Assembly (NCBI RefSeq): GCF_022844385.1 | Contig: NZ_JALHLX010000001.1 | Location: forward strand, 1 to 64,000 | Source: Hydrogenophaga sp. | Lineage (GTDB): Bacteria; Pseudomonadota; Gammaproteobacteria; Burkholderiales; Burkholderiaceae_C | Length of the DNA stretch: 64,000 nt | Direction of reading: 5' to 3' | Shown here: piece by piece, positions 1 to 64,000 of the stretch | Layout: every line of letters starts with the position of its first letter | How positions within the stretch are numbered: the stretch's first letter is position 1 | The notes under the pieces: generated by a model | What the model saw: only the letters and a program-made list of their open reading frames with translations | Told to the model about the DNA's origin: nothing | Database searches by the model: none | Position numbers and translations under genes: made by a program

Positions 1-890
1 AACGCGTGGTTCACCACGAACAGGCCCATGAACAAGATCAGCAGCGGCCAGTCGACCAGGCCCATGAAGTGCGAGGTGTGCAAACGCCGGCTCAACAGCA
101 ACACGCCAGCGCCCACCAGTGCCGCCACGTCGCGCGGCCAGTCGGTGAAGAGAAAGATCAGCATGAGCGCACCAGCAACCACAAGCCCCTTGGTGGTTTG
201 CCAGATGTCGAACGCGGGCTCCGTGTTCACTCCCTCTCCCTCTGGGAGAGGGCAGGGGTGAGGGCTCCCCGTCCCCGCCCCCGCCCCCGGCCCATACGCC
301 AACCACCCCCACAACACCACCAGCCCGATCAGCACCGGCGGCAGCGCCTGGCGCACATAACCCGCAAACGGCAGTTGCAGCACCGAGCCGATCAGCATGT
401 TCTGCGGGTTGCCGATCAACGTGGCGGCCGAGCCGATGTTGGCCGCACAGGCCAGGCCGATCAGGAAAGGCATGGGGTTGATGCCGCGCTGCAGGCACAG
501 CCGCGCCACCACCGGCGTCATGGCCAGGCACACGATGTCGTTGGAGAACACCGCAGACAACGCACCTGCCGCGAAGATCAGCACCGCCAGCAGGCCGCTG
601 CGCGACAGCGGCATGGCGCCCACCCGCCGCGTGAGCGCCGCATAGAAGCCGCCCAGGCGCATCTGCGCCGACACCACCATGAAAGCAAACAGCAGCACGA
701 TGGTGGGCAGGTCGATCGCACGCGCCGCGTCTTCCACCGGAATGCCCGCCAGCGCAATGACCGCGATCGCACCCAGCAACGCCACGCCCGAGCGGTCCAG
801 CTTCAGACGCGGCAGGCCGCCCAGGAACATGCCGAGGTAGACGGTGGCGAATACGGCGACGATGCCCCAGTCGGTGGCGGCGGGGTTCAT
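1..890 (-). CDS. ArsB/NhaD-type (SLC13-like) anion transporter, C-terminus cut by window edge
   Basis: An integral inner-membrane transporter of the ion transporter superfamily that includes ArsB, NhaD and SLC13 permeases; the substrate cannot be told. About 296 residues are visible from the ATG at 890, and the 3' end lies outside the window. Several hydrophobic helices are interrupted by the conserved signature regions FSNDIVCLAMTPVV and IGSAATLIGNPQNMLIGS, which resemble the paired re-entrant segments of this superfamily. Odd: the loop at about residues 207-222 is read through a palindromic interspersed repeat (231-262) and gives an in-frame SPHPCPLPEGEG peptide next to a Gly/Ala stretch from C-rich short repeats. 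Annotated automatically it may appear simply as 'anion transporter'. Family fairly sure, substrate unknown. Confidence 0.85.
   Translation of the reverse strand, partial: MNPAATDWGIVAVFATVYLGMFLGGLPRLKLDRSGVALLGAIAVIALAGIPVEDAARAIDLPTIVLLFAFMVVSAQMRLGGFYAALTRRVGAMPLSRSGLLAVLIFAAGALSAVFSNDIVCLAMTPVVARLCLQRGINPMPFLIGLACAANIGSAATLIGNPQNMLIGSVLQLPFAGYVRQALPPVLIGLVVLWGWLAYGPGAGAGTGSPHPCPLPEGEGVNTEPAFDIWQTTKGLVVAGALMLIFLFTDWPRDVAALVGAGVLLLSRRLHTSHFMGLVDWPLLILFMGLFVVNHA
231..266. repeat. Interspersed palindromic repeat read in frame inside a transporter gene
   Basis: The core is a perfect 9-bp inverted repeat, CCCTCTCCC (232-240) and GGGAGAGGG (244-252), with a 3-base TCT loop and a GCAGGGGTGAGG extension. 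Sequences of this type are scattered in many proteobacterial genomes, and the translated form is often seen as SPHPxPLPEGEG. It is followed by C-rich short repeats at 267-290. Here it lies within the coding sequence and keeps the frame open. Confidence 0.75.
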
Positions 891-942
891 GGCGTGTATG
901 GGCATGGATGGAGGGCGAGGAGCCGCGGATCGTAGCGCGGCG

Positions 943-968
943 CAACAAAAAGCCGCCCGAAGGCGGCT
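943..968 (-). terminator. Rho-independent terminator after the MBL hydrolase gene
   Basis: Read on the minus strand: stem AGCCGCC (968-962), loop TTCG, stem GGCGGCT (957-951), then a T-rich run TTTTTGTT. It sits about 25 bases after the stop of the MBL-fold gene and before the start of the next minus-strand gene, so it separates the two units. Confidence 0.85.
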
Positions 969-991
969 GGAGTGGCGACAGGCGCAGAGGC

Positions 992-1972
992 TCAGGCCTG
1001 CAGCGCGTTCCACATCTCCTGGTCCCGCTCGGCGGTCCAGATGCGCGGGTTTTTGATGCCCTTGGCTTCGTCGTAGGCGCGGCTCACGTCGAACGGCAGG
1101 CAATGTTCGTAGATGAACACGTGGCCGAACACAGGGTCCATGCTCTTGCGGGTGTGCGCCATGGCGGTCTTGAGGTCCATGCCGGCTGCTGCCGCTTCCT
1201 TGCCGGCCTGAAACAGCGTGGTGACCCAGCGCTGCGTGTAATCCAGCGCCTTGTTCACGTCGGCGTTGCCCTTCATGGCCTCGCCGCGGCCCGGCACGAT
1301 GTATTCGGCCTTGAGCGCACGCAGCGCCTCCAGGGTGGCAGGCCATTCTTCGAGTTGCGCATCGCCGGTGTAAACGCCAGCCTCGTATTCCACGAGGTCG
1401 CCGCTGAACAGCACTTTTTCTTCTTCCACCCATGCGATGGTGTCGCCGCGCGTGTGCCCTGGGCCCGGGTGCCAGATGCTGACCTTCACGCCGCCCAGGT
1501 CCACTTCCAGGCTGCCCTGGCGGCCAGGCTGGCCGTCGCCGATGACCAGGGTGGGCCAGGTCAGGCCGGGCACGCTGTCGGCGCCGCGGAACAGGCGCGG
1601 GAAGCGCTCCATCTCGCTTTGCATGTCTTGTGCGCCGCGCTCCACGATGAGCTCATAGGTACCGCGGCTGGCGATCACTTCAGTGGCGCCCTCGGCCACG
1701 TAAGCGCTCGCACCCAGCACACGCACAGCGTGGTAGTGGGTCAGCAGCACGTACTTGATCGGCTTGTCAGAGACGGTGCGGATGTGTTTGATCAGGTCCT
1801 GTGCCATGGCCGGCGTGGCGGTGGCGTCGCTGACCATGATGAACTTCTCGCCAATGATCACACCCGAGTTCGGGTCGCCTTCGGCGGTGTAGGCCCAGCA
1901 GTGTTTGCTGAGCTGCTCAAAGGTGGTTTTCTTGTCGTCCAGGTCGGCCTGGGAGGCGAAGGCTTTGCTCAT
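992..1972 (-). CDS. MBL-fold metallo-hydrolase with degenerate second metal site
   Basis: A 326-residue metallo-beta-lactamase-fold protein, probably a cytoplasmic hydrolase; substrate unknown. The first-site zinc ligands are kept: H79 and H81 (THYH) and H173 (GPGHT). The bridging D192 (FSGD) is also present. The HxHxDH motif reads HYHAVR, so the D and H that bind the second metal are V83 and R84, and the C-terminal PGHG motif is PGRG (R229). All second-site-specific ligands are therefore gone while the rest of the fold looks intact. The ATG at 1972 is preferred over a TTG four codons upstream because GGAG lies 6 bases before it. A TetR gene lies just upstream on the same strand and a terminator follows. 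Confidence 0.85.
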   Translation of the reverse strand: MSKAFASQADLDDKKTTFEQLSKHCWAYTAEGDPNSGVIIGEKFIMVSDATATPAMAQDLIKHIRTVSDKPIKYVLLTHYHAVRVLGASAYVAEGATEVIASRGTYELIVERGAQDMQSEMERFPRLFRGADSVPGLTWPTLVIGDGQPGRQGSLEVDLGGVKVSIWHPGPGHTRGDTIAWVEEEKVLFSGDLVEYEAGVYTGDAQLEEWPATLEALRALKAEYIVPGRGEAMKGNADVNKALDYTQRWVTTLFQAGKEAAAAGMDLKTAMAHTRKSMDPVFGHVFIYEHCLPFDVSRAYDEAKGIKNPRIWTAERDQEMWNALQA

Positions 1973-2002
1973 GGCGGTCTCCAAGTGGGGGAAGCGCTGG
2001 AT

Positions 2003-2036
2003 TTTACCTAAACGAAATCAATTACGCATGGGTAAA
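2003..2036. promoter_or_regulatory. Inverted repeat upstream of MBL hydrolase, candidate operator
   Basis: TTTACC (2003-2008) and GGTAAA (2031-2036) form a spaced inverted repeat in the 81-base gap between the TetR gene and the MBL gene, an AT-rich patch in GC-rich surroundings. On the minus strand the left arm overlaps a TAAAAT sequence that could serve as a -10 element. Repression by the neighbouring TetR protein is an inference. Confidence 0.35.
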
Positions 2037-2053
2037 CCACAACACCGGTGAAA

Positions 2054-2653
2054 TCAGCCGTTCAAACCGCGCTCGATGACGGCCACCACCTCGTCGGCAA
2101 AGGCGCTGTAGCTCATGGGACCGTCCGGGCGCAGCCAGGTGAAGGTCCAGTTGATCATGCCGAACAGCATCATGGTCAGCGCGGTCTGGTTGGTCGGGGT
2201 CACGCGCTCGGGGTAAGCGCGCTTGAGGAAGCGGGTGAAGGCGGCGACCACGTCGCGCTGGCGGTTGAGGATGAGTTCGCGCTGCAGCTCGCCCAGGAAT
2301 TTGGTGTCGGACACCAGCGCCACGTGGCGCGTGGCCGAGGTCTCGTACTCGGCCAGAAAGGCACGCACCAGTTCGCTCAGGGCATCGCGCTCGCTCAGGT
2401 TCTTGCGCTGCGCGCGCGCCTCTGATTCACCAATGAGTGCGAGCAGGCGCTGGGTGTAGCGGTCGAGCAGGTCGAACAGGATCGCCTCCTTGCTCTCGTA
2501 GTAGTGGTAGAGCCTCGCCTTGCTGGTGCCGCAGGCCGCAGCGATGTCGTTCATGCTGGCGGCGGGGAAGCTCTGGCGCGCGAAACAGTTGGCAGCAACG
2601 TCGAGGATTTCGTCGCGTTTCAAGTCATGGGAAGCGGATTTGGGTCTGGCCAT
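2054..2653 (-). CDS. TetR/AcrR family transcriptional regulator
   Basis: A 199-residue one-component regulator. The N-terminal helix-turn-helix (about residues 12-58) has the TetR pattern: ILDVAANCFARQSF, then MNDIAAACGTSKARLYHYY, followed by the helix KEAILFDLLDRY. The rest is the helical ligand-binding and dimerisation domain; its effector cannot be read from sequence. The length is normal for the family. It is followed on the same strand by the MBL-fold hydrolase after 81 bases that hold an inverted repeat, so that hydrolase is the obvious target, although TetR proteins often act on divergent genes too. The divergent TfoX-like gene starts only 38 bases away. Confidence 0.92.
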   Translation of the reverse strand: MARPKSASHDLKRDEILDVAANCFARQSFPAASMNDIAAACGTSKARLYHYYESKEAILFDLLDRYTQRLLALIGESEARAQRKNLSERDALSELVRAFLAEYETSATRHVALVSDTKFLGELQRELILNRQRDVVAAFTRFLKRAYPERVTPTNQTALTMMLFGMINWTFTWLRPDGPMSYSAFADEVVAVIERGLNG

Positions 2654-2691
2654 CGGCGCATTCTGCCGGAGGAGACTTCTAAGATTGCACC

Positions 2692-3048
2692 ATGGTCAAA
2701 CCGGTCGATCCTTTTGCGCTGCACGCCTGCGAGCTGTTATCGGGCGCAGGGCCTTGCATAGCCAGGCGCATGTTCGGCGGTTGGGGCATTTCCACCGACG
2801 GCATGAACATCGCCATCATTGCCTGGGACACGCTGTTCCTCAAGACCAACGCCGACACCGAGCCGCGTTGGCTCGCTGCCGGTGGGCGGCCCTTCGTCTA
2901 TGAAGCCAAGGGCAAGGCCATGAAGCTGAACTACCACACGCCGCCTGATGAGGCGCTGGAATCGCCCGCGCTCATGCTGCCGTGGACACGGCTGGCGCTG
3001 GAGGCTGCGGTGGCCGCGCGAAAGCCGAAGCGGCGAACGCGCGGATAG
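2692..3048 (+). CDS. TfoX/Sxy N-terminal domain protein
   Basis: A 118-residue protein with the TfoX N-terminal domain (MFGGWGISTDGMNIAIIAWDTLFLK, then RPFVYEAKGKAMKLNYHTPP). In gammaproteobacteria Sxy/TfoX activates competence genes with CRP, but that needs a second, C-terminal domain which is absent here; stand-alone N-domain proteins are widespread and of unknown role. It ends in a basic RKPKRRTRG tail. The ATG at 2692 lies only a few bases after a TAAGAT sequence (2680-2685), which suggests a very short leader. The gene is divergent from the TetR gene and convergent with the DUF2917 gene. Confidence 0.85.
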   Translation: MVKPVDPFALHACELLSGAGPCIARRMFGGWGISTDGMNIAIIAWDTLFLKTNADTEPRWLAAGGRPFVYEAKGKAMKLNYHTPPDEALESPALMLPWTRLALEAAVAARKPKRRTRG

Positions 3049-3054
3049 TCCAGT

Positions 3055-3546
3055 TCACGGTGGGTTGGATTCGAAGGGCGTGAGCACCCGGCCCCGACCA
3101 GCCACCAGAAATTCGCTGTAGCCGAACAGCCCACGCACGAGGCGCGCGAACGCCAGACCGGCCTGGCCGAGCGCCACCACCAGCTCGCGCGAAGGCGCCA
3201 CCACCTCGCGGCCAAACCGGCTGGCCTGTTCACGGGCGTGGGTCTCGGGTTCGGCATACCAGTCAAAGCGCACCGGTCCGGCACTGGGCTGCCAGGGCTC
3301 CATGACCAGGCGGGCACCGGCCGGCACCATCAGGCTTTCACCGGCGTTCAACACCAGGTCGCCCGACTCGTTGCCCGCACCTTCGTGCGCCTTGCCCAGC
3401 GTCACCCAGGCGCGGCCCTGGGTGATGTGAAGGCGGCTCGGCACTTGAGGGCGCAGGCTCATCGCACGGCGCGCATCCAGCCGCCAGCCGCGCGCGGGCA
3501 GGCGGTGCTTCAGGGCGGGGGCGTCGAGGGCAGAGAGGGCGTTCAT
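3055..3546 (-). CDS. DUF2917 domain-containing protein
   Basis: A 163-residue protein that I place in DUF2917. The visible pattern is a small beta-rich domain in the first 100 residues (LHITQGRAWVTL, then SGDLVLNAGESLMVPAGARLVME) which resembles a cupin-like barrel, followed by an alpha-helical tail. No signal peptide. Its function is unknown. In this family of bacteria the gene is often found divergent from a GcvA-like LysR regulator, as here, with a T-N11-A operator in the shared 128-base gap, so it is likely a target of that regulator. Confidence 0.75.
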   Translation of the reverse strand: MNALSALDAPALKHRLPARGWRLDARRAMSLRPQVPSRLHITQGRAWVTLGKAHEGAGNESGDLVLNAGESLMVPAGARLVMEPWQPSAGPVRFDWYAEPETHAREQASRFGREVVAPSRELVVALGQAGLAFARLVRGLFGYSEFLVAGRGRVLTPFESNPP

Positions 3547-3635
3547 GGTGGGACTCCGGAGAAGGGATGAAGCTCATCCTGGGGTCCAATGCTCGCGCTT
3601 CACCCCTCCGCCGTCCAATGAAAGCGCGCTAAGCT

Positions 3636-3658
3636 ATTGATTCGATAACCGCATCAAT
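3636..3658. promoter_or_regulatory. T-N11-A palindrome, likely LysR-type operator
   Basis: ATTGAT (3636-3641) and ATCAAT (3653-3658) form a perfect 6-bp inverted repeat spaced by exactly 11 bases, the T-N11-A architecture bound by LysR-type regulators. It sits between the divergent DUF2917 and lysR genes and reaches over an upstream in-frame ATG (3657), which argues that translation of the LysR protein starts at 3675. Confidence 0.65.
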
Positions 3659-3674
3659 GCTTCGGAGCACCTCC

Positions 3675-4703
3675 ATGCAGCTCACCAGCAGCCACCCCCG
3701 CACCCGACCGATTGCCGCCGGGCACCTGCGTGCATTCGAAGCGGTGGCGCGCCACCTCAACTTCCGCGCCGCCGCCGAAGAACTTTCGCTGACGCAGAGC
3801 GCGGTCAGCCGACAGATCCAGGCGCTGGAAGATGAGGTCGGTACCGCCTTGTTTCTGCGCCACACACGCGCCGTCGAACTCACCAGCGCGGGCTCGCAGT
3901 TGCTGCGCGCCGCGGCCTCTGCGCTGGAGCGCATTGATGCGAGCGTGCGGCAAATTCGCCAGAGCGCCGGGCGCAAGAGCGTGGCCATCACGACCTGGGC
4001 GTCGTTCGCTTCCATGTGGTTGATTCCGCGGCTGGAGGCCTTTCAGCGCGACCACCCCGACATCGACATCCGCATCGATGCCACAGACAACGCTGTGGAC
4101 CTCGCCACCTCCGACGTGGACCTCGCGCTGCGCTATGCCGTGCCGCAAGGCATTCCCGCCAGCGCGCAGCGTCTGTTTGGCGAACAGCTCACGCCCGTGG
4201 CCAGCCCCTGGCTGCTGAAGACCCATCCGATCAAGAGCATCGAAGACCTCTCCAAATGCGCCCTCATCGAAGCGGGCGACGCACACCGCACGCGCCACCT
4301 TGAATGGCTCACCTGGCAGCGCTGGCTCGACACCTTCGGCGCGCAGCCCGTGGCGGCCTCGGGCAAACGCACACGCGCCAGCGCGCCGGCCAAGCTCTCG
4401 CCGCAGCGCTGGATGTACTTCAACTACGCCAATCAGATCGTGCAAGCCGCGCTCACCGGCCAAGGGGTGGCACTCGCGCGCCTGCCGCTGGTGGCCGAGA
4501 GTCTGGCCAGCGGCGCGCTGGTGGAGCCGCTGCCCCACACGCGCCTGGACTCTCCGCTTGTCTACTGGCTCATGGTGGCACCGCGCAGCGCGCAGCGGCC
4601 CGAGGTCAAGGCGTTCTGCGACTGGTTGCTGGTGCAGGCCGCGGCCACACGCGAAGCCATCGGCGACGTGCCCGACCCTGATACGGTTGACCAGATGGAC
4701 TGA
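3675..4703 (+). CDS. LysR family transcriptional regulator (GcvA-like)
   Basis: A 342-residue LysR-type regulator. The N-terminal winged helix-turn-helix spans about residues 15-75 (LRAFEAVARHLNFRAAAEEL, then LTQSAVSRQIQALEDEVGTALF), followed by a periplasmic-binding-protein-like effector domain with the GcvA-type segment DIRIDATDNAVDLATSDVDLALRY. Start chosen at 3675 because GGAG (3664-3667) lies 7 bases upstream and the alternative ATG at 3657 falls within the operator palindrome. It is somewhat longer than typical because of a C-terminal extension. It is divergent from DUF2917 and followed after 5 bases by a DMT exporter, so both may be under its control. Confidence 0.93.
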   Translation: MQLTSSHPRTRPIAAGHLRAFEAVARHLNFRAAAEELSLTQSAVSRQIQALEDEVGTALFLRHTRAVELTSAGSQLLRAAASALERIDASVRQIRQSAGRKSVAITTWASFASMWLIPRLEAFQRDHPDIDIRIDATDNAVDLATSDVDLALRYAVPQGIPASAQRLFGEQLTPVASPWLLKTHPIKSIEDLSKCALIEAGDAHRTRHLEWLTWQRWLDTFGAQPVAASGKRTRASAPAKLSPQRWMYFNYANQIVQAALTGQGVALARLPLVAESLASGALVEPLPHTRLDSPLVYWLMVAPRSAQRPEVKAFCDWLLVQAAATREAIGDVPDPDTVDQMD

Positions 4704-4708
4704 GGCCG

Positions 4709-5626
4709 ATGTCGACACCCCGCCACCACGCTGCCGGCAACCTGCGCAGCATCGTTTTCATGCTCGTCGCGGTAGGCTTTTTTGCGCTCATGGACGCGGT
4801 GCTCAAGACGCTGTCTGCGCACTACCCGGTGCTGCAGATCGCAGCCCTGCGCGGCATGACCGCCATGCCGCTGGTGCTGCTCTACATTGCGTGGCGCGGC
4901 GCCTGGCACACCGTCTTCAAGGTGCGCTGGCCGCTGCACCTGCTGCGCGGCGTGCTCGGCATCGCCATGCTGTCGCTGTTCACGCTCGGCGTGCGCGAGC
5001 TGCCGCTGTCGGCCGCCTACACGCTGTTCTTCATTTCGCCGCTACTCATCACCATGCTCTCGGTGCCGGTGCTCAAAGAGCGCGTGCCCGCCGCGCACTG
5101 GTGGCTGATCGGAGTCGGGTTTGTCGGTGTGTTGATTGCCCTGCGGCCCAGCGGTGAGGACCTGCAAAGCGGCTTCGTCACCGTGGGTGGCCTGGCCACG
5201 CTGGGTGCGGCGCTGTGTTACGCCGTGGCCGCCGTCACCGGCCGCCTGGCGAGTCGCACCGACAGCAGCGAAAGCATGGTGCTATGGATGATGGTGCTGA
5301 TGTCGGTGGGCGCGGGCGCCCTGGCCTGGCCTGACTGGGTGGCCATTCAGCGCAGCGACGCGCCGCTCCTGCTGGCCCTGGCCATCACCGGCTTCGGAGG
5401 CCAGCTCGCCATCACCGAAGCCTTTCGTCACGGCCAGGCCTCGGCGGTGGCGCCGTTCGAATACAGCGCGCTGGCCTGGGGTCTGGGGCTGGACTGGCTG
5501 ATCTGGCAGACGCTGCCGGCCTCACACACCTGGTGGGGCGCGGCCATCATCATCGGCAGCGGGCTCTACCTGGTTCGGCGCGAGAAGCGCATCACCGAGG
5601 TGCACGCGAACGCGGAACATCCCTGA
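4709..5626 (+). CDS. DMT family transporter (EamA domains)
   Basis: A 305-residue inner-membrane protein of the drug/metabolite transporter superfamily. Two EamA repeats are visible, with about ten hydrophobic helices: the first repeat runs from GNLRSIVFMLVAVGFFALMDA to about residue 145, the second from GLATLGAALCYAVAAVTGRL to the end. The segment ELPLSAAYTLFFISPLLITMLSVPVLKE is typical of the family. Substrate unknown; relatives export metabolites or amino acids. It starts 5 bases after the LysR stop on the same strand, so the two are probably cotranscribed. The 3' flank carries a dispersed repeat. Confidence 0.92.
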   Translation: MSTPRHHAAGNLRSIVFMLVAVGFFALMDAVLKTLSAHYPVLQIAALRGMTAMPLVLLYIAWRGAWHTVFKVRWPLHLLRGVLGIAMLSLFTLGVRELPLSAAYTLFFISPLLITMLSVPVLKERVPAAHWWLIGVGFVGVLIALRPSGEDLQSGFVTVGGLATLGAALCYAVAAVTGRLASRTDSSESMVLWMMVLMSVGAGALAWPDWVAIQRSDAPLLLALAITGFGGQLAITEAFRHGQASAVAPFEYSALAWGLGLDWLIWQTLPASHTWWGAAIIIGSGLYLVRREKRITEVHANAEHP

Positions 5627-5636
5627 GCGAAGATTC

Positions 5637-5710
5637 GCCGCCGGGCCGCCCCAAGGCGAATCAGCCCCCTCGGGGGGCAGCGACCCGCGCAGCGGCGGAG
5701 CGTGGGGGCA
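5637..5710 (+). repeat. Dispersed ~75-bp intergenic repeat, copy 1
   Basis: A GC-rich element in the gap between the convergent DMT and cyclo-ligase genes, containing CCCCCTCGGGGGGCAGCGAC and GCAGCGGCGGAGCGTGGGGG. It matches, in inverted orientation and over nearly the same length with scattered mismatches and small indels, the element at 10621-10697. CCCCCTCGGGGG can fold into a hairpin, so it may act in transcription termination or mRNA stability. Confidence 0.8.
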
Positions 5711-6370
5711 CTATCTTTCAGGCCACATGACGCCGGTGTCACTCAGAATGGCGTCGAGGGGAACGTCATGCGCCTCCGGAAGCAGATGCGGCAGGTAGGC
5801 GAAGTCATAGCCCAACCCCACCGTGAACGGCTTGGGATTCAAGCTCGCCAGCGTGCGGTCGTAGAAACCACCGCCGTAGCCGAGACGGAACCCACCCGGC
5901 CCATAGCCCACGCAAGGCACAAAGATCAGCGTGGGCACAACGATCTCGGTGTCCTTGGGTTTGGGAATGCCGTAGGCGTCTTCTTCCATCGGGCAGCCCG
6001 GGTACCAGGTGTAGAAGGTCAGCGTCTTGTCGACCTTGTTGACCACCGGCAGGCCAATACGACGGTGCTGTTGCGCACCTTGTGCGTCTTCTTCCAGACC
6101 AGCCTCTTGCCAGCGAAACAGCGCCGGCAAGGGGTCGAACTCGCCCTTGATGGGCCAGTAGGCGCCGATCACCGCGTCGGGCCGCTCGATCAGCCAGACC
6201 CGCATGACCCGCTGCAGCATGTCGTTGCGAAAGCCGCGGTCGGCCAGGCCCAGGCGCTTTTCAACCAGGGCCTTGCGCCATTCGGTTTTCAGGGCTGCCG
6301 CCGTTGATCCTTCGGCCTGTTTCCTGTGGGGTGGAGGGGAACTCTGGCCGTCTTTGGTGTCCATAATCAA
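5711..6370 (-). CDS. fthC: 5-formyltetrahydrofolate cyclo-ligase
   Basis: A 219-residue cytoplasmic enzyme that converts 5-formyl-THF to 5,10-methenyl-THF with ATP, salvaging the inhibitory formyl form. Seen: the basic N-terminal helix KTEWRKALVEKRL, the ATP/folate-site region YWPIKGEFDPLPAL, and the diagnostic C-terminal motif GFRLGYGGGFYDRTLA with the later VGLGYDFA. About 25 N-terminal residues precede the conserved part, so the true start may be a little downstream. It is divergent from the lytic transglycosylase gene and convergent with the DMT transporter. Confidence 0.93.
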   Translation of the reverse strand: MIMDTKDGQSSPPPHRKQAEGSTAAALKTEWRKALVEKRLGLADRGFRNDMLQRVMRVWLIERPDAVIGAYWPIKGEFDPLPALFRWQEAGLEEDAQGAQQHRRIGLPVVNKVDKTLTFYTWYPGCPMEEDAYGIPKPKDTEIVVPTLIFVPCVGYGPGGFRLGYGGGFYDRTLASLNPKPFTVGLGYDFAYLPHLLPEAHDVPLDAILSDTGVMWPER

Positions 6371-6424
6371 CGCATGAAACAGGTTGGTGTGAAACAGGGA
6401 TCAAGAGCGCAGAACACAACGGAC

Positions 6425-8419
6425 ATGCGGGGCATGCCCCGATGGGTTCTTCGGCTCATTATGGCTGTGCTGGTGCTGCCGGGGCTCTCGCACGCACAAA
6501 GCAGGGCCGGGGGCGATGCCAGCTTGCTGGAGATGCGCGAGGCCTTCCGCCGCAACAACACCACCCAGCTCGCCAACCTGCTGCCCGCCCTGCGTGGCCA
6601 CGCGCTGGAACCCCTGGCGATCTACTGGGACATGAAGGCCCGCCTGGAGACGGCCAGTGCGGGCGACATCCGCGCCGCCATGGACCGCATGCCCGGCACC
6701 TACTGGGAAGACCGGCTGCGCAACGACTGGTTGCTGTTGCTCGGGCGGGCTCGCAACTGGGCAGATTTCTCCACCGAGCTGCCGCGCTTCCGCATGAACG
6801 ACGACCGGCAGGTGAGTTGTTACGCGCTGATGATCGACGCCGCCAGCGGCCGCATGCCGCCCGAGCTGGCCGCCGAGCGCGTGCGCACGCTGTGGCACGC
6901 GCAGCGCGAGGCCGACGACGGCTGCGCCACCGCCGCACAGTCCTTGCTGAGCAGTGGCCACCTCAAGCCCGAAGCTGCGTGGCAACGCGCGCGCCTGGCC
7001 ATGGACGCCAACCGCCCGCGCGTGGCCAGCCAGGCCGTGGGCCTGATCGACCCCGACTGGGCCGCCATGGTGGACACCGTGGCCAAGGACCCCACCAAGT
7101 ACCTGGACGAGAAGATCACCGCCATCCGACCGCGCACCAAGGAACTGGTGACCTTGGCCATCATCCGGCTCGCCTCCAGCGACCCGGCGGCGGCCGCGCT
7201 GGAGATGGACCGCACGCGCTGGAAAGCCCAGCTCACCACCGAAGAACGCAGCTGGGTCTGGGGCGTGATCGGCAAACGCTCGGCGCAAAAGCTGGAAACG
7301 CAGGCGCTGGCCTACTTCGTCAACGGCGAAGACCGCCACATGCACGACGACCACCTGGAGTGGAAAGCGCGCGCCGGCATGCGGGCTGGCGCCTGGGGCC
7401 ATGTGCGCGACGCCATCGCTGCCATGAGCGCGCCACATCAGAACCTGCCCGACTGGATCTACTGGAAAGCGCGCGCGCTGCAAGCGCTCAAGCTGCCCGA
7501 CGCAACGACGGCCAACGCGCAGGCACGCGTACTGCTCGAATCCATCGCGTCCGAGCGCGGCTTTTACGAACAGCTCGCACTCGAAGACCTGGGCCGGCAG
7601 ATCACCACCCCGGCAGCCCCCGCGCCCCTGAGCGCCGACGAAATCACGGCCGCGCAGCGCAACCCCGGCTTGCGCCGCGCGCTCATTGCCATGCGGCTGG
7701 GCCTGCGCAGCGAAGGCGTGCGCGAGTGGAACTACACCACCAGCCTGCACGACGCCGGCGGCTTGGGCGAGCGCGATCTGCTGGCCGCTGCCGCCCTGGC
7801 CTGCGAAGCCGAGTTGTGGGACCGTTGCATCAACACCAGCCTGCGAACACCCGCCGCGCAAGACCATGCCCAGCGCTTCCCCACGCCCCACCGATCGGCG
7901 GTGGTGACGCGCTCGCGCGAGATCGGGCTGGACCCGGCTTACGTGTACGGGCTGATCCGTCAGGAGAGCCGTTTCGTCACCGACGCACGCTCGGGCGTGG
8001 GCGCTTCGGGTCTCATGCAGGTGATGCCGGCCACCGCGCGCTGGACCGCGCGCAAGATCGGCCTGACCGATTTCCGCCCGGCCCAGATCACCGAGCGCGA
8101 CACCAACATCCTCATTGGCACCGCCTACCTTAAGCTCGCGCTTGACGACTTCGAAGGCTCACTGCCCATGGCCGCGGCCGCCTACAACGCGGGGCCGGGA
8201 CGCCCACGCAACTGGCGCAACGGCCCGGCACTGCCCGGCGAGATCTGGGCCGAGAACATTCCGTTCGAAGAAACACGCGACTACGTCAAACGCGTGCTGG
8301 CCAACACCACCAGTTACGCGGCGCTGCTCACGGGCCAGCCGCAGTCCCTGCGTACGCGCCTGGGCACCGTCGGCCCGCGCGTGAGCGATGAAGCCACCAT
8401 CAACAAAGACCTCCCCTGA
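6425..8419 (+). CDS. Soluble-type lytic murein transglycosylase (Slt family)
   Basis: A 664-residue periplasmic enzyme that cleaves peptidoglycan with formation of 1,6-anhydromuropeptides. The N-terminus MRGMPRWVLRLIMAVLVLPGLSHAQS is a clear signal peptide with an AQA-like cleavage site, which favours the start at 6425 over upstream ATGs. Residues about 30-480 form the helical superhelical U/L domain typical of Slt70. The C-terminal lysozyme-like domain has the catalytic E514 in RQESRFVTDARSGVGASGLMQ and the GLMQVMPATA, AAYNAGPGR motifs. The next gene starts 4 bases after the stop, so the two are cotranscribed. Confidence 0.92.
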   Translation: MRGMPRWVLRLIMAVLVLPGLSHAQSRAGGDASLLEMREAFRRNNTTQLANLLPALRGHALEPLAIYWDMKARLETASAGDIRAAMDRMPGTYWEDRLRNDWLLLLGRARNWADFSTELPRFRMNDDRQVSCYALMIDAASGRMPPELAAERVRTLWHAQREADDGCATAAQSLLSSGHLKPEAAWQRARLAMDANRPRVASQAVGLIDPDWAAMVDTVAKDPTKYLDEKITAIRPRTKELVTLAIIRLASSDPAAAALEMDRTRWKAQLTTEERSWVWGVIGKRSAQKLETQALAYFVNGEDRHMHDDHLEWKARAGMRAGAWGHVRDAIAAMSAPHQNLPDWIYWKARALQALKLPDATTANAQARVLLESIASERGFYEQLALEDLGRQITTPAAPAPLSADEITAAQRNPGLRRALIAMRLGLRSEGVREWNYTTSLHDAGGLGERDLLAAAALACEAELWDRCINTSLRTPAAQDHAQRFPTPHRSAVVTRSREIGLDPAYVYGLIRQESRFVTDARSGVGASGLMQVMPATARWTARKIGLTDFRPAQITERDTNILIGTAYLKLALDDFEGSLPMAAAAYNAGPGRPRNWRNGPALPGEIWAENIPFEETRDYVKRVLANTTSYAALLTGQPQSLRTRLGTVGPRVSDEATINKDLP

Positions 8420-8423
8420 GCCC

Positions 8424-9386
8424 ATGAAAAACATCCTCGTCCTTGGCGGCACCGGTTTTGTCGGTCGCCACGTCTGTGAAAAGCTGCATCGTCAGGGTTG
8501 GCGCATCACCGTGCCCACCCGCCGCGCCATCAACGCTGCGGCGGTGCAACACCTGCCGCGCGTGACCGTGATCGAGGCCAACGTGCACGACCCCGCGCAG
8601 CTGCTGGAACTGGTCGCGGGCCACGACGCCGTGGTCAACCTGATCGCGATCCTGCACGGCACCGAAGAAGCCTTTGAGCGCGTGCACGTGGAGCTGCCGC
8701 TGGCCCTGTCGGAGGCTTGCGTGGCCAACAATGTGCGTCGTCTGGTGCACATCAGCGCGCTGGGCGTGAGCCTGGACGGGCCCTCGCGATACCAGCGCAG
8801 CAAGGCCCGCGGCGAAGAACTGCTGCGCGCTGCGGGACTCGACCTCACCGTGCTGCGCCCCAGCGTGATCTTTGGTTCGGGCGACCGCTTTCTCAACGTG
8901 TTCGCCGGACTGCAATCGATCTTTCCCGTGGTGCCACTGGCCAGCGCCGGTGCCCGATTCCAGCCCGTGTGGGTGGAGGACGTGGCCACCGCGGTAGCGG
9001 TCTGCCTGGCCGACCAAGGTCTGCCCCAGAGCACCGTCGGCCAGACTTTCGAATGTGCCGGCCCCGACGTGCTGACCCTGGCCGAACTCGTGGGCATCGC
9101 CGGGCAGCACGGCAGTCACAAACGCCCGGTGTTGCCGCTTCCAACCTTCATGGGCAGGCTCCAGGCACGGATGATGGAACTCATGCCCGGTGAACCGCTG
9201 ATGAGCCGGGACAACCTGGACGCCATGTCGGTCGACAACGTGGCCACCCAGCAATGGCCGGGTCTGTCTTCGCTGGGCATCGCGCCGGCCAGCGTGCACA
9301 CCGTTGCCCCCACCTACCTGGGCCGGCGCGGCGGCCGCAGCAAGCTGCTGGCGTTCCGGCAGGTCGGGCGGCCACCCACCCGCTGA
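8424..9386 (+). CDS. NAD-binding NDUFA9/YfcH-like epimerase-family protein
   Basis: A 320-residue extended short-chain dehydrogenase-like protein with an N-terminal Rossmann motif GGTGFVGRHV (about residues 8-17). The family is annotated in related genomes as 'complex I NDUFA9 subunit family protein'. It keeps the nucleotide-binding half, and the segment RYQRSKARGEELLRAAGLDLTVLRPSVIFG corresponds to the YxxxK region, but the substrate is unknown. A bacterial role in complex I is not established. Start at 8424, 4 bases after the transglycosylase stop; a longer frame exists upstream but overlaps that gene. Confidence 0.85.
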   Translation: MKNILVLGGTGFVGRHVCEKLHRQGWRITVPTRRAINAAAVQHLPRVTVIEANVHDPAQLLELVAGHDAVVNLIAILHGTEEAFERVHVELPLALSEACVANNVRRLVHISALGVSLDGPSRYQRSKARGEELLRAAGLDLTVLRPSVIFGSGDRFLNVFAGLQSIFPVVPLASAGARFQPVWVEDVATAVAVCLADQGLPQSTVGQTFECAGPDVLTLAELVGIAGQHGSHKRPVLPLPTFMGRLQARMMELMPGEPLMSRDNLDAMSVDNVATQQWPGLSSLGIAPASVHTVAPTYLGRRGGRSKLLAFRQVGRPPTR

Positions 9387-9466
9387 AAGCCGCATGAAGT
9401 GTGACTTTTGTCTGATTTGTTCTTCTACAAATAACACCAAGGTGGCATTTTTCAGGGTGTTCTTCG

Positions 9467-9492
9467 GGTTTACATTAAACCGTACACAGTAC
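9467..9492. promoter_or_regulatory. Two abutting palindromes, candidate operator/promoter
   Basis: GGTTTACATTAAACC (9467-9481) is a perfect 6-bp inverted repeat around CAT, and GTACACAGTAC (9482-9492) is a perfect 4-bp inverted repeat around ACA directly after it. They lie 23 bases before the start of the CsoR-fold gene, in an unusually AT-rich 128-base gap. TTTACA (9469-9474) and TACAAC (9490-9495) could be -35 and -10 elements with a short 15-base spacer. Confidence 0.5.
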
Positions 9493-9514
9493 AACTCCAA
9501 CCCGAGGAACTCCC

Positions 9515-9841
9515 ATGAACGACTCCAGCGTGAAGCCTTCAGTCCGCCGCTCAGTGGCACCCGCGAGCGGCCCGGTCTACCGCACCGAACACCAGCGCGA
9601 TGTGATCAACCGCCTCAAACGGATTGAAGGACAGGTGCGCGGCCTGATCGACATGGTCGAAGACGGCCGCTCCTGCGAAGACGTGGCGCAACAAATGGCG
9701 GCAGCGCGCAAGGCGATGGACAAGGCCTTCTACCGGATGATGGCGACCTCGGTGATGGAAGCCGTGTCATCTTCCGAATCGGAGGTGCACACCTTCCGCG
9801 AAGTCGAACGCTCCACCCGCATCCTTGAAAAATACGCCTGA
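9515..9841 (+). CDS. CsoR/FrmR-fold (DUF156) transcriptional regulator
   Basis: A 108-residue all-helical protein of the CsoR/RcnR/FrmR repressor family. The start follows a GAGGAA ribosome site. The family core is present (INRLKRIEGQVRGLIDMVEDGRSCEDVAQQMAAARKAMDKAF), including the first-helix Cys (C54). Aligning on that Cys, the position of CsoR His61 is S79 and that of Cys65 is A83, so the copper triad and the Cys-His pair of FrmR are both incomplete. An N-terminal extension of about 20 residues precedes the core, with H26 near the usual N-terminal ligand position. It has no metal exporter next to it. Signal sensed unknown. Confidence 0.85.
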   Translation: MNDSSVKPSVRRSVAPASGPVYRTEHQRDVINRLKRIEGQVRGLIDMVEDGRSCEDVAQQMAAARKAMDKAFYRMMATSVMEAVSSSESEVHTFREVERSTRILEKYA

Positions 9842-9875
9842 GCCCTGGGCGCCACAGATCAATCCAGGGCATTTT
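9842..9875 (+). terminator. Weak hairpin after CsoR-fold gene
   Basis: GCCCTGG (9842-9848) pairs with CCAGGGC (9864-9870), followed by ATTTT. The loop is 15 bases and the T-run short, so termination would be inefficient. The position right after the stop codon supports the call. Confidence 0.4.
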
Positions 9876-9931
9876 CCGCATCAATCCACCGGCTTGAAGG
9901 CCGTACCATGGCGACTCTTTCAGGAGGCCCC

Positions 9932-10621
9932 ATGGCACTGCAGCTCTACGTCGGCAACAAAAACTACTCGTCCTGGTCCATGCGGCCCTGGGTGCTCCTG
10001 AAGCAGGCCGGCATCCCGTTCGACGAGGTCATGATCCGCTTCGACTCCTTCGACGTGGACTCGGTTTTCAAACAGCGCCTGCGCGCCGTCAGCCCGCTGG
10101 GCAAGGTGCCGGTGCTGGTGGACGACGGCTTCGCCATCTGGGACACGCTGGCCATTGCCGAGTACCTCGCCGAGCACTTCCCCGAGAAGCAGCTGTGGCC
10201 TGCCGATGCGCGCGCCCGTGCCCGCGCGCGCAGTGTCTGCGCCGAAATGCACAGCGGCTTCAGCGCATTGCGCAACCACTGTCCCATGAACATCGAAGCT
10301 TCGCTGCCCGAGATCGGCCGCCTGGTTTGGCGCGACAAACCCGCCGTTCGCGCCGACATGGCGCGCATGGGCGGCCTGTGGAGCGAACTGCTCGCCGCTC
10401 AACCGTCGGGCGCCCTGTTGTTCGGCGAATTCAGCATCGCCGATGCCTACTTCGCGCCGGTGTGCATGCGCATCAAGACCTACGAGCTGCCGCTGCCAGC
10501 CGATCTGATGGCCTATGTGGACCGTGTGTGTTCGCTGCCGGGGGTGAAAGCCTGGATCGACGAGGCCCTGGCCGAGCACGACTTCATCGACTTTGACGAG
10601 CCCTACAGGTTGGGCAGATAG
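9932..10621 (+). CDS. Glutathione S-transferase family protein
   Basis: A 229-residue cytosolic GST-fold protein. The N-terminal thioredoxin-like domain (residues 1-80) has the GNKNYSSWSMRPWVLLK start, the cis-Pro segment LGKVPVLVDDG, and the glutathione-contact IWDTLAIAEYLAE; the C-terminal helical domain has GEFSIADAYFAPV. The substrate is unknown. The start at 9932 is fixed by AGGAGG (9922-9927); an ATG at 9908 lacks one. A dispersed repeat follows directly after the stop. Confidence 0.92.
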   Translation: MALQLYVGNKNYSSWSMRPWVLLKQAGIPFDEVMIRFDSFDVDSVFKQRLRAVSPLGKVPVLVDDGFAIWDTLAIAEYLAEHFPEKQLWPADARARARARSVCAEMHSGFSALRNHCPMNIEASLPEIGRLVWRDKPAVRADMARMGGLWSELLAAQPSGALLFGEFSIADAYFAPVCMRIKTYELPLPADLMAYVDRVCSLPGVKAWIDEALAEHDFIDFDEPYRLGR

Positions 10622-10697
10622 GTGGCCCCCATGCTCCCCCGCTGCGCGAGGTCCGCTGGCCCCCGAGGGGACTGATCCGGCTTGGGGCGGCCCGGCG
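10621..10697 (-). repeat. Dispersed ~75-bp intergenic repeat, copy 2 (inverted)
   Basis: The reverse complement contains GGGCCGCCCCAAGC, ATCAGTCCCCTCGGGGG and AGCATGGGGGCC in the same order as the element at 5637-5710. It lies directly after the GST stop and before cca. Orientation relative to the preceding gene differs from copy 1, which argues against a simple gene-end signal on one strand. Confidence 0.8.
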
Positions 10698-10750
10698 CCG
10701 TATCGGCACGTTCCCGCGCTGCAAGGTTTGCTGACCCTAAACTCGGCGGC

Positions 10751-12043
10751 ATGAAAACCTATCTCGTCGGCGGCGCAGTTCGCGATGCGCTGATGTCACG
10801 CGCCTCAAACACACCGGAAGCCTCACACGTCGACCGCGACTGGGTGGTGGTGGGTGCCACACCCGAAGCCATGGTGCAGCAAGGCTTCCTGCCCGTGGGG
10901 CGCGATTTCCCCGTGTTTCTGCACCCCGTCACGCGCGAGGAATACGCGCTCGCGCGGACCGAGCGCAAGTCCTCACCCGGCTACCGGGGATTTGTCGTTC
11001 ACTCGGAGCCTGGCGTGACGCTGGAAGACGACCTGGCGCGGCGTGACCTCACCATCAATGCCATGGCCGTGGCGGCCGATCAGGCGAACGATCCGGCGAG
11101 CGCACAGATCATCGACCCACACAACGGCCAGCGAGACCTGCAGCAACGCGTGCTGCGCCACGTGACCGACGCATTCACCGAAGACCCCGTGCGCATCTTG
11201 CGACTGGCGCGCTTCGCGGCGCGTTTTCCCGATTTTTCGGTGGCACGCGAAACGCTGGATTTGATGCAGCACATGGTGGAGCACGGCGAGGTCGACCACC
11301 TGGTGGCAGAACGCGTGTGGCAGGAACTCGCGCGCGGCCTGATGGAACAGCGGCCCAGTCGCATGTTCGACGTGCTGCGCGACTGCGGTGCCTTGAAGCG
11401 CCTGCTGCCCGAAGTGGACCGGCTCTGGGGCGTGCCTCAGCGCGCCGACTACCACCCTGAAATCGACACCGGCGTGCACCTGATGATGGTGCTCGACATG
11501 AGCGCGCGCCTGGCCGCGCCGCTCACCGTGCGTTTCGCCTGCCTGGGCCACGACCTCGGCAAGGGCACCACGCCCGCCGATGTGTTGCCGCGCCACATCG
11601 GCCACGAGGAGCGCAGCGCACGCCTGCTCAAGGGCGTGTGCGAACGGCTGCGGGTGCCGGTGGACTGCCGCGAACTGGCCGACGTGGTGGCGCGCGAACA
11701 CGGCAACATCCACCGCAGTGAAACACTGGGCGCTGCGGCCCTGGTACGGCTGCTGGAACGCTGCGATGCGCTGCGCAAGCCTGCGCGCTTTCACGAAGTC
11801 TTGCTGGCCTGCGAATGCGATGCGCGCGGACGGTTGGGCATGGGTGAGATCGCCTACCCGCAACGCAATCGACTCGCGCAGGCGCTGGTGTGGGCACAGT
11901 CGGTGGACACGGCCAGCATCGCCGCGCAAGCGCAGGCCGATGGCCTGAGCGGACCGAAGGTGGGCGAGCAGATCCACAAAGCCCGCGTGGCTGCTGTGGC
12001 GCAGGGCCTCGGCGCTGCAAGCCCCGCCGCTGCTGGCGATTGA
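10751..12043 (+). CDS. cca: Multifunctional CCA tRNA nucleotidyltransferase
   Basis: A 430-residue enzyme that builds or repairs the 3'-CCA end of tRNAs. Seen: class II nucleotidyltransferase signature KTYLVGGAVRDALM with the metal-site DRDWVVVG a little later, the RRDLTINAMAVA motif, the RILRLARFAARF helix, and a C-terminal HD phosphohydrolase domain (FACLGHDLGKGTTP, then HIGHEERS), as in the long gammaproteobacterial and betaproteobacterial type. Start set at the ATG at 10751, where the conserved MKTYLVGGAVRD begins. The upstream flank holds a dispersed repeat; otsB follows after about 105 bases. Confidence 0.95.
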   Translation: MKTYLVGGAVRDALMSRASNTPEASHVDRDWVVVGATPEAMVQQGFLPVGRDFPVFLHPVTREEYALARTERKSSPGYRGFVVHSEPGVTLEDDLARRDLTINAMAVAADQANDPASAQIIDPHNGQRDLQQRVLRHVTDAFTEDPVRILRLARFAARFPDFSVARETLDLMQHMVEHGEVDHLVAERVWQELARGLMEQRPSRMFDVLRDCGALKRLLPEVDRLWGVPQRADYHPEIDTGVHLMMVLDMSARLAAPLTVRFACLGHDLGKGTTPADVLPRHIGHEERSARLLKGVCERLRVPVDCRELADVVAREHGNIHRSETLGAAALVRLLERCDALRKPARFHEVLLACECDARGRLGMGEIAYPQRNRLAQALVWAQSVDTASIAAQAQADGLSGPKVGEQIHKARVAAVAQGLGAASPAAAGD

Positions 12044-12149
12044 GCGCTATCGGCATCCGTCAAGCGGCTTGAAAAACTTCGCACCCTGAAGGTGGGGTAT
12101 GCCGGCGCTCTGGCGGTGCACGCAGTTCGCGTGTTACGGTGGCGGGCTG

Positions 12150-12890
12150 ATGAGTACATTGCCCAAGCTGCTGACGCAAGGGTCAGCACTCTTCCTGGAC
12201 TTCGATGGAACGCTGGCCGATCTGGCACCCCGGCCCGATGCGGTGGATGTGCCCGGTGATCTTGCGCGCCTGCTCGATCGGCTGCACGGGCAGTTGAATG
12301 GCGCACTGGCGGTGGTCACTGGCCGCGCCCGCGAAGACATCGAACCCATGCTCTCCCCCTGGCGCTGGCCGGCTGCCTTCGAGCACGGCGCCCTGCGCAT
12401 CTCGGCCCACGGCGATGCGGCGGCGCTGCGCCCGCCCGGGCTCGACCGTGCGGTGGCCGCAGCACAGCACCTGGTCTCGCGGCACAACGGGCTGCTGCTG
12501 GAAGTCAAACAAACCTCCATGGCATTGCACTTTCGGCTGGCACCTTCGCTGGAGGTGTTGTGCGTGGAGACGCTGGCGCGCTCCATTGACAACGCCAGCG
12601 GTTTGCAACTGTTGCGCGGCAAGGCCGTGATCGAAGTGAAGTCGGTGGGCGTGAACAAGGGTCTCGCCATCCAGGCCTTCATGAACGAAGCACCCTTCGC
12701 TGGTCGATCGCCCGTGTTTGCCGGCGACGACTTGACGGATGAAGCCGGCTTTGCCGTGGTGCAGCGCCTGGGCGGTGCCGGCATCAAGGTCGGTGCGGGC
12801 GCGAGCTGCGCCCGTCACCGCTGCGACAACCCCGAAGCCCTGCGCGCCTGGCTCGCAGATGCCCTGCAAACCCCTTTGATCCACACATGA
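12150..12890 (+). CDS. otsB: Trehalose-6-phosphate phosphatase
   Basis: A 246-residue HAD-superfamily phosphatase that removes phosphate from trehalose-6-phosphate, the last step of OtsAB trehalose synthesis. Motif I LDFDGTLADL places the nucleophile at D17 and the acid/base at D19; motif II is AVVTGR; the C-terminal metal site is FAGDDLTDEAGF. The length matches the family. The start at 12150 is the one closest to the conserved part; longer frames upstream have no ribosome site. Its last codons overlap the GH15 start by ATGA, so otsB, GH15 and otsA form one translationally coupled unit. Confidence 0.95.
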   Translation: MSTLPKLLTQGSALFLDFDGTLADLAPRPDAVDVPGDLARLLDRLHGQLNGALAVVTGRAREDIEPMLSPWRWPAAFEHGALRISAHGDAAALRPPGLDRAVAAAQHLVSRHNGLLLEVKQTSMALHFRLAPSLEVLCVETLARSIDNASGLQLLRGKAVIEVKSVGVNKGLAIQAFMNEAPFAGRSPVFAGDDLTDEAGFAVVQRLGGAGIKVGAGASCARHRCDNPEALRAWLADALQTPLIHT

Positions 12891-14716
12891 CCCTGTCCTC
12901 GAACGGCTTCGCGCCGCCCGCCGCCCCATCGCTCTCGCTCGGCGTGGTGGGCAACTGCGCCTTCAGCGCCTTGATCGATCCGCACGGCCGTGTGGTCTGG
13001 AGCTGCCTGCCGCGCTTCGATGGCGACCCGGTGTTTCACGCGCTGCTCGGCGGCGCCGACGCCGAGGCGGGCTCGTGGGCCATCGAACTCGAAGACATGG
13101 TGGAGGCCATTCAGCGCTACGAGCCCAACACCGCCGTGCTGGTGACCGAGCTGTGGGACAGCCAGGGCCAGGGCATCGCCATCACCGACTTCGCGCCGCG
13201 CTTCCTCTCGCGCGGCCGCTATTTCAGGCCCACGCAGCTGGTGCGTCGAGTGCGCCCGCTCAAAGGTGCGCCGCGCATCCGCGTGACGCTCACACCGCGC
13301 TTCGACTGGGGTGCGCAAGCCCCGCGCATCACCTCGGGCAGCCACCACATCCGCTACGTGGGAGACGCACAAACGCTGCGCCTGCACACCGACGCGTCCA
13401 TCAGCCACGTGCTGGCGCGCGAACCGTTCTTGCTCACGCGGGAGCTCAACTTCATGTTTGGCCCTGACGAGACCCTGGAAGGCGGCATTGGCGACACCGC
13501 GCGCCACTTCGAGCAGGAGACACTGGCCTACTGGCGCGGCTGGAGCCAGCGCCTGGCCCTGCCGCTGGAATGGCAGGACGCCGTGATCCGTGCGGCCATC
13601 ACGCTCAAGCTGTCGCTGTTCGAAGACACCGGCGCCATCGTGGCGGCCATGACCACCAGCATCCCCGAAGCCCCGGGCAGCCAGCGCAACTGGGACTACC
13701 GCTACTGCTGGCTGCGCGACGCGTTTTTTGTGGTGCGCGCGCTCAACAGCCTGGCCGAGGTCGGCACGCTGGAGGACTACCTGCGCTGGTTGTCCAACGT
13801 GGTGGTCGGCGCCAGGGACGGTGATGCCAGTGGCCACATCCAGCCCTTGCACGGCATTGGCCTGGAACGTGAGTTGCCCGAGCGCATCTGCGAGACGCTG
13901 CCGGGCTACCGCGGCATGGGTCCGGTGCGCGTGGGCAACCAGGCGCAGGAACATTTTCAGCACGACGTGTACGGCAACGTGGTGCTCGCCGCCGCGCAGG
14001 CTTTCCACGACCGGCGCCTGCTGCACCCGGCGGGTCTGGCAGAGTTCGAACGGCTGGAGGCGGTGGGCGAACAGGCCGCTCGTGTGTTCGACCAACCCGA
14101 CGCCGGCATGTGGGAGCTGCGCACCCGCGCCCGCGTGCACACCAGCTCGGCGCTGATGTGCTGGGCCGCCTGCGACCGCCTGGCCAAGATCGGCCTCACG
14201 CTCGACCTGCCCGGCCGCGCAGCGCATTGGGGCGACCGGGCTGCCGCCATGCGCGACCGCATCCTGCGCGAATCGTGGAGTGAAGAGCGGCAGGCGTTTG
14301 CCGAAAGCTTTGGCGGGCGTGATCTGGACGCCAGCGTGCTGCTGATGGTGGAGGTGGGTTTCATCGACCCGATGGACCCCCGCTTCGTGGCCACGCTCGC
14401 AGCGCTTGAAGAGCACCTGTGCGACGGTCCCTACATGCGCCGCTACGAGGCGGCCGATGATTTCGGCAAGCCCGAGACCGCGTTCAACATCTGCACCTTC
14501 TGGCGCATCGACGCGCTGGCGCGCACCGGCCGCAAGGCCGAAGCCCGCGCCATTTTCGAGACCATGCTGGCCGCGCGCAACCCGCTGGGCATGCTCTCCG
14601 AAGACACCCACGCCACCACCGGCGAAATGTGGGGCAACTACCCGCAAACCTATTCCATGGTGGGCGTCATCAACGCGGCGATGCGTCTCTCCGCGCCATG
14701 GGATTCCGTCATTTGA
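12887..14716 (+). CDS. Glycoside hydrolase family 15 protein (glucoamylase/trehalase-like)
   Basis: A 609-residue protein of the GH15 (alpha/alpha)6 barrel family. The N-terminal super-sandwich domain starts with LGVVGNCAFSALIDPHGRVVWSCLPRFD, and the catalytic domain has the signature GSQRNWDYRYCWLRDAFFVVRAL and EHFQHDVYGNVVLA. Relatives include mycobacterial and archaeal trehalases and glucodextranases. No signal peptide, so it acts in the cytoplasm. Sitting between otsB and otsA with a 4-base overlap, it probably acts on trehalose or a related alpha-glucan and lets the cell turn over its osmolyte. The exact substrate is an inference. Confidence 0.9.
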   Translation: MTLSSNGFAPPAAPSLSLGVVGNCAFSALIDPHGRVVWSCLPRFDGDPVFHALLGGADAEAGSWAIELEDMVEAIQRYEPNTAVLVTELWDSQGQGIAITDFAPRFLSRGRYFRPTQLVRRVRPLKGAPRIRVTLTPRFDWGAQAPRITSGSHHIRYVGDAQTLRLHTDASISHVLAREPFLLTRELNFMFGPDETLEGGIGDTARHFEQETLAYWRGWSQRLALPLEWQDAVIRAAITLKLSLFEDTGAIVAAMTTSIPEAPGSQRNWDYRYCWLRDAFFVVRALNSLAEVGTLEDYLRWLSNVVVGARDGDASGHIQPLHGIGLERELPERICETLPGYRGMGPVRVGNQAQEHFQHDVYGNVVLAAAQAFHDRRLLHPAGLAEFERLEAVGEQAARVFDQPDAGMWELRTRARVHTSSALMCWAACDRLAKIGLTLDLPGRAAHWGDRAAAMRDRILRESWSEERQAFAESFGGRDLDASVLLMVEVGFIDPMDPRFVATLAALEEHLCDGPYMRRYEAADDFGKPETAFNICTFWRIDALARTGRKAEARAIFETMLAARNPLGMLSEDTHATTGEMWGNYPQTYSMVGVINAAMRLSAPWDSVI

Positions 14717-14727
14717 CGGCGCAAAGC

Positions 14728-16110
<1,383 letters not shown>

Positions 16111-16182
16111 TCCCCCCACCTGCTCGCGCGGGCCATCAGGCCGGCGCGAGCTTTGCCCATTTCACTTTTGCCGGAGGACCCC

Positions 16183-17088
16183 ATGAACGACAACCTGATT
16201 GAAATTGCCTCCCGCTGGTGGATCAGCCTGGGGGGTGCGGCCACCACGCTCTTGCGGGTCACCCTCATCATCGTCGCCGCCTGGGTGCTGGTTGCGGTCT
16301 TGCAGCGCGCCATCCGCACCTTGCGCGAACGCATCGCCAGCCGCATGGACGACCGCGAATCGGCCAAGCGCGCCGAAACCCTGGGACGCGTGTTCCGCTA
16401 CCTCGCATCGGTGGTCGTGAGCCTGATTGCCATCATGCTGGTGCTGGCCGAGCTCGGCGTGTCGGTGGCGCCCATCCTGGGCGCAGCCGGCGTGGTGGGT
16501 CTGGCCATCGGCTTTGGCGCACAAAGCCTGGTCAAGGATTTCTTCACCGGCTTTTTCATCCTGCTGGAAAACCAGATCCGCCAGGGCGACGTGGTCAAGC
16601 TCGGCGACCACGCCGGCATGGTGGAGGTGGTGACCCTGCGCTACGTGCAGCTGCGTGACTACGACGGCAACGTGCACTACGTGCCCAACGGCCACATCAG
16701 CACCGTGATCAACATGACGCGCGGCTTCAGCAACGCGGTGATGGACATCGGCGTGGCCTACCGCGAGAACGTGGACGAGGTGATGGCGGTGATGCGCCAG
16801 GTGGCGTCTGACTTGCAGAAGGACCCGAACTTCCAGTTGAAGATCATGGCCGAGCTGGAAATCGCCGGGGTGGACAGCTGGGCGGATTCGGCGGTGATCA
16901 TCCGCTGCCGCTTCCGCACCTTGCCGCTGGAACAGTGGGGCGTCAAGCGCGAGTACCTGCGCCGGCTCAAAGCCGCGTTTGACGAGCACGGCATCGAGAT
17001 CCCCTACCCGCACATGACGGTGTACGCCGGCCAGGACCGCCAGGGCAAGGCGCCGGCCTTTCCCCTGCAGCAGCTCGCCACCGACTGA
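16183..17088 (+). CDS. MscS-family small-conductance mechanosensitive channel
   Basis: A 301-residue inner-membrane channel that opens on hypo-osmotic shock to release solutes. Three hydrophobic helices are followed by the pore-lining TM3 region GAAGVVGLAIGFGAQSLVKDFFTGFFILLENQ and the cytoplasmic beta domain (VKLGDHAGMVEVVTLRYVQLRDYDGNVHYVPNG). The C-terminal alpha/beta domain ends near VKREYLRRLKAAFDEHGIEIPYP. Start at 16183 after GGAGG. Its place behind the trehalose genes suggests a shared osmotic role, although a hairpin-rich 70-base gap separates it from otsA and it may have its own promoter. Confidence 0.94.
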   Translation: MNDNLIEIASRWWISLGGAATTLLRVTLIIVAAWVLVAVLQRAIRTLRERIASRMDDRESAKRAETLGRVFRYLASVVVSLIAIMLVLAELGVSVAPILGAAGVVGLAIGFGAQSLVKDFFTGFFILLENQIRQGDVVKLGDHAGMVEVVTLRYVQLRDYDGNVHYVPNGHISTVINMTRGFSNAVMDIGVAYRENVDEVMAVMRQVASDLQKDPNFQLKIMAELEIAGVDSWADSAVIIRCRFRTLPLEQWGVKREYLRRLKAAFDEHGIEIPYPHMTVYAGQDRQGKAPAFPLQQLATD

Positions 17089-17171
17089 CACCAGGGCGCC
17101 GGGCAGCGATTGCCCGACCCGCGGGCAGGGCCGGCTGCGCTGTGCCACCATGCGGCGATCTGGAGCCCACC

Positions 17172-17588
17172 ATGACCGCTCGCAACCCCCTCAACCGCTC
17201 TCTGGCCGACGGCATCCAGCGGGTGGGTTTTCGCAAGTGGTACGAGCGCGAGCTGTTGTCCAGCCATGCGCACATGGCCCTGGCGCTGATCTCGGCGGTG
17301 GCCATGATGGCCAGCTTCGAGGCGTTTCGCGGCGCCAGCACCAGCGAAAAGTTCATGAACACGGCCTTTGTGGTGGTAAGCGGGGCCATCGCGCTGTGGG
17401 CCATGCGCCGCTACATCTACCTGCTGATGCACGCGGAAGAAATGGCGAACCAGGCCAACTGCGCCCAGTGCCAGGCCTATGGGCTGCTCAAGCTGCAGGA
17501 GGTGGAGGACCGGCGCCTCGCGGCCCAGCGGCTGGTGCCGGTGTGCTGCAAACGCTGCGGCTTTCGGTGGAACCTGCAGGACGACTGA
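17172..17588 (+). CDS. Small membrane protein with C-terminal zinc-ribbon-like Cys pairs
   Basis: A 138-residue protein I do not recognise by name. Two hydrophobic segments lie at about residues 34-52 and 64-84. After them comes a CxxC pair (C97, C100) and a second pair (C126, C129) about 25 residues later, which looks like a zinc ribbon or other metal site in the cytoplasm, ending in RWNLQDD. The start at 17172 avoids a longer frame without a ribosome site. It follows the MscS gene by 83 bases on the same strand and is convergent with the next small gene. Function unknown. Confidence 0.75.
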   Translation: MTARNPLNRSLADGIQRVGFRKWYERELLSSHAHMALALISAVAMMASFEAFRGASTSEKFMNTAFVVVSGAIALWAMRRYIYLLMHAEEMANQANCAQCQAYGLLKLQEVEDRRLAAQRLVPVCCKRCGFRWNLQDD

Positions 17589-17604
17589 AACGTCCCGCGC
17601 ATCT

Positions 17605-17856
17605 TCAGCCGAACACCGAGTCGCTCTCGGCGTGGGCGCTGCCCACAAACACACGCAGCACGGTGCCTTCGCCGTCGAGTTCCCACAATCGGCCCTGCAC
17701 GGTGAACTGGCGACCACCCAGGCGGAACACGTCACCCGGCACCGGCGCCACGCCGTGGTCGCGCCAGAAGTCGGGCACGGCCAGCGAGGTGCGGCGCATC
17801 CAGGTCTGGTCTTCGGGGTTGAACACAAGGGCAATGCGAAGGCCAGGCTGGCTCAT
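17605..17856 (-). CDS. Small conserved hypothetical protein
   Basis: An 83-residue soluble protein, not recognised. It opens with MSQPGLRIALVFNPEDQTW, has a central beta-rich stretch (VPGDVFRLGGRQFTVQGRLWELDGEGTVLRVFVG) and no membrane segments. The start at 17856 is set by AGGAG upstream; a longer frame to 17958 would overlap the glucokinase gene. It is the last gene of the minus-strand run midA-DUF2905-trxC-glk and starts 32 bases after the glucokinase stop. The codon use is like that of neighbours, so it is likely real. Confidence 0.7.
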   Translation of the reverse strand: MSQPGLRIALVFNPEDQTWMRRTSLAVPDFWRDHGVAPVPGDVFRLGGRQFTVQGRLWELDGEGTVLRVFVGSAHAESDSVFG

Positions 17857-17888
17857 GGTGGGCTCCTGAATGAGAAATGAACGGCAGC

Positions 17889-18869
17889 TTAGCGCAGACC
17901 CGACAGTGCCCGGGCAGCGCCCAGCAAGGCAGGCGATTGCGCTGAAGTGATCACCCACACGGGGATGTCTTTCAGGTAGGTCTGGAAGCGGCCCTTGGCC
18001 TCGAAGCGCTGGCGAAACGGCGAAGTGTCAAACCAGCTGCCCAGCCGTGGCACGATGCCGCCGCCGATGTACACGCCACCGCGCGCACCCAGCGTGAGCG
18101 CCAGGTTGCCCGCCACCGAGCCGAGCACGGCGCACAGCATGTTGAGGGCTTCGAGTGCCTGCGGCTGGCGGGCCTTCAAGGCCGCGTCGGTCACGGCAGC
18201 CGCCGTGCTCAGCCCGCTCAAGGCCACGCCGTCGGCCTCGCAGAGCAGCGTGAACGCATCGACCAGTCCCTGCCCACTGCACAGCCGCTCGGCCGAGGCA
18301 CGGCCATGCAGCCGGGTGAGGCCGTCCATCACCAGCCGCTCGCGTGCGCTCACCGCCGGCAGCGTCACGTGACCACCCTCACCTTCCAGCGGTACCCAGC
18401 CGCCCGCACCATTGGGCACCAGACCCGACACGCCCAGACCCGTGCCTGCACCGAGCAGGGCCTTGGCCTTGTCGGGTTCACCGGCACCACCACCCACCTG
18501 CCGCAGCTCATTGGCCGGCAGATCGGGCAGGGCCAGCGCGAGTGCGGTGAAGTCATTGAGCAGGCGCAGGTGGGACAGGCCGAACTCGGCTTTGACCGCG
18601 GCCTGCGAAAACGCCCAGTGGTGATTGGTCATGCGGATCTGGTCGCCCGTGATCGGGTTGGCGATGGCGATGGCCGCCAGGGCCGGCCGGCCACGGCCCA
18701 GGCCCGCCAGGTAGGCGTGCATGGCGGCCTGCAGCGTGGGGTGGTCGGCGACGGGAAGCACCTGCACGTCGCTCACGGGGGCGCCGTCATGGGCCTGCCA
18801 CGCAAAACGGGCATTGGTGCCGCCCACATCGGCCAGCAGTCGGCCGGTCTCGGAAACGTCAGGGGACAT
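17889..18869 (-). CDS. glk: Glucokinase
   Basis: A 326-residue cytoplasmic kinase of the bacterial Glk family that phosphorylates glucose with ATP. Seen: phosphate-1 motif LLADVGGTNARFA, the catalytic/adenosine region LRLLNDFTALALALP, LGAGTGLGVSGLVP, the metal-near EGEGGHVTLP, and GGVYIGGGIVPRLG. The ATG at 18869 is used because AGGAGG lies 9 bases upstream; a GTG at 18893 is the only longer option. In this genome region it provides glucose-6-phosphate, which also feeds OtsA, though the trehalose genes are on the other strand. It lies between trxC and a small hypothetical gene. Confidence 0.94.
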   Translation of the reverse strand: MSPDVSETGRLLADVGGTNARFAWQAHDGAPVSDVQVLPVADHPTLQAAMHAYLAGLGRGRPALAAIAIANPITGDQIRMTNHHWAFSQAAVKAEFGLSHLRLLNDFTALALALPDLPANELRQVGGGAGEPDKAKALLGAGTGLGVSGLVPNGAGGWVPLEGEGGHVTLPAVSARERLVMDGLTRLHGRASAERLCSGQGLVDAFTLLCEADGVALSGLSTAAAVTDAALKARQPQALEALNMLCAVLGSVAGNLALTLGARGGVYIGGGIVPRLGSWFDTSPFRQRFEAKGRFQTYLKDIPVWVITSAQSPALLGAARALSGLR

Positions 18870-18959
18870 GGCGACGGACCTCCTTGGGTGCACCGAGCTG
18901 AAGGCAGGTGGCGCAAAGCGGCGGATGATAGCCCGGCACCTCGGGCTCGCACACCGGGT

Positions 18960-19403
18960 TCAACCCGGGCGCTGCGCGCGCGCCCAGCGCACGATGTCGG
19001 CCGCACCCATGGCGCCCGGCTGGCGCGCCACCTCGCGCCCGCCGACGAACAGCGCCAGCGTGGGAATGCTGCGGATCTGCAGCCGCGCGCCCAGCGCCTG
19101 CGCCTCTTCGGTATTCACCTTGGCCAGGCGCATGTGGGGTTCGAGTTCGCGCGCGGCGGCCTCGAACTGCGGCGCCATGGCGCGGCACGGGCCGCACCAC
19201 GGCGCCCAGAAGTCCACCAGCACCGGTATCTGCGAGCGGGCGATGTGTTTGTCGAACGCCGCCTCGTCCAGCGCCACCGGGTGGCCGGTGAACAGCGGCT
19301 GGTGGCATTTGCCGCAGTCGGGCGCCTGCGCGAGGCTGGCTTGCGCCACGCGGTTGGTGGTGTGGCAGTGGGGACAGACGATGTGCAGGGCTTCGGTGCT
19401 CAT
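18960..19403 (-). CDS. trxC: Thioredoxin 2
   Basis: A 147-residue thioredoxin of the TrxC type. The N-terminal zinc finger has C10, C13 and C30, C33 (CPHC and CGKC), and the thioredoxin domain has the active site WCGPC (C70, C73) in VLVDFWAPWCGPCRAMAP, with cis-Pro SIPTLALF. TrxC reduces cytoplasmic disulfides and in E. coli is induced by oxidants. It is preceded by the DUF2905 gene (40 bases) and followed by glk (90 bases) on the same strand. Confidence 0.95.
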   Translation of the reverse strand: MSTEALHIVCPHCHTTNRVAQASLAQAPDCGKCHQPLFTGHPVALDEAAFDKHIARSQIPVLVDFWAPWCGPCRAMAPQFEAAARELEPHMRLAKVNTEEAQALGARLQIRSIPTLALFVGGREVARQPGAMGAADIVRWARAQRPG

Positions 19404-19443
19404 GGCAGAACAGATGGTGCCCAGCCCGCCAAATGCAAGCGCC

Positions 19444-19638
19444 TCAGAGCAGGTAGCTCAGCAAGCTGGCCAGCATGCTCAGCACAACGGTGGTGGCGAA
19501 CGGAAGGTTCCAGTCGCGCCCGAAGGCCTTGAAGCGCACGTCACCCGGCAGCCGGCCAAAGCCCAGGCGGCGCAGCATGGGCGTGAACCAGCTGATGAGC
19601 AGCAGGGCCAGGAAGATGACGATCATCCAGCGGATCAT
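19444..19638 (-). CDS. DUF2905 domain-containing membrane protein
   Basis: A 64-residue inner-membrane protein with two hydrophobic helices (IRWMIVIFLALLLISWFTP and the C-terminal FATTVVLSMLASLLSYLL) joined by the conserved loop LGFGRLPGDVRFKAFGRDW, which is the hallmark of DUF2905. Function unknown. It begins 2 bases after the MidA stop and is clearly cotranscribed with it. Confidence 0.88.
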   Translation of the reverse strand: MIRWMIVIFLALLLISWFTPMLRRLGFGRLPGDVRFKAFGRDWNLPFATTVVLSMLASLLSYLL

Positions 19639-19640
19639 GG

Positions 19641-20753
19641 TCAGAGCCTGTGTGTGCGGTCGCCCGCGCTGAAACCCAACGGAGTCCAGCCATCGGCACT
19701 GGCAGACGGCGCCAGCGCGATCACCTTGAACAGCTCACCCATCTCGTGTTCGTTGAGCAGCTTCTGCATCATCGCGTTCTGCCGTGCGTCGGCGGCCTGG
19801 GCCAGCGTGAGCAGGCCAGCATTGAGCAGAAAGCGGCCCTGGCTGGTGTAGCCCAGCACCGCCATGCCAGCGTCCTGCGCGGCCAAGGCGATACCGGTGA
19901 AATTCACGTGCGCGGTGATGTCCTTCTGCCCCACATCGACCAGCGGGTTGCTGTCGCTCCGGTGCGCGCGGTGGCAGATCAGCGTGCCCATGTGGCGCTG
20001 CGGGTGGAAGTACTCGGCTTCGGGGAATCCGTAGTCGAGAAAAAACGCCGCGCCGCGTTGCAGCCGGTCGGCCAGGGTGCGCACGAAGGCCTCGGCCTGC
20101 GGATGGATCTCGGTCAGGTAGTCGTGTTCGCCGGGCACGTCCAGCGGCGGGCGCAGATCGGTGGGTCGGTCGGCCCCGACCAATTGGTCTTCGTGCCAGG
20201 CCACGCCGCGTTCAAACCATGCGCCGTTGGCTCTCGCCAGCAGCTGCACCGGCATCGCGTCCAACACCTCGTTGCCCAGCACCACACCGTCCATGTGTTC
20301 GGGCAGCGCGTCCACCCAGCGAACCACATCCGCGTGCGCCGCCAGCGTGGCGCGCTGGCGCTCGCGCAGGCTGCCCGAGAGGTCGACGATGGTGTAGCGG
20401 CGCAGCGCTCTGCCCTGGTCGGCCAGGGCTTCGATGACCTGCAAGGCGAGTGCGCCGGTGCCGGCCCCGAACTCCCAGACCTCGTCGGTGCCGGTGGCGT
20501 CCAGCGCCTGGGCCACCTGGCGGGCGATCGTGCGGCCAAAGAGCGGGGTGAGCTCGGGCGCGGTCACGAAGTCGCTGCCGCCTTCGGGGGTGTGGCCGAA
20601 CTTGGCTGAAGCGTTGGCGTAGTAGCCCAGGCCGGGCTCGTACAAGGCCATGGCCATGAAGCGGTCAAACGGCAACCACCCCCCGGCCTGTGCGATGGCC
20701 CCGACCACCCGGTGAAGGAGGTCGCTCGTTAAACTCGTCGGTTCTGTTGCCAT
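19641..20753 (-). CDS. MidA/NDUFAF7-type SAM-dependent methyltransferase
   Basis: A 370-residue class I methyltransferase of the MidA family. In eukaryotes NDUFAF7 methylates an arginine of a complex I subunit; the bacterial substrate is not settled. Seen: N-terminal FDRFMAMALYEPGLGYYA, FVTAPELTPLFGRTIA, the SAM-binding EFGAGTGALALQVIEAL, and DYGFPEAEYFHPQRHMGTL. The start at 20753 is the ATG nearest to the conserved domain. The divergent SDR gene starts only 29 bases away, so their promoters must overlap. Interestingly, an NDUFA9-like gene also lies in this window. Confidence 0.9.
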   Translation of the reverse strand: MATEPTSLTSDLLHRVVGAIAQAGGWLPFDRFMAMALYEPGLGYYANASAKFGHTPEGGSDFVTAPELTPLFGRTIARQVAQALDATGTDEVWEFGAGTGALALQVIEALADQGRALRRYTIVDLSGSLRERQRATLAAHADVVRWVDALPEHMDGVVLGNEVLDAMPVQLLARANGAWFERGVAWHEDQLVGADRPTDLRPPLDVPGEHDYLTEIHPQAEAFVRTLADRLQRGAAFFLDYGFPEAEYFHPQRHMGTLICHRAHRSDSNPLVDVGQKDITAHVNFTGIALAAQDAGMAVLGYTSQGRFLLNAGLLTLAQAADARQNAMMQKLLNEHEMGELFKVIALAPSASADGWTPLGFSAGDRTHRL

Positions 20754-20782
20754 GGGGGTCTGCACCCCCGGATTGTCGCCCA

Positions 20783-21592
20783 ATGCCCTCCCCTGACTCC
20801 ACCGCCCCTGAGGCGCCACGCACCGTGCTGGTGACCGGCGCCGGCAAGCGCCTGGGGCGCGAGATCGCGCTCACGCTGGCGCGCACCGGCTGGAACGTGG
20901 CGGTGCACCACCGCCACTCGGTCGCCGACGCGCAGCAAACCGCCGCCGATTGCAACGCCCTCACCGGCCGTCCCGGCAGTGCCGCCTCCTTCTTCGCCGA
21001 TCTGGCCGATGAGGCCAGCGTTCGCGCGCTGCTGCCGGCCGTGGTGACGCACTTCGGGCAAATCGACGCGGTGGTCAACAGCGCCTCGACGTTCGAGAAC
21101 GACAGCGCCGAGAGCTTTGGCTTCGCCGCCATGGAAACCCACCTGCGCGCCAACACCGGCGCGGCGGTGCTGCTGGCCCAGGCCCTGCACGAGCACCTGG
21201 GCGAGCGTGACGCACGCGGTGCTGTGGTCAACCTGCTCGACCAGAAGCTCTGGAACATGAACCCGGACTTTTTCAGCTACACGCTCTCCAAGGCCGCGCT
21301 GGAAGCCGCCAACACCATGCTGGCGCTGGCCCTGGCCCCGCGCGTGCGCGTGGTGGGCGTGGCGCCCGGGCTCACGCTCACCAGCCACATGCTGAGTGAC
21401 GAGCAGTTTGCTGCCCTGCACAAGCAGTCGCCGCTGGGCCGCTCCTCCACACCTGAAGACGTGGCCGCCACCGTGGCCTTTGCGCTGAACAACCAGTCCA
21501 TCACCGGCACCACGCTGCTGGTGGACGGCGGTCAGCACCTCATGCGCTTCGAGCGCGATTTTTCGCTCATGACACCGGACCCACGCCCATGA
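20783..21592 (+). CDS. SDR oxidoreductase, pteridine-reductase (FolM/PTR1)-like
   Basis: A 269-residue short-chain dehydrogenase. The cofactor motif TGAGKRLGREIA fits the TGxxxRxG form found in pteridine reductases (PTR1) and in FolM dihydromonapterin reductase, and the catalytic pair is in YTLSK. The usual NNAS segment reads VNSASTFEND. It overlaps folB by 4 bases (ATGA), which supports a role in pterin or folate metabolism, such as reduction of dihydromonapterin or dihydrofolate. Start at 20783; a longer frame would run into the divergent midA gene. Family sure, substrate inferred. Confidence 0.88.
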   Translation: MPSPDSTAPEAPRTVLVTGAGKRLGREIALTLARTGWNVAVHHRHSVADAQQTAADCNALTGRPGSAASFFADLADEASVRALLPAVVTHFGQIDAVVNSASTFENDSAESFGFAAMETHLRANTGAAVLLAQALHEHLGERDARGAVVNLLDQKLWNMNPDFFSYTLSKAALEAANTMLALALAPRVRVVGVAPGLTLTSHMLSDEQFAALHKQSPLGRSSTPEDVAATVAFALNNQSITGTTLLVDGGQHLMRFERDFSLMTPDPRP

Positions 21593-21963
21593 CCGCCACC
21601 TACGCCGGCACCCAGATCCTCGCGCTCACCGGACTGCGCTTCAACGCCAACCTGGGCATCCTCGACCACGAGAAGTCGGCGCCCCAGCCGATCCAGGTGG
21701 ACGCCGAGCTCAACCAGGGCACGCAGCCGCTGCTGCCTCACGACGACGACATCGGCCACGTGCTCGACTACCGCAAGGTGCGCCAGATCATCATCGACGA
21801 GTGCACAGCCGAACACGTGAACCTGCTGGAAAGCCTGATCGGCAAACTCACGCGCCGCCTGATGCAGATGCCCGGCGTGATCGGCGTGCGCGTGAAGATC
21901 GCAAAGCTGGAAATTTTTGACGACTGCGAAGTCGCGATCCGCATGGAAAGCGGACAGTGGTGA
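21589..21963 (+). CDS. folB: Dihydroneopterin aldolase
   Basis: A 124-residue enzyme of folate synthesis that cleaves 7,8-dihydroneopterin to 6-hydroxymethyl-dihydropterin and glycolaldehyde. The tunnelling fold pattern is visible: [33 protein letters not shown] with the catalytic Tyr, the substrate-binding [12 protein letters not shown], and [11 protein letters not shown] with the catalytic Lys. The length is normal. It is translationally coupled to the SDR gene upstream and followed after 10 bases by ttcA. Confidence 0.94.
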
Positions 21964-21973
21964 GGACACCGAC

Positions 21974-22894
21974 ATGAACACCGAACACGAAAACCACAAA
22001 CTCGAGAAGCGCCTGTGCCGCGAGGTCGGCCGCGCGATCGTGGACTACAACATGATCGAGGAAGGCGACCGCGTGATGGTCTGCCTCTCCGGCGGCAAAG
22101 ACAGCTACGCCATGCTCGACATCCTGCAGAAGCTGCAGGCGCGCGCACCCATCAGCTTCGAGATGATCGTGGTCAACCTCGACCAGAAACAGCCGGGATT
22201 TCCGGCCGACATCCTGCCGGCCTACCTCACCAAACTCGGTGTGAAGTTCCACATCGAGAACCAGGACACCTATTCCATCGTCAAGCGCGTGATCCCCGAA
22301 GGCAAGACCATGTGCAGCCTGTGCTCGCGGCTGCGCCGGGGCATCCTGTACCGGGTAGCCAGCGAACTGGGCGCCACCAAGATCGCCCTGGGCCACCACC
22401 GCGACGACATCCTGCAGACGCTGCTGCTCAACATGTTCTTCGGCGCCAAGCTCAAAGGCATGCCGCCCAAGCTGGTGAGCGACGACGGGCAGCATGTGGT
22501 GATCCGCCCCATGGCCTACGTGGCCGAGAAGGACCTCACCCGCTGGGCAGAGGTGCGCGAGTTCCCCATCATCCCGTGCACCTTGTGCGGCAGCCAGGAA
22601 AACCTGCAGCGCAAGCAGGTGGGCCTGATGCTCAAGGACTGGGAGAAACGTTTTCCGGGCCGCGTGGAAAACATGTTCTCGGCCCTGCAGAACATCGTGC
22701 CCAGCCACTTGATGGACCGCTCGCTGTTTCCGTTCCAGACCATCCGCGCCACCGGCGAGGCGAGCGAGGACGGAGACAAGGCCTTTGACGACGAGCCCTT
22801 GCCGGTAGTGGCCCCACCGTCGCCGGAAGAAAGCGACACCGCCGGGAACGCAAGCAGCGCGCGCACGGTCATATCCATTTCCACAGCACACTGA
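21974..22894 (+). CDS. ttcA: tRNA 2-thiocytidine(32) synthetase TtcA
   Basis: A 306-residue iron-sulfur enzyme that thiolates cytidine 32 in the anticodon loop of certain tRNAs. The PP-loop SGGKDS is at residues 39-44; the two conserved Cys pairs are C114/C117 (CSLCSR) and C202/C205 (CTLCGS), of which the family uses some to hold a [4Fe-4S] cluster. The core ends near residue 265; the last 40 residues are a variable acidic/proline-containing tail. Start at 21974, 10 bases after folB. Confidence 0.95.
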
Positions 22895-22935
22895 GGGCAT
22901 TGGGCCCGGGGCGTGCCGCTCTCCCAGGAGACTTC

Positions 22936-23634
22936 ATGACCATCCCGACTTCCCATCGTCCTTGGACCAGCCTGCTCAGGATGACGATTGCTGCGGGCGC
23001 GCTGCTCGCGCTCAGCGGCTGTGCCAGCGTGTTCCTGGTGGACAACCAGGTGCAGAGCTACGCGCGCTGGGCCGACCGGCCCACACCCACCGGCGCGGCC
23101 AATCCCATTCCCCAGGCGCCCCAGGTCTACCGCTTCGACCGCTTGCCCTCACAGCAGGACAGCCGCTCGGGCGCAGGCCAGGACGAGCTGGAAAAGCTGG
23201 CGTCCATTGCCCTGGCCAAGGTGGGCTGGACAACCGCCGCCGCAGGCGTGACGGCACCATGGGCGGTGGAGGTGAGCGCGGGCACGTTGCGCCTGCCCCG
23301 CGCGCCCTGGGAAAGCCCCTTCGACGGGTACTGGGGCGGCGGCTTCGGGCCGGGCTTCGGCTTTCCGGGGCGCGACTACGTAGTGACCGGGACCGGCCAG
23401 ATCATTTACGCACCGCTCTTCCTGCGCATGGACACGCCCTACTACAAACGGGAGGTATCGCTGGTCATCCGCCACGCAGCCAGCGGGCGGGTGGTGTACG
23501 AGACCCGGGCGGCGCACGATGGCCGCTGGAACAGCTCCAACCCCTTGTGGAGCGCCATGCTGGATGCCGCCTTGAGCAACTTCCCGGCGCCACCCGCGGG
23601 GCTGCGGCAGGTCAACATCGAAGTGCCACGCTGA
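22936..23634 (+). CDS. DUF4136 domain lipoprotein
   Basis: A 232-residue predicted lipoprotein. The signal peptide ends in the lipobox LSGC, with the lipidated Cys at residue 29 (ALLALSGCAS). The mature part has a DUF4136-like pattern: RFDRLPSQQ near the N-terminus, a Gly/Phe-rich YWGGGFGPGFGFPG loop, and a C-terminal half with ALSNFPAPP. It is likely anchored in the outer membrane facing the periplasm; function unknown. The start at 22936 is chosen because it gives a proper signal peptide. It is convergent with the PAS hybrid kinase. Confidence 0.85.
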   Translation: MTIPTSHRPWTSLLRMTIAAGALLALSGCASVFLVDNQVQSYARWADRPTPTGAANPIPQAPQVYRFDRLPSQQDSRSGAGQDELEKLASIALAKVGWTTAAAGVTAPWAVEVSAGTLRLPRAPWESPFDGYWGGGFGPGFGFPGRDYVVTGTGQIIYAPLFLRMDTPYYKREVSLVIRHAASGRVVYETRAAHDGRWNSSNPLWSAMLDAALSNFPAPPAGLRQVNIEVPR

Positions 23635-23649
23635 CCGAAAGCCGCCCGG

Positions 23650-26019
23650 TCAGACGGCGCGGACCAGCAAGTCGCGGATGGCTTCGCCCAGCGCATCCAT
23701 GCTGTCCTGCTTGCCCATCACCTCGCTCACGCCGGCCGCGGCAGCGTCGGTGAGCAGCTGGTCGTTCACGTGGCCGGAGATGATGGCGATCTTCAGCCCG
23801 GGGCGCAGGCGGCGGATTTCGATGGCCGTTTCCACGCCTGAGAGACCGGGCATGTTGTGGTCGCTCACCACCAGATCGACAGGCACCTCGGGATGGGTGT
23901 GCATCCATTCGAGTGCGGCCTCGCCCGACTCGAAGGTCGTGGCCTCGTGGCCGTGCTTGCGCAGCAGGCGCCCCACGAGAAACACCAGGGCTTCGTAGTC
24001 GTCGATGTAGATCACGTGTTTGCCCGCCGGAGCGGACTTGGCGATCGCTGGCAAGGTCGGTGACGCGGCTGACAATGCCTCACCCGCGGCGCCCTCCGCC
24101 GCCAGCGGCAGGTACACATCAAAACGTGTGCCCTCACCGGGTCGGGAATGCAGGTCGATCGCGCCGCGGTGCGCCTTGACGATGCCATGCACCACCGCCA
24201 GGCCCAGACCCGTGCCGGTGCCAGGCGCCTTGGTGGTGAAGAAAGGCTCAAAGATGCGCCGCTGTGTCTCGGCATCCATGCCCGGGCCGTTGTCGGCCAC
24301 GCTCAAGCAGGCATAGGCACCGCTGGCCAGACCACCCAGTTGCAGGGCCTGAGAAGCATCCAGTCGCACATCGCGCAGCGCCACCGTGATGTCACCGGAA
24401 CGGCCCTCCATCGATTGCCAGGCGTTGGTGCACAGGTTCATCAGCACCTGCTGCATCTGCGTCGCATCCGCCAGCACCTGCAGGCTTGAGGACGGCAGGC
24501 GCGTGACCAGCTTCAACCCAGCGGGCAACAGCGAACGCATGAGGCCCAGGGCTTCTTCAACCAGTGGCTTGAGCGGCTGGCGCTGCATCTCCTGGGTCTG
24601 GCGGCGGCTGAAGGTCAGGATCTGCTGGACCAGCTGGCGCGCGCGAATGGCAGCGCGGTTGATCTCCGCCAGGCTTTCCTGAGCCGGGTGGTGTTCGCCC
24701 ACATCTTCGCGCGCCAGCACCAGGTTGCCCAGGATGGCGGCGAGCAGGTTGTTGAAATCGTGCGCCACACCGCCGGCCAGCGTGCCGATGGCTTCCATCT
24801 TCTGCGACTCGCGCAACTGCACTTCGAGCGTGTGCTGCTGGGCTTCGGCTTCCTTGAGTTCGGTGATGTCGGTGTGCGTGCCCACCATGCGCAGGGGCTG
24901 GCCCTTGTCGTCCCGTGCGATCACCACCCCGCGCGACAACACCCACTTCCAGCTCCCGTCCTTGCAACGGATGCGGTGTTCGTTGCGGTAGACCGGCACC
25001 AGCCCGTCGAAATGGGCCTGCCGATCCAGCTGCATCTGCTGCACATCATCGGGGTGGGTGCGGGCATCAAGCTCGGCCGAGAGGTTGGCGATGTCGTCTT
25101 CGGCGTAGCCGAACATGGCCCTGATGCTGTTGGAGAAAAACTCCTCGCCCGTGCAAATGTTCCAGTCCCACACACCGTCACCGGCACTCTCCAGCGCCAG
25201 TTTCCAGAGCGTTTCGCTGGCATGCAGAGCCGTCTCGGCCTCCTTGCGCGCGGTGATGTCAAGCAGCACGCCCACACGCTGGGTTCCCTGACTGTCGTGA
25301 TTCACGGCGCTGGATCGTTTGTAGACCCATTTGATGCGCCCGTCAGGCAGAACAATGCGGAACTCGCCAGACAGGCTCACAGGGGCTTGCTTCACCGCTT
25401 CTGACTCGGCCTCCAGCAGTCCCACATCGTCGGGGTGGCGATGGCGGGTGATCAGCATCGGGTCCCGCTGCAAATCTCCGGGTTCGAACTCGTAGATGCC
25501 GCGCACCCCGGAGCTCACAAAGTCATAGCGGCGCATGCCGTCATGTGACTGGTGCAGCGAAAACACCATGCCGGGAATCTGGTCGGTGATCTGTTCGAGC
25601 TGTTCCCGGCTGGTTCGCAAGGCTTGCTGTACCTGGATGCGTTCGGTGATGTCTTCAACCGTGCCTTCGTAGAACAGCACCTGTCCCAGCGGGTCGCTCA
25701 CCGAGTGGGCGTTTTCGCTGATCCACACCCGTTCACGTGTCTTGTGCCGCCAGATTTCAGAAATGAATCCCTTCACAAAGCCATCGCGCTGCAACATCGC
25801 CACAAACTCCGCACGGCGCCCTGGCTGCACGTACCACTCGGTGGCAACATCCTTCACACCCAGGAGAAGCTGCGCTTCATCTTCATAGCCATTGAGGCGC
25901 ACCAAAGCCTGATTGGCGCGCAGCATCTGCCCGTCGGGCAGGCTGCGGTAGGCCCCGATGGGAAGGAAGTTGAAGAGGGAAGAGAAGTCTCCGTCGGACG
26001 GAGAACGTGTCGGCGTCAT
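23650..26019 (-). CDS. PAS-domain hybrid sensor histidine kinase
   Basis: A 789-residue soluble hybrid kinase without obvious membrane helices, so it senses a cytoplasmic cue. Three PAS/PAC units span about residues 13-130, 150-265 and 268-395 (PAC ends such as VGTHTDITELKEAEA). HisKA follows with the phospho-acceptor H420 in GGVAHDFNNLLAAILGN, then a HATPase with DNGPGMD, FFTTK and GTGTGLGLAVV. A C-terminal receiver (about 665-785) has the acceptor D720 (VVSDHNMPG) and Lys in VMGKQDS. The HDFNN H-box is the HisKA type common in hybrid kinases. No separate response regulator is next to it, so the target is unknown. Confidence 0.92.
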   Translation of the reverse strand: MTPTRSPSDGDFSSLFNFLPIGAYRSLPDGQMLRANQALVRLNGYEDEAQLLLGVKDVATEWYVQPGRRAEFVAMLQRDGFVKGFISEIWRHKTRERVWISENAHSVSDPLGQVLFYEGTVEDITERIQVQQALRTSREQLEQITDQIPGMVFSLHQSHDGMRRYDFVSSGVRGIYEFEPGDLQRDPMLITRHRHPDDVGLLEAESEAVKQAPVSLSGEFRIVLPDGRIKWVYKRSSAVNHDSQGTQRVGVLLDITARKEAETALHASETLWKLALESAGDGVWDWNICTGEEFFSNSIRAMFGYAEDDIANLSAELDARTHPDDVQQMQLDRQAHFDGLVPVYRNEHRIRCKDGSWKWVLSRGVVIARDDKGQPLRMVGTHTDITELKEAEAQQHTLEVQLRESQKMEAIGTLAGGVAHDFNNLLAAILGNLVLAREDVGEHHPAQESLAEINRAAIRARQLVQQILTFSRRQTQEMQRQPLKPLVEEALGLMRSLLPAGLKLVTRLPSSSLQVLADATQMQQVLMNLCTNAWQSMEGRSGDITVALRDVRLDASQALQLGGLASGAYACLSVADNGPGMDAETQRRIFEPFFTTKAPGTGTGLGLAVVHGIVKAHRGAIDLHSRPGEGTRFDVYLPLAAEGAAGEALSAASPTLPAIAKSAPAGKHVIYIDDYEALVFLVGRLLRKHGHEATTFESGEAALEWMHTHPEVPVDLVVSDHNMPGLSGVETAIEIRRLRPGLKIAIISGHVNDQLLTDAAAAGVSEVMGKQDSMDALGEAIRDLLVRAV

Positions 26020-26122
26020 GCGCCCGATTGTGTCGCAATCCCTGGTTTTTCTGGCGTTTCACACCGTGGCTGCGGGCCTGCCGGTACAGTGGCTTCTTCC
26101 CGTCAGTGTCCAAGGATCTGTT

Positions 26123-26770
26123 TTGCAACTCACCCGCATCCTCGCCATTCGCCATGGCGAAACCGCCTGGAACCGCGACACCCGCATCCAGGGCCACACC
26201 GACATTGAACTCAACGACCACGGTCGCTGGCAGGCGGCCCAACTGGCCGAAGCGCTGCGCGACGAACCCATCGCCGCCGTCTACGCCAGCGACCTGCTGC
26301 GGGCCCATGAGACCGCGCAGGCCGTGGCCCGCACCCGAGGCCACGCCGTGACCACCCACCCGGGCTTGCGCGAGCGCTGCTTCGGCCGCTTCGAGGGTCA
26401 CACCTGGACCGAGCTGGAGCAGCGTTTTCCCGAGGAATCACTGGCCTGGCGCAAACGGGTGCCCGACTTCGCACCACCCGGGGGGGAGTCCCTGCTGCAG
26501 CTTGAAGCGCGTGTGGTGCCTGCGGTGGAGGAACTCGCGGCGCGACACCCGGGCGAACAAATCCTGGTCGTCGCGCACGGCGGCGTGCTCGACATCCTCT
26601 ACCGCGCTGCCACGCGCCTGGACCTGCAGGCGCCGCGCAGCTGGGAGCTGACCAACACCGCCATCAACCGCCTGCTGTGGTCGCCCGAAGGCCTGAGCCT
26701 GGTGGGCTGGGCAGACACCAGCCACCTGCACAAACGACCGGTGACTGCACTGGACGAACGCCATGCATGA
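26123..26770 (+). CDS. Histidine phosphatase (phosphoglycerate mutase-like) family protein
   Basis: A 215-residue protein of the histidine phosphatase superfamily. The catalytic RHGETAWNRD (His near residue 11) is followed by AVYASDLLRAHETA, CFGRFEGHTW and the second catalytic His in VVAHGGVLDILYRA. The family includes cofactor-dependent phosphoglycerate mutases, CobC and various small-molecule phosphatases; the substrate is not clear. The best start is a TTG at 26123, preceded by AAGGA at good spacing. An upstream ATG at 25958 would place a long extension over the divergent kinase gene. It overlaps the next gene by 8 bases. Confidence 0.88.
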   Translation: MQLTRILAIRHGETAWNRDTRIQGHTDIELNDHGRWQAAQLAEALRDEPIAAVYASDLLRAHETAQAVARTRGHAVTTHPGLRERCFGRFEGHTWTELEQRFPEESLAWRKRVPDFAPPGGESLLQLEARVVPAVEELAARHPGEQILVVAHGGVLDILYRAATRLDLQAPRSWELTNTAINRLLWSPEGLSLVGWADTSHLHKRPVTALDERHA

Positions 26771-27932
26771 CACGGCAATCACAGCACGCTGGCAACGGGC
26801 GCAGGCCTGCATCGGCCATGGCGTGGACACGATCGACACCCCTTTGCTGGTGATCGACCTCGACGCGATGGAGCGCAACCTGGCGCGCATGGCAGCCTTC
26901 GCCAGCGAACACGGTGTACGCCTGCGCCCGCACGCCAAGATGCACAAGAGCGCCGAACTCGCGCGACTGCAAATGAGCCACGGTGCCGTGGGCGTGTGTG
27001 TGCAAAAGACCGACGAAGCGCTGGCATTGGCCCACGCCGGCGTGCGCGACATCTACATCAGCAACGAGGTGATCGCCCCGGCCAAGCTGCTGCGACTGGC
27101 GCAAGCCGTGCGTGACCTGCCGACGAAATTTTCCATCGCGGTTGACAGCCTCCTGGGCGTGACGCGCCTGGCGCAAGCCTTGCAAACCGCCGGAGTGGAC
27201 ACGCCCGCCAGCCTGGACGTGCTGGTGGAGATCGATGTGGGGCACGGTCGCTGCGGCGTGGCGCCGGGTGCCCCGGCGGTGGCGCTGGTGCAGGCGATCT
27301 CAGCCCACCCCGTGCTTCGCTTCGCCGGGCTGCAGGCCTACCACGGTGGCGCGCAACACCACCGCACGGCCGCCGGGCGCGCCGAGGCCATGGCCGCGGC
27401 CACCAACGCCGTAGAAGCCACCCGAGATGCCTTGAAGACCGCAGGCTTCCACGTGCCCCTGGTCACGGGCGCAGGCACAGGCACCTTTTTGCTGGAGGCC
27501 GGCAGCGGTGTGTGGGGCGAGTTGCAAGTCGGCTCCTACCTCTTCATGGACGCCGACTACGCGGGCAACGAAGCCACGCCACTGGCGCCGGTGTTCGAAC
27601 ACGCGCTGTTCGTGAAATGCCAGGTGATGAGCCTCAACGCGGCGCACGCGGTGTGCGACGCAGGCCACAAAAGCCATGCCATCGACAGCGGCATGCCCAG
27701 CGTGTGGTTCCCCTCCGGTCTGAGCTACGCCAGCGGTGGCGACGAACACGGCGTGTTGCGCGCCCAAGGTGGACATCCACTGCCCGAGCTGGGCGAGGTG
27801 GTCTGGCTGGTACCGGGCCATTGCGACCCCACCGTCAACCTCCACGACTTCATGGTCGGTGTGCGAGGCGGCCTGGCGGCCGGGGTGGTGGAGCGCGTGA
27901 TCCGGGTGGACACACGCGGTTGCCTGGGCTGA
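26763..27932 (+). CDS. DSD1-family PLP-dependent D-threonine aldolase/D-serine dehydratase-like enzyme
   Basis: A 389-residue fold-type III PLP enzyme. The alanine-racemase-like N-terminal barrel carries the PLP lysine K59 in RPHAKMHKS, and the C-terminal metal site HCD is H353 and D355 in LVPGHCDPTVNLHD, as in D-threonine aldolases and DSD1-type D-serine dehydratases. It cleaves or dehydrates a D-beta-hydroxy amino acid; which one is uncertain. Start at 26763 overlaps the histidine phosphatase gene by 8 bases, showing translational coupling. It is convergent with chpA. Confidence 0.9.
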   Translation: MHDTAITARWQRAQACIGHGVDTIDTPLLVIDLDAMERNLARMAAFASEHGVRLRPHAKMHKSAELARLQMSHGAVGVCVQKTDEALALAHAGVRDIYISNEVIAPAKLLRLAQAVRDLPTKFSIAVDSLLGVTRLAQALQTAGVDTPASLDVLVEIDVGHGRCGVAPGAPAVALVQAISAHPVLRFAGLQAYHGGAQHHRTAAGRAEAMAAATNAVEATRDALKTAGFHVPLVTGAGTGTFLLEAGSGVWGELQVGSYLFMDADYAGNEATPLAPVFEHALFVKCQVMSLNAAHAVCDAGHKSHAIDSGMPSVWFPSGLSYASGGDEHGVLRAQGGHPLPELGEVVWLVPGHCDPTVNLHDFMVGVRGGLAAGVVERVIRVDTRGCLG

Positions 27933-27967
27933 AGCAGCCCTGACCCGACAGGGTCAGAGCGCAGAAC

Positions 27968-30900
27968 TCAAGACTCGGCTGTTGCCTTGGCGTAGTGGCC
28001 GATCAAGGCCAGCAACTCGTCTTCGGCGTAGGGCTTGCCCAGGTAGTGGTCGACACCCAGTTCGCGCGCGTGCTCGCGGTGTTTCTCCGCGATGCGCGAG
28101 GTGATCATGATCACTGGCAGATCGGACAGGCGTGCGTCACTGCGGATGTTGCGCACCAGGTCGAAGCCGTCCATGCGCGGCATCTCGATGTCGGACAGCA
28201 CCACCGTCGGACGCTCAGCCTGCAACTTCTCCAGCGCCTGCAGACCATCGGCCGCGAGCGTGACCCGGTAACCTTCGCGTTGCAGCAGGCGCTGCGTGAC
28301 ACGGCGCACGGTGATGGAATCGTCGACCACCAGAACCAGCGGGACCGCATTGACCGCCAGATCCATCGGCATCGGCGCGTCGGCCGGCATGTCCCTGGCC
28401 AGCTTCTGCTGTACGGCCACCCAGGCGCGCACCTGTTCGCCGTACACGGCCGCCAGCGCCACCGGGTTGTAGATCAGCGCCACAGCACCCGAGGCCAGCA
28501 CCGACATGCCCGCCAGACCCGGCAAACGCGAGAGCTGGGTACCGAGGTTCTTGACCACCACTTCCTGGTTGCCCAGCACTTCGTCCACGTGCATGGCCAC
28601 CCGCTGTGCTGCGCTTCGGAAGATGATGACCGGCAGGGTGCGGCCTTTGGATTCGAGCGATTGCACCGACGACTGCAGCAGGGCGCCGGTCCAGAAAAAC
28701 GGCACAGCCTCACCCGCCACCGTGAGCGAGCCGCTGGCATATGCCTTGGCCAGTTCGTCGGCGCTGACACGGCGCACCAGCTCCACCAGATTGGACGGAA
28801 CGCCCAGTGTCAGGGACCCGGCACGCAGCATCACCACCTGCGTCACGGCCGTGGTCAAGGGGAGCACCAGTTTGAAGTTGGTGCCCTGTCCGGCCTGCGT
28901 GGCAGTCTCGATGCGGCCACCCAGGGCCACCACATCGTTGCGAACCACGTCCATGCCGATGCCCCGGCCAGCCAGCTCGGAAACTTCTCGCGCCGTGCTG
29001 ATGCCAGGTTCAAACACCAGCTGCGCCGCTTCGGCGTCGCTGAGGTTTGCCTCGGGTGCGATCAAGCCCTGGGCCGTGGCCTTTTCGCGCAGGCGCGGCA
29101 GGTCCAGCCCGCCACCGTCGTCGGCGAACACCACCGACACGTCGTTGAGTTCCTGCGCCAGCGTGATCTCGATCTGGCCCTCTGCGGGCTTGCCGGCGCT
29201 CAAGCGGTTTTCGGGCGACTCGATGCCGTGCACCACGCTGTTGCGCAGCAGGTGTTCAAACGCCGCGGTCATGCGGTCCAGCACGCCGCGGTCCATCTCG
29301 ATGTTGCCGCCGGTGATGTCCAGGCGCACCTGCTTGCCGGTTTCCTTGGACGCCTGGCGCACCACGCGGTACAGGCGCTCTGAGATGCCTTCAAATTCCA
29401 CCATGCGGGTGCGCAGCAGGTCACGCTGGAGTTCGCGCGTCTGCCGGCCTTGGGCCACGAGGCTGTCTTCGGTCGATTCCACCGCGCGCTGCAGGTTGCG
29501 CTGCACGGTGGCCACGTCGTTGACCGACTCGGCCATCATGCGGGTGAGTTCCTGCACGCGCGTGAAGCGGTCGAACTCCAGCGGGTCGAACGACTGGTCG
29601 GCGTCGCGGGCCTGCGCCAGGCGCGACTGCATCTGTGTCTCGGCCTGCAGCTCAATGTCGCGCAGCTGGCCGCGCAGACGGTCCAGGTTGCCCGTGAGGT
29701 CTTTCAGCGAACCACGCAGCGTCACCAGTTCGGACTCCATGCGTGTGCGGGTGGTCATCACCTCGCCGGCCTGGTTCACCAGTCGGTCCAGCAGTTCGGG
29801 TCGCACACGAACGGCAGCACCGGCGCGTGCCAGCGCCGCAGTGGGCGCGACCGGCAGAACGAGCCCGTCCATGGTGCGGGTTTCCGTCAGCTGGGGTGCC
29901 GATTCGGCCTGCACGTCCGAGGCCACAGGCTCCAACAACGGGGCCGGCTCGGACATCACCTGTTCGGGCGCGGTCTGCACCACGTCGCTGGATTCGGGGT
30001 CGCTGTTGCGCAGGACCTCAAAGCGCGCGCTGATGTCGTCAAAGGCCGACTGCAGAGGCTCCAGATCCGCGCCGCGCTGAACGTCGGAGCCGAGACGCTC
30101 CGCCGTGGTTTCCATGCGGTGCACCATTTCGCCCAGGCGCAAGGCGCCGGCCAGGCGCGCACTGCCCTTGAGCGTGTGGAGATTGCGCAGCACCTCCGAG
30201 CGGGCGCTGCCGTTGTCGGGGCGCGCCACCCATTGGCGCAAGGCACCTTCGAGTTGCGGCAGCAGTTCCTGGGCTTCTTCGGCAAAGATCGGGAACAGGT
30301 CAACGTCGATCGTGTCCAGCACATCGATGTCGTCGTCAATGTCCTGCACGTGGCCGTGGCCCACCCGGTGGGTGTCGGCGTGAGGCGCCACAAAGTCGAT
30401 CGAAGGCTCGGCCAGTGACGGCAAGTCAAAGGTCGTCAGCGGGGCAAAGCTCGACGCGGGGGCCTCCGGTGGCGTGAAGGCCGGCTCGTCATGGGCGGGC
30501 GCTTCGGGTACCTGCATGTCGCCCAAAGCTTCTTCGACCGCCAGCCCGTCGACCTCGGGCAATGTGTCGTCCAGAGCCCCTTCGGGCTGCGGCAAAGGCT
30601 CTTCGGGCACCGGGTCGTGCACCACCCGGTAGAGCGCGTCCATCAGCTGGGGATCGGGCTCCTTGAGGAAGCCGGCCGCAAACTGGTGCAGCAAGCGGCG
30701 AATGTCCTCCGAAGCATCCACAAACAACTGGGCCTGCTCGGCGGTGGCCTGGCTGCCCGCCCGCTGGTGGTGACTCACTGAACCCAGGGCGTGCTCCAGC
30801 GCGCGTGCAATGTCGGACAGCGACTGGAAACCCACCGTGGCGGAGCTGCCCGCCAGGGAGTGAGCCAGGGCTTCGGTTTGCTCCGGCACCGGTTCGTGGC

Positions 30901-33900
30901 GTTCCAGCGCCCACTCGGCCAAGCCGGTGCACAGGCGACGCGACCACTCATCGGCCTCATTGAGGTACACGTTGTACAGCTTGAGCCCGATCCGAAGCGA
31001 TCCGATGACCCGGGTCTGCTCATCGGGCATGTCCTCGGTGGCCGTCGTTGCGGGCGCGGCTTGCAAGGGCTCGGCATGTTGCTGAGCCGGCTCGCGGGAA
31101 TCCGTTTGCAACGCGTCAGGCTCCACCTGCGGCGGCGGTTCGTCCGCCAGCCCAGCAACTTCTGCAGGCGCGACTTCTTTGGATGAGAACGCAGCCAGAC
31201 TGCCGAAATCAATGTCGTCAAACATCTGCCCGACGTCGGGCACGCTGCCGGCGGGCTCTGGCGATGGTTCGAGGTCGAGGAAGGCTGTGTCGAACGCAAC
31301 CTCCTGAGCTTCGGTCGCCAGCGCGAGTGGTTCGTCGGTCGCGGGTCCAGCATCTGCAACCTGATCAAACGCAGGCAAGTCCAGATCCAACGTCTCGACC
31401 GAGTTCACCGGTTCAACGGTCGGTACTTCCACCGGCAAAGGCTCGGCCACGAGGCTCGCGCCAACAGGTTCAGCCTGTGACTCGGTTGCCTGAGCCAAAG
31501 GCAGGAATCTGCCCTGGTCTCGCAAAGCCTCGGCGCTGACCTTGAAGGGCTGTGCCTTCCAGGTGCTCTCGCGCCGCGCTGAAATGTCGTCCACCCAGCG
31601 CGCGAATTCGGTCATGGCATGACCGGTCAGCATCAGCAGCGGTGGGCTGGCAGGGCGTTGTTCGGCCAACACGGTGTTGAGCAATTGCTCCATGGACCAC
31701 GCGGCCTGGCCAAACTCTTCAAGCCCCACCATGCGCGAGCTGCCCTTGAGGGTGTGGAACGCGCGCCGCAGCGTGGTGAGGTGTTCAAGATCGGCGGGCT
31801 GCACCTGAAGGTGGCCCACGGCATCGAGTCCGTTGCCGACCACCTCGCGGGCTTCTTCCAGAAAGATGTCCAGCAGATCGTCTTCGTCGTTGTCCTCACC
31901 CGACGTGTCGACCTGCTCCCGCTCGTTTGCTGGCAAGGAGGCCTCGGAGAGACCGACCAGCGCCTGGGCACCCGCAGCGGCGTCGTTGCCCACCACCGCG
32001 CCAGCGGCTTCACGCGCGGCTCGGGCCACACCCGACTGCTCTGCCAGCGTGGCTTGCTCTGCCAACGAGTCGAGTTGCTGGCTCAGATCCACCAGGTTCA
32101 AACCGCCCTGGACATCGCTCACCACCTGCTGCACGCCCTCGCTGATGGCCCTGGCTTCGTCGCGCACCGGCGGGTGCCGAAGCTCGGAGCCGGGCGCACG
32201 CCCCATCAAGGGCAGCAGCTCGCCTTTTTCTTCATCAAAGACAAACAGCTTCTTGGCCAGCGTGGGCTGGTAATTGAGCATGTCCACCAGCAGGCTCATG
32301 GCACTGAGGTTGTTCCCCAGTTGCTGGAAAGTGCCGGCCTCGCGGGCCAGGGCCTCGTCCACCTCGGTGTCGAGAATTTGTTCGACCATGGTGCGCATGC
32401 GGGTGACCGCGTGCACGGCGTGGTCCAGGCCCAGCACAGACAGCACACCGCGCATTTGAGCCAGCTGTGACACGGCCACGTGCAGGCCGGCTTTCTCTTG
32501 CGGCGTGCGGAAAAACTGGTCGAGCGACTTCTCGACGTCGCCCAGCGACACCTTGAGTTCCCCCACCACGCTGCCCATCGTCTGGCGATCGCTCACCCGG
32601 CGGTACAGCTGCTCCATCCAGGTGTCCAGCGGCTGGGCGGGCTGACCCGCCATCACGGCCTCCAGGCGGCCAGCCAAGGCCTGTGTGCGCTCGGTCAGCT
32701 CGGGCGCGCTGGGATCAAAGTCTTCAAACGCGGCTTCAAGATACAGGGTGGTGGTGGCCACTTCCATGGCCAGCTCCGGGCTCACACCACCGGGCTCGCG
32801 CACGGCGTGGTCGGCCGCCTTGACCAATGCCTGCGCCAGCAGCGTGCTGGCCGGATGCAGCTTGAGCAGAGAATCGCCGATCAGGCCAAACTGGTCGGCC
32901 ACCTGGCGCGCTCGGCTGGCATCACCACCAGAATAAAGGGACCAGGCTTCTTTGGCCGCATTGATGCGCTTGCGAGCCTGTGCCAGCAAGGCCGGGTCGT
33001 AGCGACCCAGGCTGGCAACGCGGTAGTCCACCGCAGGCGGAACGCCCAAGCCGAAGGCCTTGCGCACGGCCGCCAGCTGGGGCGATTTCAGTTCGGACAC
33101 TTCGCTGGGCTGCGCGCAGAAAAAGAGCAGGTCGTGCAGCAAGGTTTCTGACACCTGCGACTTGCCTTGCGACAAGGTCACGAACTGCATCAGGACCCGG
33201 GAGAAGGCGCGCTTGACGTACACGTCGGTGGGCAACAGGCGCTGCGCCACAGCTTCAAAGAAACCGGCGGCCACGCGCCAGAAGGTGCGTGTGCGGGTGT
33301 TGTCCGCGCCCACCGAAAGACCGGCGCAAAGCTTGACCAGTTGTTGGGCGGCGGCCTGGCTGTCGGTCTTGACAACCAGCAGCACCAGCCGGTCAAACAG
33401 CGAACGGATCGATGCGTCGCAAGCCAGAGGTGTGCGGTCTGCGGGCGCGTCGACGTCCATGCCATGGTGGTCAAACGGCCACAGGTCTGCCGGGTGCACA
33501 CGCTCGGCTGCAGCCAGTTCCTGCACTTCGCGGTACTGGGAGAACAAGGCCACCGGTTGCACCGGCTTGTTGTTCAACACCGCTTCGAGGTATTCGATCA
33601 GGGCGAAACTGGCGCGCTCAACTTTGGCCGCCGCCGCTTCGTTGCAGGTTTGCGGGCGCTGGACAAAGCGCTGAACGGCGGCCTCCATGGCCCGCAGCAC
33701 ATGGGCTGGCGCGCCCAGCCCGACCATCTCCAGCGCCCCCACCGCCTGGTGCAGCTGCTGGCGGGCCTGGCGAAGCGATGCCGGGTCCACCGCCTGCAAG
33801 TCGTCCAGCCGGGATTGTTCGGTTTCACGGACAAACCGCTTGATGGCCTTGTTGGCGCCATCGAGCGATTTGCGCAGTTCTTCGAACACCCATGCCAACG

Positions 33901-33958
33901 GACCGAGGTCGGCGACAGGGGGTTCCATCTGCAGACTGTCGGTGGCGGTGTCGAGCAT
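27968..33958 (-). CDS. chpA: ChpA/PilL hybrid CheA-type kinase with multiple Hpt domains
   Basis: A 1996-residue core kinase of the Pil-Chp chemosensory system, which controls type IV pilus twitching and surface responses. The first ~700 residues are helical, Hpt-like but without clear phospho-histidines. Three Hpt histidines are clear: H735 (FHTLKGSSRMVG), H1033 (AHSLAGSSATVG) and H1261 (LHTLKGSARLAG). Between them are long acidic, proline-rich linkers. CheA-type dimerisation, ATPase (FEHLLRNSVVHGIES about 1570, GRGIGMDVV about 1665) and CheW-like domains follow, then a receiver with D1923 (VLSDIEMPRMDG). P. aeruginosa ChpA is longer, with more phosphotransfer domains. It is the last gene of the operon, 33 bases after pilJ. 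Confidence 0.94.
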   Translation of the reverse strand: MLDTATDSLQMEPPVADLGPLAWVFEELRKSLDGANKAIKRFVRETEQSRLDDLQAVDPASLRQARQQLHQAVGALEMVGLGAPAHVLRAMEAAVQRFVQRPQTCNEAAAAKVERASFALIEYLEAVLNNKPVQPVALFSQYREVQELAAAERVHPADLWPFDHHGMDVDAPADRTPLACDASIRSLFDRLVLLVVKTDSQAAAQQLVKLCAGLSVGADNTRTRTFWRVAAGFFEAVAQRLLPTDVYVKRAFSRVLMQFVTLSQGKSQVSETLLHDLLFFCAQPSEVSELKSPQLAAVRKAFGLGVPPAVDYRVASLGRYDPALLAQARKRINAAKEAWSLYSGGDASRARQVADQFGLIGDSLLKLHPASTLLAQALVKAADHAVREPGGVSPELAMEVATTTLYLEAAFEDFDPSAPELTERTQALAGRLEAVMAGQPAQPLDTWMEQLYRRVSDRQTMGSVVGELKVSLGDVEKSLDQFFRTPQEKAGLHVAVSQLAQMRGVLSVLGLDHAVHAVTRMRTMVEQILDTEVDEALAREAGTFQQLGNNLSAMSLLVDMLNYQPTLAKKLFVFDEEKGELLPLMGRAPGSELRHPPVRDEARAISEGVQQVVSDVQGGLNLVDLSQQLDSLAEQATLAEQSGVARAAREAAGAVVGNDAAAGAQALVGLSEASLPANEREQVDTSGEDNDEDDLLDIFLEEAREVVGNGLDAVGHLQVQPADLEHLTTLRRAFHTLKGSSRMVGLEEFGQAAWSMEQLLNTVLAEQRPASPPLLMLTGHAMTEFARWVDDISARRESTWKAQPFKVSAEALRDQGRFLPLAQATESQAEPVGASLVAEPLPVEVPTVEPVNSVETLDLDLPAFDQVADAGPATDEPLALATEAQEVAFDTAFLDLEPSPEPAGSVPDVGQMFDDIDFGSLAAFSSKEVAPAEVAGLADEPPPQVEPDALQTDSREPAQQHAEPLQAAPATTATEDMPDEQTRVIGSLRIGLKLYNVYLNEADEWSRRLCTGLAEWALERHEPVPEQTEALAHSLAGSSATVGFQSLSDIARALEHALGSVSHHQRAGSQATAEQAQLFVDASEDIRRLLHQFAAGFLKEPDPQLMDALYRVVHDPVPEEPLPQPEGALDDTLPEVDGLAVEEALGDMQVPEAPAHDEPAFTPPEAPASSFAPLTTFDLPSLAEPSIDFVAPHADTHRVGHGHVQDIDDDIDVLDTIDVDLFPIFAEEAQELLPQLEGALRQWVARPDNGSARSEVLRNLHTLKGSARLAGALRLGEMVHRMETTAERLGSDVQRGADLEPLQSAFDDISARFEVLRNSDPESSDVVQTAPEQVMSEPAPLLEPVASDVQAESAPQLTETRTMDGLVLPVAPTAALARAGAAVRVRPELLDRLVNQAGEVMTTRTRMESELVTLRGSLKDLTGNLDRLRGQLRDIELQAETQMQSRLAQARDADQSFDPLEFDRFTRVQELTRMMAESVNDVATVQRNLQRAVESTEDSLVAQGRQTRELQRDLLRTRMVEFEGISERLYRVVRQASKETGKQVRLDITGGNIEMDRGVLDRMTAAFEHLLRNSVVHGIESPENRLSAGKPAEGQIEITLAQELNDVSVVFADDGGGLDLPRLREKATAQGLIAPEANLSDAEAAQLVFEPGISTAREVSELAGRGIGMDVVRNDVVALGGRIETATQAGQGTNFKLVLPLTTAVTQVVMLRAGSLTLGVPSNLVELVRRVSADELAKAYASGSLTVAGEAVPFFWTGALLQSSVQSLESKGRTLPVIIFRSAAQRVAMHVDEVLGNQEVVVKNLGTQLSRLPGLAGMSVLASGAVALIYNPVALAAVYGEQVRAWVAVQQKLARDMPADAPMPMDLAVNAVPLVLVVDDSITVRRVTQRLLQREGYRVTLAADGLQALEKLQAERPTVVLSDIEMPRMDGFDLVRNIRSDARLSDLPVIMITSRIAEKHREHARELGVDHYLGKPYAEDELLALIGHYAKATAES

Positions 33959-33991
33959 GTTGGTCTTGGAGTAATGGTCCGACTGGGGCGA

Positions 33992-36244
33992 TCAGGCGAT
34001 CTTGAATCGCGACACCGACTGGCGAAGTTCTTCGGCCATGGCCGAGAGCTCACGCACCTGCTGCGCCGTGGAGCGGGTGCCTTCACCGGTCTGCTCGGTC
34101 ACGGCAAAGATGTGCTGGATGTTGCCCGCCACCTCGTTGGCCGAATCGGCTTCGCGGGACGCGGCGTTGGAAATCTGCTCGATCAGCTCGGCCAGCCGGC
34201 GTGACACGCGATCGATCTCGGACAGCGCGGTACCGGCGTTGTCAGACAGCTTGGCCCCTTCGACCACACCCTGCGTGGATCGCTCCATGGCGGCCACGGC
34301 ATCCTGGGTGTCGGTCTGAATCGCCTTCACCAGCGCCGAGATCTGGCGCGTGGCATCGGCTGAACGTTCGGCCAGTCGCTGCACCTCTTCGGCAACCACC
34401 GAGAAACCTCGACCCGCCTCACCGGCCGAAGCCGCCTGAATGGCCGCGTTCAAGGCCAGCACGTTGGTCTGTTCGGTAATGTCGGAGATCAGCTCGGTAA
34501 TCTCGCCAATTTCTTGCGACGATTCACCCAGGCGCTTGATGCGCTTGGAGGTTTCCTGAATCTGATCGCGGATCGAGTTCATGCCGCCAATGGCGTCCTG
34601 CACGGCCTGCAAACCCGACTCGGCAGCTTGCAGCGAAGCGCGGGCCACCGTGGCGGATTCTTGCGCCTGACCCGACACCTGGTTGATTCGCTGCGCCATG
34701 TCCAGCACGGACTGACCGGTTTCACGAATCTCCCGCAGCTGTTCGGTAGAGGCGGCAAGCAGCTCGGTGGAGGTGCTTTCCACCGCCGACGTGGTTTGCG
34801 CCACGCGCGTGGCCGTGGCCTGCACGTTGCCCACCAGCGAACGCAGTTCTTCCACAGTGTAGTTCACCGAGTCGGCGATGGCGCCCGTGATGTCCTCGGT
34901 CACCGTGGCTTCCTGCGTCAGGTCACCTTCTGCCACTGTCTGCAGTTCGTTCATCAAACGCAAAATGGCGGCCTGGTTGGCGTCGTTCACGCGCTTGGCG
35001 TCCTGCTCCAGCGATTCGGCAGCCACGCGCTGCGATTCAGCAGTGAGTTGGCGCTGACGGCTTTCCTGAAGCTGCACATACGCCAGCCCACCAGCGCACA
35101 GCAGCGCAAACAGTGCCGAGAACAACAGGGCACCGAACTCGCCTCCGCTCAAGCCCGAACGCGAGGTCAGCGCCGATTGGAGCTCTTGCAGACCCAGGCG
35201 AAGGGGCTCGCTGTCCGCAATGATGCTGGCCTGTGCTTCACGGGCCGACACCAGGCCTTGCAGGTTGCCCAGAATCGCGCCGGCTTCCACTCGGGTTTGT
35301 TCGTACAGCTTGAGCAAGGCGTCCAGACGCTCGCGCACCTGCTCGTCCCGAGCTGCAGCGAGGCGCAGCTCTTCACTGCCGCCCAGCAAACCCTCAGAAA
35401 TTTCCTTGAACGTGTTCAAGTCCTTGCCCAGCAAGAACACCGCTTCCGGACTCACGCCTTCCAGTGTCAGGAATTCGTTGGCCGACTTGCCGATGCGCTG
35501 GGTCAACATCACGAGCTGACCCGAAGCCGAGATTTCGGCAGCGGGCGCGTTTTGCTGAAGCTTCAGCGACGAAATGGTTTCCGCAATCTCCAGCAGGTCG
35601 GAAGACTGGCGGTTGATGGTGCGCAATGCGCTACCCACTTGGGTCAGGATGGCTTCTTGCGCCAACACGGCAGAAGCATTGCTTTCGGCTGTATCGATGC
35701 GTGGAAGGAGTGCATCCAGCTGGGCCGTGTACTCGGGACCCAAGGCATCGATGGACAGACCGGTGTCGCCCTGCTTGAGGCCGCGAAGACTGCGGGACAA
35801 CACGTCCGAACTGTCACGCACCTCGGGGAACGCAGCCGGGCTTCCGATCAAGGCCTGTGAAACGCTTTTTGCCAGACGCTGGGACTGCATGAGCGCCTGA
35901 CCGCTGGCGGCCAGCTGCTGGCTGACCTTTTCCGTCTGGCTCAACACGAAGAAGGTCACGGCACCCAGCACCACCAAGCCAAACGCCAGCAAGACCGCCA
36001 GGGTTCGCTGGTGCTGTTCTGCAGGCCGGCGCCCCAGCAGGGGAACCGAGATCAAACCCGCTTGTTCAGCACCTTCCTCGTCTTCGGACAGGAGCAGGTT
36101 GCCCGAAAAATCGTCCACCCGCGGGTCGGGCGCGAGGCGCGCGGCAGCCAACTCGGCTGCCTCCTCGTCGGACACGGTGGGCAAGTCGCGTTCATCATCG
36201 GCTTTTTTCTTGAACAGTCCCTGGAATCGATCAAGCGTGGCCAT
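33992..36244 (-). CDS. pilJ: PilJ methyl-accepting chemotaxis protein of the Pil-Chp system
   Basis: A 750-residue receptor. Two membrane helices at about residues 81-102 and 368-390 flank a helical periplasmic sensor with PilJ-type repeats ([23 protein letters not shown]). The cytoplasmic signalling hairpin tip is [31 protein letters not shown] (about 590-625, split by its helices). Unlike P. aeruginosa PilJ, an acidic cytoplasmic tail of about 80 residues precedes TM1. Start at 36244 is fixed by GGAAGG; a TTG at 36259 is unlikely. It signals to ChpA through PilI. Confidence 0.95.
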
Positions 36245-36308
36245 GTAAACACCTTCCAACAGAAAACTAAGGAGAAAAGAAGACCGTGTCGGTCAGACGC
36301 TTGAATCG

Positions 36309-36860
36309 TCAGGCCGCAATCGCGAGGAACTCGGGTTCGCCCACCAGCACTTGCAGATCCAATTCTTGCCAGTGCAAGCCCTGGGCATCCACCAACGATC
36401 GATTGAAATAAGCGGGCGCACCATCCGGTTTGGGCCCGAACCCGCTGAACATCGCCGCGCTGCGCAAGCCCAGCAGGCGATCGATCCAGAGAACGGCGTT
36501 CACACCCAGTGCGGTGTGCAGGCTGACCAGACGCGATTCCGAGGTGATGCGGTCGCCTTGCACCCCGTCCATAACGCCTGAAGAGATGGGGGCAGCGGAG
36601 CCCACCAGCGCAGCCAGGTCGATCACGCCGTGCAGACCACCCCTGAGGCTGGCCACACCCACGAACCAAGGCTTGGTGTACGGGACGCGCTGCACCGAAG
36701 ACCAGGGGAAAATTTCACCCGACTGCACCAGCGGCAACAAGTACCGGTTGCCATGGGATTCCACCGCCAACCAAGCCGCTGTCACGGCTTCCGTTTTGGC
36801 GACACTCAGTCGCTGGGCCAAACGTTCCTGCAGATCCCTCAGTGATTGTCGTTTGGCCAT
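36309..36860 (-). CDS. pilI: PilI, CheW-like adaptor
   Basis: A 183-residue CheW-domain protein that couples the receptor PilJ to the kinase ChpA. An N-terminal helix LRDLQERLAQRL precedes the CheW fold, with landmarks RYLLPLVQSGEIFPWSSVQRVPYTKPW, then FVGVASLRGGLHGVIDLAALVG, and a C-terminal LHWQELDLQVLVGEPEFLAIA. It sits 28 bases after pilH and 64 bases before pilJ on the same strand, as expected for this operon. Confidence 0.93.
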   Translation of the reverse strand: MAKRQSLRDLQERLAQRLSVAKTEAVTAAWLAVESHGNRYLLPLVQSGEIFPWSSVQRVPYTKPWFVGVASLRGGLHGVIDLAALVGSAAPISSGVMDGVQGDRITSESRLVSLHTALGVNAVLWIDRLLGLRSAAMFSGFGPKPDGAPAYFNRSLVDAQGLHWQELDLQVLVGEPEFLAIAA

Positions 36861-36888
36861 GCTGGGTGGAATTCAGTTCAAGCTAGGT

Positions 36889-37257
36889 TCAGGACAATGC
36901 CCGGATTTTGGACAGCAACTCTTCGCCATTCACTGGCTTGGTCACATAGTCGCGTGCACCTTGGCGCATTCCCCAAACCCGATCCGTCTCCAGATTCTTG
37001 CTGGTGCACATCACGATCGGAATGTTGGAAAACTGCGGATCGCGGGTGATGGCACGCGTCAACTGAAATCCATTTTGACCGGGCATCACAACGTCCATCA
37101 GGATCAGGTCGGGCTTTTCCTCGCCTAGGCGACGGAAGGCCTCGTCCGCATTCTCAGCGGTCCGCACGCTGTAGCCGTTTTTACTCAGCAGATCGGACAA
37201 CACCATGAGTTCGGTTTTTGAATCGTCGACAACGAGGATTTTGTGGATGGCCATCAT
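36889..37257 (-). CDS. pilH: PilH response regulator (single receiver domain)
   Basis: A 122-residue CheY-like protein. The acidic pocket VVDDSKTE, phospho-acceptor Asp in LILMDVVMPGQNGF, the CTSKN switch segment and Lys in YVTKPV are all present. In P. aeruginosa PilH, with PilG, receives phosphate from ChpA and affects pilus retraction. The start at 37257 overlaps the pilG stop by 4 bases (ATGA); a second ATG directly follows, and GGAG lies upstream. Confidence 0.94.
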   Translation of the reverse strand: MMAIHKILVVDDSKTELMVLSDLLSKNGYSVRTAENADEAFRRLGEEKPDLILMDVVMPGQNGFQLTRAITRDPQFSNIPIVMCTSKNLETDRVWGMRQGARDYVTKPVNGEELLSKIRALS

Positions 37258-37649
37258 GCAGCTCCGGCTAGGTTGGCACCGAACTGCTGCACGGCATGCA
37301 GCAATTGGTCTTTGGTGAAGGGTTTGGTGAGGTAGTCCTGCGATCCGACCATGCGTCCGCGCGCTTTGTCGAAGACGCCGTCCTTGGAGGAGAGCATCAC
37401 CACAGGGATGTTGGCGAACCGGGCATTGCGCTTGATGATGGCGCAGGTCTGGTAGCCGTCCAGGCGCGGCATCAGGATGTCGCAAAAGACGAGGTCTGGC
37501 TGGTAGTCGTTGATCTTGGCCAGCGCATCAAACCCGTCGTCGGCCAACAGGACCTCATGCCCACCCTGCTTGAGGAAGATCTCGGCGCTGCGCCGAATGG
37601 TGTTGCTGTCGTCAACGACGAGGACTTTCAGGGGGGGTGTTGTGCTCAC
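37254..37649 (-). CDS. pilG: PilG response regulator (single receiver domain)
   Basis: A 131-residue CheY-like receiver, first regulator of the Pil-Chp operon; in P. aeruginosa it promotes pilus extension. Seen: VVDDSNTIRRSAEIFLKQGGH, the acceptor Asp in LVFCDILMPRLDGY, MLSSKDG and YLTKPF. It starts with GTG at 37649, preceded by GGAG at longish spacing. The rubredoxin gene ends 89 bases upstream on the same strand, and pilH overlaps its stop. Confidence 0.94.
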   Translation of the reverse strand: MSTTPPLKVLVVDDSNTIRRSAEIFLKQGGHEVLLADDGFDALAKINDYQPDLVFCDILMPRLDGYQTCAIIKRNARFANIPVVMLSSKDGVFDKARGRMVGSQDYLTKPFTKDQLLHAVQQFGANLAGAA

Positions 37650-37738
37650 GGTTCACAGGCTCCAGAGGATGGATCGGAAAGTGGGACGCAAGTGACTTGT
37701 GGGCCAGTGCCGTGACCGGCCTCAGCGTGAGCAGGATC

Positions 37739-37912
37739 TCAGATTTGCACCATCTCGAAATCCTCTTTCCGGGCTCCGCATTCGGGACAGGTCCAGTTCA
37801 TCGGGACCTGCGCCCAAGGAGTTCCAGCCGGAACGCCGTGCTCGGGAGCACCCTGCGCTTCGTCGTAAATCCAGCCACAAATCAGGCACATCCAAGTCTT
37901 GGTTTCGGTCAT
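37739..37912 (-). CDS. Rubredoxin
   Basis: A 57-residue rubredoxin that holds one iron with four Cys and carries electrons. Two CxxCG knuckles are visible, MCLICGWIYDEAQG near the N-terminus and WTCPECGARKEDF near the C-terminus, with the typical acidic loop between. Start at 37912 is the conserved one; the longer frame adds an unlikely extension. It lies just upstream of pilG, an arrangement seen in many betaproteobacteria, and divergent from thiD. Its electron partners are not in the window. Confidence 0.95.
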   Translation of the reverse strand: MTETKTWMCLICGWIYDEAQGAPEHGVPAGTPWAQVPMNWTCPECGARKEDFEMVQI

Positions 37913-38067
37913 GGTTATAGGGGGCCTTGTCATAGAATGCAAGCATTGTATCGAGCGAGGTACAGCCCTTCGGGAGCCGTTTTCGGCCTTCTGTCCAATG
38001 CCTTGTTTGACGCGTCAGGATGATTCTGCGGGCATCTTCCACACGAATCCGGTCCCACTCTCAACCC

Positions 38068-39009
38068 ATGCCCGATACACCCGAAAAAACAACACCCGCT
38101 GCGCTCGCACAACCGGGCGAGGCCGCTTTGCCGTGCGTGATGGTGTTCAACGCCAACGACCCCAGCGGTGCCGGCGGCCTGAGCGCCGACATCACTGCCA
38201 TGTCGAGTGCTTCCGTCCATGTGCTCGCGGTCGTCACCGGCGCCTACGTGCGCGACACGTCGGACATTCACGATCACTTTGCCTTTGATGAAGAGGCCGT
38301 GGCCGACCAGGCGCGCTGTGCACTGGAGGACATGCCGGTGCAGGCCTTCAAGGTCGGCTTTGTGGGCAACCCCGAGAACCTCAGCGTGGTGGCCGAGATC
38401 ACCGCCGACTACTCGGATGTGCCAGTCATCGCCTACATGCCCGACTTGTCGTGGTGGGACGAGCTCGCGATCGAGACCTATCTCGATGCGAGTGCCGAAC
38501 TCCTGCTGCCGCAGACCACCGTGCTCGTGGGCAACCACAGCACGCTGTGCCGCTGGCTGCTGCCCGAGTGGGAAGGGGACCGTCCGCCGAGCCCGCGCGA
38601 CGTGGCCCGGGCCGCCGCCGTGCACGGTGTGCCTTACACGCTCGTCACAGGTTTCAACGCGGCCGATCAGTACCTGGAGAGCCACCTCGCTTCGCCCGAA
38701 GCGGTGCTGGCCACGGCTCGCTACGAACGCTTCGAGGCCACCTTCACCGGTGCGGGCGACACGCTGTCGGCAGCCCTGTGTGCGTTGATCGCGGGCGGCA
38801 GCGATCTCCAGGCGGCATGCGCCGAGGCACTCACGTATCTCGACCAATGCCTCGATGCGGGCTTTCAACCTGGTATGGGCCACGCGGTTCCCGACCGGCT
38901 ATTCTGGGCTCACGAAGACGACGAAGAAGGCGAAGACGCGGCGGAGGTGCAGGCTTCCGACAGCACGCTCGACGCCGACGATTTCCCGCTGGACACCACC
39001 CGCCACTGA
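38068..39009 (+). CDS. thiD: Hydroxymethylpyrimidine/phosphomethylpyrimidine kinase
   Basis: A 313-residue ribokinase-fold enzyme of thiamine synthesis that phosphorylates HMP and HMP-P. The substrate-site [19 protein letters not shown] and the C-terminal ATP/catalytic motif [14 protein letters not shown] are clear. The last 35 residues form an acidic, disordered tail ([13 protein letters not shown]) not needed by the family core. I see no TPP riboswitch in the 155-base upstream gap shared with the rubredoxin gene. A short hairpin separates it from hemL. Confidence 0.92.
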
Positions 39010-39015
39010 CTCTCC

Positions 39016-39040
39016 CACGCGCAACGCTGCGCGTGTTTCC
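39016..39040 (+). terminator. Hairpin between thiD and hemL, possible weak terminator
   Basis: CACGCGCA (39016-39023) and TGCGCGTG (39028-39035) form a perfect 8-bp stem around ACGC, followed by TTTCC. The short T-run suggests partial termination only, so hemL may still be read from upstream. Confidence 0.45.
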
Positions 39041-39059
39041 TCACCAACGCAGCTTTTCC

Positions 39060-40367
39060 ATGACCACTGTCGACCGCAACCAGCAACTGTTTGACCGCGC
39101 CAAGGTTCTGATTCCCGGCGGCGTGAATTCACCGGTGCGCGCCTTCCGCGCGGTGGGTGGTACGCCCCGCTTTGTGCAGCGCGCACAGGGTGCGTACTTC
39201 TGGGACGCGAACGGCAAGCGCTACATCGACTACATCGGCTCCTGGGGCCCGATGATCCTGGGCCATGGCCATCCCGCCGTGGTGGAAGCGGTGCAAAAGG
39301 CTGTGCTCGAGGGTTTCTCGTACGGCGCACCCACTGAGCGCGAAGTGGAGCTGGCCGAAGAGATCATCAAGCTCGTGCCGAGCATCGACATGGTGCGTCT
39401 CGTGAGCTCGGGCACCGAAGCCGGCATGAGCGCCATCCGGCTGGCGCGCGGCGCGACCGGGCGCAAGAAGATCATCAAGTTCGAGGGCTGCTACCACGGC
39501 CACGCCGATGCGCTGCTGGTCAAGGCCGGCTCGGGTCTGGCGACCTTCGGCAACCCCACCAGCGCGGGTGTGCCACCCGAAGTGGTGCAGCACACCATCG
39601 TGCTGGAGTACAACAACGTCGAGCAACTCGAAGCGGCTTTCGTTGAACACGGTCCCGAAGTGGCCTGCCTGATGATCGAGCCCATCGCGGGCAACATGAA
39701 CTTCGTGCGCGCCAGCGTGCCTTTCATGAAGCGCTGCCGCGAGCTGTGCACCCAGCACGGCGCGTTGCTGGCCTTCGACGAGGTGATGACGGGTTTCCGT
39801 GTGGCGCTGGGCGGCGCACAAAGCGTCTACGCGAAGCTCATCCCCGGCTTTGAGCCCGACATGACGGTGATGGGCAAGGTCATCGGTGGCGGCATGCCGC
39901 TGGCCGCCTTCGGCGCCAAGCGCGCGGTCATGGAACAACTCGCCCCGCTGGGCGGCGTGTACCAGGCGGGCACCTTGTCGGGTAACCCGGTGGCCACGGC
40001 CTGTGGTCTGGCCACGCTGCGCGAGATCCAGAGGCCGGGTTTCTTCGAGAACCTCTCGGCCACCACACGTTCGCTGGTGGACGGCCTGACCGCCGCTGCG
40101 CACGCCGAAGGCGTGACGATGTGTGGCGACAGCCAGGGCGGCATGTTCGGCTTCTTCCTGTTTGACGAGTTGCCGCAGAACTACGCCAAGGTGATGACCA
40201 CCGACGGCCCCACCTTCAACCAACTCTTCCATGGCTTGCTGGACCGCGGCGTGTACATCGCACCGGCTTTGTACGAGGCTGGCTTCGTGAGTGCGGCTCA
40301 CACGGCGCAGGACATCGCGGACACGGTGGCGGCGGCGCGCGAGGTGTTCAAACTGCTGCCACGCTGA
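39060..40367 (+). CDS. hemL: Glutamate-1-semialdehyde 2,1-aminomutase
   Basis: A 435-residue PLP enzyme that makes 5-aminolevulinate from glutamate-1-semialdehyde in heme synthesis. Seen: N-terminal [20 protein letters not shown], the [15 protein letters not shown] loop, [26 protein letters not shown], and the PLP lysine K273 in [17 protein letters not shown]. The length is standard. It begins 50 bases after thiD, and a strong bidirectional terminator separates it from the convergent purH. Confidence 0.96.
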
Positions 40368-40387
40368 AGCGTTGCGAAGCCCAACGG

Positions 40388-40418
40388 AAAAGGCCGCTGT
40401 TTTCACAGCGGCCTTTTT
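40388..40418. terminator. Bidirectional rho-independent terminator between hemL and purH
   Basis: AGGCCGCTGT (40391-40400) and ACAGCGGCCT (40405-40414) make a perfect 10-bp stem with a TTTC loop, with an A-run before and a T-run after. It can end transcripts from hemL (plus) and purH (minus). Confidence 0.93.
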
Positions 40419-40434
40419 CATGGGGCGGGGACGT

Positions 40435-42021
40435 TCAGTGCCGGAAATGGCGAACGCCGGTGGTGACCATCACCACGCCGCGCTCATCCGCCGCGTCGAT
40501 CACTTCCTGATCGCGCATCGAGCCTCCGGGCTGGATCACGCAGCTCGCGCCGGCGTCCACCACCACATCGAGGCCGTCGCGGAACGGGAAGAAGGCGTCG
40601 CTGGCGACCGCCGTGCCCTGCAGCGAGAGCTTGGCGTGGCCCGCCTTGATGCTGGCGATGCGGGCCGAGTCGAGCCGGCTCATCTGCCCTGCGCCCACGC
40701 CCATGGTCATGCCGTCCTTGCAGAACACGATGGCGTTGGACTTGACGAACTTGGCCACCGTCCAGGCGAACATGAGGTCGTCGAGCTGCTGTCCGGTGGG
40801 TTGCAGCTTGGTCACCACCTTGAGGTCGGCACGGGTGAGCACGTGGTTGTCGGCCGACTGCATGAGCAGACCCGAGCCGACGCGTTTGATGTCGGTGAGG
40901 TTCAGGCCTTTGTCCCACGCCGTGGGGCCACCGGGCGGCAGCGCGATTTCGAGCACGCGCACATTGGCCTTGGCCTTGAACACCTCCATGGCTTCGGGCG
41001 TGTAACCGGGTGCCATGAGCACTTCAACGAACTGCTTGCTGATGGCCAACGCGCCAGCGCCGTCGAGCACGCGGTTGAGCGCGATGATGCCGCCGAAGGC
41101 GCTGGTGGGATCGGTCTGGAAGGCCTTGCTGTAGGCCTCCGAGGCATCCTTGCCCACGGCCACGCCGCAGGGGTTGGCGTGTTTGACGATCACGCACGCG
41201 GGCACGTCGAAGCTCTTCACACATTCCCACGCAGCGTCGGCGTCAGCGATGTTGTTGTAGCTGAGTTCCTTGCCCTGCAACTGCTTGGCCGTCACCAGCG
41301 AGCCAGGCGCGGGGTGCAGGTCGCGGTAGAAGGCGGCGGTCTGGTGCGGGTTCTCGCCGTAGCGCAGGTCCTGCAGTTTCACGAAGCGGCCGTTGGCCTG
41401 CGCCGGGTATTCGCTGCGCGCGGGCACGGTGGCCGCGGCGTCGAACGTGATGCTGGAGAGGTAGTCGCTGATGGCGCCGTCATAGTTGCTGATGCGGTTG
41501 AACGCAGCGACCGACAGGGCAAAGCGCGTGGCATCGCTCACCTTGCCGCTGGCCTTGAGTTCATCGATCACGCCGGCGTACTGCGATGCGTCGGTCAGCA
41601 CCGCCACGTCTTTCCAGTTTTTCGCCGCGCTGCGCACCATGGCCGGCCCGCCGATGTCGATGTTCTCGATGGCGTCATCCAGCGTGCAGCCGGGCTTGGC
41701 CACGGTGGCTTCAAACGGGTAAAGGTTGACGATCAGCAGGTCGATGGTCTCGATGCCGTGGGTCTTGAGTGCGGCCATGTGCTCGGCCACATCGCGCCGG
41801 GCCAACAGGCCGCCGTGCACCTTGGGGTGCAGCGTCTTCACGCGGCCGTCCAGCATCTCGGGGAAGGCGGTGACTTCGGCCACCTCGGTCACGGGCAGGC
41901 CCTGGTCGGCCAGCAGTTTGGCGGTGCCGCCAGTGGAGATGAGGGACACGCCGAGGCTGTGCAGTGCCTGGGCGAGTTCGACGATGCCGGTCTTGTCGGA
42001 AACGGAGATGAGTGCGCGCAT
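40435..42021 (-). CDS. purH: Bifunctional AICAR formyltransferase/IMP cyclohydrolase
   Basis: A 528-residue bifunctional enzyme for the last two steps of IMP synthesis. The N-terminal MGS-like cyclohydrolase domain (about 1-195) shows [29 protein letters not shown] and the [21 protein letters not shown] loop. The C-terminal transformylase has [25 protein letters not shown] with the catalytic Lys-His, and DAFFPFRDG. Third gene of the dusB-fis-purH unit, 37 bases after fis, ending at a strong terminator. Confidence 0.97.
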
Positions 42022-42058
42022 GAACAGGGTCTTGGTGGTTTTTTGAAAGGGGGCGGGC

Positions 42059-42295
42059 TCAGTCGATGAGCTTGTGTTCGAGCAACTTTTTGCGCAGGGT
42101 GTTGCGGTTCAGGCCCAACCACAGCGCGGCGCGCGACTGGTTGTGCTGCGCCTGCTCCATCACCACTTCGAGCAGCGGTTTTTCGACCGCCTTGACCAGC
42201 ATGTCGTGCAGGTTGGCCGGGTCGGTGCCGTTGAGATCGTGGAAGAAATCTTCCATGCTGGCACGCACACAGTCGTGCAGGTTGTTCTTGTTCAT
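42059..42295 (-). CDS. fis: Fis family DNA-binding protein
   Basis: A 78-residue nucleoid-associated protein and transcription regulator. The C-terminal helix-turn-helix is conserved: [36 protein letters not shown]. The N-terminal half is shorter and less conserved than in enteric Fis, as usual in betaproteobacteria. Its ATG overlaps the dusB stop by 4 bases, the same dusB-fis order as in E. coli. Confidence 0.95.
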
Positions 42296-43323
42296 GCGGC
42301 CAGTTTCCAGTCGTCTCTCGGGGTTGTTGTTGTGTCGCTGGACCACGCGTCCAGGCTCTCGCTCACGCAGCGCAGCTGCTCGTCCACTGTGGTGGTGGTG
42401 TTCACGCGGGCGCGAAACACGGCTGCGGCGCCAGCCGGCAACGGCAGCGACTGCGCGTACCAGCCCAGGTGCTTGCGCGCGCTGCGCACGCCGGTGAACT
42501 CGCCGTAGAGGTCGTAGTGGTCGTGCAGGTGGTCGAGCAGCCAGACGCGCACCTCGGCCAGGTCGGGCGGTGGCAGGTGCTCACCCGTGGCGAGAAAGTG
42601 CGCGATCTCCCGAAAGATCCACGGCCGACCTTGCGCGGCGCGGCCGATCATGATGGCGTCGGCGCCCGTGCGGCGCAGCACCTCGCGCGCCTGCTCGGGG
42701 CTGTTGATGTCGCCGTTGGCCACCACCGGGATGCGCACGCGGCTCTTGATGTGGGCCACGGTGTCGTGCTCGGCCTGGCCCTTGTAACCCTGCTCGCGCG
42801 TGCGGCCGTGCACGGTAAGCATTTGCACGCCGGCGGACTCGGCAGCCAGCGCGAGTGTGGGCGCGTTGCGCACGCTCGCGCACCAGCCGGTGCGCATCTT
42901 GAGCGTCACGGGCACACCCTGCGGTTCGCACGCGGCCACCACGGCCTGCACGATTTCAATGGCCAATGCCTCGTCCTGCATGAGGGCAGAGCCGGCCCAT
43001 TTGTTGCAGACCTTCTTGGCCGGGCAACCCATGTTGATGTCGATGATCTGCGCGCCGCGGTCGATGTTGTAGCGCGCGGCGTCGGCCATCATCTGCGCGT
43101 CGGTGCCGGCGATCTGCACCGCGATGGGTGCGGCTTCACCTTCGTGGTTGGCGCGGCGCGAGGTCTTCAGGCTGTCCTGCAGATCGGGGCGCGAGGTCAC
43201 CATCTCGCTGACTGCATAACCCGCACCCAACCGTTTGCAAAGCTTGCGAAACGGCCGGTCCGTCACCCCCGCCATGGGTGCGACAAACAGGGCATTGGGC
43301 AGGGTGAAGGCCCCGAGTTGCAT
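42292..43323 (-). CDS. dusB: tRNA-dihydrouridine synthase B
   Basis: A 343-residue FMN enzyme that reduces uridines of tRNA (position 17 in E. coli). Seen: VAPMAGVTDRPFRKLCKRLGAGYAVSEM, the catalytic Cys loop INMGCPAKKVCNKWAGSALM, TLKMRTGW, TVHGRTREQGYKG, VVANGDI and the FMN-phosphate motif DAIMIGRAAQGRPWIF. Start at 43323; there is no strong ribosome site, and a longer frame is unlikely. It heads the dusB-fis-purH unit and is divergent from the yqaA-like gene. Confidence 0.95.
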   Translation of the reverse strand: MQLGAFTLPNALFVAPMAGVTDRPFRKLCKRLGAGYAVSEMVTSRPDLQDSLKTSRRANHEGEAAPIAVQIAGTDAQMMADAARYNIDRGAQIIDINMGCPAKKVCNKWAGSALMQDEALAIEIVQAVVAACEPQGVPVTLKMRTGWCASVRNAPTLALAAESAGVQMLTVHGRTREQGYKGQAEHDTVAHIKSRVRIPVVANGDINSPEQAREVLRRTGADAIMIGRAAQGRPWIFREIAHFLATGEHLPPPDLAEVRVWLLDHLHDHYDLYGEFTGVRSARKHLGWYAQSLPLPAGAAAVFRARVNTTTTVDEQLRCVSESLDAWSSDTTTTPRDDWKLAA

Positions 43324-43479
43324 GGCGGTGGGAGAATGCGGGTGGTTGGATGAGGCCTCCGCAGGTCCGGCCAATGCTGGGTGCGAAGGAGGGCGATTCT
43401 ACCTGCCTGTTTTTTCAGCAGGCGATATCCGAACCCTTGCTTTCGCATTTCACACAACACCACGCGCAACGCCACACAC

Positions 43480-43503
43480 AACGCCGACCGACGGCGTTTT
43501 TTT
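43480..43503 (+). terminator. Terminator-like hairpin in the leader of the yqaA-type gene
   Basis: AACGCCG (43480-43486) and CGGCGTT (43492-43498) form a 7-bp stem with an ACCGA loop, and the last bases run into seven T's ending at 43503. The next start codon is at 43513, so this is in the leader of the downstream gene. A second AACGCC at 43468-43473 could pair with the same right arm. Confidence 0.6.
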
Positions 43504-43512
43504 CTGCTGCCC

Positions 43513-43995
43513 ATGCCCGACTGGTTCAACCACCTGATGCAACTCCTGGCCCTGCCCGAATTCGGGCTGAGCACTGTGTTCGTGGTGGCCTTCGTCTCGG
43601 CCACGCTGTTGCCCATGGGCTCGGAGCCCGCAGTGTTCGGCCTCATCAAACTCAACCCCGAATTGTTCTGGCCAGCCATCCTGGTGGCCACCGCCGGCAA
43701 CACGCTGGGCGGCGCGGTGAGCTGGGCCATGGGCCTTGGAGCACACAAGGCGGTGGACAAGGCACGCGGGCACCATGTCGATGTGCGCGCGCTGGCCTGG
43801 CTCGAGCGGTTCGGACCCAAAGCCTGCCTGCTGAGCTGGCTTCCGGTGGTGGGCGACCCGCTGTGCGCGGTGGCCGGCTGGCTCAAGTTTCCGTTCTGGC
43901 CCTGCGTGCTCTACATGGCCATCGGCAAGTTCGCGCGCTACCTCACCATGACGGCGGCGCTGCTCTGGTTCTTTCCCGGCGCCTACCAAGGATGA
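43513..43995 (+). CDS. YqaA family (SNARE-associated/DedA-like) membrane protein
   Basis: A 160-residue inner-membrane protein with several hydrophobic helices. The YqaA/DedA landmarks are visible: FVSATLLPMGSEPAVFGLI, then ILVATAGNTLGGAVSWAMGLG with the conserved GNTLG, and WLPVVGDPLCAVAGWLKFPFWPCVLYMAIGKFARY. DedA relatives act in membrane homeostasis and lipid-carrier flipping, but the role of YqaA is not known. The start lies 9 bases after a terminator-like hairpin and lacks a usual ribosome site because the T-run occupies that space. It overlaps the MFS gene by ATGA. Confidence 0.88.
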   Translation: MPDWFNHLMQLLALPEFGLSTVFVVAFVSATLLPMGSEPAVFGLIKLNPELFWPAILVATAGNTLGGAVSWAMGLGAHKAVDKARGHHVDVRALAWLERFGPKACLLSWLPVVGDPLCAVAGWLKFPFWPCVLYMAIGKFARYLTMTAALLWFFPGAYQG

Positions 43996-45176
43996 GCACC
44001 AGCACTTCGGCCCTGCCACGCGCCCTCTGGGCCTTGATGGTCGGCAACTTTGTGATCGGCACCGGCGTGATGGTGGTGCCGGGCACCCTCAACGACATCA
44101 GCCAGTCGCTGGGCGTGTCGATCCCGCAGGCGGGTCAGCTCATCACGGCAGCGGCCATCCTCATGGGCCTGGGCGCGCCGGCCTTTGCCAGCCTGGTGGC
44201 CGGCTGGGACCGCCGCCGCCTGCTCACCATCTCGCTGCTCTGGTACGGCCTGCTCACCGCCGCCTGCGCTCTCGCCCCGAGCTACGCCAGCCTGCTGCCG
44301 CTGCGCGTGCTGGCCGTCATTTCGCCCGCCGTCTTCACACCGCAGGCCGCGGCCTGCGTGGGCCTGCTGGTGCGGCCCGATCAGCGCGGACGCGCCATCA
44401 CCTTCGTGTTCCTCGGTTGGTCGGTGGCCTCGGTCATGGGCATGCCGCTGTCGGCCTGGATTGGTGGCACGCTGGGCTGGCGCTGGGCGTTTGGCCTGGT
44501 GGCGCTGATGTCGCTGGCCAGCGCGGCCTGGGTCTGGCGCGAGATGCCGGACGGCATCAAACCCGCCGCCCTGTCGCGCCAGGCCTGGCAGGCCACACTG
44601 GGTTCAGCGCCGCTCATGCTGGCCGTGGGCGTGACGCTGCTCTCTGCCTTCGGGCAGTTCACGCTGTTCTCGTACTTTGCGCCCTACTTCTTCCAGACCC
44701 TGGGTCTGGGCGGCGGCGCGCTGTCGCTCATGTTCCTGTGGTTCGGCGCCTTTGGTCTGGCGGGCAACGTGGGCATGTCGCGCTGGATCGACCGCATCGG
44801 GTCGGCGCGCGCTGTGCTCATCTCGCTCGGTCTGATCGTGCTGAGCCTGCTGCTGTGGCCACTGGGCCAGGGCGGCGTGTGGCAGCAGGCTCTGGTGCTG
44901 GTGCCATGGGCGCTGGGCTGCTTTGCGGTGAACTCGGCGCAGCAGGCGCGGCTGGTGCACATCTCACCGGCCCTGGCACCCGCCACGGTGGCGCTCAACA
45001 CCTCGGCCATGTACGGCGGTCAGGCCATGGGTGCGGCGCTGGGCGGGTTGATGATTGCGCAGGGCCGCATGCTCAGCCTCAATCAAGTGGGTCTGGCCGT
45101 GCTGGTCTTGGCCATGGCCCTGAGCGTGTGGGCCGCGCGGGCGCAGTCGGGCTCGCTGTCTCAGAAGCGTTCGTAG
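43992..45176 (+). CDS. MFS transporter
   Basis: A 394-residue major facilitator superfamily transporter with about twelve hydrophobic helices. The loop between helices 2 and 3 is AGWDRRRLLTISL, the usual MFS motif A position, and the segment GWSVASVMGMPLSAWIGGTLGWRWAF is typical of the DHA1 sugar-efflux/AraJ-like group. Substrate unknown. It begins with a 4-base overlap with the yqaA-type gene and is convergent with the RsuA-like gene; the two genes overlap by 16 bases at their 3' ends. Confidence 0.92.
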   Translation: MSTSTSALPRALWALMVGNFVIGTGVMVVPGTLNDISQSLGVSIPQAGQLITAAAILMGLGAPAFASLVAGWDRRRLLTISLLWYGLLTAACALAPSYASLLPLRVLAVISPAVFTPQAAACVGLLVRPDQRGRAITFVFLGWSVASVMGMPLSAWIGGTLGWRWAFGLVALMSLASAAWVWREMPDGIKPAALSRQAWQATLGSAPLMLAVGVTLLSAFGQFTLFSYFAPYFFQTLGLGGGALSLMFLWFGAFGLAGNVGMSRWIDRIGSARAVLISLGLIVLSLLLWPLGQGGVWQQALVLVPWALGCFAVNSAQQARLVHISPALAPATVALNTSAMYGGQAMGAALGGLMIAQGRMLSLNQVGLAVLVLAMALSVWAARAQSGSLSQKRS

Positions 45177-45934
45177 GGCAGCAGGTAACGCCACTCGCCC
45201 ACCGGCAGACCAGCCAGCGAAATGCGGCCCAGCCGCAGGCGGCGCAAGGCAGTGAGTTGCAAACCGGCGCGCTCACACAGGTGCGCCACCTGACCCGGCC
45301 GGTTGCCCTTGATGGCTAGGCGCAGGCGCAGTTCGCTCTGCCAGCTGGCGCGCGCCGAGGGCACGGCCCAGCCATCAAAGAACAGCGCCTTGCCCAAGGA
45401 TTTGAGCACCGCGTCACGCCGGGCTTCGTCTTCCAGCTCGGGATCGGCCGCCACCTCGGCCAGCCACTCGTGTTCCAGCTGACCCGCGTCGTCGGTCATC
45501 TTGCGCGCCACGCTCGGGTTTTGCGTGAACACCATCAGGCCACTGGCCTTGGTGCCCAGCGGTGACACTGGCAGCAGCTTGTGCAGGTGCGCCTTGAGCG
45601 GGCGCACGCCGGAGCGGTCGCCCTTGAAGCGGTTGCTGTTGGTGAACCACTTGGCCGCGAGTGCGTCGGGCAGCAGTGGTTCGTCGGGGAGCACGCGGTT
45701 GGCCGGCTTGTGCCAGATCAGCGTCATTGACTCCAGCGGCTCCAGCCTGGCCTTGGGGTCCAGCAGCACGGTCTGGTGGTCGCTCACCCGCTCCATGGGC
45801 TCTTCCACCACCACACCGTCCACCCGCACCCAGCCGCCGGCGATGTAGTTTTCGGCGTCGCTGCGCGAGCACGGCAGTTGTGCGGCCAGGCGTTTGGCCA
45901 GGCGCTGGGGTTCGGGCTGGCCAGTCTGGGTCAT
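45161..45934 (-). CDS. RsuA/RluF-type pseudouridine synthase homolog lacking the catalytic Asp
   Basis: A 257-residue protein with an N-terminal S4 RNA-binding domain (QRLAKRLAAQLPCSRSDAENYIAGGWVRVDG) and a RsuA/RluF-like synthase domain. The family's catalytic motif GRLDxxTxGL aligns residue for residue with SPLGTKASGL, so the essential Asp is Gly at residue 127 and the preceding Arg is Pro. The rest keeps the shape (SGLMVFTQNPSVARKM, VAHLCERAGLQLTALRRLRLGRISLAGL). It may bind rRNA without modifying it. It starts 8 bases after ychF. Confidence 0.85.
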   Translation of the reverse strand: MTQTGQPEPQRLAKRLAAQLPCSRSDAENYIAGGWVRVDGVVVEEPMERVSDHQTVLLDPKARLEPLESMTLIWHKPANRVLPDEPLLPDALAAKWFTNSNRFKGDRSGVRPLKAHLHKLLPVSPLGTKASGLMVFTQNPSVARKMTDDAGQLEHEWLAEVAADPELEDEARRDAVLKSLGKALFFDGWAVPSARASWQSELRLRLAIKGNRPGQVAHLCERAGLQLTALRRLRLGRISLAGLPVGEWRYLLPYERF

Positions 45935-45942
45935 GGTGGCGT

Positions 45943-47034
45943 TCAGCTGCTGAACAGGAAGTTCATCACGTCGCCGTCCTTGACGACGTACTCCTTGCCT
46001 TCGGCGCGCATCTTGCCGGCGTCCTTGGCGCCTTGTTCGCCCTTGAAGTTGATGAAGTCGTCAAACGCGATGGTCTGGGCACGGATGTAGCCCTTCTCGA
46101 AATCGGTGTGGATCACGCCGGCGGCCTGCGGGCCGGTGTCGCCCACGTGGATGGTCCAGGCGCGCACTTCTTTCACACCGGCGGTGAAGTAGGTCTGCAG
46201 ACCGAGCAACTGATAAGCCGCGCGGATCAGGCGGTTCAAGCCGGGCTCGTCCTGACCCAATTCCTTGAGGAATTCGAGCCGGTCGGCATCGTCCATCTCG
46301 GAGAGTTCGGCCTCGATCTTGGCGCAGATGGCGACCACGGGCGCGTTCTGTTTCGCGGCGAATTCGCGCAGGCGGTCGAGGAACGGGTTGTTCTCGAAGC
46401 CGTCTTCGGCCACGTTGGCCACGAACATGGCGGGCTTCGCCGTGATCAGGAAAAACTGCTTGAGCTGCGCCTGCTCTTCCTTGCTGAAGTCGATGGTGCG
46501 CACCGGCTGGGTGTTGTTGAGTGCGGCCTGGCACTTCTCCAGAATCGCCACCTGCTTGATGGATTCCTTGTCGCCGGAGCGCGCGGTCTTGCTCACGCGG
46601 TGCAGGGCCTTCTCCACGGCGGCGAGGTCGGCCAGACAGAGTTCGGTGAGGATGACCTCGATGTCGGCGATGGGATCGACCTTGTTGGCCACGTGGATCA
46701 CGTTGTCGTCTTCAAAACAGCGCACCACGTTGACGATGGCATCGGTCTCGCGGATGTGCGCCAGAAACTTGTTGCCCAGGCCTTCACCGGTGCTCGCGCC
46801 CGCCACCAGGCCGGCAATGTCCACAAACTCCACGATCGCCGGCACCACACGCTCGGGTTCAACGATGGCGGCCAGTTGCGCCAGCCGTGGATCGGGCACT
46901 TCCACCACGCCGGTGTTGGGCTCGATGGTGCAGAAGGGGTAGTTCTCGGCCGCGATGCCGGCTTTGGTCAGCGCGTTGAAAAGGGTGGACTTGCCCACGT
47001 TGGGCAGGCCCACGATGCCGCATTGGAGGCTCAT
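45943..47034 (-). CDS. ychF: Redox-regulated P-loop ATPase YchF (OLA1-type)
   Basis: A 363-residue Obg-family NTPase that prefers ATP and binds ribosomes; it affects translation start-site choice and stress responses. Seen: G1 [17 protein letters not shown]3 [20 protein letters not shown], a helical insertion, and the C-terminal TGS-like domain with [14 protein letters not shown] and the conserved end GFEKGYI-like [16 protein letters not shown]. The C-terminal [12 protein letters not shown] is typical. Followed after 8 bases by the RsuA-like gene, which supports a shared ribosome role. Confidence 0.97.
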
Positions 47035-47092
47035 GGAAAACTTTCGGATCGGTCGGGGGAACCCGCGATTTTACGGGCGGGGGTTGCTGTTG

Positions 47093-47995
47093 TCAGAAAC
47101 GCCAATCGGCGTTGACGGTCTGGCCCACGCGCAGCACCTGCCCGTCGCCCTCGATCACGATGGCATTCATGCCGAAGGTGACGGCGCCGTTCAGGCGTGG
47201 GTCTTGCCGGTAGGTCTGCAGCGTGTCGCCCACCGCCGGGCTGGGCACAGCGGTGGTCGGGTCGACGTTGGGAATGGGGCAGCGGCCGCAGGGCTTCACG
47301 GGTTCGATCACCGCCGTGCCGTCGCCGGTGATGATGTTCATGGCACCCACGCGGTCTTCGTCGTGCGACTCCACGGCGCCCAGCACGATGTTGGGCCGGA
47401 AACGGCGCATGTCCACGGGCGCGTGGCCGGCGGCCACCAGGCGAGCGTTGAGGTCGGCCAGCGAGGCGTTGCTGGTCACCAGCAGGCCAAAACCGTCGGC
47501 GAACTGGGTGGTGGCCTCCACCCCGCCGGTCCAGGCCGGGTCGCAGGGGCGTTTCACATCGGGATCGAACCGCGCCAGCCGCAACTTTTTCAGATGCGAA
47601 GGTGCGTCCGGACCGAGAAAGTCGCTGAACCACTGCGCCGCCACATCACCCATGTCGCAGGCGTCCACCGCGTCGGCCCACACCCGCACCTTGAGCGGGC
47701 CTTCGGCCACGTCCAGCCCCAGGTGCAACGACAGCATGCCCGGTGCGCGCAGCATCAGCTGACCCATCTTGAACGAGGGCTGGATCAGCGCCATGCGCGG
47801 CAGCTCGCGCTGGCTGACAAATTCACCCTCGCTGTCCACCACCATCCACGCGCGGTCGTAGAGCAGGCCGGTGTCGGTCAGCTCGCATTCGCGCAACGAA
47901 ATGCCGGCGCAGGACTTGACCGGGTAGACCCAGAGTTCTTCGATGGTGGCCTGCACGTCGGCGGCGGGGGTGGCAGGGGTGTTGGCTGGATTCAT
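47093..47995 (-). CDS. MOSC domain protein (YcbX-like)
   Basis: A 300-residue protein with an N-terminal MOSC beta-barrel (IEELWVYPVKSCAGISLRECELTDTGLLYDRAWMVVD) and a C-terminal MOSC domain, including FRPNIVL and the conserved Cys region KPCGRCPIPNVD. Such proteins hold the molybdenum cofactor and reduce N-hydroxylated compounds in E. coli (YcbX), where an extra ferredoxin domain supplies electrons; that domain is absent here, so a separate electron donor is needed. Start at 47995 at the conserved beginning. It is divergent from the UbiH-like gene. Confidence 0.9.
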   Translation of the reverse strand: MNPANTPATPAADVQATIEELWVYPVKSCAGISLRECELTDTGLLYDRAWMVVDSEGEFVSQRELPRMALIQPSFKMGQLMLRAPGMLSLHLGLDVAEGPLKVRVWADAVDACDMGDVAAQWFSDFLGPDAPSHLKKLRLARFDPDVKRPCDPAWTGGVEATTQFADGFGLLVTSNASLADLNARLVAAGHAPVDMRRFRPNIVLGAVESHDEDRVGAMNIITGDGTAVIEPVKPCGRCPIPNVDPTTAVPSPAVGDTLQTYRQDPRLNGAVTFGMNAIVIEGDGQVLRVGQTVNADWRF

Positions 47996-48093
47996 GGCGG
48001 GGGGCAGCAGGTTCGGGGGTGGAAAGCCGGGGCGGCCCGCAGGGGTTTGGCCCGTGGAAGGGCCGGATTGTGCCCTGCTCCTAAAATCCCTCC

Positions 48094-49257
48094 ATGAATG
48101 CAACACCCCCGCGAACCGGTACCCCCCGGCGTTTTGATGTCGCCGTGCAGGGCGCGGGTGTGGTGGGCCAGACACTGGCCCTCCTGCTGGCGCGCGACCG
48201 CCTGCGGGTGGCACTGGTCAGCCAACCGCGCGAAACCATCACCCCCGACGTTCGCGCCTATGCACTCAACAGCGCCTCGCGCGAGGTGCTGCGCTCGGTG
48301 CGGGCCTGGCCCGAAACCGACGACAGCGGCCCGCAACCGGGCGCCATCACCCCGGTGAACGCGATGCAGGTCTGGGGCGACGACGGCGGCGAGCTCAACT
48401 TCTCGGCCAGCGACCAGAGCAGCGACGCCCTCACCTGGATCGTGGATGTGCCCGCACTGGAACAACGCCTGAGCGATGCCGTGGGCTTCCAGGGCAGCAT
48501 CGAGCGCCTGACCGAAACCCCGGCCGCTGCCCTCACCGTGGTCTGCGAGGGCAAGCGCAGCCAGACCCGCGAGCAACTCGGCCTGGCGTTTGACGTGCGC
48601 CCCTACGACCACAAGGCGGTGGCGGCGCGGCTGCGCTGCGAACTGCCCCATGGCGGTGTGGCGCGCCAGTGGTTCGCGCACGGAGAGGTGATGGCCCTGC
48701 TGCCGCTGGGTGGCGCGCAGGGGAACTCTGTGGCCCTGGTGTGGTCTGTTCCTGCAGCGCAGGCCGACGCCTGGCTGCAGTCCGACCCCTCCACCCTGGC
48801 CCAGGCGGTGCAGGCGCGCAGCGCCAACACCCTGGGCACCCTGCACATGGACAGCCCCGCCCAAGCCTGGCCCCTCGAACTCTCGCGCGCACAGCGCTGG
48901 ATCGCCCGCACCGCCACCGGCGGCGTGGCGCTGGCCGGCGACGCGGCGCACGCCATGCACCCGCTGGCGGGTCAGGGCCTCAATGTGGGCCTGGCCGATG
49001 TGGCCGAACTCGCCCGCGTGCTGCATGCGCGCGAGTACTGGCGCGATCTGGGTGACCTCAAACTCCTGCGCCGTTATGAGCGCGCCCGCGCTGCCGAGGT
49101 GGGTGCCATGGGCTGGGTCACCGACAGTTTGTTTGGCCTGTTTTCCCACGAGGACAGCCGCGTGCAGGCGTTGCGCAACTGGGGCCTGAGCAGTTTCAAC
49201 CGCAGCGGCCCGCTCAAACGCTGGCTGGCGCGCCAGGCCATGGGCCAGCCGGCCTGA
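48094..49257 (+). CDS. UbiH/UbiF-family FAD-dependent hydroxylase
   Basis: A 387-residue flavoprotein monooxygenase. Seen: N-terminal dinucleotide motif DVAVQGAGVVGQTLALLLAR and the second FAD motif ALAGDAAHAMHPLAGQGLNVGLADV, the UbiH/COQ6 pattern. It likely hydroxylates the ring of a ubiquinone precursor, but which position cannot be decided because family members differ in regiospecificity. A TAAAAT (48082-48087) 6 bases before the ATG could be a -10 element, giving a leaderless or nearly leaderless message. It is followed after 40 bases by dsbC. Confidence 0.88.
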   Translation: MNATPPRTGTPRRFDVAVQGAGVVGQTLALLLARDRLRVALVSQPRETITPDVRAYALNSASREVLRSVRAWPETDDSGPQPGAITPVNAMQVWGDDGGELNFSASDQSSDALTWIVDVPALEQRLSDAVGFQGSIERLTETPAAALTVVCEGKRSQTREQLGLAFDVRPYDHKAVAARLRCELPHGGVARQWFAHGEVMALLPLGGAQGNSVALVWSVPAAQADAWLQSDPSTLAQAVQARSANTLGTLHMDSPAQAWPLELSRAQRWIARTATGGVALAGDAAHAMHPLAGQGLNVGLADVAELARVLHAREYWRDLGDLKLLRRYERARAAEVGAMGWVTDSLFGLFSHEDSRVQALRNWGLSSFNRSGPLKRWLARQAMGQPA

Positions 49258-49297
49258 ACTCCCTTTCCCCCCCCGATCGCCACAGAGCGCCCCCACA

Positions 49298-49999
49298 ATG
49301 AAATGTTTCAAGTCCTTGTTGCTGCTGGCGCTGACCGCCTTGTCCCTGGGCGCGCTGGCGCAGGAAGCCGCCATCCGCAAGAACCTCGCCGAGCGCCTGC
49401 CCAAGCTGCCGGCCATTGACGAAGTCAGCAAGACGCCGATGCCAGGCGTCTTTGAAGTCCGCATCAACGGCAGCGACATCTTCTACACCGACGCCGAAGG
49501 CAACTACCTGATCCAGGGCACGCTGATCGACACCCGGGCGCGCGTCAATCTGACCGAACAACGCCTGGAGAAGCTCACCGCTCTGGCTTTCAAGGACCTG
49601 CCGCTGAAAGACGCCTTCACCCTGGTGCGTGGCAACGGCAAACGCAAGATGGCGGTGTTTGAAGACCCGAACTGCGGCTACTGCAAAAAGCTGCACCAGG
49701 AGTTTGCCGATCTCGACAACGTGACGGTGCACGTGTTCCTCATCCCGGTGCTCGGGCCGGACTCGGCGGAAAAATCGCGCCGCATCTGGTGCGCCAAGGA
49801 CAAGGCCAAGACCTACAGCGCCTGGATGGTCAACAACCAGCCGCCCGCCGCCGCCACCTGTGATACCGCCGCCATCGAGCGCAACAGTCGCCTGGCCAGC
49901 AAACACGGCATCAAGGGCACGCCCACCATGATCTTCACCAACGACACCCGGGTACCGGGCTTCATCACGGCCGACCGCATCGAGACCCTGCTCAACTGA
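49298..49999 (+). CDS. DsbC family thiol:disulfide interchange protein
   Basis: A 233-residue periplasmic disulfide isomerase. A signal peptide of about 21 residues ends in ALAQ; a short dimerisation domain (VFEVRINGSDIFYTDAEGNYLIQG) precedes the thioredoxin-fold part with active site CGYC (C126, C129) in AVFEDPNCGYCKKLH and cis-Pro KGTPTMIF. It would be kept reduced by a DsbD partner, which is not in this window. A second Cys pair (C168-like IWCAKD and ATCD) matches the structural disulfide of DsbC. Stop and start of the next gene overlap as TGATG. Confidence 0.92.
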   Translation: MKCFKSLLLLALTALSLGALAQEAAIRKNLAERLPKLPAIDEVSKTPMPGVFEVRINGSDIFYTDAEGNYLIQGTLIDTRARVNLTEQRLEKLTALAFKDLPLKDAFTLVRGNGKRKMAVFEDPNCGYCKKLHQEFADLDNVTVHVFLIPVLGPDSAEKSRRIWCAKDKAKTYSAWMVNNQPPAAATCDTAAIERNSRLASKHGIKGTPTMIFTNDTRVPGFITADRIETLLN

Positions 50000-50469
50000 T
50001 GCAGCTGCGCATGCCTTTGTCCGATGTCCCCGGCGAGCCGCACGAGTACCCGCTCATCCACAACCTGGGCTACGCCGGCCTGATCCCGCTGGTGGGTCTG
50101 GCGCTGCTGGTGTGGCTGGTCACGCCCGACCTGCAGGCCTGGGTGGCCCTGGCGCTGGCGGCCTATGCCGCCCTCATCGCCTCCTTTCTCGGTGGCATCC
50201 ACTGGGGCATCGGCTGGAGCCGGCTGGCGCAGGCGCCCGACGGTCAGGCGCATTTCATCTGGGGCGTGATGCCCTCGCTGCTGGCCTGGCCTGGCCTGGT
50301 GATGCCGCCCTATGCGGGCCTGGCCTGGCTGGGCGTGGTGTTGATCGTGTGTTACCTGGTCGATCGCAGGCTCTATGCCCAAGCCGGGCTCGGTGCCTGG
50401 CTCAAGTTGCGTTTTCGTCTCTCGGCCGTTGCGGCGCTGAGTTGTTTCATCGGTGCAGGAGCCCTCTGA
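49999..50469 (+). CDS. DUF3429 domain-containing membrane protein
   Basis: A 156-residue inner-membrane protein with four to five hydrophobic helices. The DUF3429 landmarks are HNLGYAGLIPLVGLALL near the N-terminus, SFLGGIHWGIGW in the middle, and VCYLVDRRLYAQAGLGAWLKLRFRLSAVA at the end. Function unknown. It is translationally coupled at both ends by TGATG overlaps, to dsbC upstream and the M61 peptidase downstream, so the three are one operon. Confidence 0.88.
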   Translation: MQLRMPLSDVPGEPHEYPLIHNLGYAGLIPLVGLALLVWLVTPDLQAWVALALAAYAALIASFLGGIHWGIGWSRLAQAPDGQAHFIWGVMPSLLAWPGLVMPPYAGLAWLGVVLIVCYLVDRRLYAQAGLGAWLKLRFRLSAVAALSCFIGAGAL

Positions 50470-52271
50470 TGCCCAAACGTCCTGCAGCCCCCACCGGCGT
50501 GCGTTTCACTGTTTCGGTCCAGGATGCCAACGCGCACCTGTTTGCCGTCACGCTGGTGATCGAACAACCCGCGAAGAACCAACGCGTGAGCTTGCCGGTG
50601 TGGATCCCGGGCAGCTATCTGGTGCGCGAGTTTTCGCAGCACCTGCAAGACCTGCAAGCCTGGCAAGACGGCCGTCCCGTTGAGATGAAGCAGCTCGACA
50701 AGCACCAGTGGCAGGCCGACGCGGCGGCGGGCCACCCGCTGGAACTGCAATACGCCGTGTACGCGTTCGACGCTTCGGTGCGCACCGCCTTTCTGGACAG
50801 CACACGCGGGTTTTTCAACGCCACCAGCCTGTGCCTGCGCGTGACCGGCCAGGAAGACCAACCCCAATCTCTGGAGATCGTGGCGAGCCCCGCCACCCAG
50901 GGCTGGAACGTCGTCACAGGTCTGCCCGCGCACAGTGTGGACGCTGCGGGCTTTGGCCACTACCGCGCAGCCGACTACGACGAACTGGCCGACTGCCCGG
51001 TGGAAATGGGCCAGTTCTGGAACGGCCAGTTCACCGCTGGCGGCGTGGAACACCGCTTCGTGATCAGCGGCGCCGGGGCCTGGCTCGATGGCGAACGCCT
51101 GATCGACGACACGCGCCGCATCTGCGAAGCACAGATCGCCTTTTGGCATGGCGACGGTGCACCTCCGTTTTCCAACTACGTGTTCATGCTGCACGCCAGT
51201 GCCGACGGCTACGGCGGGCTGGAGCACCGCAATTCCACCGCGCTCATCTGCCAGCGCGCCGACCTGCCGCGCCTGCGCCCGTCCACCAGCGACAAACCCG
51301 CCGCGCTCAAGGCGACCGACGGCTACACCACGTTGCTGGGTCTCATCAGCCACGAGTACTTCCACACGTGGAACGTCAAACGCCTGCGTCCGGCCGAGTT
51401 CAAGCGCTACGACTACGCGGCTGAAAACTACACCGAGTTGCTCTGGTTCTTCGAAGGCTTCACCAGCTACTACGACGACCTGATGCTGCGCCGCGCCGGC
51501 CTGATCGACGACGCGACCTATCTGCAGCTGGTGGCCAAGACCATCAACCAGGTGCAGCAGACCCCGGGCCGCCATGTGCAGAGCGTGGCGCAGGCCAGTT
51601 TCGACGCGTGGGTGAAGTACTACCGCATGCACGAGAACACGCCGAACGCCACGGTGAGCTACTACACCAAGGGCTCACTCGTGGCCCTCTGCCTGGACCT
51701 CACCCTGCGCGCCGAGGGCCACACCACACTGGACGCGGTGATGCGCGAAGTCTGGACACGCTGCAAGGGCGGCCCCATGCGCGAAGCCGATCTGCTGCGC
51801 GCGCTCAAGCGCCTGGGCAAACGCAGCTTTGACGGTGAAGTCGCCGCCTGGGTGCACAGCACGGCCGACCTGCCCCTGATCGACCTGCTGCAAGGCCAGG
51901 GCACCAAGCAGACGCACGACAAGGCGCCGCTGGCCCAGCAGTTGGGCCTGCGCGTGGCCGAGTCCAGTGGCAGCGTGCAGATCAAGACCGTGCTGCGCGG
52001 TGGTGCGGCCGAGGCCGCCGGCATGGCCGCGGGCGACGAGTGGCTGGGCCTGGAATTGGCGCCGGTGAGGCGCGGTGGTGCGTCCGAGGCCTGGCGCATC
52101 CACAAGCTCGACGATGTGCAGATGCTGCGCGGCCAGCGCACGCGCGTCACCGCGCTGGTTTCGCGCGACAACCGCTTGCTGAAATGCCCGCTGGACTGGC
52201 CGACTGAAAGCCAGGCCGTGAAGCTGGGTGTGGCGGATGCGGCGCGCCTGGGCGCCTGGTTGTCCGACTGA
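50469..52271 (+). CDS. M61 family metallopeptidase with PDZ domain
   Basis: A 600-residue peptidase of the glycyl aminopeptidase family. The zinc site HEYFH is at residues 295-299 in LISHEYFHTWNVKRLRP, with the downstream Glu ligand region NYTELLWFFEGFTSYYDDLM. The N-terminal beta-rich domain starts with VRFTVSVQDANAHLFAVTLVIE; a C-terminal PDZ domain (about 510-590) has VLRGGAAEAAGMAAGDEWLGLE. No signal peptide, so cytoplasmic. Substrates of this family are poorly known. Last gene of the dsbC-DUF3429-M61 operon and convergent with the next gene. Confidence 0.92.
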   Translation: MPKRPAAPTGVRFTVSVQDANAHLFAVTLVIEQPAKNQRVSLPVWIPGSYLVREFSQHLQDLQAWQDGRPVEMKQLDKHQWQADAAAGHPLELQYAVYAFDASVRTAFLDSTRGFFNATSLCLRVTGQEDQPQSLEIVASPATQGWNVVTGLPAHSVDAAGFGHYRAADYDELADCPVEMGQFWNGQFTAGGVEHRFVISGAGAWLDGERLIDDTRRICEAQIAFWHGDGAPPFSNYVFMLHASADGYGGLEHRNSTALICQRADLPRLRPSTSDKPAALKATDGYTTLLGLISHEYFHTWNVKRLRPAEFKRYDYAAENYTELLWFFEGFTSYYDDLMLRRAGLIDDATYLQLVAKTINQVQQTPGRHVQSVAQASFDAWVKYYRMHENTPNATVSYYTKGSLVALCLDLTLRAEGHTTLDAVMREVWTRCKGGPMREADLLRALKRLGKRSFDGEVAAWVHSTADLPLIDLLQGQGTKQTHDKAPLAQQLGLRVAESSGSVQIKTVLRGGAAEAAGMAAGDEWLGLELAPVRRGGASEAWRIHKLDDVQMLRGQRTRVTALVSRDNRLLKCPLDWPTESQAVKLGVADAARLGAWLSD

Positions 52272-52283
52272 GCGCGCCGCGCC

Positions 52284-52862
52284 TCAGACCTTGGGCAGGC
52301 GGCCTGCCAGTTCCTCGTCGAACTGCTGCACCACCGCAGAGCCCTTGAAGCTCTTGAGCCCGTCGCGGATGCGGGGCAGCGCGGCCTGCAGGTCGGCAGG
52401 CGTCTTGCAACCCTCTGCGCGGATGGCCAGCGTCTCGCCCATGGGACCGAGCTGGTCGTTGATGAAGCGCACAACCTGTCTGCGAGCTTCGCTGAACGGC
52501 AACGTGGGGGCGGGCACAGCCGCCGCCGGTTGAGCCAGTGGCGGCAGTTGCACGGGCTGAGACGCCTCGGGCTGAAACGGCGCTGCGGCGGGCACCGCCA
52601 CCGGGGCCGGCGTGGAGGTCGCAGCCACCACTTTCGGCAAACCGTCGGCACCCACGATCTCGACCCAGCCCCCGGCCATCAGCTCGTTGAGCGATTGGGT
52701 GGCCTGCTCCAGCGAACCGCTGAGTTTTTCGAACTCGGCCAGGTTGCGTTTGCCATCCACCATGATCAGCAGCGAGCGCAGGCGCGGCCCGAGACCCGCC
52801 GGTCGGGAGGTGAGCGCTTCGCGCCCTGCCGCGGTCTTGCCAAACAATGTGTTTTTGTCCAT
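52284..52862 (-). CDS. Hypothetical protein with winged-helix-like N-domain and Pro/Ala linker
   Basis: A 192-residue protein I cannot name. The N-terminal 65 residues (LGPRLRSLLIMVDGKRNLAEFEKL, then TQSLNELMAGGWVEIVG) resemble a small winged-helix module seen in regulatory proteins of this family of bacteria. A linker of about 50 residues rich in Pro and Ala follows, and then a helical C-terminal domain (ARRQVVRFINDQLGPMGETLAIRAEGC, LPRIRDGLKSFKGSAVVQQFDEEL). No signal peptide. Start at 52862. It follows paaK on the same strand after about 120 bases and so may have its own promoter. Confidence 0.75.
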   Translation of the reverse strand: MDKNTLFGKTAAGREALTSRPAGLGPRLRSLLIMVDGKRNLAEFEKLSGSLEQATQSLNELMAGGWVEIVGADGLPKVVAATSTPAPVAVPAAAPFQPEASQPVQLPPLAQPAAAVPAPTLPFSEARRQVVRFINDQLGPMGETLAIRAEGCKTPADLQAALPRIRDGLKSFKGSAVVQQFDEELAGRLPKV

Positions 52863-52981
52863 GTCTTCCCCAACTGTGGGGGGTAATGTAGGGCAGCAAA
52901 CACTTGCCCGGCTAGGGGTTTCCACTTCGGCGGGTGCGTTTTGCCACACCGGCGGCGTCCGCCAGTGGGCATTCGCAACAC

Positions 52982-54283
52982 TCAAGCCGAGCGCGAGCGC
53001 AGATCCACCACGCGTTTGGCCTTGCCCTGGCTGCGCTCCACACCGCCTTCGGGCTTGAGCTCCACCGCCACGCTGCTGCCCACATACACCTTGACTTCGT
53101 GCTGCAGTTGCTTGGCCGCGGCACGCGCCTCGATGCTCTCGGGCGAGAGCCCGGCACGTGTTTCAACCACCACCGTGAGGTTGTCCATCGGGCCTTCGCG
53201 GGTCAACACACACTGGTAGTGCGCGCTGAGTTCGGGGCGCTTGAGGATCAGCTCTTCGATCTGCGTGGGGAACACGTTGACGCCGCGCACGATCATCATG
53301 TCGTCGCTGCGGCCGGTGATTTTTTCCATGCGGCGCATGGTGCGCGCCGTGCCAGGCAGCAGGCGCGTGAGGTCGCGCGTGCGGTAGCGGATGATGGGCA
53401 GCGCCTCCTTGGTCAGGCTGGTGAAAACCAGCTCGCCCATCTCGCCATCGGCCACGGGTTCACCGGTCTCGGGATCGATGATCTCGGGGTAGAAGTGGTC
53501 CTCCCAGATGGTCGGGCCGTCCTTGGTTTCCACACACTCGTTGGCCACACCCGGCCCCATCACTTCCGACAGGCCATAGATGTCCACCGCATCAATGGCC
53601 ATGCGCGCCTCGATCGCCACGCGCATGTCGTTGGTCCAGGGCTCCGCGCCGAAGATGCCGATGCGCATGCTGCTCTCGCGCGGGTCGATGCCTTGGCGCT
53701 CGAACTCGTCGGCGATGGCCAGCATGTAGCTGGGCGTGACCATGATGATGTCGGGCCGAAAGTCCTGGATCAGCTGCACCTGACGCTCGGTCTGGCCGCC
53801 GCCGAAAGGCACCACGGTGAGACCCAGTTTTTCGGCACCGTAGTGTGCGCCCAGGCCGCCGGTGAACAGGCCATAGCCATAGCTCACATGCACCAGGTCG
53901 CCCGGGCGGGCACCGCTGGCGCGGATGCTGCGCGCCACCACCGTGGCCCAGGTGTCGATGTCTTTCAGCGTGTAACCCACCACCGTGGGCTTGCCGGTGG
54001 TCCCACTGCTGGCATGGATGCGGGCGCACTGCTCACGCGGCACGGCAAACATGCCGAAGGGGTAGCTGTCGCGCAGGTCCCTCTTGGTGGTGAAGGGAAA
54101 CCTCGCGAGATCGGCGAGGCTGCGGCAGTCGTCCGGGTGCACGCCCGCCGCGTCGAACTTGGCGCGGTACACGGGCGAGTTGGCATACGCGTGGCGCAAC
54201 GTGGCCTGCAAGCGCTTGAGCTGCAGGGCGCGCAGTTCGTCGATGCTGGCTTTCTCGATGGGCTCCAGGGGAAAGTGCTTCAT
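52982..54283 (-). CDS. paaK: Phenylacetate-CoA ligase
   Basis: A 433-residue adenylate-forming enzyme that activates phenylacetate to phenylacetyl-CoA, the entry step of aerobic phenylacetate degradation. Seen: FPFTTKRDLRDSYPFGMFAV, the P-loop IHASSGTTGKPTVVGYT, YGLSEVMGPGVANECVE, YRTRDLTRLLPGTARTMRRMEKITGRSDDMMIVRGVNVFP (split in adenylation-domain blocks) and the C-terminal hinge. Third gene of paaG-paaI-paaK; overlaps paaI by 4 bases. Confidence 0.96.
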   Translation of the reverse strand: MKHFPLEPIEKASIDELRALQLKRLQATLRHAYANSPVYRAKFDAAGVHPDDCRSLADLARFPFTTKRDLRDSYPFGMFAVPREQCARIHASSGTTGKPTVVGYTLKDIDTWATVVARSIRASGARPGDLVHVSYGYGLFTGGLGAHYGAEKLGLTVVPFGGGQTERQVQLIQDFRPDIIMVTPSYMLAIADEFERQGIDPRESSMRIGIFGAEPWTNDMRVAIEARMAIDAVDIYGLSEVMGPGVANECVETKDGPTIWEDHFYPEIIDPETGEPVADGEMGELVFTSLTKEALPIIRYRTRDLTRLLPGTARTMRRMEKITGRSDDMMIVRGVNVFPTQIEELILKRPELSAHYQCVLTREGPMDNLTVVVETRAGLSPESIEARAAAKQLQHEVKVYVGSSVAVELKPEGGVERSQGKAKRVVDLRSRSA

Positions 54284-54717
54284 GCGTCCTCCGGGAAGAC
54301 AGTGCCCTGGATGGTGGCGCTCTTGCCGCGGAACATCGCGACCACCTCACCACGCTGGTTGGTCACCCGCATGTCGTAAATGCCGTGGCGGCCGCTGAGG
54401 GTTTGCTCCACGCCGTCGCAGGTGAGCACATCACCCTCGTGCGCAGGCCGCAAAAATTCGATGCTGCAGCCCGCGGCGACCGCGTTCTTGTTGTGGCTGT
54501 TACAGGCGAATGCAAAGGTGGAATCGGCCAGTGTGAAGATGAAACCGCCGTGGCAGATCTGATGTCCGTTGAGGTGCAGCGGTTTGACTTGCATGCGCAT
54601 CACCGCAAGACCGGGCTCACAGCTCAGCAGCTCCATGCCCATGGTGTCCTTGCTCGCGGTATCGACCGCGAACATGGTTTGGCCTACCCGGGTCGCTCGT
54701 TCGTGTGGGCTCATCAT
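54280..54717 (-). CDS. paaI: Hydroxyphenylacetyl-CoA thioesterase PaaI
   Basis: A 145-residue hotdog-fold thioesterase that frees CoA from dead-end ring-hydroxylated phenylacetyl-CoA intermediates. The active-site strand-helix is NGHQICHGGFIFTLADSTFAFACNSHN, with the C-terminal GRHGIYDMRVTNQRGEVVAMFRGKS. Start and stop overlap paaG and paaK by 4 bases each, so all three are tightly coupled. Confidence 0.95.
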   Translation of the reverse strand: MMSPHERATRVGQTMFAVDTASKDTMGMELLSCEPGLAVMRMQVKPLHLNGHQICHGGFIFTLADSTFAFACNSHNKNAVAAGCSIEFLRPAHEGDVLTCDGVEQTLSGRHGIYDMRVTNQRGEVVAMFRGKSATIQGTVFPEDA

Positions 54718-55508
54718 TCCCCCTTGAACTGCGCCGGGCGTTTTTCGCGGAACGCCATCACGCCTTCGATGTAGTCGTGGGTTTTGCCCAGCGCCGACTG
54801 TGTGTCGCGCTCCACATCCAGCTGCTGGCTCAGGGTGCGTGTGGAGGCGTCGCGCAAGAGCGCACGTGTGGCCACCAGTGCGCGGGTCGGCATGGCGGCG
54901 AGTTTGCTGGCCATGGCCAGGGAGGCGCCCACGCAGTCATCGCTCACCTCCCAGATCATTCCCCACTCCTTCGCCTGGGTGGCCGGCAGCTTGTCGCCAG
55001 TCAGGGCCAGCGCCATGGCGCGCGCCAGGCCCAGTCGCTCCACCAGGAGCCAACTTCCACCCGCGTCGGGCACGAGGCCGATCTTGCTGAAGGCCTGGAT
55101 GAAGCTTGCGCCGGTGGCGGCGATCGCAATGTCGCAGCACATGGCCAGCGACGCGCCCGCGCCCGCTGCCACGCCGTTGACCGCCGCAATGGTGGGCATG
55201 CGCAGGCCTTGCAGGCGCCGCGCGGTGGGGTTGAAGGCCTGCTCGATCACCGGGCCGGGGTCGGCGCGCTGCACCAGGTCGGGACCGGGCTCAAAATCGA
55301 ACTCGGCCAGGTCGGCCCCGGCGCAGAAACCGCGCCCGGCGCCGGTGATCACCAGAGCGCGCACCACCGGGTTGGCTTCTGCACGGTCCAGCGCGGCCCA
55401 CAGGTCGTGGTGCATCTGGCGCGTGAAGCTGTTGAGCGCATCGGGTCGGTTGAGCGTGACCAGGGCCACGGCCCCGCGCTCTTCATACAAGACGGTGGCT
55501 TCTGACAT
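54714..55508 (-). CDS. paaG: 2-(1,2-epoxy-1,2-dihydrophenyl)acetyl-CoA isomerase
   Basis: A 264-residue crotonase-fold enzyme that turns the ring epoxide of phenylacetyl-CoA into the seven-membered oxepin and also acts later in the pathway. Seen: [15 protein letters not shown], the oxyanion segment [20 protein letters not shown] and [41 protein letters not shown], with the PaaG-type Asp in place of the hydratase Glu. First gene of the minus-strand paa unit, divergent from an enoyl-CoA hydratase over a TetR-type palindrome. Confidence 0.93.
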
Positions 55509-55569
55509 GGCGGTGGGTCTCCTCGGCTGGCGGTGGGTGTTCGGTGGATGGCTCGGCGGTGCAATTTAC

Positions 55570-55597
55570 CATTCGCCAACCAATCGGTCGGTGAATG
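55570..55597. promoter_or_regulatory. Palindromic operator between divergent phenylacetate genes (TetR/PaaR-type candidate)
   Basis: CATTCGCCAACC (55570-55581) and GGTCGGTGAATG (55586-55597) form an inverted repeat with 10 of 12 positions paired around AATC. It lies between paaG (minus) and the enoyl-CoA hydratase (plus), 61 bases from the paaG start. Length and symmetry fit a TetR-family repressor such as PaaR, which responds to phenylacetyl-CoA; no paaR gene is in the window. Confidence 0.6.
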
Positions 55598-55619
55598 TTT
55601 TCCCTCGGTACCCCACCGC

Positions 55620-55625
55620 TATAGT
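55620..55625 (+). promoter_or_regulatory. Candidate -10 element for the enoyl-CoA hydratase gene
   Basis: TATAGT lies 40 bases before the ATG at 55666 and 22 bases after the palindrome at 55570-55597, so a bound repressor would cover the -35 region. No good -35 consensus is visible. Confidence 0.4.
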
Positions 55626-55665
55626 GGACAGCTTTCCAGCCCCCACCGACACCCGAGGAGACCCC

Positions 55666-56454
55666 ATGACCCCCACCACAGCGCCCGAATGCATCACCGT
55701 CCGTACCGAAGGCCGTGTCGGCATCGTCACTCTCAACCGCCCCAAACAACTCAACGCCCTGAACAACCAGCTGATGGACGAGCTAGGCGCCGCACTCAAG
55801 GCCTTCGATGCCGATGACGACATCGGCTGCATGATCCTGACCGGCAGCGAGAAGGCGTTTGCCGCCGGAGCCGACATCGGTGCCATGGCCAGCTACACCT
55901 TTGCCGACGTCTACAAGGGCGACTACATCACGCGCAACTGGGAAACCATCCGCAGCATCCGCAAGCCCGTGATCGGCGCGGTGAGCGGCTTCGCCCTCGG
56001 TGGTGGCTGCGAGCTGGCAATGATGTGCGACTTCATCATCGCCGCCGACAACGCAAAGTTCGGCCAGCCCGAGATCAAGCTGGGCATCATTCCTGGCGCC
56101 GGCGGCACGCAGCGCCTGCCGCGCGCGGTCGGCAAATCCAAGGCCATGGACATGGTGCTCACCGCCCGCATGATGGACGCCACCGAGGCCGAACGTGCGG
56201 GCCTGGTGAGCCGCGTGGTGCCGCTGGAGAAGTTGATGGACGAAGCCCTGGGCGCTGCGCTCATCATTTGCGGTTTCTCGCTGCCCAGCGTGATGGCGGC
56301 CAAGGAGTCGGTCAACCGCGCGTTCGAGGGCTCGTTGTCCGATGGCGTGATGTTCGAGCGCCGCATCTTCCACGCGCTGTTCGCCACCGCGGACCAGAAG
56401 GAAGGCATGGACGCGTTTGTGAACAAGCGCAAGGCCGAGTTCAAGCACCAGTAA
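55666..56454 (+). CDS. Enoyl-CoA hydratase, paaF-like
   Basis: A 262-residue crotonase-family enzyme that adds water to trans-2-enoyl-CoA. Seen: [18 protein letters not shown], oxyanion [11 protein letters not shown], and the two catalytic Glu segments [13 protein letters not shown] and [21 protein letters not shown]. It could be PaaF of phenylacetate breakdown given the shared operator with paaG, or a general short-chain hydratase; the sequence alone does not decide. Start at 55666 after a GAGGAG ribosome site. Confidence 0.92.
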
Positions 56455-56567
56455 TGGCGCAGCGCGGCGGTGGGGAAGCACATGCTGTAACACGGCGAAA
56501 CTTGCACAGGCGTATAACCATTGGCACACAGCAGTACACCGAAAGGCAACAAGTCGGGGCTGCGTGG

Positions 56568-56584
56568 GCATGCCATTGGCATGC
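56568..56584. promoter_or_regulatory. Perfect 17-base palindrome in the HiPIP leader
   Basis: GCATGCCA, a central T, then TGGCATGC: an 8-bp perfect inverted repeat, 27 bases before the ATG of the HiPIP gene. It may be an operator or a leader hairpin; no regulator can be assigned. Confidence 0.45.
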
Positions 56585-56611
56585 ATCTCTTTCACAACAC
56601 AGGAAATCCCC

Positions 56612-57028
56612 ATGACCACCCGCCGACTCTTTTTGATGATGGTGCCCGTGACTGGCGCCGCATTCGCCGCCGCTTGCTCCAAACAGGAAGAACCCGCTGC
56701 AGCCGCTCCGGCCCCAGCGCCCGCTCCTGCTCCGGCCGAACCTCCCGCCGCTGCCGCGCCCGCGCCAGCCGCCCCCGAGGCAGCGCCGGCAGCTGCCGGC
56801 CCGATGGTTGAAGCCACCGATCCCACCGCCGTTGCACTGGGCTACGTGGCTGTTGCGGCCAACGCCGACAAGGCGAAATACCCCAATTTTGTGGACGGCA
56901 GCAACTGCGCCAACTGCGCGCTGTACCAAGGCGCAGCTGGCTCTGAAGCCGGCCCTTGCCCATTGTTTGCAGGCAAGCAGGTGGCCGCAGCCGGCTGGTG
57001 CGCATCATGGGTCAAGAAGACAACCTGA
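56612..57028 (+). CDS. High-potential iron-sulfur protein (HiPIP), Tat-exported, with Ala/Pro-rich tether
   Basis: A 138-residue periplasmic electron carrier. The four cluster ligands are C99 and C102 (CANC), C116 and C130, with 13 residues between each later pair, the HiPIP spacing. The N-terminus MTTRRLFLMM followed by a hydrophobic stretch is a Tat-type signal, expected because HiPIPs are exported folded. C22 after AAA may be a lipidation site. Residues about 28-63 are almost only Ala, Pro and Glu, a flexible tether not found in classic short HiPIPs. It could pass electrons between the bc1 complex and an oxidase. Monocistronic, with a palindrome in its leader. Confidence 0.92.
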   Translation: MTTRRLFLMMVPVTGAAFAAACSKQEEPAAAAPAPAPAPAPAEPPAAAAPAPAAPEAAPAAAGPMVEATDPTAVALGYVAVAANADKAKYPNFVDGSNCANCALYQGAAGSEAGPCPLFAGKQVAAAGWCASWVKKTT

Positions 57029-57094
57029 GCGACCTGTTTGCGGCCCGGCAGCGTCCAGGCCGGGCTTTGATTTGAGCTACAATCCCGCCTCGTT

Positions 57095-57171
57095 GGTGAT
57101 ATAGCTCAGTTGGTTAGAGCGCAGCATTCATAATGCTGATGTCGGTGGTTCAAGTCCACCTATCACCACCA
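57095..57171 (+). tRNA. tRNA-Met (CAU), elongator type
   Basis: A 77-base tRNA with encoded CCA (57169-57171). Acceptor stem GGTGATA pairs with TATCACC; D-arm GCTCAGTTGGTTAGAGC; anticodon stem CAGCA/TGCTG with loop TTCATAA (anticodon CAT at 57129-57131); T-arm GGTGG-TTCAAGT-CCACC. The acceptor lacks the 1:72 mismatch of initiators, so it is elongator Met. A tRNA-Ile with CAT and lysidine is possible but the body resembles betaproteobacterial tRNA-Met. A strong terminator follows. Confidence 0.93.
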
Positions 57172-57180
57172 ACATTCAAG

Positions 57181-57212
57181 AAGCGGGCTCTGGCAACAGA
57201 GCCCGCTTTTTT
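57181..57212 (+). terminator. Rho-independent terminator after tRNA-Met
   Basis: AGCGGGCTCTG (57182-57192) pairs perfectly with CAGAGCCCGCT (57197-57207) around GCAA, followed by a T-run to 57212. It ends the tRNA transcript before yaeQ. Confidence 0.93.
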
Positions 57213-57251
57213 CATGGCGCACGCCGTTGCGGCCCTCACAGACGGATCTCC

Positions 57252-57812
57252 ATGGCCATCAAGTCCACCATCTTCAAGGCGAACCTGCAGATCGCCGACA
57301 TCGATCACAGCTACTACGCCGACCACGCACTCACGCTGGCCCGCCACCCCAGCGAGACTGACGAACGCATGATGGTGCGCCTGGTGGCGCTGGCCATTCA
57401 CGCCCACGAATTGCAGGACACCTGCCGCGGTGACGGCACGTTGGCCTTCGGCACTGGCCTGTCCGATCCGGACGACCCGGACGTCTCGCTCACCGATTTC
57501 ACCGGTCGCAAGCGCCTGTGGATCGAGGTCGGCCAGCCCGAAGACAAGCCCCTGGCCAAAGCCTGCAGCAAGGCCGACGCGGTGGTGCTCTACGCGTTTG
57601 GCAGCGCAGCCGATGTGTGGTGGCGCGGCATCCAGACCAAGCTCACGCGGCTGGACCGGCTGCAGGTCTGGCGCCTGCCGACCGAGGTGGCGCCCGCCCT
57701 GGCCCAGATGGCCGAACGCAGCATGCAGCTGCAGGCCACCGTGCAGGAGGGTGTGCTCACGCTCTCCGGCGAACGCGGCAGCGTGGCGGTGGAGCCGATC
57801 CGCTGGAAGTGA
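57252..57812 (+). CDS. YaeQ family protein
   Basis: A 186-residue cytoplasmic protein with a PD-(D/E)XK-like YaeQ fold. Landmarks: MAIKSTIFKANLQIADIDHSYYADHALTLARHPSETDERMMVRLVA at the start (cut into shorter conserved blocks), LWIEVGQPEDKPLAKACSKADAVVLY, and the C-terminal SGERGSVAVEPIRWK. Its cellular role is not settled; enteric YaeQ was linked to hemolysin transcription. It starts 40 bases after the tRNA terminator, so it must have its own promoter. Convergent with the lipocalin gene. Confidence 0.92.
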   Translation: MAIKSTIFKANLQIADIDHSYYADHALTLARHPSETDERMMVRLVALAIHAHELQDTCRGDGTLAFGTGLSDPDDPDVSLTDFTGRKRLWIEVGQPEDKPLAKACSKADAVVLYAFGSAADVWWRGIQTKLTRLDRLQVWRLPTEVAPALAQMAERSMQLQATVQEGVLTLSGERGSVAVEPIRWK

Positions 57813-57838
57813 AGCACGAGACGTGAGGTGTGGGTCGA

Positions 57839-58408
57839 TCAGCTGTCACTGCGCCGGTGCTCGACCCAGATGAGTTCGTTCGTCTTCACGCCCAGTCGCG
57901 CGGCCTGGGCCACGAGCTGCTCGCGTACACCCGGCGGCAGTTGTTTGTCGCGCGCCAGGATCCACAGATAGTCCGTGTTGGGGCCGATCACCATGGCCCA
58001 GCGGTAGCCGGGGTCGAGTGCGATCACGTGGTAACCGCCATAGAACGGCCCGAAGAACGAGACCTTGAGCGAGGCGGTGTTGGTGTCGCCGGTGAACAGG
58101 GCCTTGCCCACCGCCTCTTTCCATTCGCCCTTTTCGGTGTTGAACCCACGGTTGATCACGGCCACGCTGCCATCGGCCTCGAGCCGGTAGGTGGCGTTCA
58201 CGTCGCTCAGGCCGCGCTCGAAGCTGTGGTCCAGCCGGGCGATCTCGAACCACTGGCCGGCGTAGCGCTTCACGTCAAAGGGGCTCACCACGGTCACGCC
58301 GTCGGGCGGCGAAGTGCACGCATTGAGCAAGGGAAGGATGGCCAGGCACAAGACCAGTACAGTGCGCGACCACCAGCGGTGCACAGGGAGGGGAGATGCA
58401 GGGCGCAT
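57839..58408 (-). CDS. Outer-membrane lipocalin (Blc-like)
   Basis: A 189-residue lipoprotein with the lipobox LLNAC (C31). The lipocalin motifs follow: DVKRYAGQWFEIARLDHSFERGLSDVNATY, the middle AVINRGFN, SFFGPFYGGYHVIALDPGYRWAMVIGP, and the end LGVKTNELIWVEH. Blc-type proteins bind fatty acids or lysophospholipids and help keep the envelope sound under stress. Divergent from a small membrane-protein gene. Confidence 0.93.
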   Translation of the reverse strand: MRPASPLPVHRWWSRTVLVLCLAILPLLNACTSPPDGVTVVSPFDVKRYAGQWFEIARLDHSFERGLSDVNATYRLEADGSVAVINRGFNTEKGEWKEAVGKALFTGDTNTASLKVSFFGPFYGGYHVIALDPGYRWAMVIGPNTDYLWILARDKQLPPGVREQLVAQAARLGVKTNELIWVEHRRSDS

Positions 58409-58514
58409 GAGGGGCTTCTCGCAGGTTCGTGGACAAGTTTCATTGTGCGCCGTACATTGAAGCGCAGCTCCTCACGGGGCCAATGCCCCACTCTTCTCAA
58501 CCGGCCCGATCACC

Positions 58515-58862
58515 ATGTCGATGTTCAACCAGCTCCCCGGGTTCGTGCGCACACCCGCCGGGCTGGAGCGCGTGATCCTGCGCCGCATGCCCAAGGCCTT
58601 TCTGCTGAGCGCCCTGCTGCCGGCGCTGGCCGCGCTGTCGGCCCGCTGGTTCGACTGGAGCGGCAGCGAGGCCGCGGTGGCCGCGAGCATCCAGATGGTG
58701 GACTTCGTGGCGATCGGCGTGGTGCTGCTGCTCTGGACCCTGCTGCTCACCCTGGCCATCGGCGCTTTCATCGTCATGGTGATGAAAGGCCCGGCTTATG
58801 TCGCCGATGGCTATCCGCTGGTGGAGTCGGACCGGCCGCTGGACGGCCCGCGCCGGCCGTGA
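58515..58862 (+). CDS. Small membrane protein of unknown function
   Basis: A 115-residue protein with two hydrophobic segments (about residues 29-45 and 60-92, the latter long enough to hold one or two helices: VDFVAIGVVLLLWTLLLTLAIGAFIVMVM). It ends in a polar, proline-rich tail. Not recognised by name. It is divergent from the lipocalin and followed by a small exported protein. Codon use is like that of neighbours, so I think it is real. Confidence 0.72.
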   Translation: MSMFNQLPGFVRTPAGLERVILRRMPKAFLLSALLPALAALSARWFDWSGSEAAVAASIQMVDFVAIGVVLLLWTLLLTLAIGAFIVMVMKGPAYVADGYPLVESDRPLDGPRRP

Positions 58863-58961
58863 AGGGTCTTCGGCGGCAAGGGGCGTGAGACAATCGCGTC
58901 CTCCTGCCCAACGGCCTTCGTGACCGTTTCGGCCCCTCCCCACAGCCTCTGGACACACACC

Positions 58962-59363
58962 ATGAACCGCTGCCCACCCTCCATCCGTTCCGGCCTGCTC
59001 ACAGCGCTGCTGATCGCCCTGCCCTTCACCGCCCAGGCCCAGTCGGGCACACGCGACTTCCCCGCCAAGGCCCTGCGCGGCACCCTGGTGGTGGTGCAGC
59101 CGCCGAACGTGACCATGGACGACCGTGCCACGCGGCTGTCGCCCGGCGCGCGCATTTACAACACCAACAACTCGCTGGTGATGTCCGCTTCGCTGCTGAA
59201 CAAGGAGGTGGTGGTGAACTACACGCTGGACCTGCGCGACCAGATCCAGAACGTGTGGATCCTCACCGAGGCCGAGGCCAAGGAAAAACGCGCCGGCTTC
59301 GGCGTGCAACGCAACTTCGTGTTCGAGTCGCTGCAGCCCAAGCCGGCCGCCAGCACCAACTGA
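58962..59363 (+). CDS. Small exported hypothetical protein
   Basis: A 133-residue protein with a signal peptide ending in AQAQS (cleavage near residue 26). The mature part (FPAKALRGTLVVVQPPNVTMDDRATRLSPGARIYNTNNSLVMSASLLNKEVVVNYTLD, in shorter blocks) is beta-rich and free of Cys; no domain is recognised. Probably periplasmic. Start at 58962. A long GC-rich hairpin without T-run lies between it and miaB. Confidence 0.78.
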   Translation: MNRCPPSIRSGLLTALLIALPFTAQAQSGTRDFPAKALRGTLVVVQPPNVTMDDRATRLSPGARIYNTNNSLVMSASLLNKEVVVNYTLDLRDQIQNVWILTEAEAKEKRAGFGVQRNFVFESLQPKPAASTN

Positions 59364-59468
59364 AGCGCCCACCACCGCGCGCCGGCATGGCCGGCGGTGG
59401 TCACCCCGTTTCTCTCTGCGCCCGGCGCGGGCACCGCCTTTGTGAAGCCGGTGCCACAGGAGCTTTCC

Positions 59469-60830
59469 ATGAGCAAAAAAGTTTTTATCAAGACCTTCGG
59501 CTGCCAGATGAACGAGTACGACTCGGACAAGATGGCCGATGTGATGCACGCCGCGCAAGGCTATGAGCCCACGCAGGACGTGGAAGAGGCCGACCTGATC
59601 CTCTTCAACACCTGCTCGGTGCGCGAGAAGGCCCAGGAAAAGGTGTTCAGCGACCTCGGGCGCGTGAAGCACCTGAAAGACAAGGGCGTGCTGATCGGCG
59701 TGGGCGGCTGCGTGGCCAGCCAGGAGGGTGCCGACATCATCAAGCGCGCTCCGTATGTGGACGTGGTGTTCGGCCCGCAGACGCTGCACCGCCTGCCCGA
59801 GCTGCTGAACCGGCGCGCGCGCCTGGCCGTGCCGCAAGTCGACATCAGCTTCCCCGAGATCGAGAAGTTCGACCACCTGCCGCCGGCCAAGGTGGACGGT
59901 GGTGCGGCCTACGTGAGCATCATGGAAGGCTGCTCCAAATACTGCAGCTACTGCGTGGTGCCCTACACCCGGGGCGAAGAGGTCAGCCGCCCGTTTGATG
60001 ACGTGCTGGTGGAAGTGGCGGGTCTGGCCGACCAGGGCGTGAAAGAGGTGACGCTGCTCGGCCAGAACGTGAACGCCTACCGCGGCACCATGGGTGACAG
60101 CGGAGAGATCGCAGACTTCGCGCTGCTGCTCGAGTACGTGGCCGACATCCCCGGCATCGAGCGCCTGCGCTTCACCACCAGCCACCCCAACGAGTTCACG
60201 CCGCGCCTGATCGAGGCCTATGCCAAGATCCCCAAGCTGGTGAACCACCTGCACCTGCCGGTGCAGCACGGCAGCGACCGCATCCTCATGGCCATGAAGC
60301 GCGGCTACACCGCCATGGAGTTCAAGAGCACGGTGCGCAAGCTGCGCGCGATCCGCCCCGAACTGGTGATGAGCAGCGACTTCATCGTCGGCTTTCCCGG
60401 TGAGACCGACGAGGACTTCGACAAGATGATGAAGCTCATCACCGATGTGGGCTTCGACACCAGCTTCAGCTTCATTTTCAGCCCGCGCCCGGGCACACCC
60501 GCCGCCAATCTGGTGGACGACACGCCGTACGCCGTGAAACTCAAGCGGCTGCAGCACCTGCAGGCCACGATCGAAGAGAACGTGCGCCGCATCAGCGCCA
60601 GCCGCGAAGGCACGGTGCAGCGCATCCTGGTCGAAGGCGCGTCGCGCCGCTCCAGCACCGAGGTGCCCGAGCTCATGGGCCGAACCGAGTGCAACCGCAT
60701 CGTCAACTTCCCCGGTGGCCCGCTGGCCGAGCGTCTGGTGGGCCAGATGGTCGACGTGCGCATCACCGAAGCGCGGCCGCATTCGCTGCGTGCCGAGGTG
60801 CTGACCCACGAGTCCGCGCTGGGCGCCTGA
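59469..60830 (+). CDS. miaB: tRNA-2-methylthio-N6-isopentenyladenosine synthase MiaB
   Basis: A 453-residue radical-SAM methylthiotransferase that adds the methylthio group to i6A37 of tRNAs. The N-terminal UPF0004 domain has [14 protein letters not shown] and [14 protein letters not shown]; the radical-SAM triad is in [18 protein letters not shown]; the C-terminal TRAM domain covers about the last 65 residues. Start at 59469, the conserved [13 protein letters not shown]; no strong Shine-Dalgarno is seen. The kinase gene follows after 14 bases. Confidence 0.97.
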
Positions 60831-60844
60831 GACCACCCACTTCT

Positions 60845-62263
60845 GTGAAATCGCTGCGTTTTTCGTTCCCCCAGCTGCTGCTGGTGGCGTTCCTGCTGAT
60901 CGGGCTGCTGCTGGGCGCGGCCGCCCTGCGCGCGCTGTTTTCGCTGGAGGCCCTGATGACCCAGAGCCGCGAGAGCGCAGCCCAGGCGATTGCGCTGTCG
61001 ACAGCGGCGCAGTCCTTGTCCGAGCGCAGCCTCACCATGGAGCGCGCGGCGCGCCAGTCGCTCGTGTTGCGGGACAACCAACTGCGCCAGCGCTTCACCG
61101 AAGCCGCCGGCAACGCGCGCGACATCCTGAAAAGGCTGGAAGACAACGAACTCCCACCCGAGTTCGCCTTCAACTGGCTGCAGCAGCTGACCGTGATCAC
61201 CGAACTGCTCGACGGTCCCGCCGAGACAGCGCTGGACCGCGAACGCGAAGTGGCGCGCGCCTTCCGCGAGATCGACGGCCACAGCGCATCGATCGCGCAG
61301 AAGGTGCAGTCCATCATCGGCACGCGCAACGAAACCCTGCAGGCCCGTTTCGAGACCAGCCGCCAGGAACTCACGCAGCAGGTGCTGGGCTCGATTTTTG
61401 TGGCCGCGGTGATGGCGCTGGGTTTCGGCGTGTGGCTGGCGCGCCCGTTCAAGCGCATCGAACGAGCCATTCAGGGACTGGGTGAAAACCGGCTCGATGT
61501 GCCGATCGACATCGCAGGCCCGGCCGACGTGCGCCGCGTGAGCCAGCAGCTGGACTGGCTGCGGCTGCGCCTGACGGAGCTGGACGCCGACAAGGCGCGT
61601 TTCCTGCGTCACATCTCGCACGAACTCAAGACGCCGCTGGCCTCGCTGCACGAAGGTGTGGCAGTGCTGGGTGACGGTGTGGCCGGCCCGCTCAACCCCA
61701 ACCAGGCCGAGGTGGTCAACATCCTGCAGCACAACACTCTGATGCTGCAGCACCAGATCGAGGCGCTGCTGCGCTTCAACGCCGCGGCGTTCGAGGCGCG
61801 CCAGCTCAAGCGCGAGCAGACCGACCTCATGGCCGTGGTGGAAGACCAGATCGACGCCCAGCGCCTGCACTGGCAAGGCCTGGGTCTGACGGTGCGGGCC
61901 GAAGGCGTTTCTGTGAACCTTCCGATCGACCGGGAGAAGATCGCTTCCGCCGTGGGCAACCTGCTGTCCAACGCCATCCGGTTCTCGCCACAGGGCGGCG
62001 TGATCCGCCTGGTGCTGCTGGACCTGCCGGGACGCGCGAGCCTGGACATCATCGACCAGGGCCCCGGCGTGGCAGAGACCGACCGCGACCGCATCTTTGA
62101 ACCTTTCTACCGCGGTGAACGACAGCCCCAGGGCGCCGTGCGCGGCACCGGTATCGGCCTGTCCATCGTGCACGAGTACATTGTTGCCCACGGCGGCCGC
62201 ATCGAACTGTTGCCCCAGCGCCAAGGCGCCCATTTCCGTATCGAGCTTCCCCATGCGAACTAG
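60845..62263 (+). CDS. glrK: GlrK/QseE-type sensor histidine kinase
   Basis: A 472-residue membrane kinase. TM1 is near residues 8-30 and TM2 near 180-200, with a helical periplasmic sensor between. A HAMP-like stretch leads to HisKA with H259 in RFLRHISHELKTPLASLHEG, then HATPase with NLLSNAIRFSPQGG, DQGPGV and GTGIGLSIV. It starts with GTG at 60845, as no ATG is near. With the lipoprotein and sigma-54 regulator that follow, it matches the GlrK-QseG-GlrR (QseE-QseG-QseF) operon of enteric bacteria, where it controls envelope and amino-sugar genes. Confidence 0.9.
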   Translation: MKSLRFSFPQLLLVAFLLIGLLLGAAALRALFSLEALMTQSRESAAQAIALSTAAQSLSERSLTMERAARQSLVLRDNQLRQRFTEAAGNARDILKRLEDNELPPEFAFNWLQQLTVITELLDGPAETALDREREVARAFREIDGHSASIAQKVQSIIGTRNETLQARFETSRQELTQQVLGSIFVAAVMALGFGVWLARPFKRIERAIQGLGENRLDVPIDIAGPADVRRVSQQLDWLRLRLTELDADKARFLRHISHELKTPLASLHEGVAVLGDGVAGPLNPNQAEVVNILQHNTLMLQHQIEALLRFNAAAFEARQLKREQTDLMAVVEDQIDAQRLHWQGLGLTVRAEGVSVNLPIDREKIASAVGNLLSNAIRFSPQGGVIRLVLLDLPGRASLDIIDQGPGVAETDRDRIFEPFYRGERQPQGAVRGTGIGLSIVHEYIVAHGGRIELLPQRQGAHFRIELPHAN

Positions 62264-62884
62264 TCTTTCTGCTGCTGCGGCGGCGCTCCTGGTGTGCGCC
62301 TGCGGCTCCACGCCACCGCCGCCCGCCGAGGCGTCCGTGACCACCGTGATCACCACGCCTGCACAAGCCCCGGCGCCCCAGATCCTGGTGATCACACCGG
62401 TGCAGGCGCCCGCGGTTGCGCCGCCCGAACCCCTGAACACGCAGGCGCCTGCGCTGCCCGATGTGGTCACGGCCCTGCTCACGTACTCGGAACGCGTGCG
62501 CCAGCTCAGCCCCGGCGACCTCGCCGCCGAACTCGCGGTGCAGGGCGACCCGGGCAACGCGCCGCTGCGCCAGATGCAGCTGGCCCTGGCGTTGATGCAC
62601 AGCCCGCAGGCGGTGGACACGGCGCGCGCGCTGGGCCAGCTGCAGCGGGTGGTGGGCAGCACCGCACCCGAGGCCACGCCCCTCAAACCCCTGGCGCGTT
62701 TGTTGGGTTACCAGCTGATGGAGCAGCGCCGGCTCGAAGACAGCCTGGAGCGCCAGAGCCAGCAACTGCGCGAGAACCAGCGCCGCATCGACCAGCTCAA
62801 CGATCGGCTGGAGGCCATGCGCGCGATTGAACGCAGCCTGACCACCCGGCCGCCGACGGCTCCCAATGGCGGCCGGACACCTCC

Positions 62885-62888
<4 letters not shown>
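62253..62888 (+). CDS. QseG-like outer-membrane lipoprotein
   Basis: A 211-residue lipoprotein with a signal peptide and lipobox VCAC (C17). A Pro/Ala/Thr-rich stretch of about 60 residues is followed by a helical region with a coiled coil (LEDSLERQSQQLRENQRRIDQLNDRLEAM) near the C-terminus. Sequence similarity to enteric QseG (YfhG) is weak, but position between kinase and regulator and the overall plan agree: in E. coli QseG contacts the kinase in the periplasm. It overlaps the kinase by 11 bases and the regulator by 4. Confidence 0.82.

Positions 62889-64000
<1,112 letters not shown>

Follow-up and report, generated by a model that had tools for sequence, protein, structure and literature searches.

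The gene described here encodes a degenerate homologue of the RluF-type pseudouridine synthases and lies, together with ychF and an ORF for an MFS transporter, in the window, by which we mean the entire stretch of 64 000 nucleotides that was analysed (Table 1). The stop codon of ychF and the ATG of the degenerate gene are separated by 8 nt. At its other end the gene meets the MFS transporter ORF, with the 3′ ends of the two overlapping by 16 bp (window positions 45161–45176); a tail-to-tail overlap is also present at one other locus of the clade described below (L069).

Table 1. Features of the degenerate RluF-like gene and its neighbours, with window coordinates.
Feature	Position	Strand	Basis or remark
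CDS, degenerate RluF-type pseudouridine synthase homologue (P0001), 257 amino acids, ATG start	45161..45934	-	ORF, Pfam, HMMER, AlphaFold2 model, structure comparison
S4 RNA-binding domain, residues 10–53	45776..45907	-	Pfam PF01479, 27.9 bits
SPLG, residues 124–127, in place of catalytic GRLD; Gly127 for Asp	45554..45565	-	Gapless HMMER alignment to E. coli RluF
Trp157 replacing the conserved Tyr (EHEW for EKEY)	45464..45466	-	Alignment columns
Clade-specific conserved stretch, residues 197–209 (SWQSELRLRLAIK)	45308..45346	-	Ser197, Arg205 and Lys209 invariant (124/124)
PGQVAHLC, residues 213–220, for KRQIRRMC; Ala217 for the motif-III Arg	45275..45298	-	Alignment columns
ychF, directly upstream of the degenerate RluF-like gene, same strand	45943..47034	-	Adjacent to the gene in the Hydrogenophaga group only
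ORF of an MFS transporter that converges on the degenerate RluF-like gene; true start uncertain; context only	43350..45176	+	

The window protein has the architecture of RsuA, RluB, RluE and RluF, in which an S4 domain is followed by a PseudoU_synth_2 fold, as seen both in Pfam and in the predicted model. These two domains are the only Pfam matches listed for it, with PseudoU_synth_2 (PF00849) scoring 26.8 bits, exactly at the cut-off. The score against the NCBIfam model TIGR00093 (46.9 bits) is far under the cut-off of 109.3 bits, and the best NCBIfam equivalog is that of RluF (NF007784), the E. coli synthase (b4022) of Psi2604 in 23S rRNA and Psi35 in tRNA-Tyr. The closest solved structures by sequence are also those of RluF, 3dh3 (the best PDB match) and 2gml, and the C-terminal residues Trp248, Arg249, Glu255 and Phe257 are common to the window protein and the RluF-type proteins of its order. 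The protein differs from RluF in its equivalog score (41.3 bits against a curated cut-off of 318 bits), in the loss of GRLD, the Tyr and RQIRRM, and in the charge of the cleft. An AlphaFold2 model, calculated from 38 sequences (the window protein and the 37 loci of the contig scan described below), has a mean pLDDT of 89.6 and a pTM of 0.81. Foldseek and structural alignment match it to RsuA (1ksk, Z = 17.3), RluF (3dh3, Z = 17.1) and RluE (2oml, Z = 17.1, with an r.m.s.d. of 2.4 Å over 158 residues). Full-length alignments to RsuA and RluF give an r.m.s.d. of 9–11 Å because the two domains move; the synthase domain alone superimposes with 2.4–3.0 Å. The proposal in the preliminary description that the S4 domain and the synthase fold are kept is thus borne out by the Pfam scores and by the Z scores of about 17.

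The Asp, Tyr and Arg have catalytic roles in pseudouridine synthases, and we know of no pseudouridine synthase family in which the Asp is not strictly required. The window protein lacks each of three residues conserved in the RsuA family, namely the catalytic Asp, the active-site Tyr and the motif-III Arg/Lys. The HMMER alignment to E. coli RluF is gapless across SPLG/GRLD, which rules out a misplaced motif and agrees with the replacement first reported from the sequence, with Gly127 in place of the Asp and Pro125 in place of the Arg. Two further losses add to that report: the Tyr is replaced by Trp157 and the RQIRRM helix reads GQVAHL. All 30 best-match loci from the set of 60 genomes described below and all 37 contig-scan loci are without GRLD at the place of SPLG, and SPLG is therefore not a sequencing accident. 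Elsewhere in the window genome, the Asp is retained at the other eight of the nine PF00849 places, with GRLD or HRLD at seven of them and HRID at one; among the eight is a normal RluF-type paralogue on contig 186 (GRLDIDSTG; locus L109). Judged from the substitutions in the window protein, it is very unlikely that this protein still forms pseudouridine.

Homologues were collected from 60 genomes (including that of the window), from a contig scan (37 loci, mostly from Hydrogenophaga and some from Thiobacillus), from plasmid records, and from 399 genomes of the order and 398 of the phylum; the whole-genome scans stay within the phylum. After removal of identical, too-short and stop-containing ORFs (L172 was left out as short), the alignment comprised 178 sequences, E. 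coli included, of which 80 were used for a tree from which the GRLD, Tyr and helix columns had been removed. In this tree the degenerate proteins form a single clade of 49 rows with support of 100/100. Its sister group consists of three rows from family f5 (GWLD/EKEY/KRQIQEL, GRLD/EQEY/AGMIGAL and GLD/EQEY/EGVVPDL), which together with the clade make up 52 rows (support 98/84), and all 28 rows outside these two groups have GRLD. The best tree nests the clade among the RluF-type proteins of the order; an arrangement with the RluF-type rows as one separate clade is not rejected (p-AU of 0.221). For the residue counts below, the two groups were defined partly by the motif, with GRLD rows assigned to the RluF-type group and four family-f5 rows set aside, so that values of 41/41 for motif columns are circular and the absence of Asp at position 127 in 117 of 124 clade proteins is partly circular; the motif-free tree gives the same split. 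In family f5, the active site is partly degraded in the RluF-type copies L165, L168, L169 and L094, which show GWLD, GLD, or GRLD combined with a lost helix. These copies are possible intermediate steps towards the clade.

The clade spans at least 12 families of the window's order, together with Pseudomonas aeruginosa and other families of the class. A clade member is found in 33 of the 36 genomes of the window's genus, the remaining three (G021, G022 and G027) having only a weaker match, and its sequence was read in at least 54 of the 399 genomes of the order, a count that may miss weaker members. In the phylum scan, 28 of 398 genomes have a match at E ≤ 1e-42. Of the 54 carriers of the order, 51 (all but G274, G384 and G392) have a second match at E ≤ 1e-20, not in every case read as sequence. 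The class also includes 19 carrier genomes that lie outside the order; in these the best match after the clade member reaches only 1.9e-10, and five of the 19 have no second match at 1e-6. The clade member was fetched from 17 of them (all except G701 and G723). These 19 genomes, from families f55, f57 and f66, have no strong RluF-type match other than the clade member; RluF may be missing from them, or the clade member may have been acquired by transfer and have taken the place of RluF. The P. aeruginosa member (L212), which may correspond to locus PA1110, is annotated as 'rRNA pseudouridine synthase' and was found in a plasmid record (NZ_CP131792.1, 378083–390784), an entry of 846,886 bp that is called a conjugative plasmid of P. 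aeruginosa. It is adjoined there by hcuABC, roeA and fliIJ, presumably chromosomal genes from their appearance, so that the record may hold a chromosome segment.

Within the clade the catalytic positions have drifted. The 124 distinct clade proteins carry ten different residues at position 127 (Glu in 51, Gly in 26, Ala in ten, Gln in eight, Asp in seven, Pro in seven, Ser in five, His in four, Thr in three and Val in three), which rules out that Gly is fixed in the group, a question raised in the preliminary description. Position 125 is Pro in 102 of these proteins and Arg in three, and position 157 is Trp in 50, Tyr in 47, Val in nine, Phe in eight, Ile in five, Cys in three and Leu in two. 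The motif-III Arg/Lys at position 217 occurs in 14 of the 124, compared with all four of the E. coli enzymes used for comparison. Counted strictly, 73 proteins have none of Asp, Tyr and Arg/Lys at 217, and three (L184 and L197, from two genomes of the class, and L212, from P. aeruginosa) have the complete set. Enzyme activity may persist in these three, in which case the clade would hold both kinds, and 'pseudoenzyme' is consequently not a fit label for every member. Over 49 non-redundant members, the entropy of the Asp column is 2.63 bits (75th percentile of columns) and that of the two helix Arg columns is 2.99 and 3.24 bits (90th and 98th percentiles); at least five changes between Asp and non-Asp and at least 22 letter changes at the Asp site are counted inside the 49-row clade. 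Seven other residues (Glu154, Glu156, Ser197, Arg205, Lys209, Arg232 and Arg234) are invariant in all 124 proteins, and for two of them, Ser197 and Lys209, the RluF-type proteins are variable.

A basic cleft has become an acidic one. At position 160 there is Glu or Asp in 115 of the 124 clade proteins versus Arg in 41 of 41 RluF-type proteins, and position 155 is His or Gln in 121 of 124 versus Lys in 41 of 41. From the RluF-type group (20 rows) to the clade (49 rows), the net charge of strand 154–161 falls from +0.1 to −2.9, that of helix 209–221 from +3.4 to +0.9, that of the S4 region (residues 8–66) from +1.7 to −2.0 and that of the whole synthase part from +7.2 to +6.0; the C-terminal part (residues 225–257) is slightly more basic in the clade (+5.2 versus +4.1). 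The S4 signature residues Arg11, Ser23, Arg24, Gly34 and Gly40 are kept and, with the Arg-rich C-terminal strand, suggest that the ligand would be RNA. The more acidic cleft would point to a changed partner; RNA binding may be weak or altered owing to the positive charge lost in the cleft and the S4 region, a loss that speaks against RNA simply being gripped as it is by RluF. The change of the cleft from basic to acidic is also one ground for the leading alternative, in which the protein is non-catalytic and not centred on RNA, the altered cleft binding a protein or ligand, so that it would, for example, regulate YchF or the active RluF, or compete for the RluF substrate as a dominant negative. 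A second ground is the tight linkage to ychF, which adjoins the clade gene in 43 of 50 rows of the Hydrogenophaga group (the window's genus, Hydrogenophaga and related named records). However, none of the 72 other clade rows for which 600 bp or more of upstream sequence is available has ychF as a neighbour (the flank being too short in two further rows), and the kept S4 signature again favours RNA; we therefore consider this alternative unlikely. Since the linkage is local to the Hydrogenophaga group, it should carry little weight for function: the adjacency to ychF noted in the preliminary description is real in the window but fails as a functional clue. The same counts rule out a ychF-linked ribosome factor whose linkage is kept throughout the family.

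Another acidic residue might have taken over from the Asp, leaving the protein a pseudouridine synthase. The candidate is position 148, which is Asp in 72 and Glu in 42 of the 124 clade proteins (114 in all) and Gly in 40 of the 41 RluF-type proteins, and which could in principle replace the Asp, as could Glu127 in many relatives; the three members with a complete Asp/Tyr/Arg set also lend this some weight. A catalytic Asp would not be expected to vary, however, and position 148 alternates between Asp and Glu while position 127 holds any of ten residues; in the window protein the Tyr and Arg are gone as well. Continued synthase activity by this route is thus improbable.

The gene is maintained. 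By the Nei–Gojobori method, the median dN/dS is 0.074 among close relatives (eight orthologues, 28 pairs) and 0.226 in a broader set (18 orthologues, 153 pairs); the corresponding values for ychF, used as a control, are 0.054 (eight sequences, 28 pairs) and 0.067 (15 sequences, 105 pairs). The invariant sites and a median dN/dS of 0.07–0.23 both indicate that the gene is kept, and the low dN/dS rules out a pseudogene. That the gene is decaying and on its way out is highly improbable: it is patchy, being missing in three of 36 genomes of the window's genus (the window genome counted among the 36), and its broader dN/dS is more than three times that of ychF, but the value among close relatives is low, residues are invariant throughout the clade and no internal stop occurs in the strong matches listed from the 60-genome, order and phylum scans.

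The reading that we favour, and regard as probable, is that the window protein, related to RluF, retains the scaffold of that enzyme but no longer its catalysis, and that it acts as an RNA chaperone or ribosome-assembly factor. It is homologous to an enzyme family, an essential catalytic residue is lost, and dN/dS and the invariant residues show that it is kept by selection. Of the earlier suggestion of a ribosome-binding pseudoenzyme, it is the pseudoenzyme part that holds, given the replacement of the Asp, Tyr and motif-III Arg and the purifying selection; binding to the ribosome stays a proposal. Binding would be to an RluF-type hairpin, either in the peptidyl-transferase region of the pre-50S rRNA or in a tRNA anticodon arm, and would involve the S4 domain together with the Arg-rich strand retained at the C-terminus. 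The hairpin would be held or opened without being modified, giving the protein its role as a chaperone or assembly factor. In Burkholderiales the non-catalytic protein would work in cells that also have an active RluF; this part of the proposal fails in the class genomes outside the order, given the weak or missing second matches there. More broadly, and only tentatively, the clade might be a widespread bacterial family in its own right, annotated as rRNA pseudouridine synthase, whose members gave up catalysis several times over in independent events while the protein stayed under selection, and which comprises non-catalytic RNA chaperones or ribosome-assembly factors selected for binding and not for pseudouridine; we would put this somewhat short of even.

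Several known proteins resemble such a factor. Deletion of truB can be rescued with TruB that is catalytically inactive, and TruB acts as a chaperone of tRNA (PMC11301382 and PMC12503941). TruB is thus a case in which the scaffold of a pseudouridine synthase has a function on RNA that is independent of catalysis and contributes to fitness, but it is an active enzyme of another family, and the evidence for this function comes from an inactive mutant (PMC11301382). By analogy with TruB, the nearest model for the window protein would be a catalysis-free RNA chaperone or assembly factor. Human RPUSD3, a synthase homologue, matters for the large mitoribosomal subunit; no activity on rRNA is reported for it, and activity on other RNAs is (PMC8067846). 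In Trypanosoma brucei, mt-LAF3 would, going by a paper's title, be a synthase homologue that takes part in mitoribosome formation, on the large subunit. Unlike the window protein, RPUSD3 and mt-LAF3 are eukaryotic. Within the RsuA family itself, RluB is found on a 50S particle in PDB entry 9cl9, whose title ('WT 12C IM fraction ... with RluB bound') points to an assembly intermediate formed in the cold; GRLD is present in E. coli RluB, whereas the window protein is without it. Among the open-licence papers searched, we found no description of the degenerate RluF-like clade.

The loss of single-site rRNA pseudouridine synthases often has little effect, and why bacteria keep them is an old question. 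One answer is that selection acts on binding by the protein and not on the modification. This idea can be tested directly on a natural clade such as this one, with repeated drift of the active site and invariance at other sites. For entries of the clade that are named 'rRNA pseudouridine synthase', as the P. aeruginosa member is, activity should not be assumed.

The flanking ORFs were also clustered (2068 ORFs, many of them shadow frames), and each of the 25 clusters listed is limited to three families at most once the Hydrogenophaga group is left aside. Among these 25, the cluster with the most loci outside that group is a small ORF that is VF530-like, a name given by resemblance only, with seven loci in families f15, f25 and f50; at these loci it lies upstream of the clade gene on the opposite strand. 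A gene of the VF530 family is also located near the P. aeruginosa clade member.
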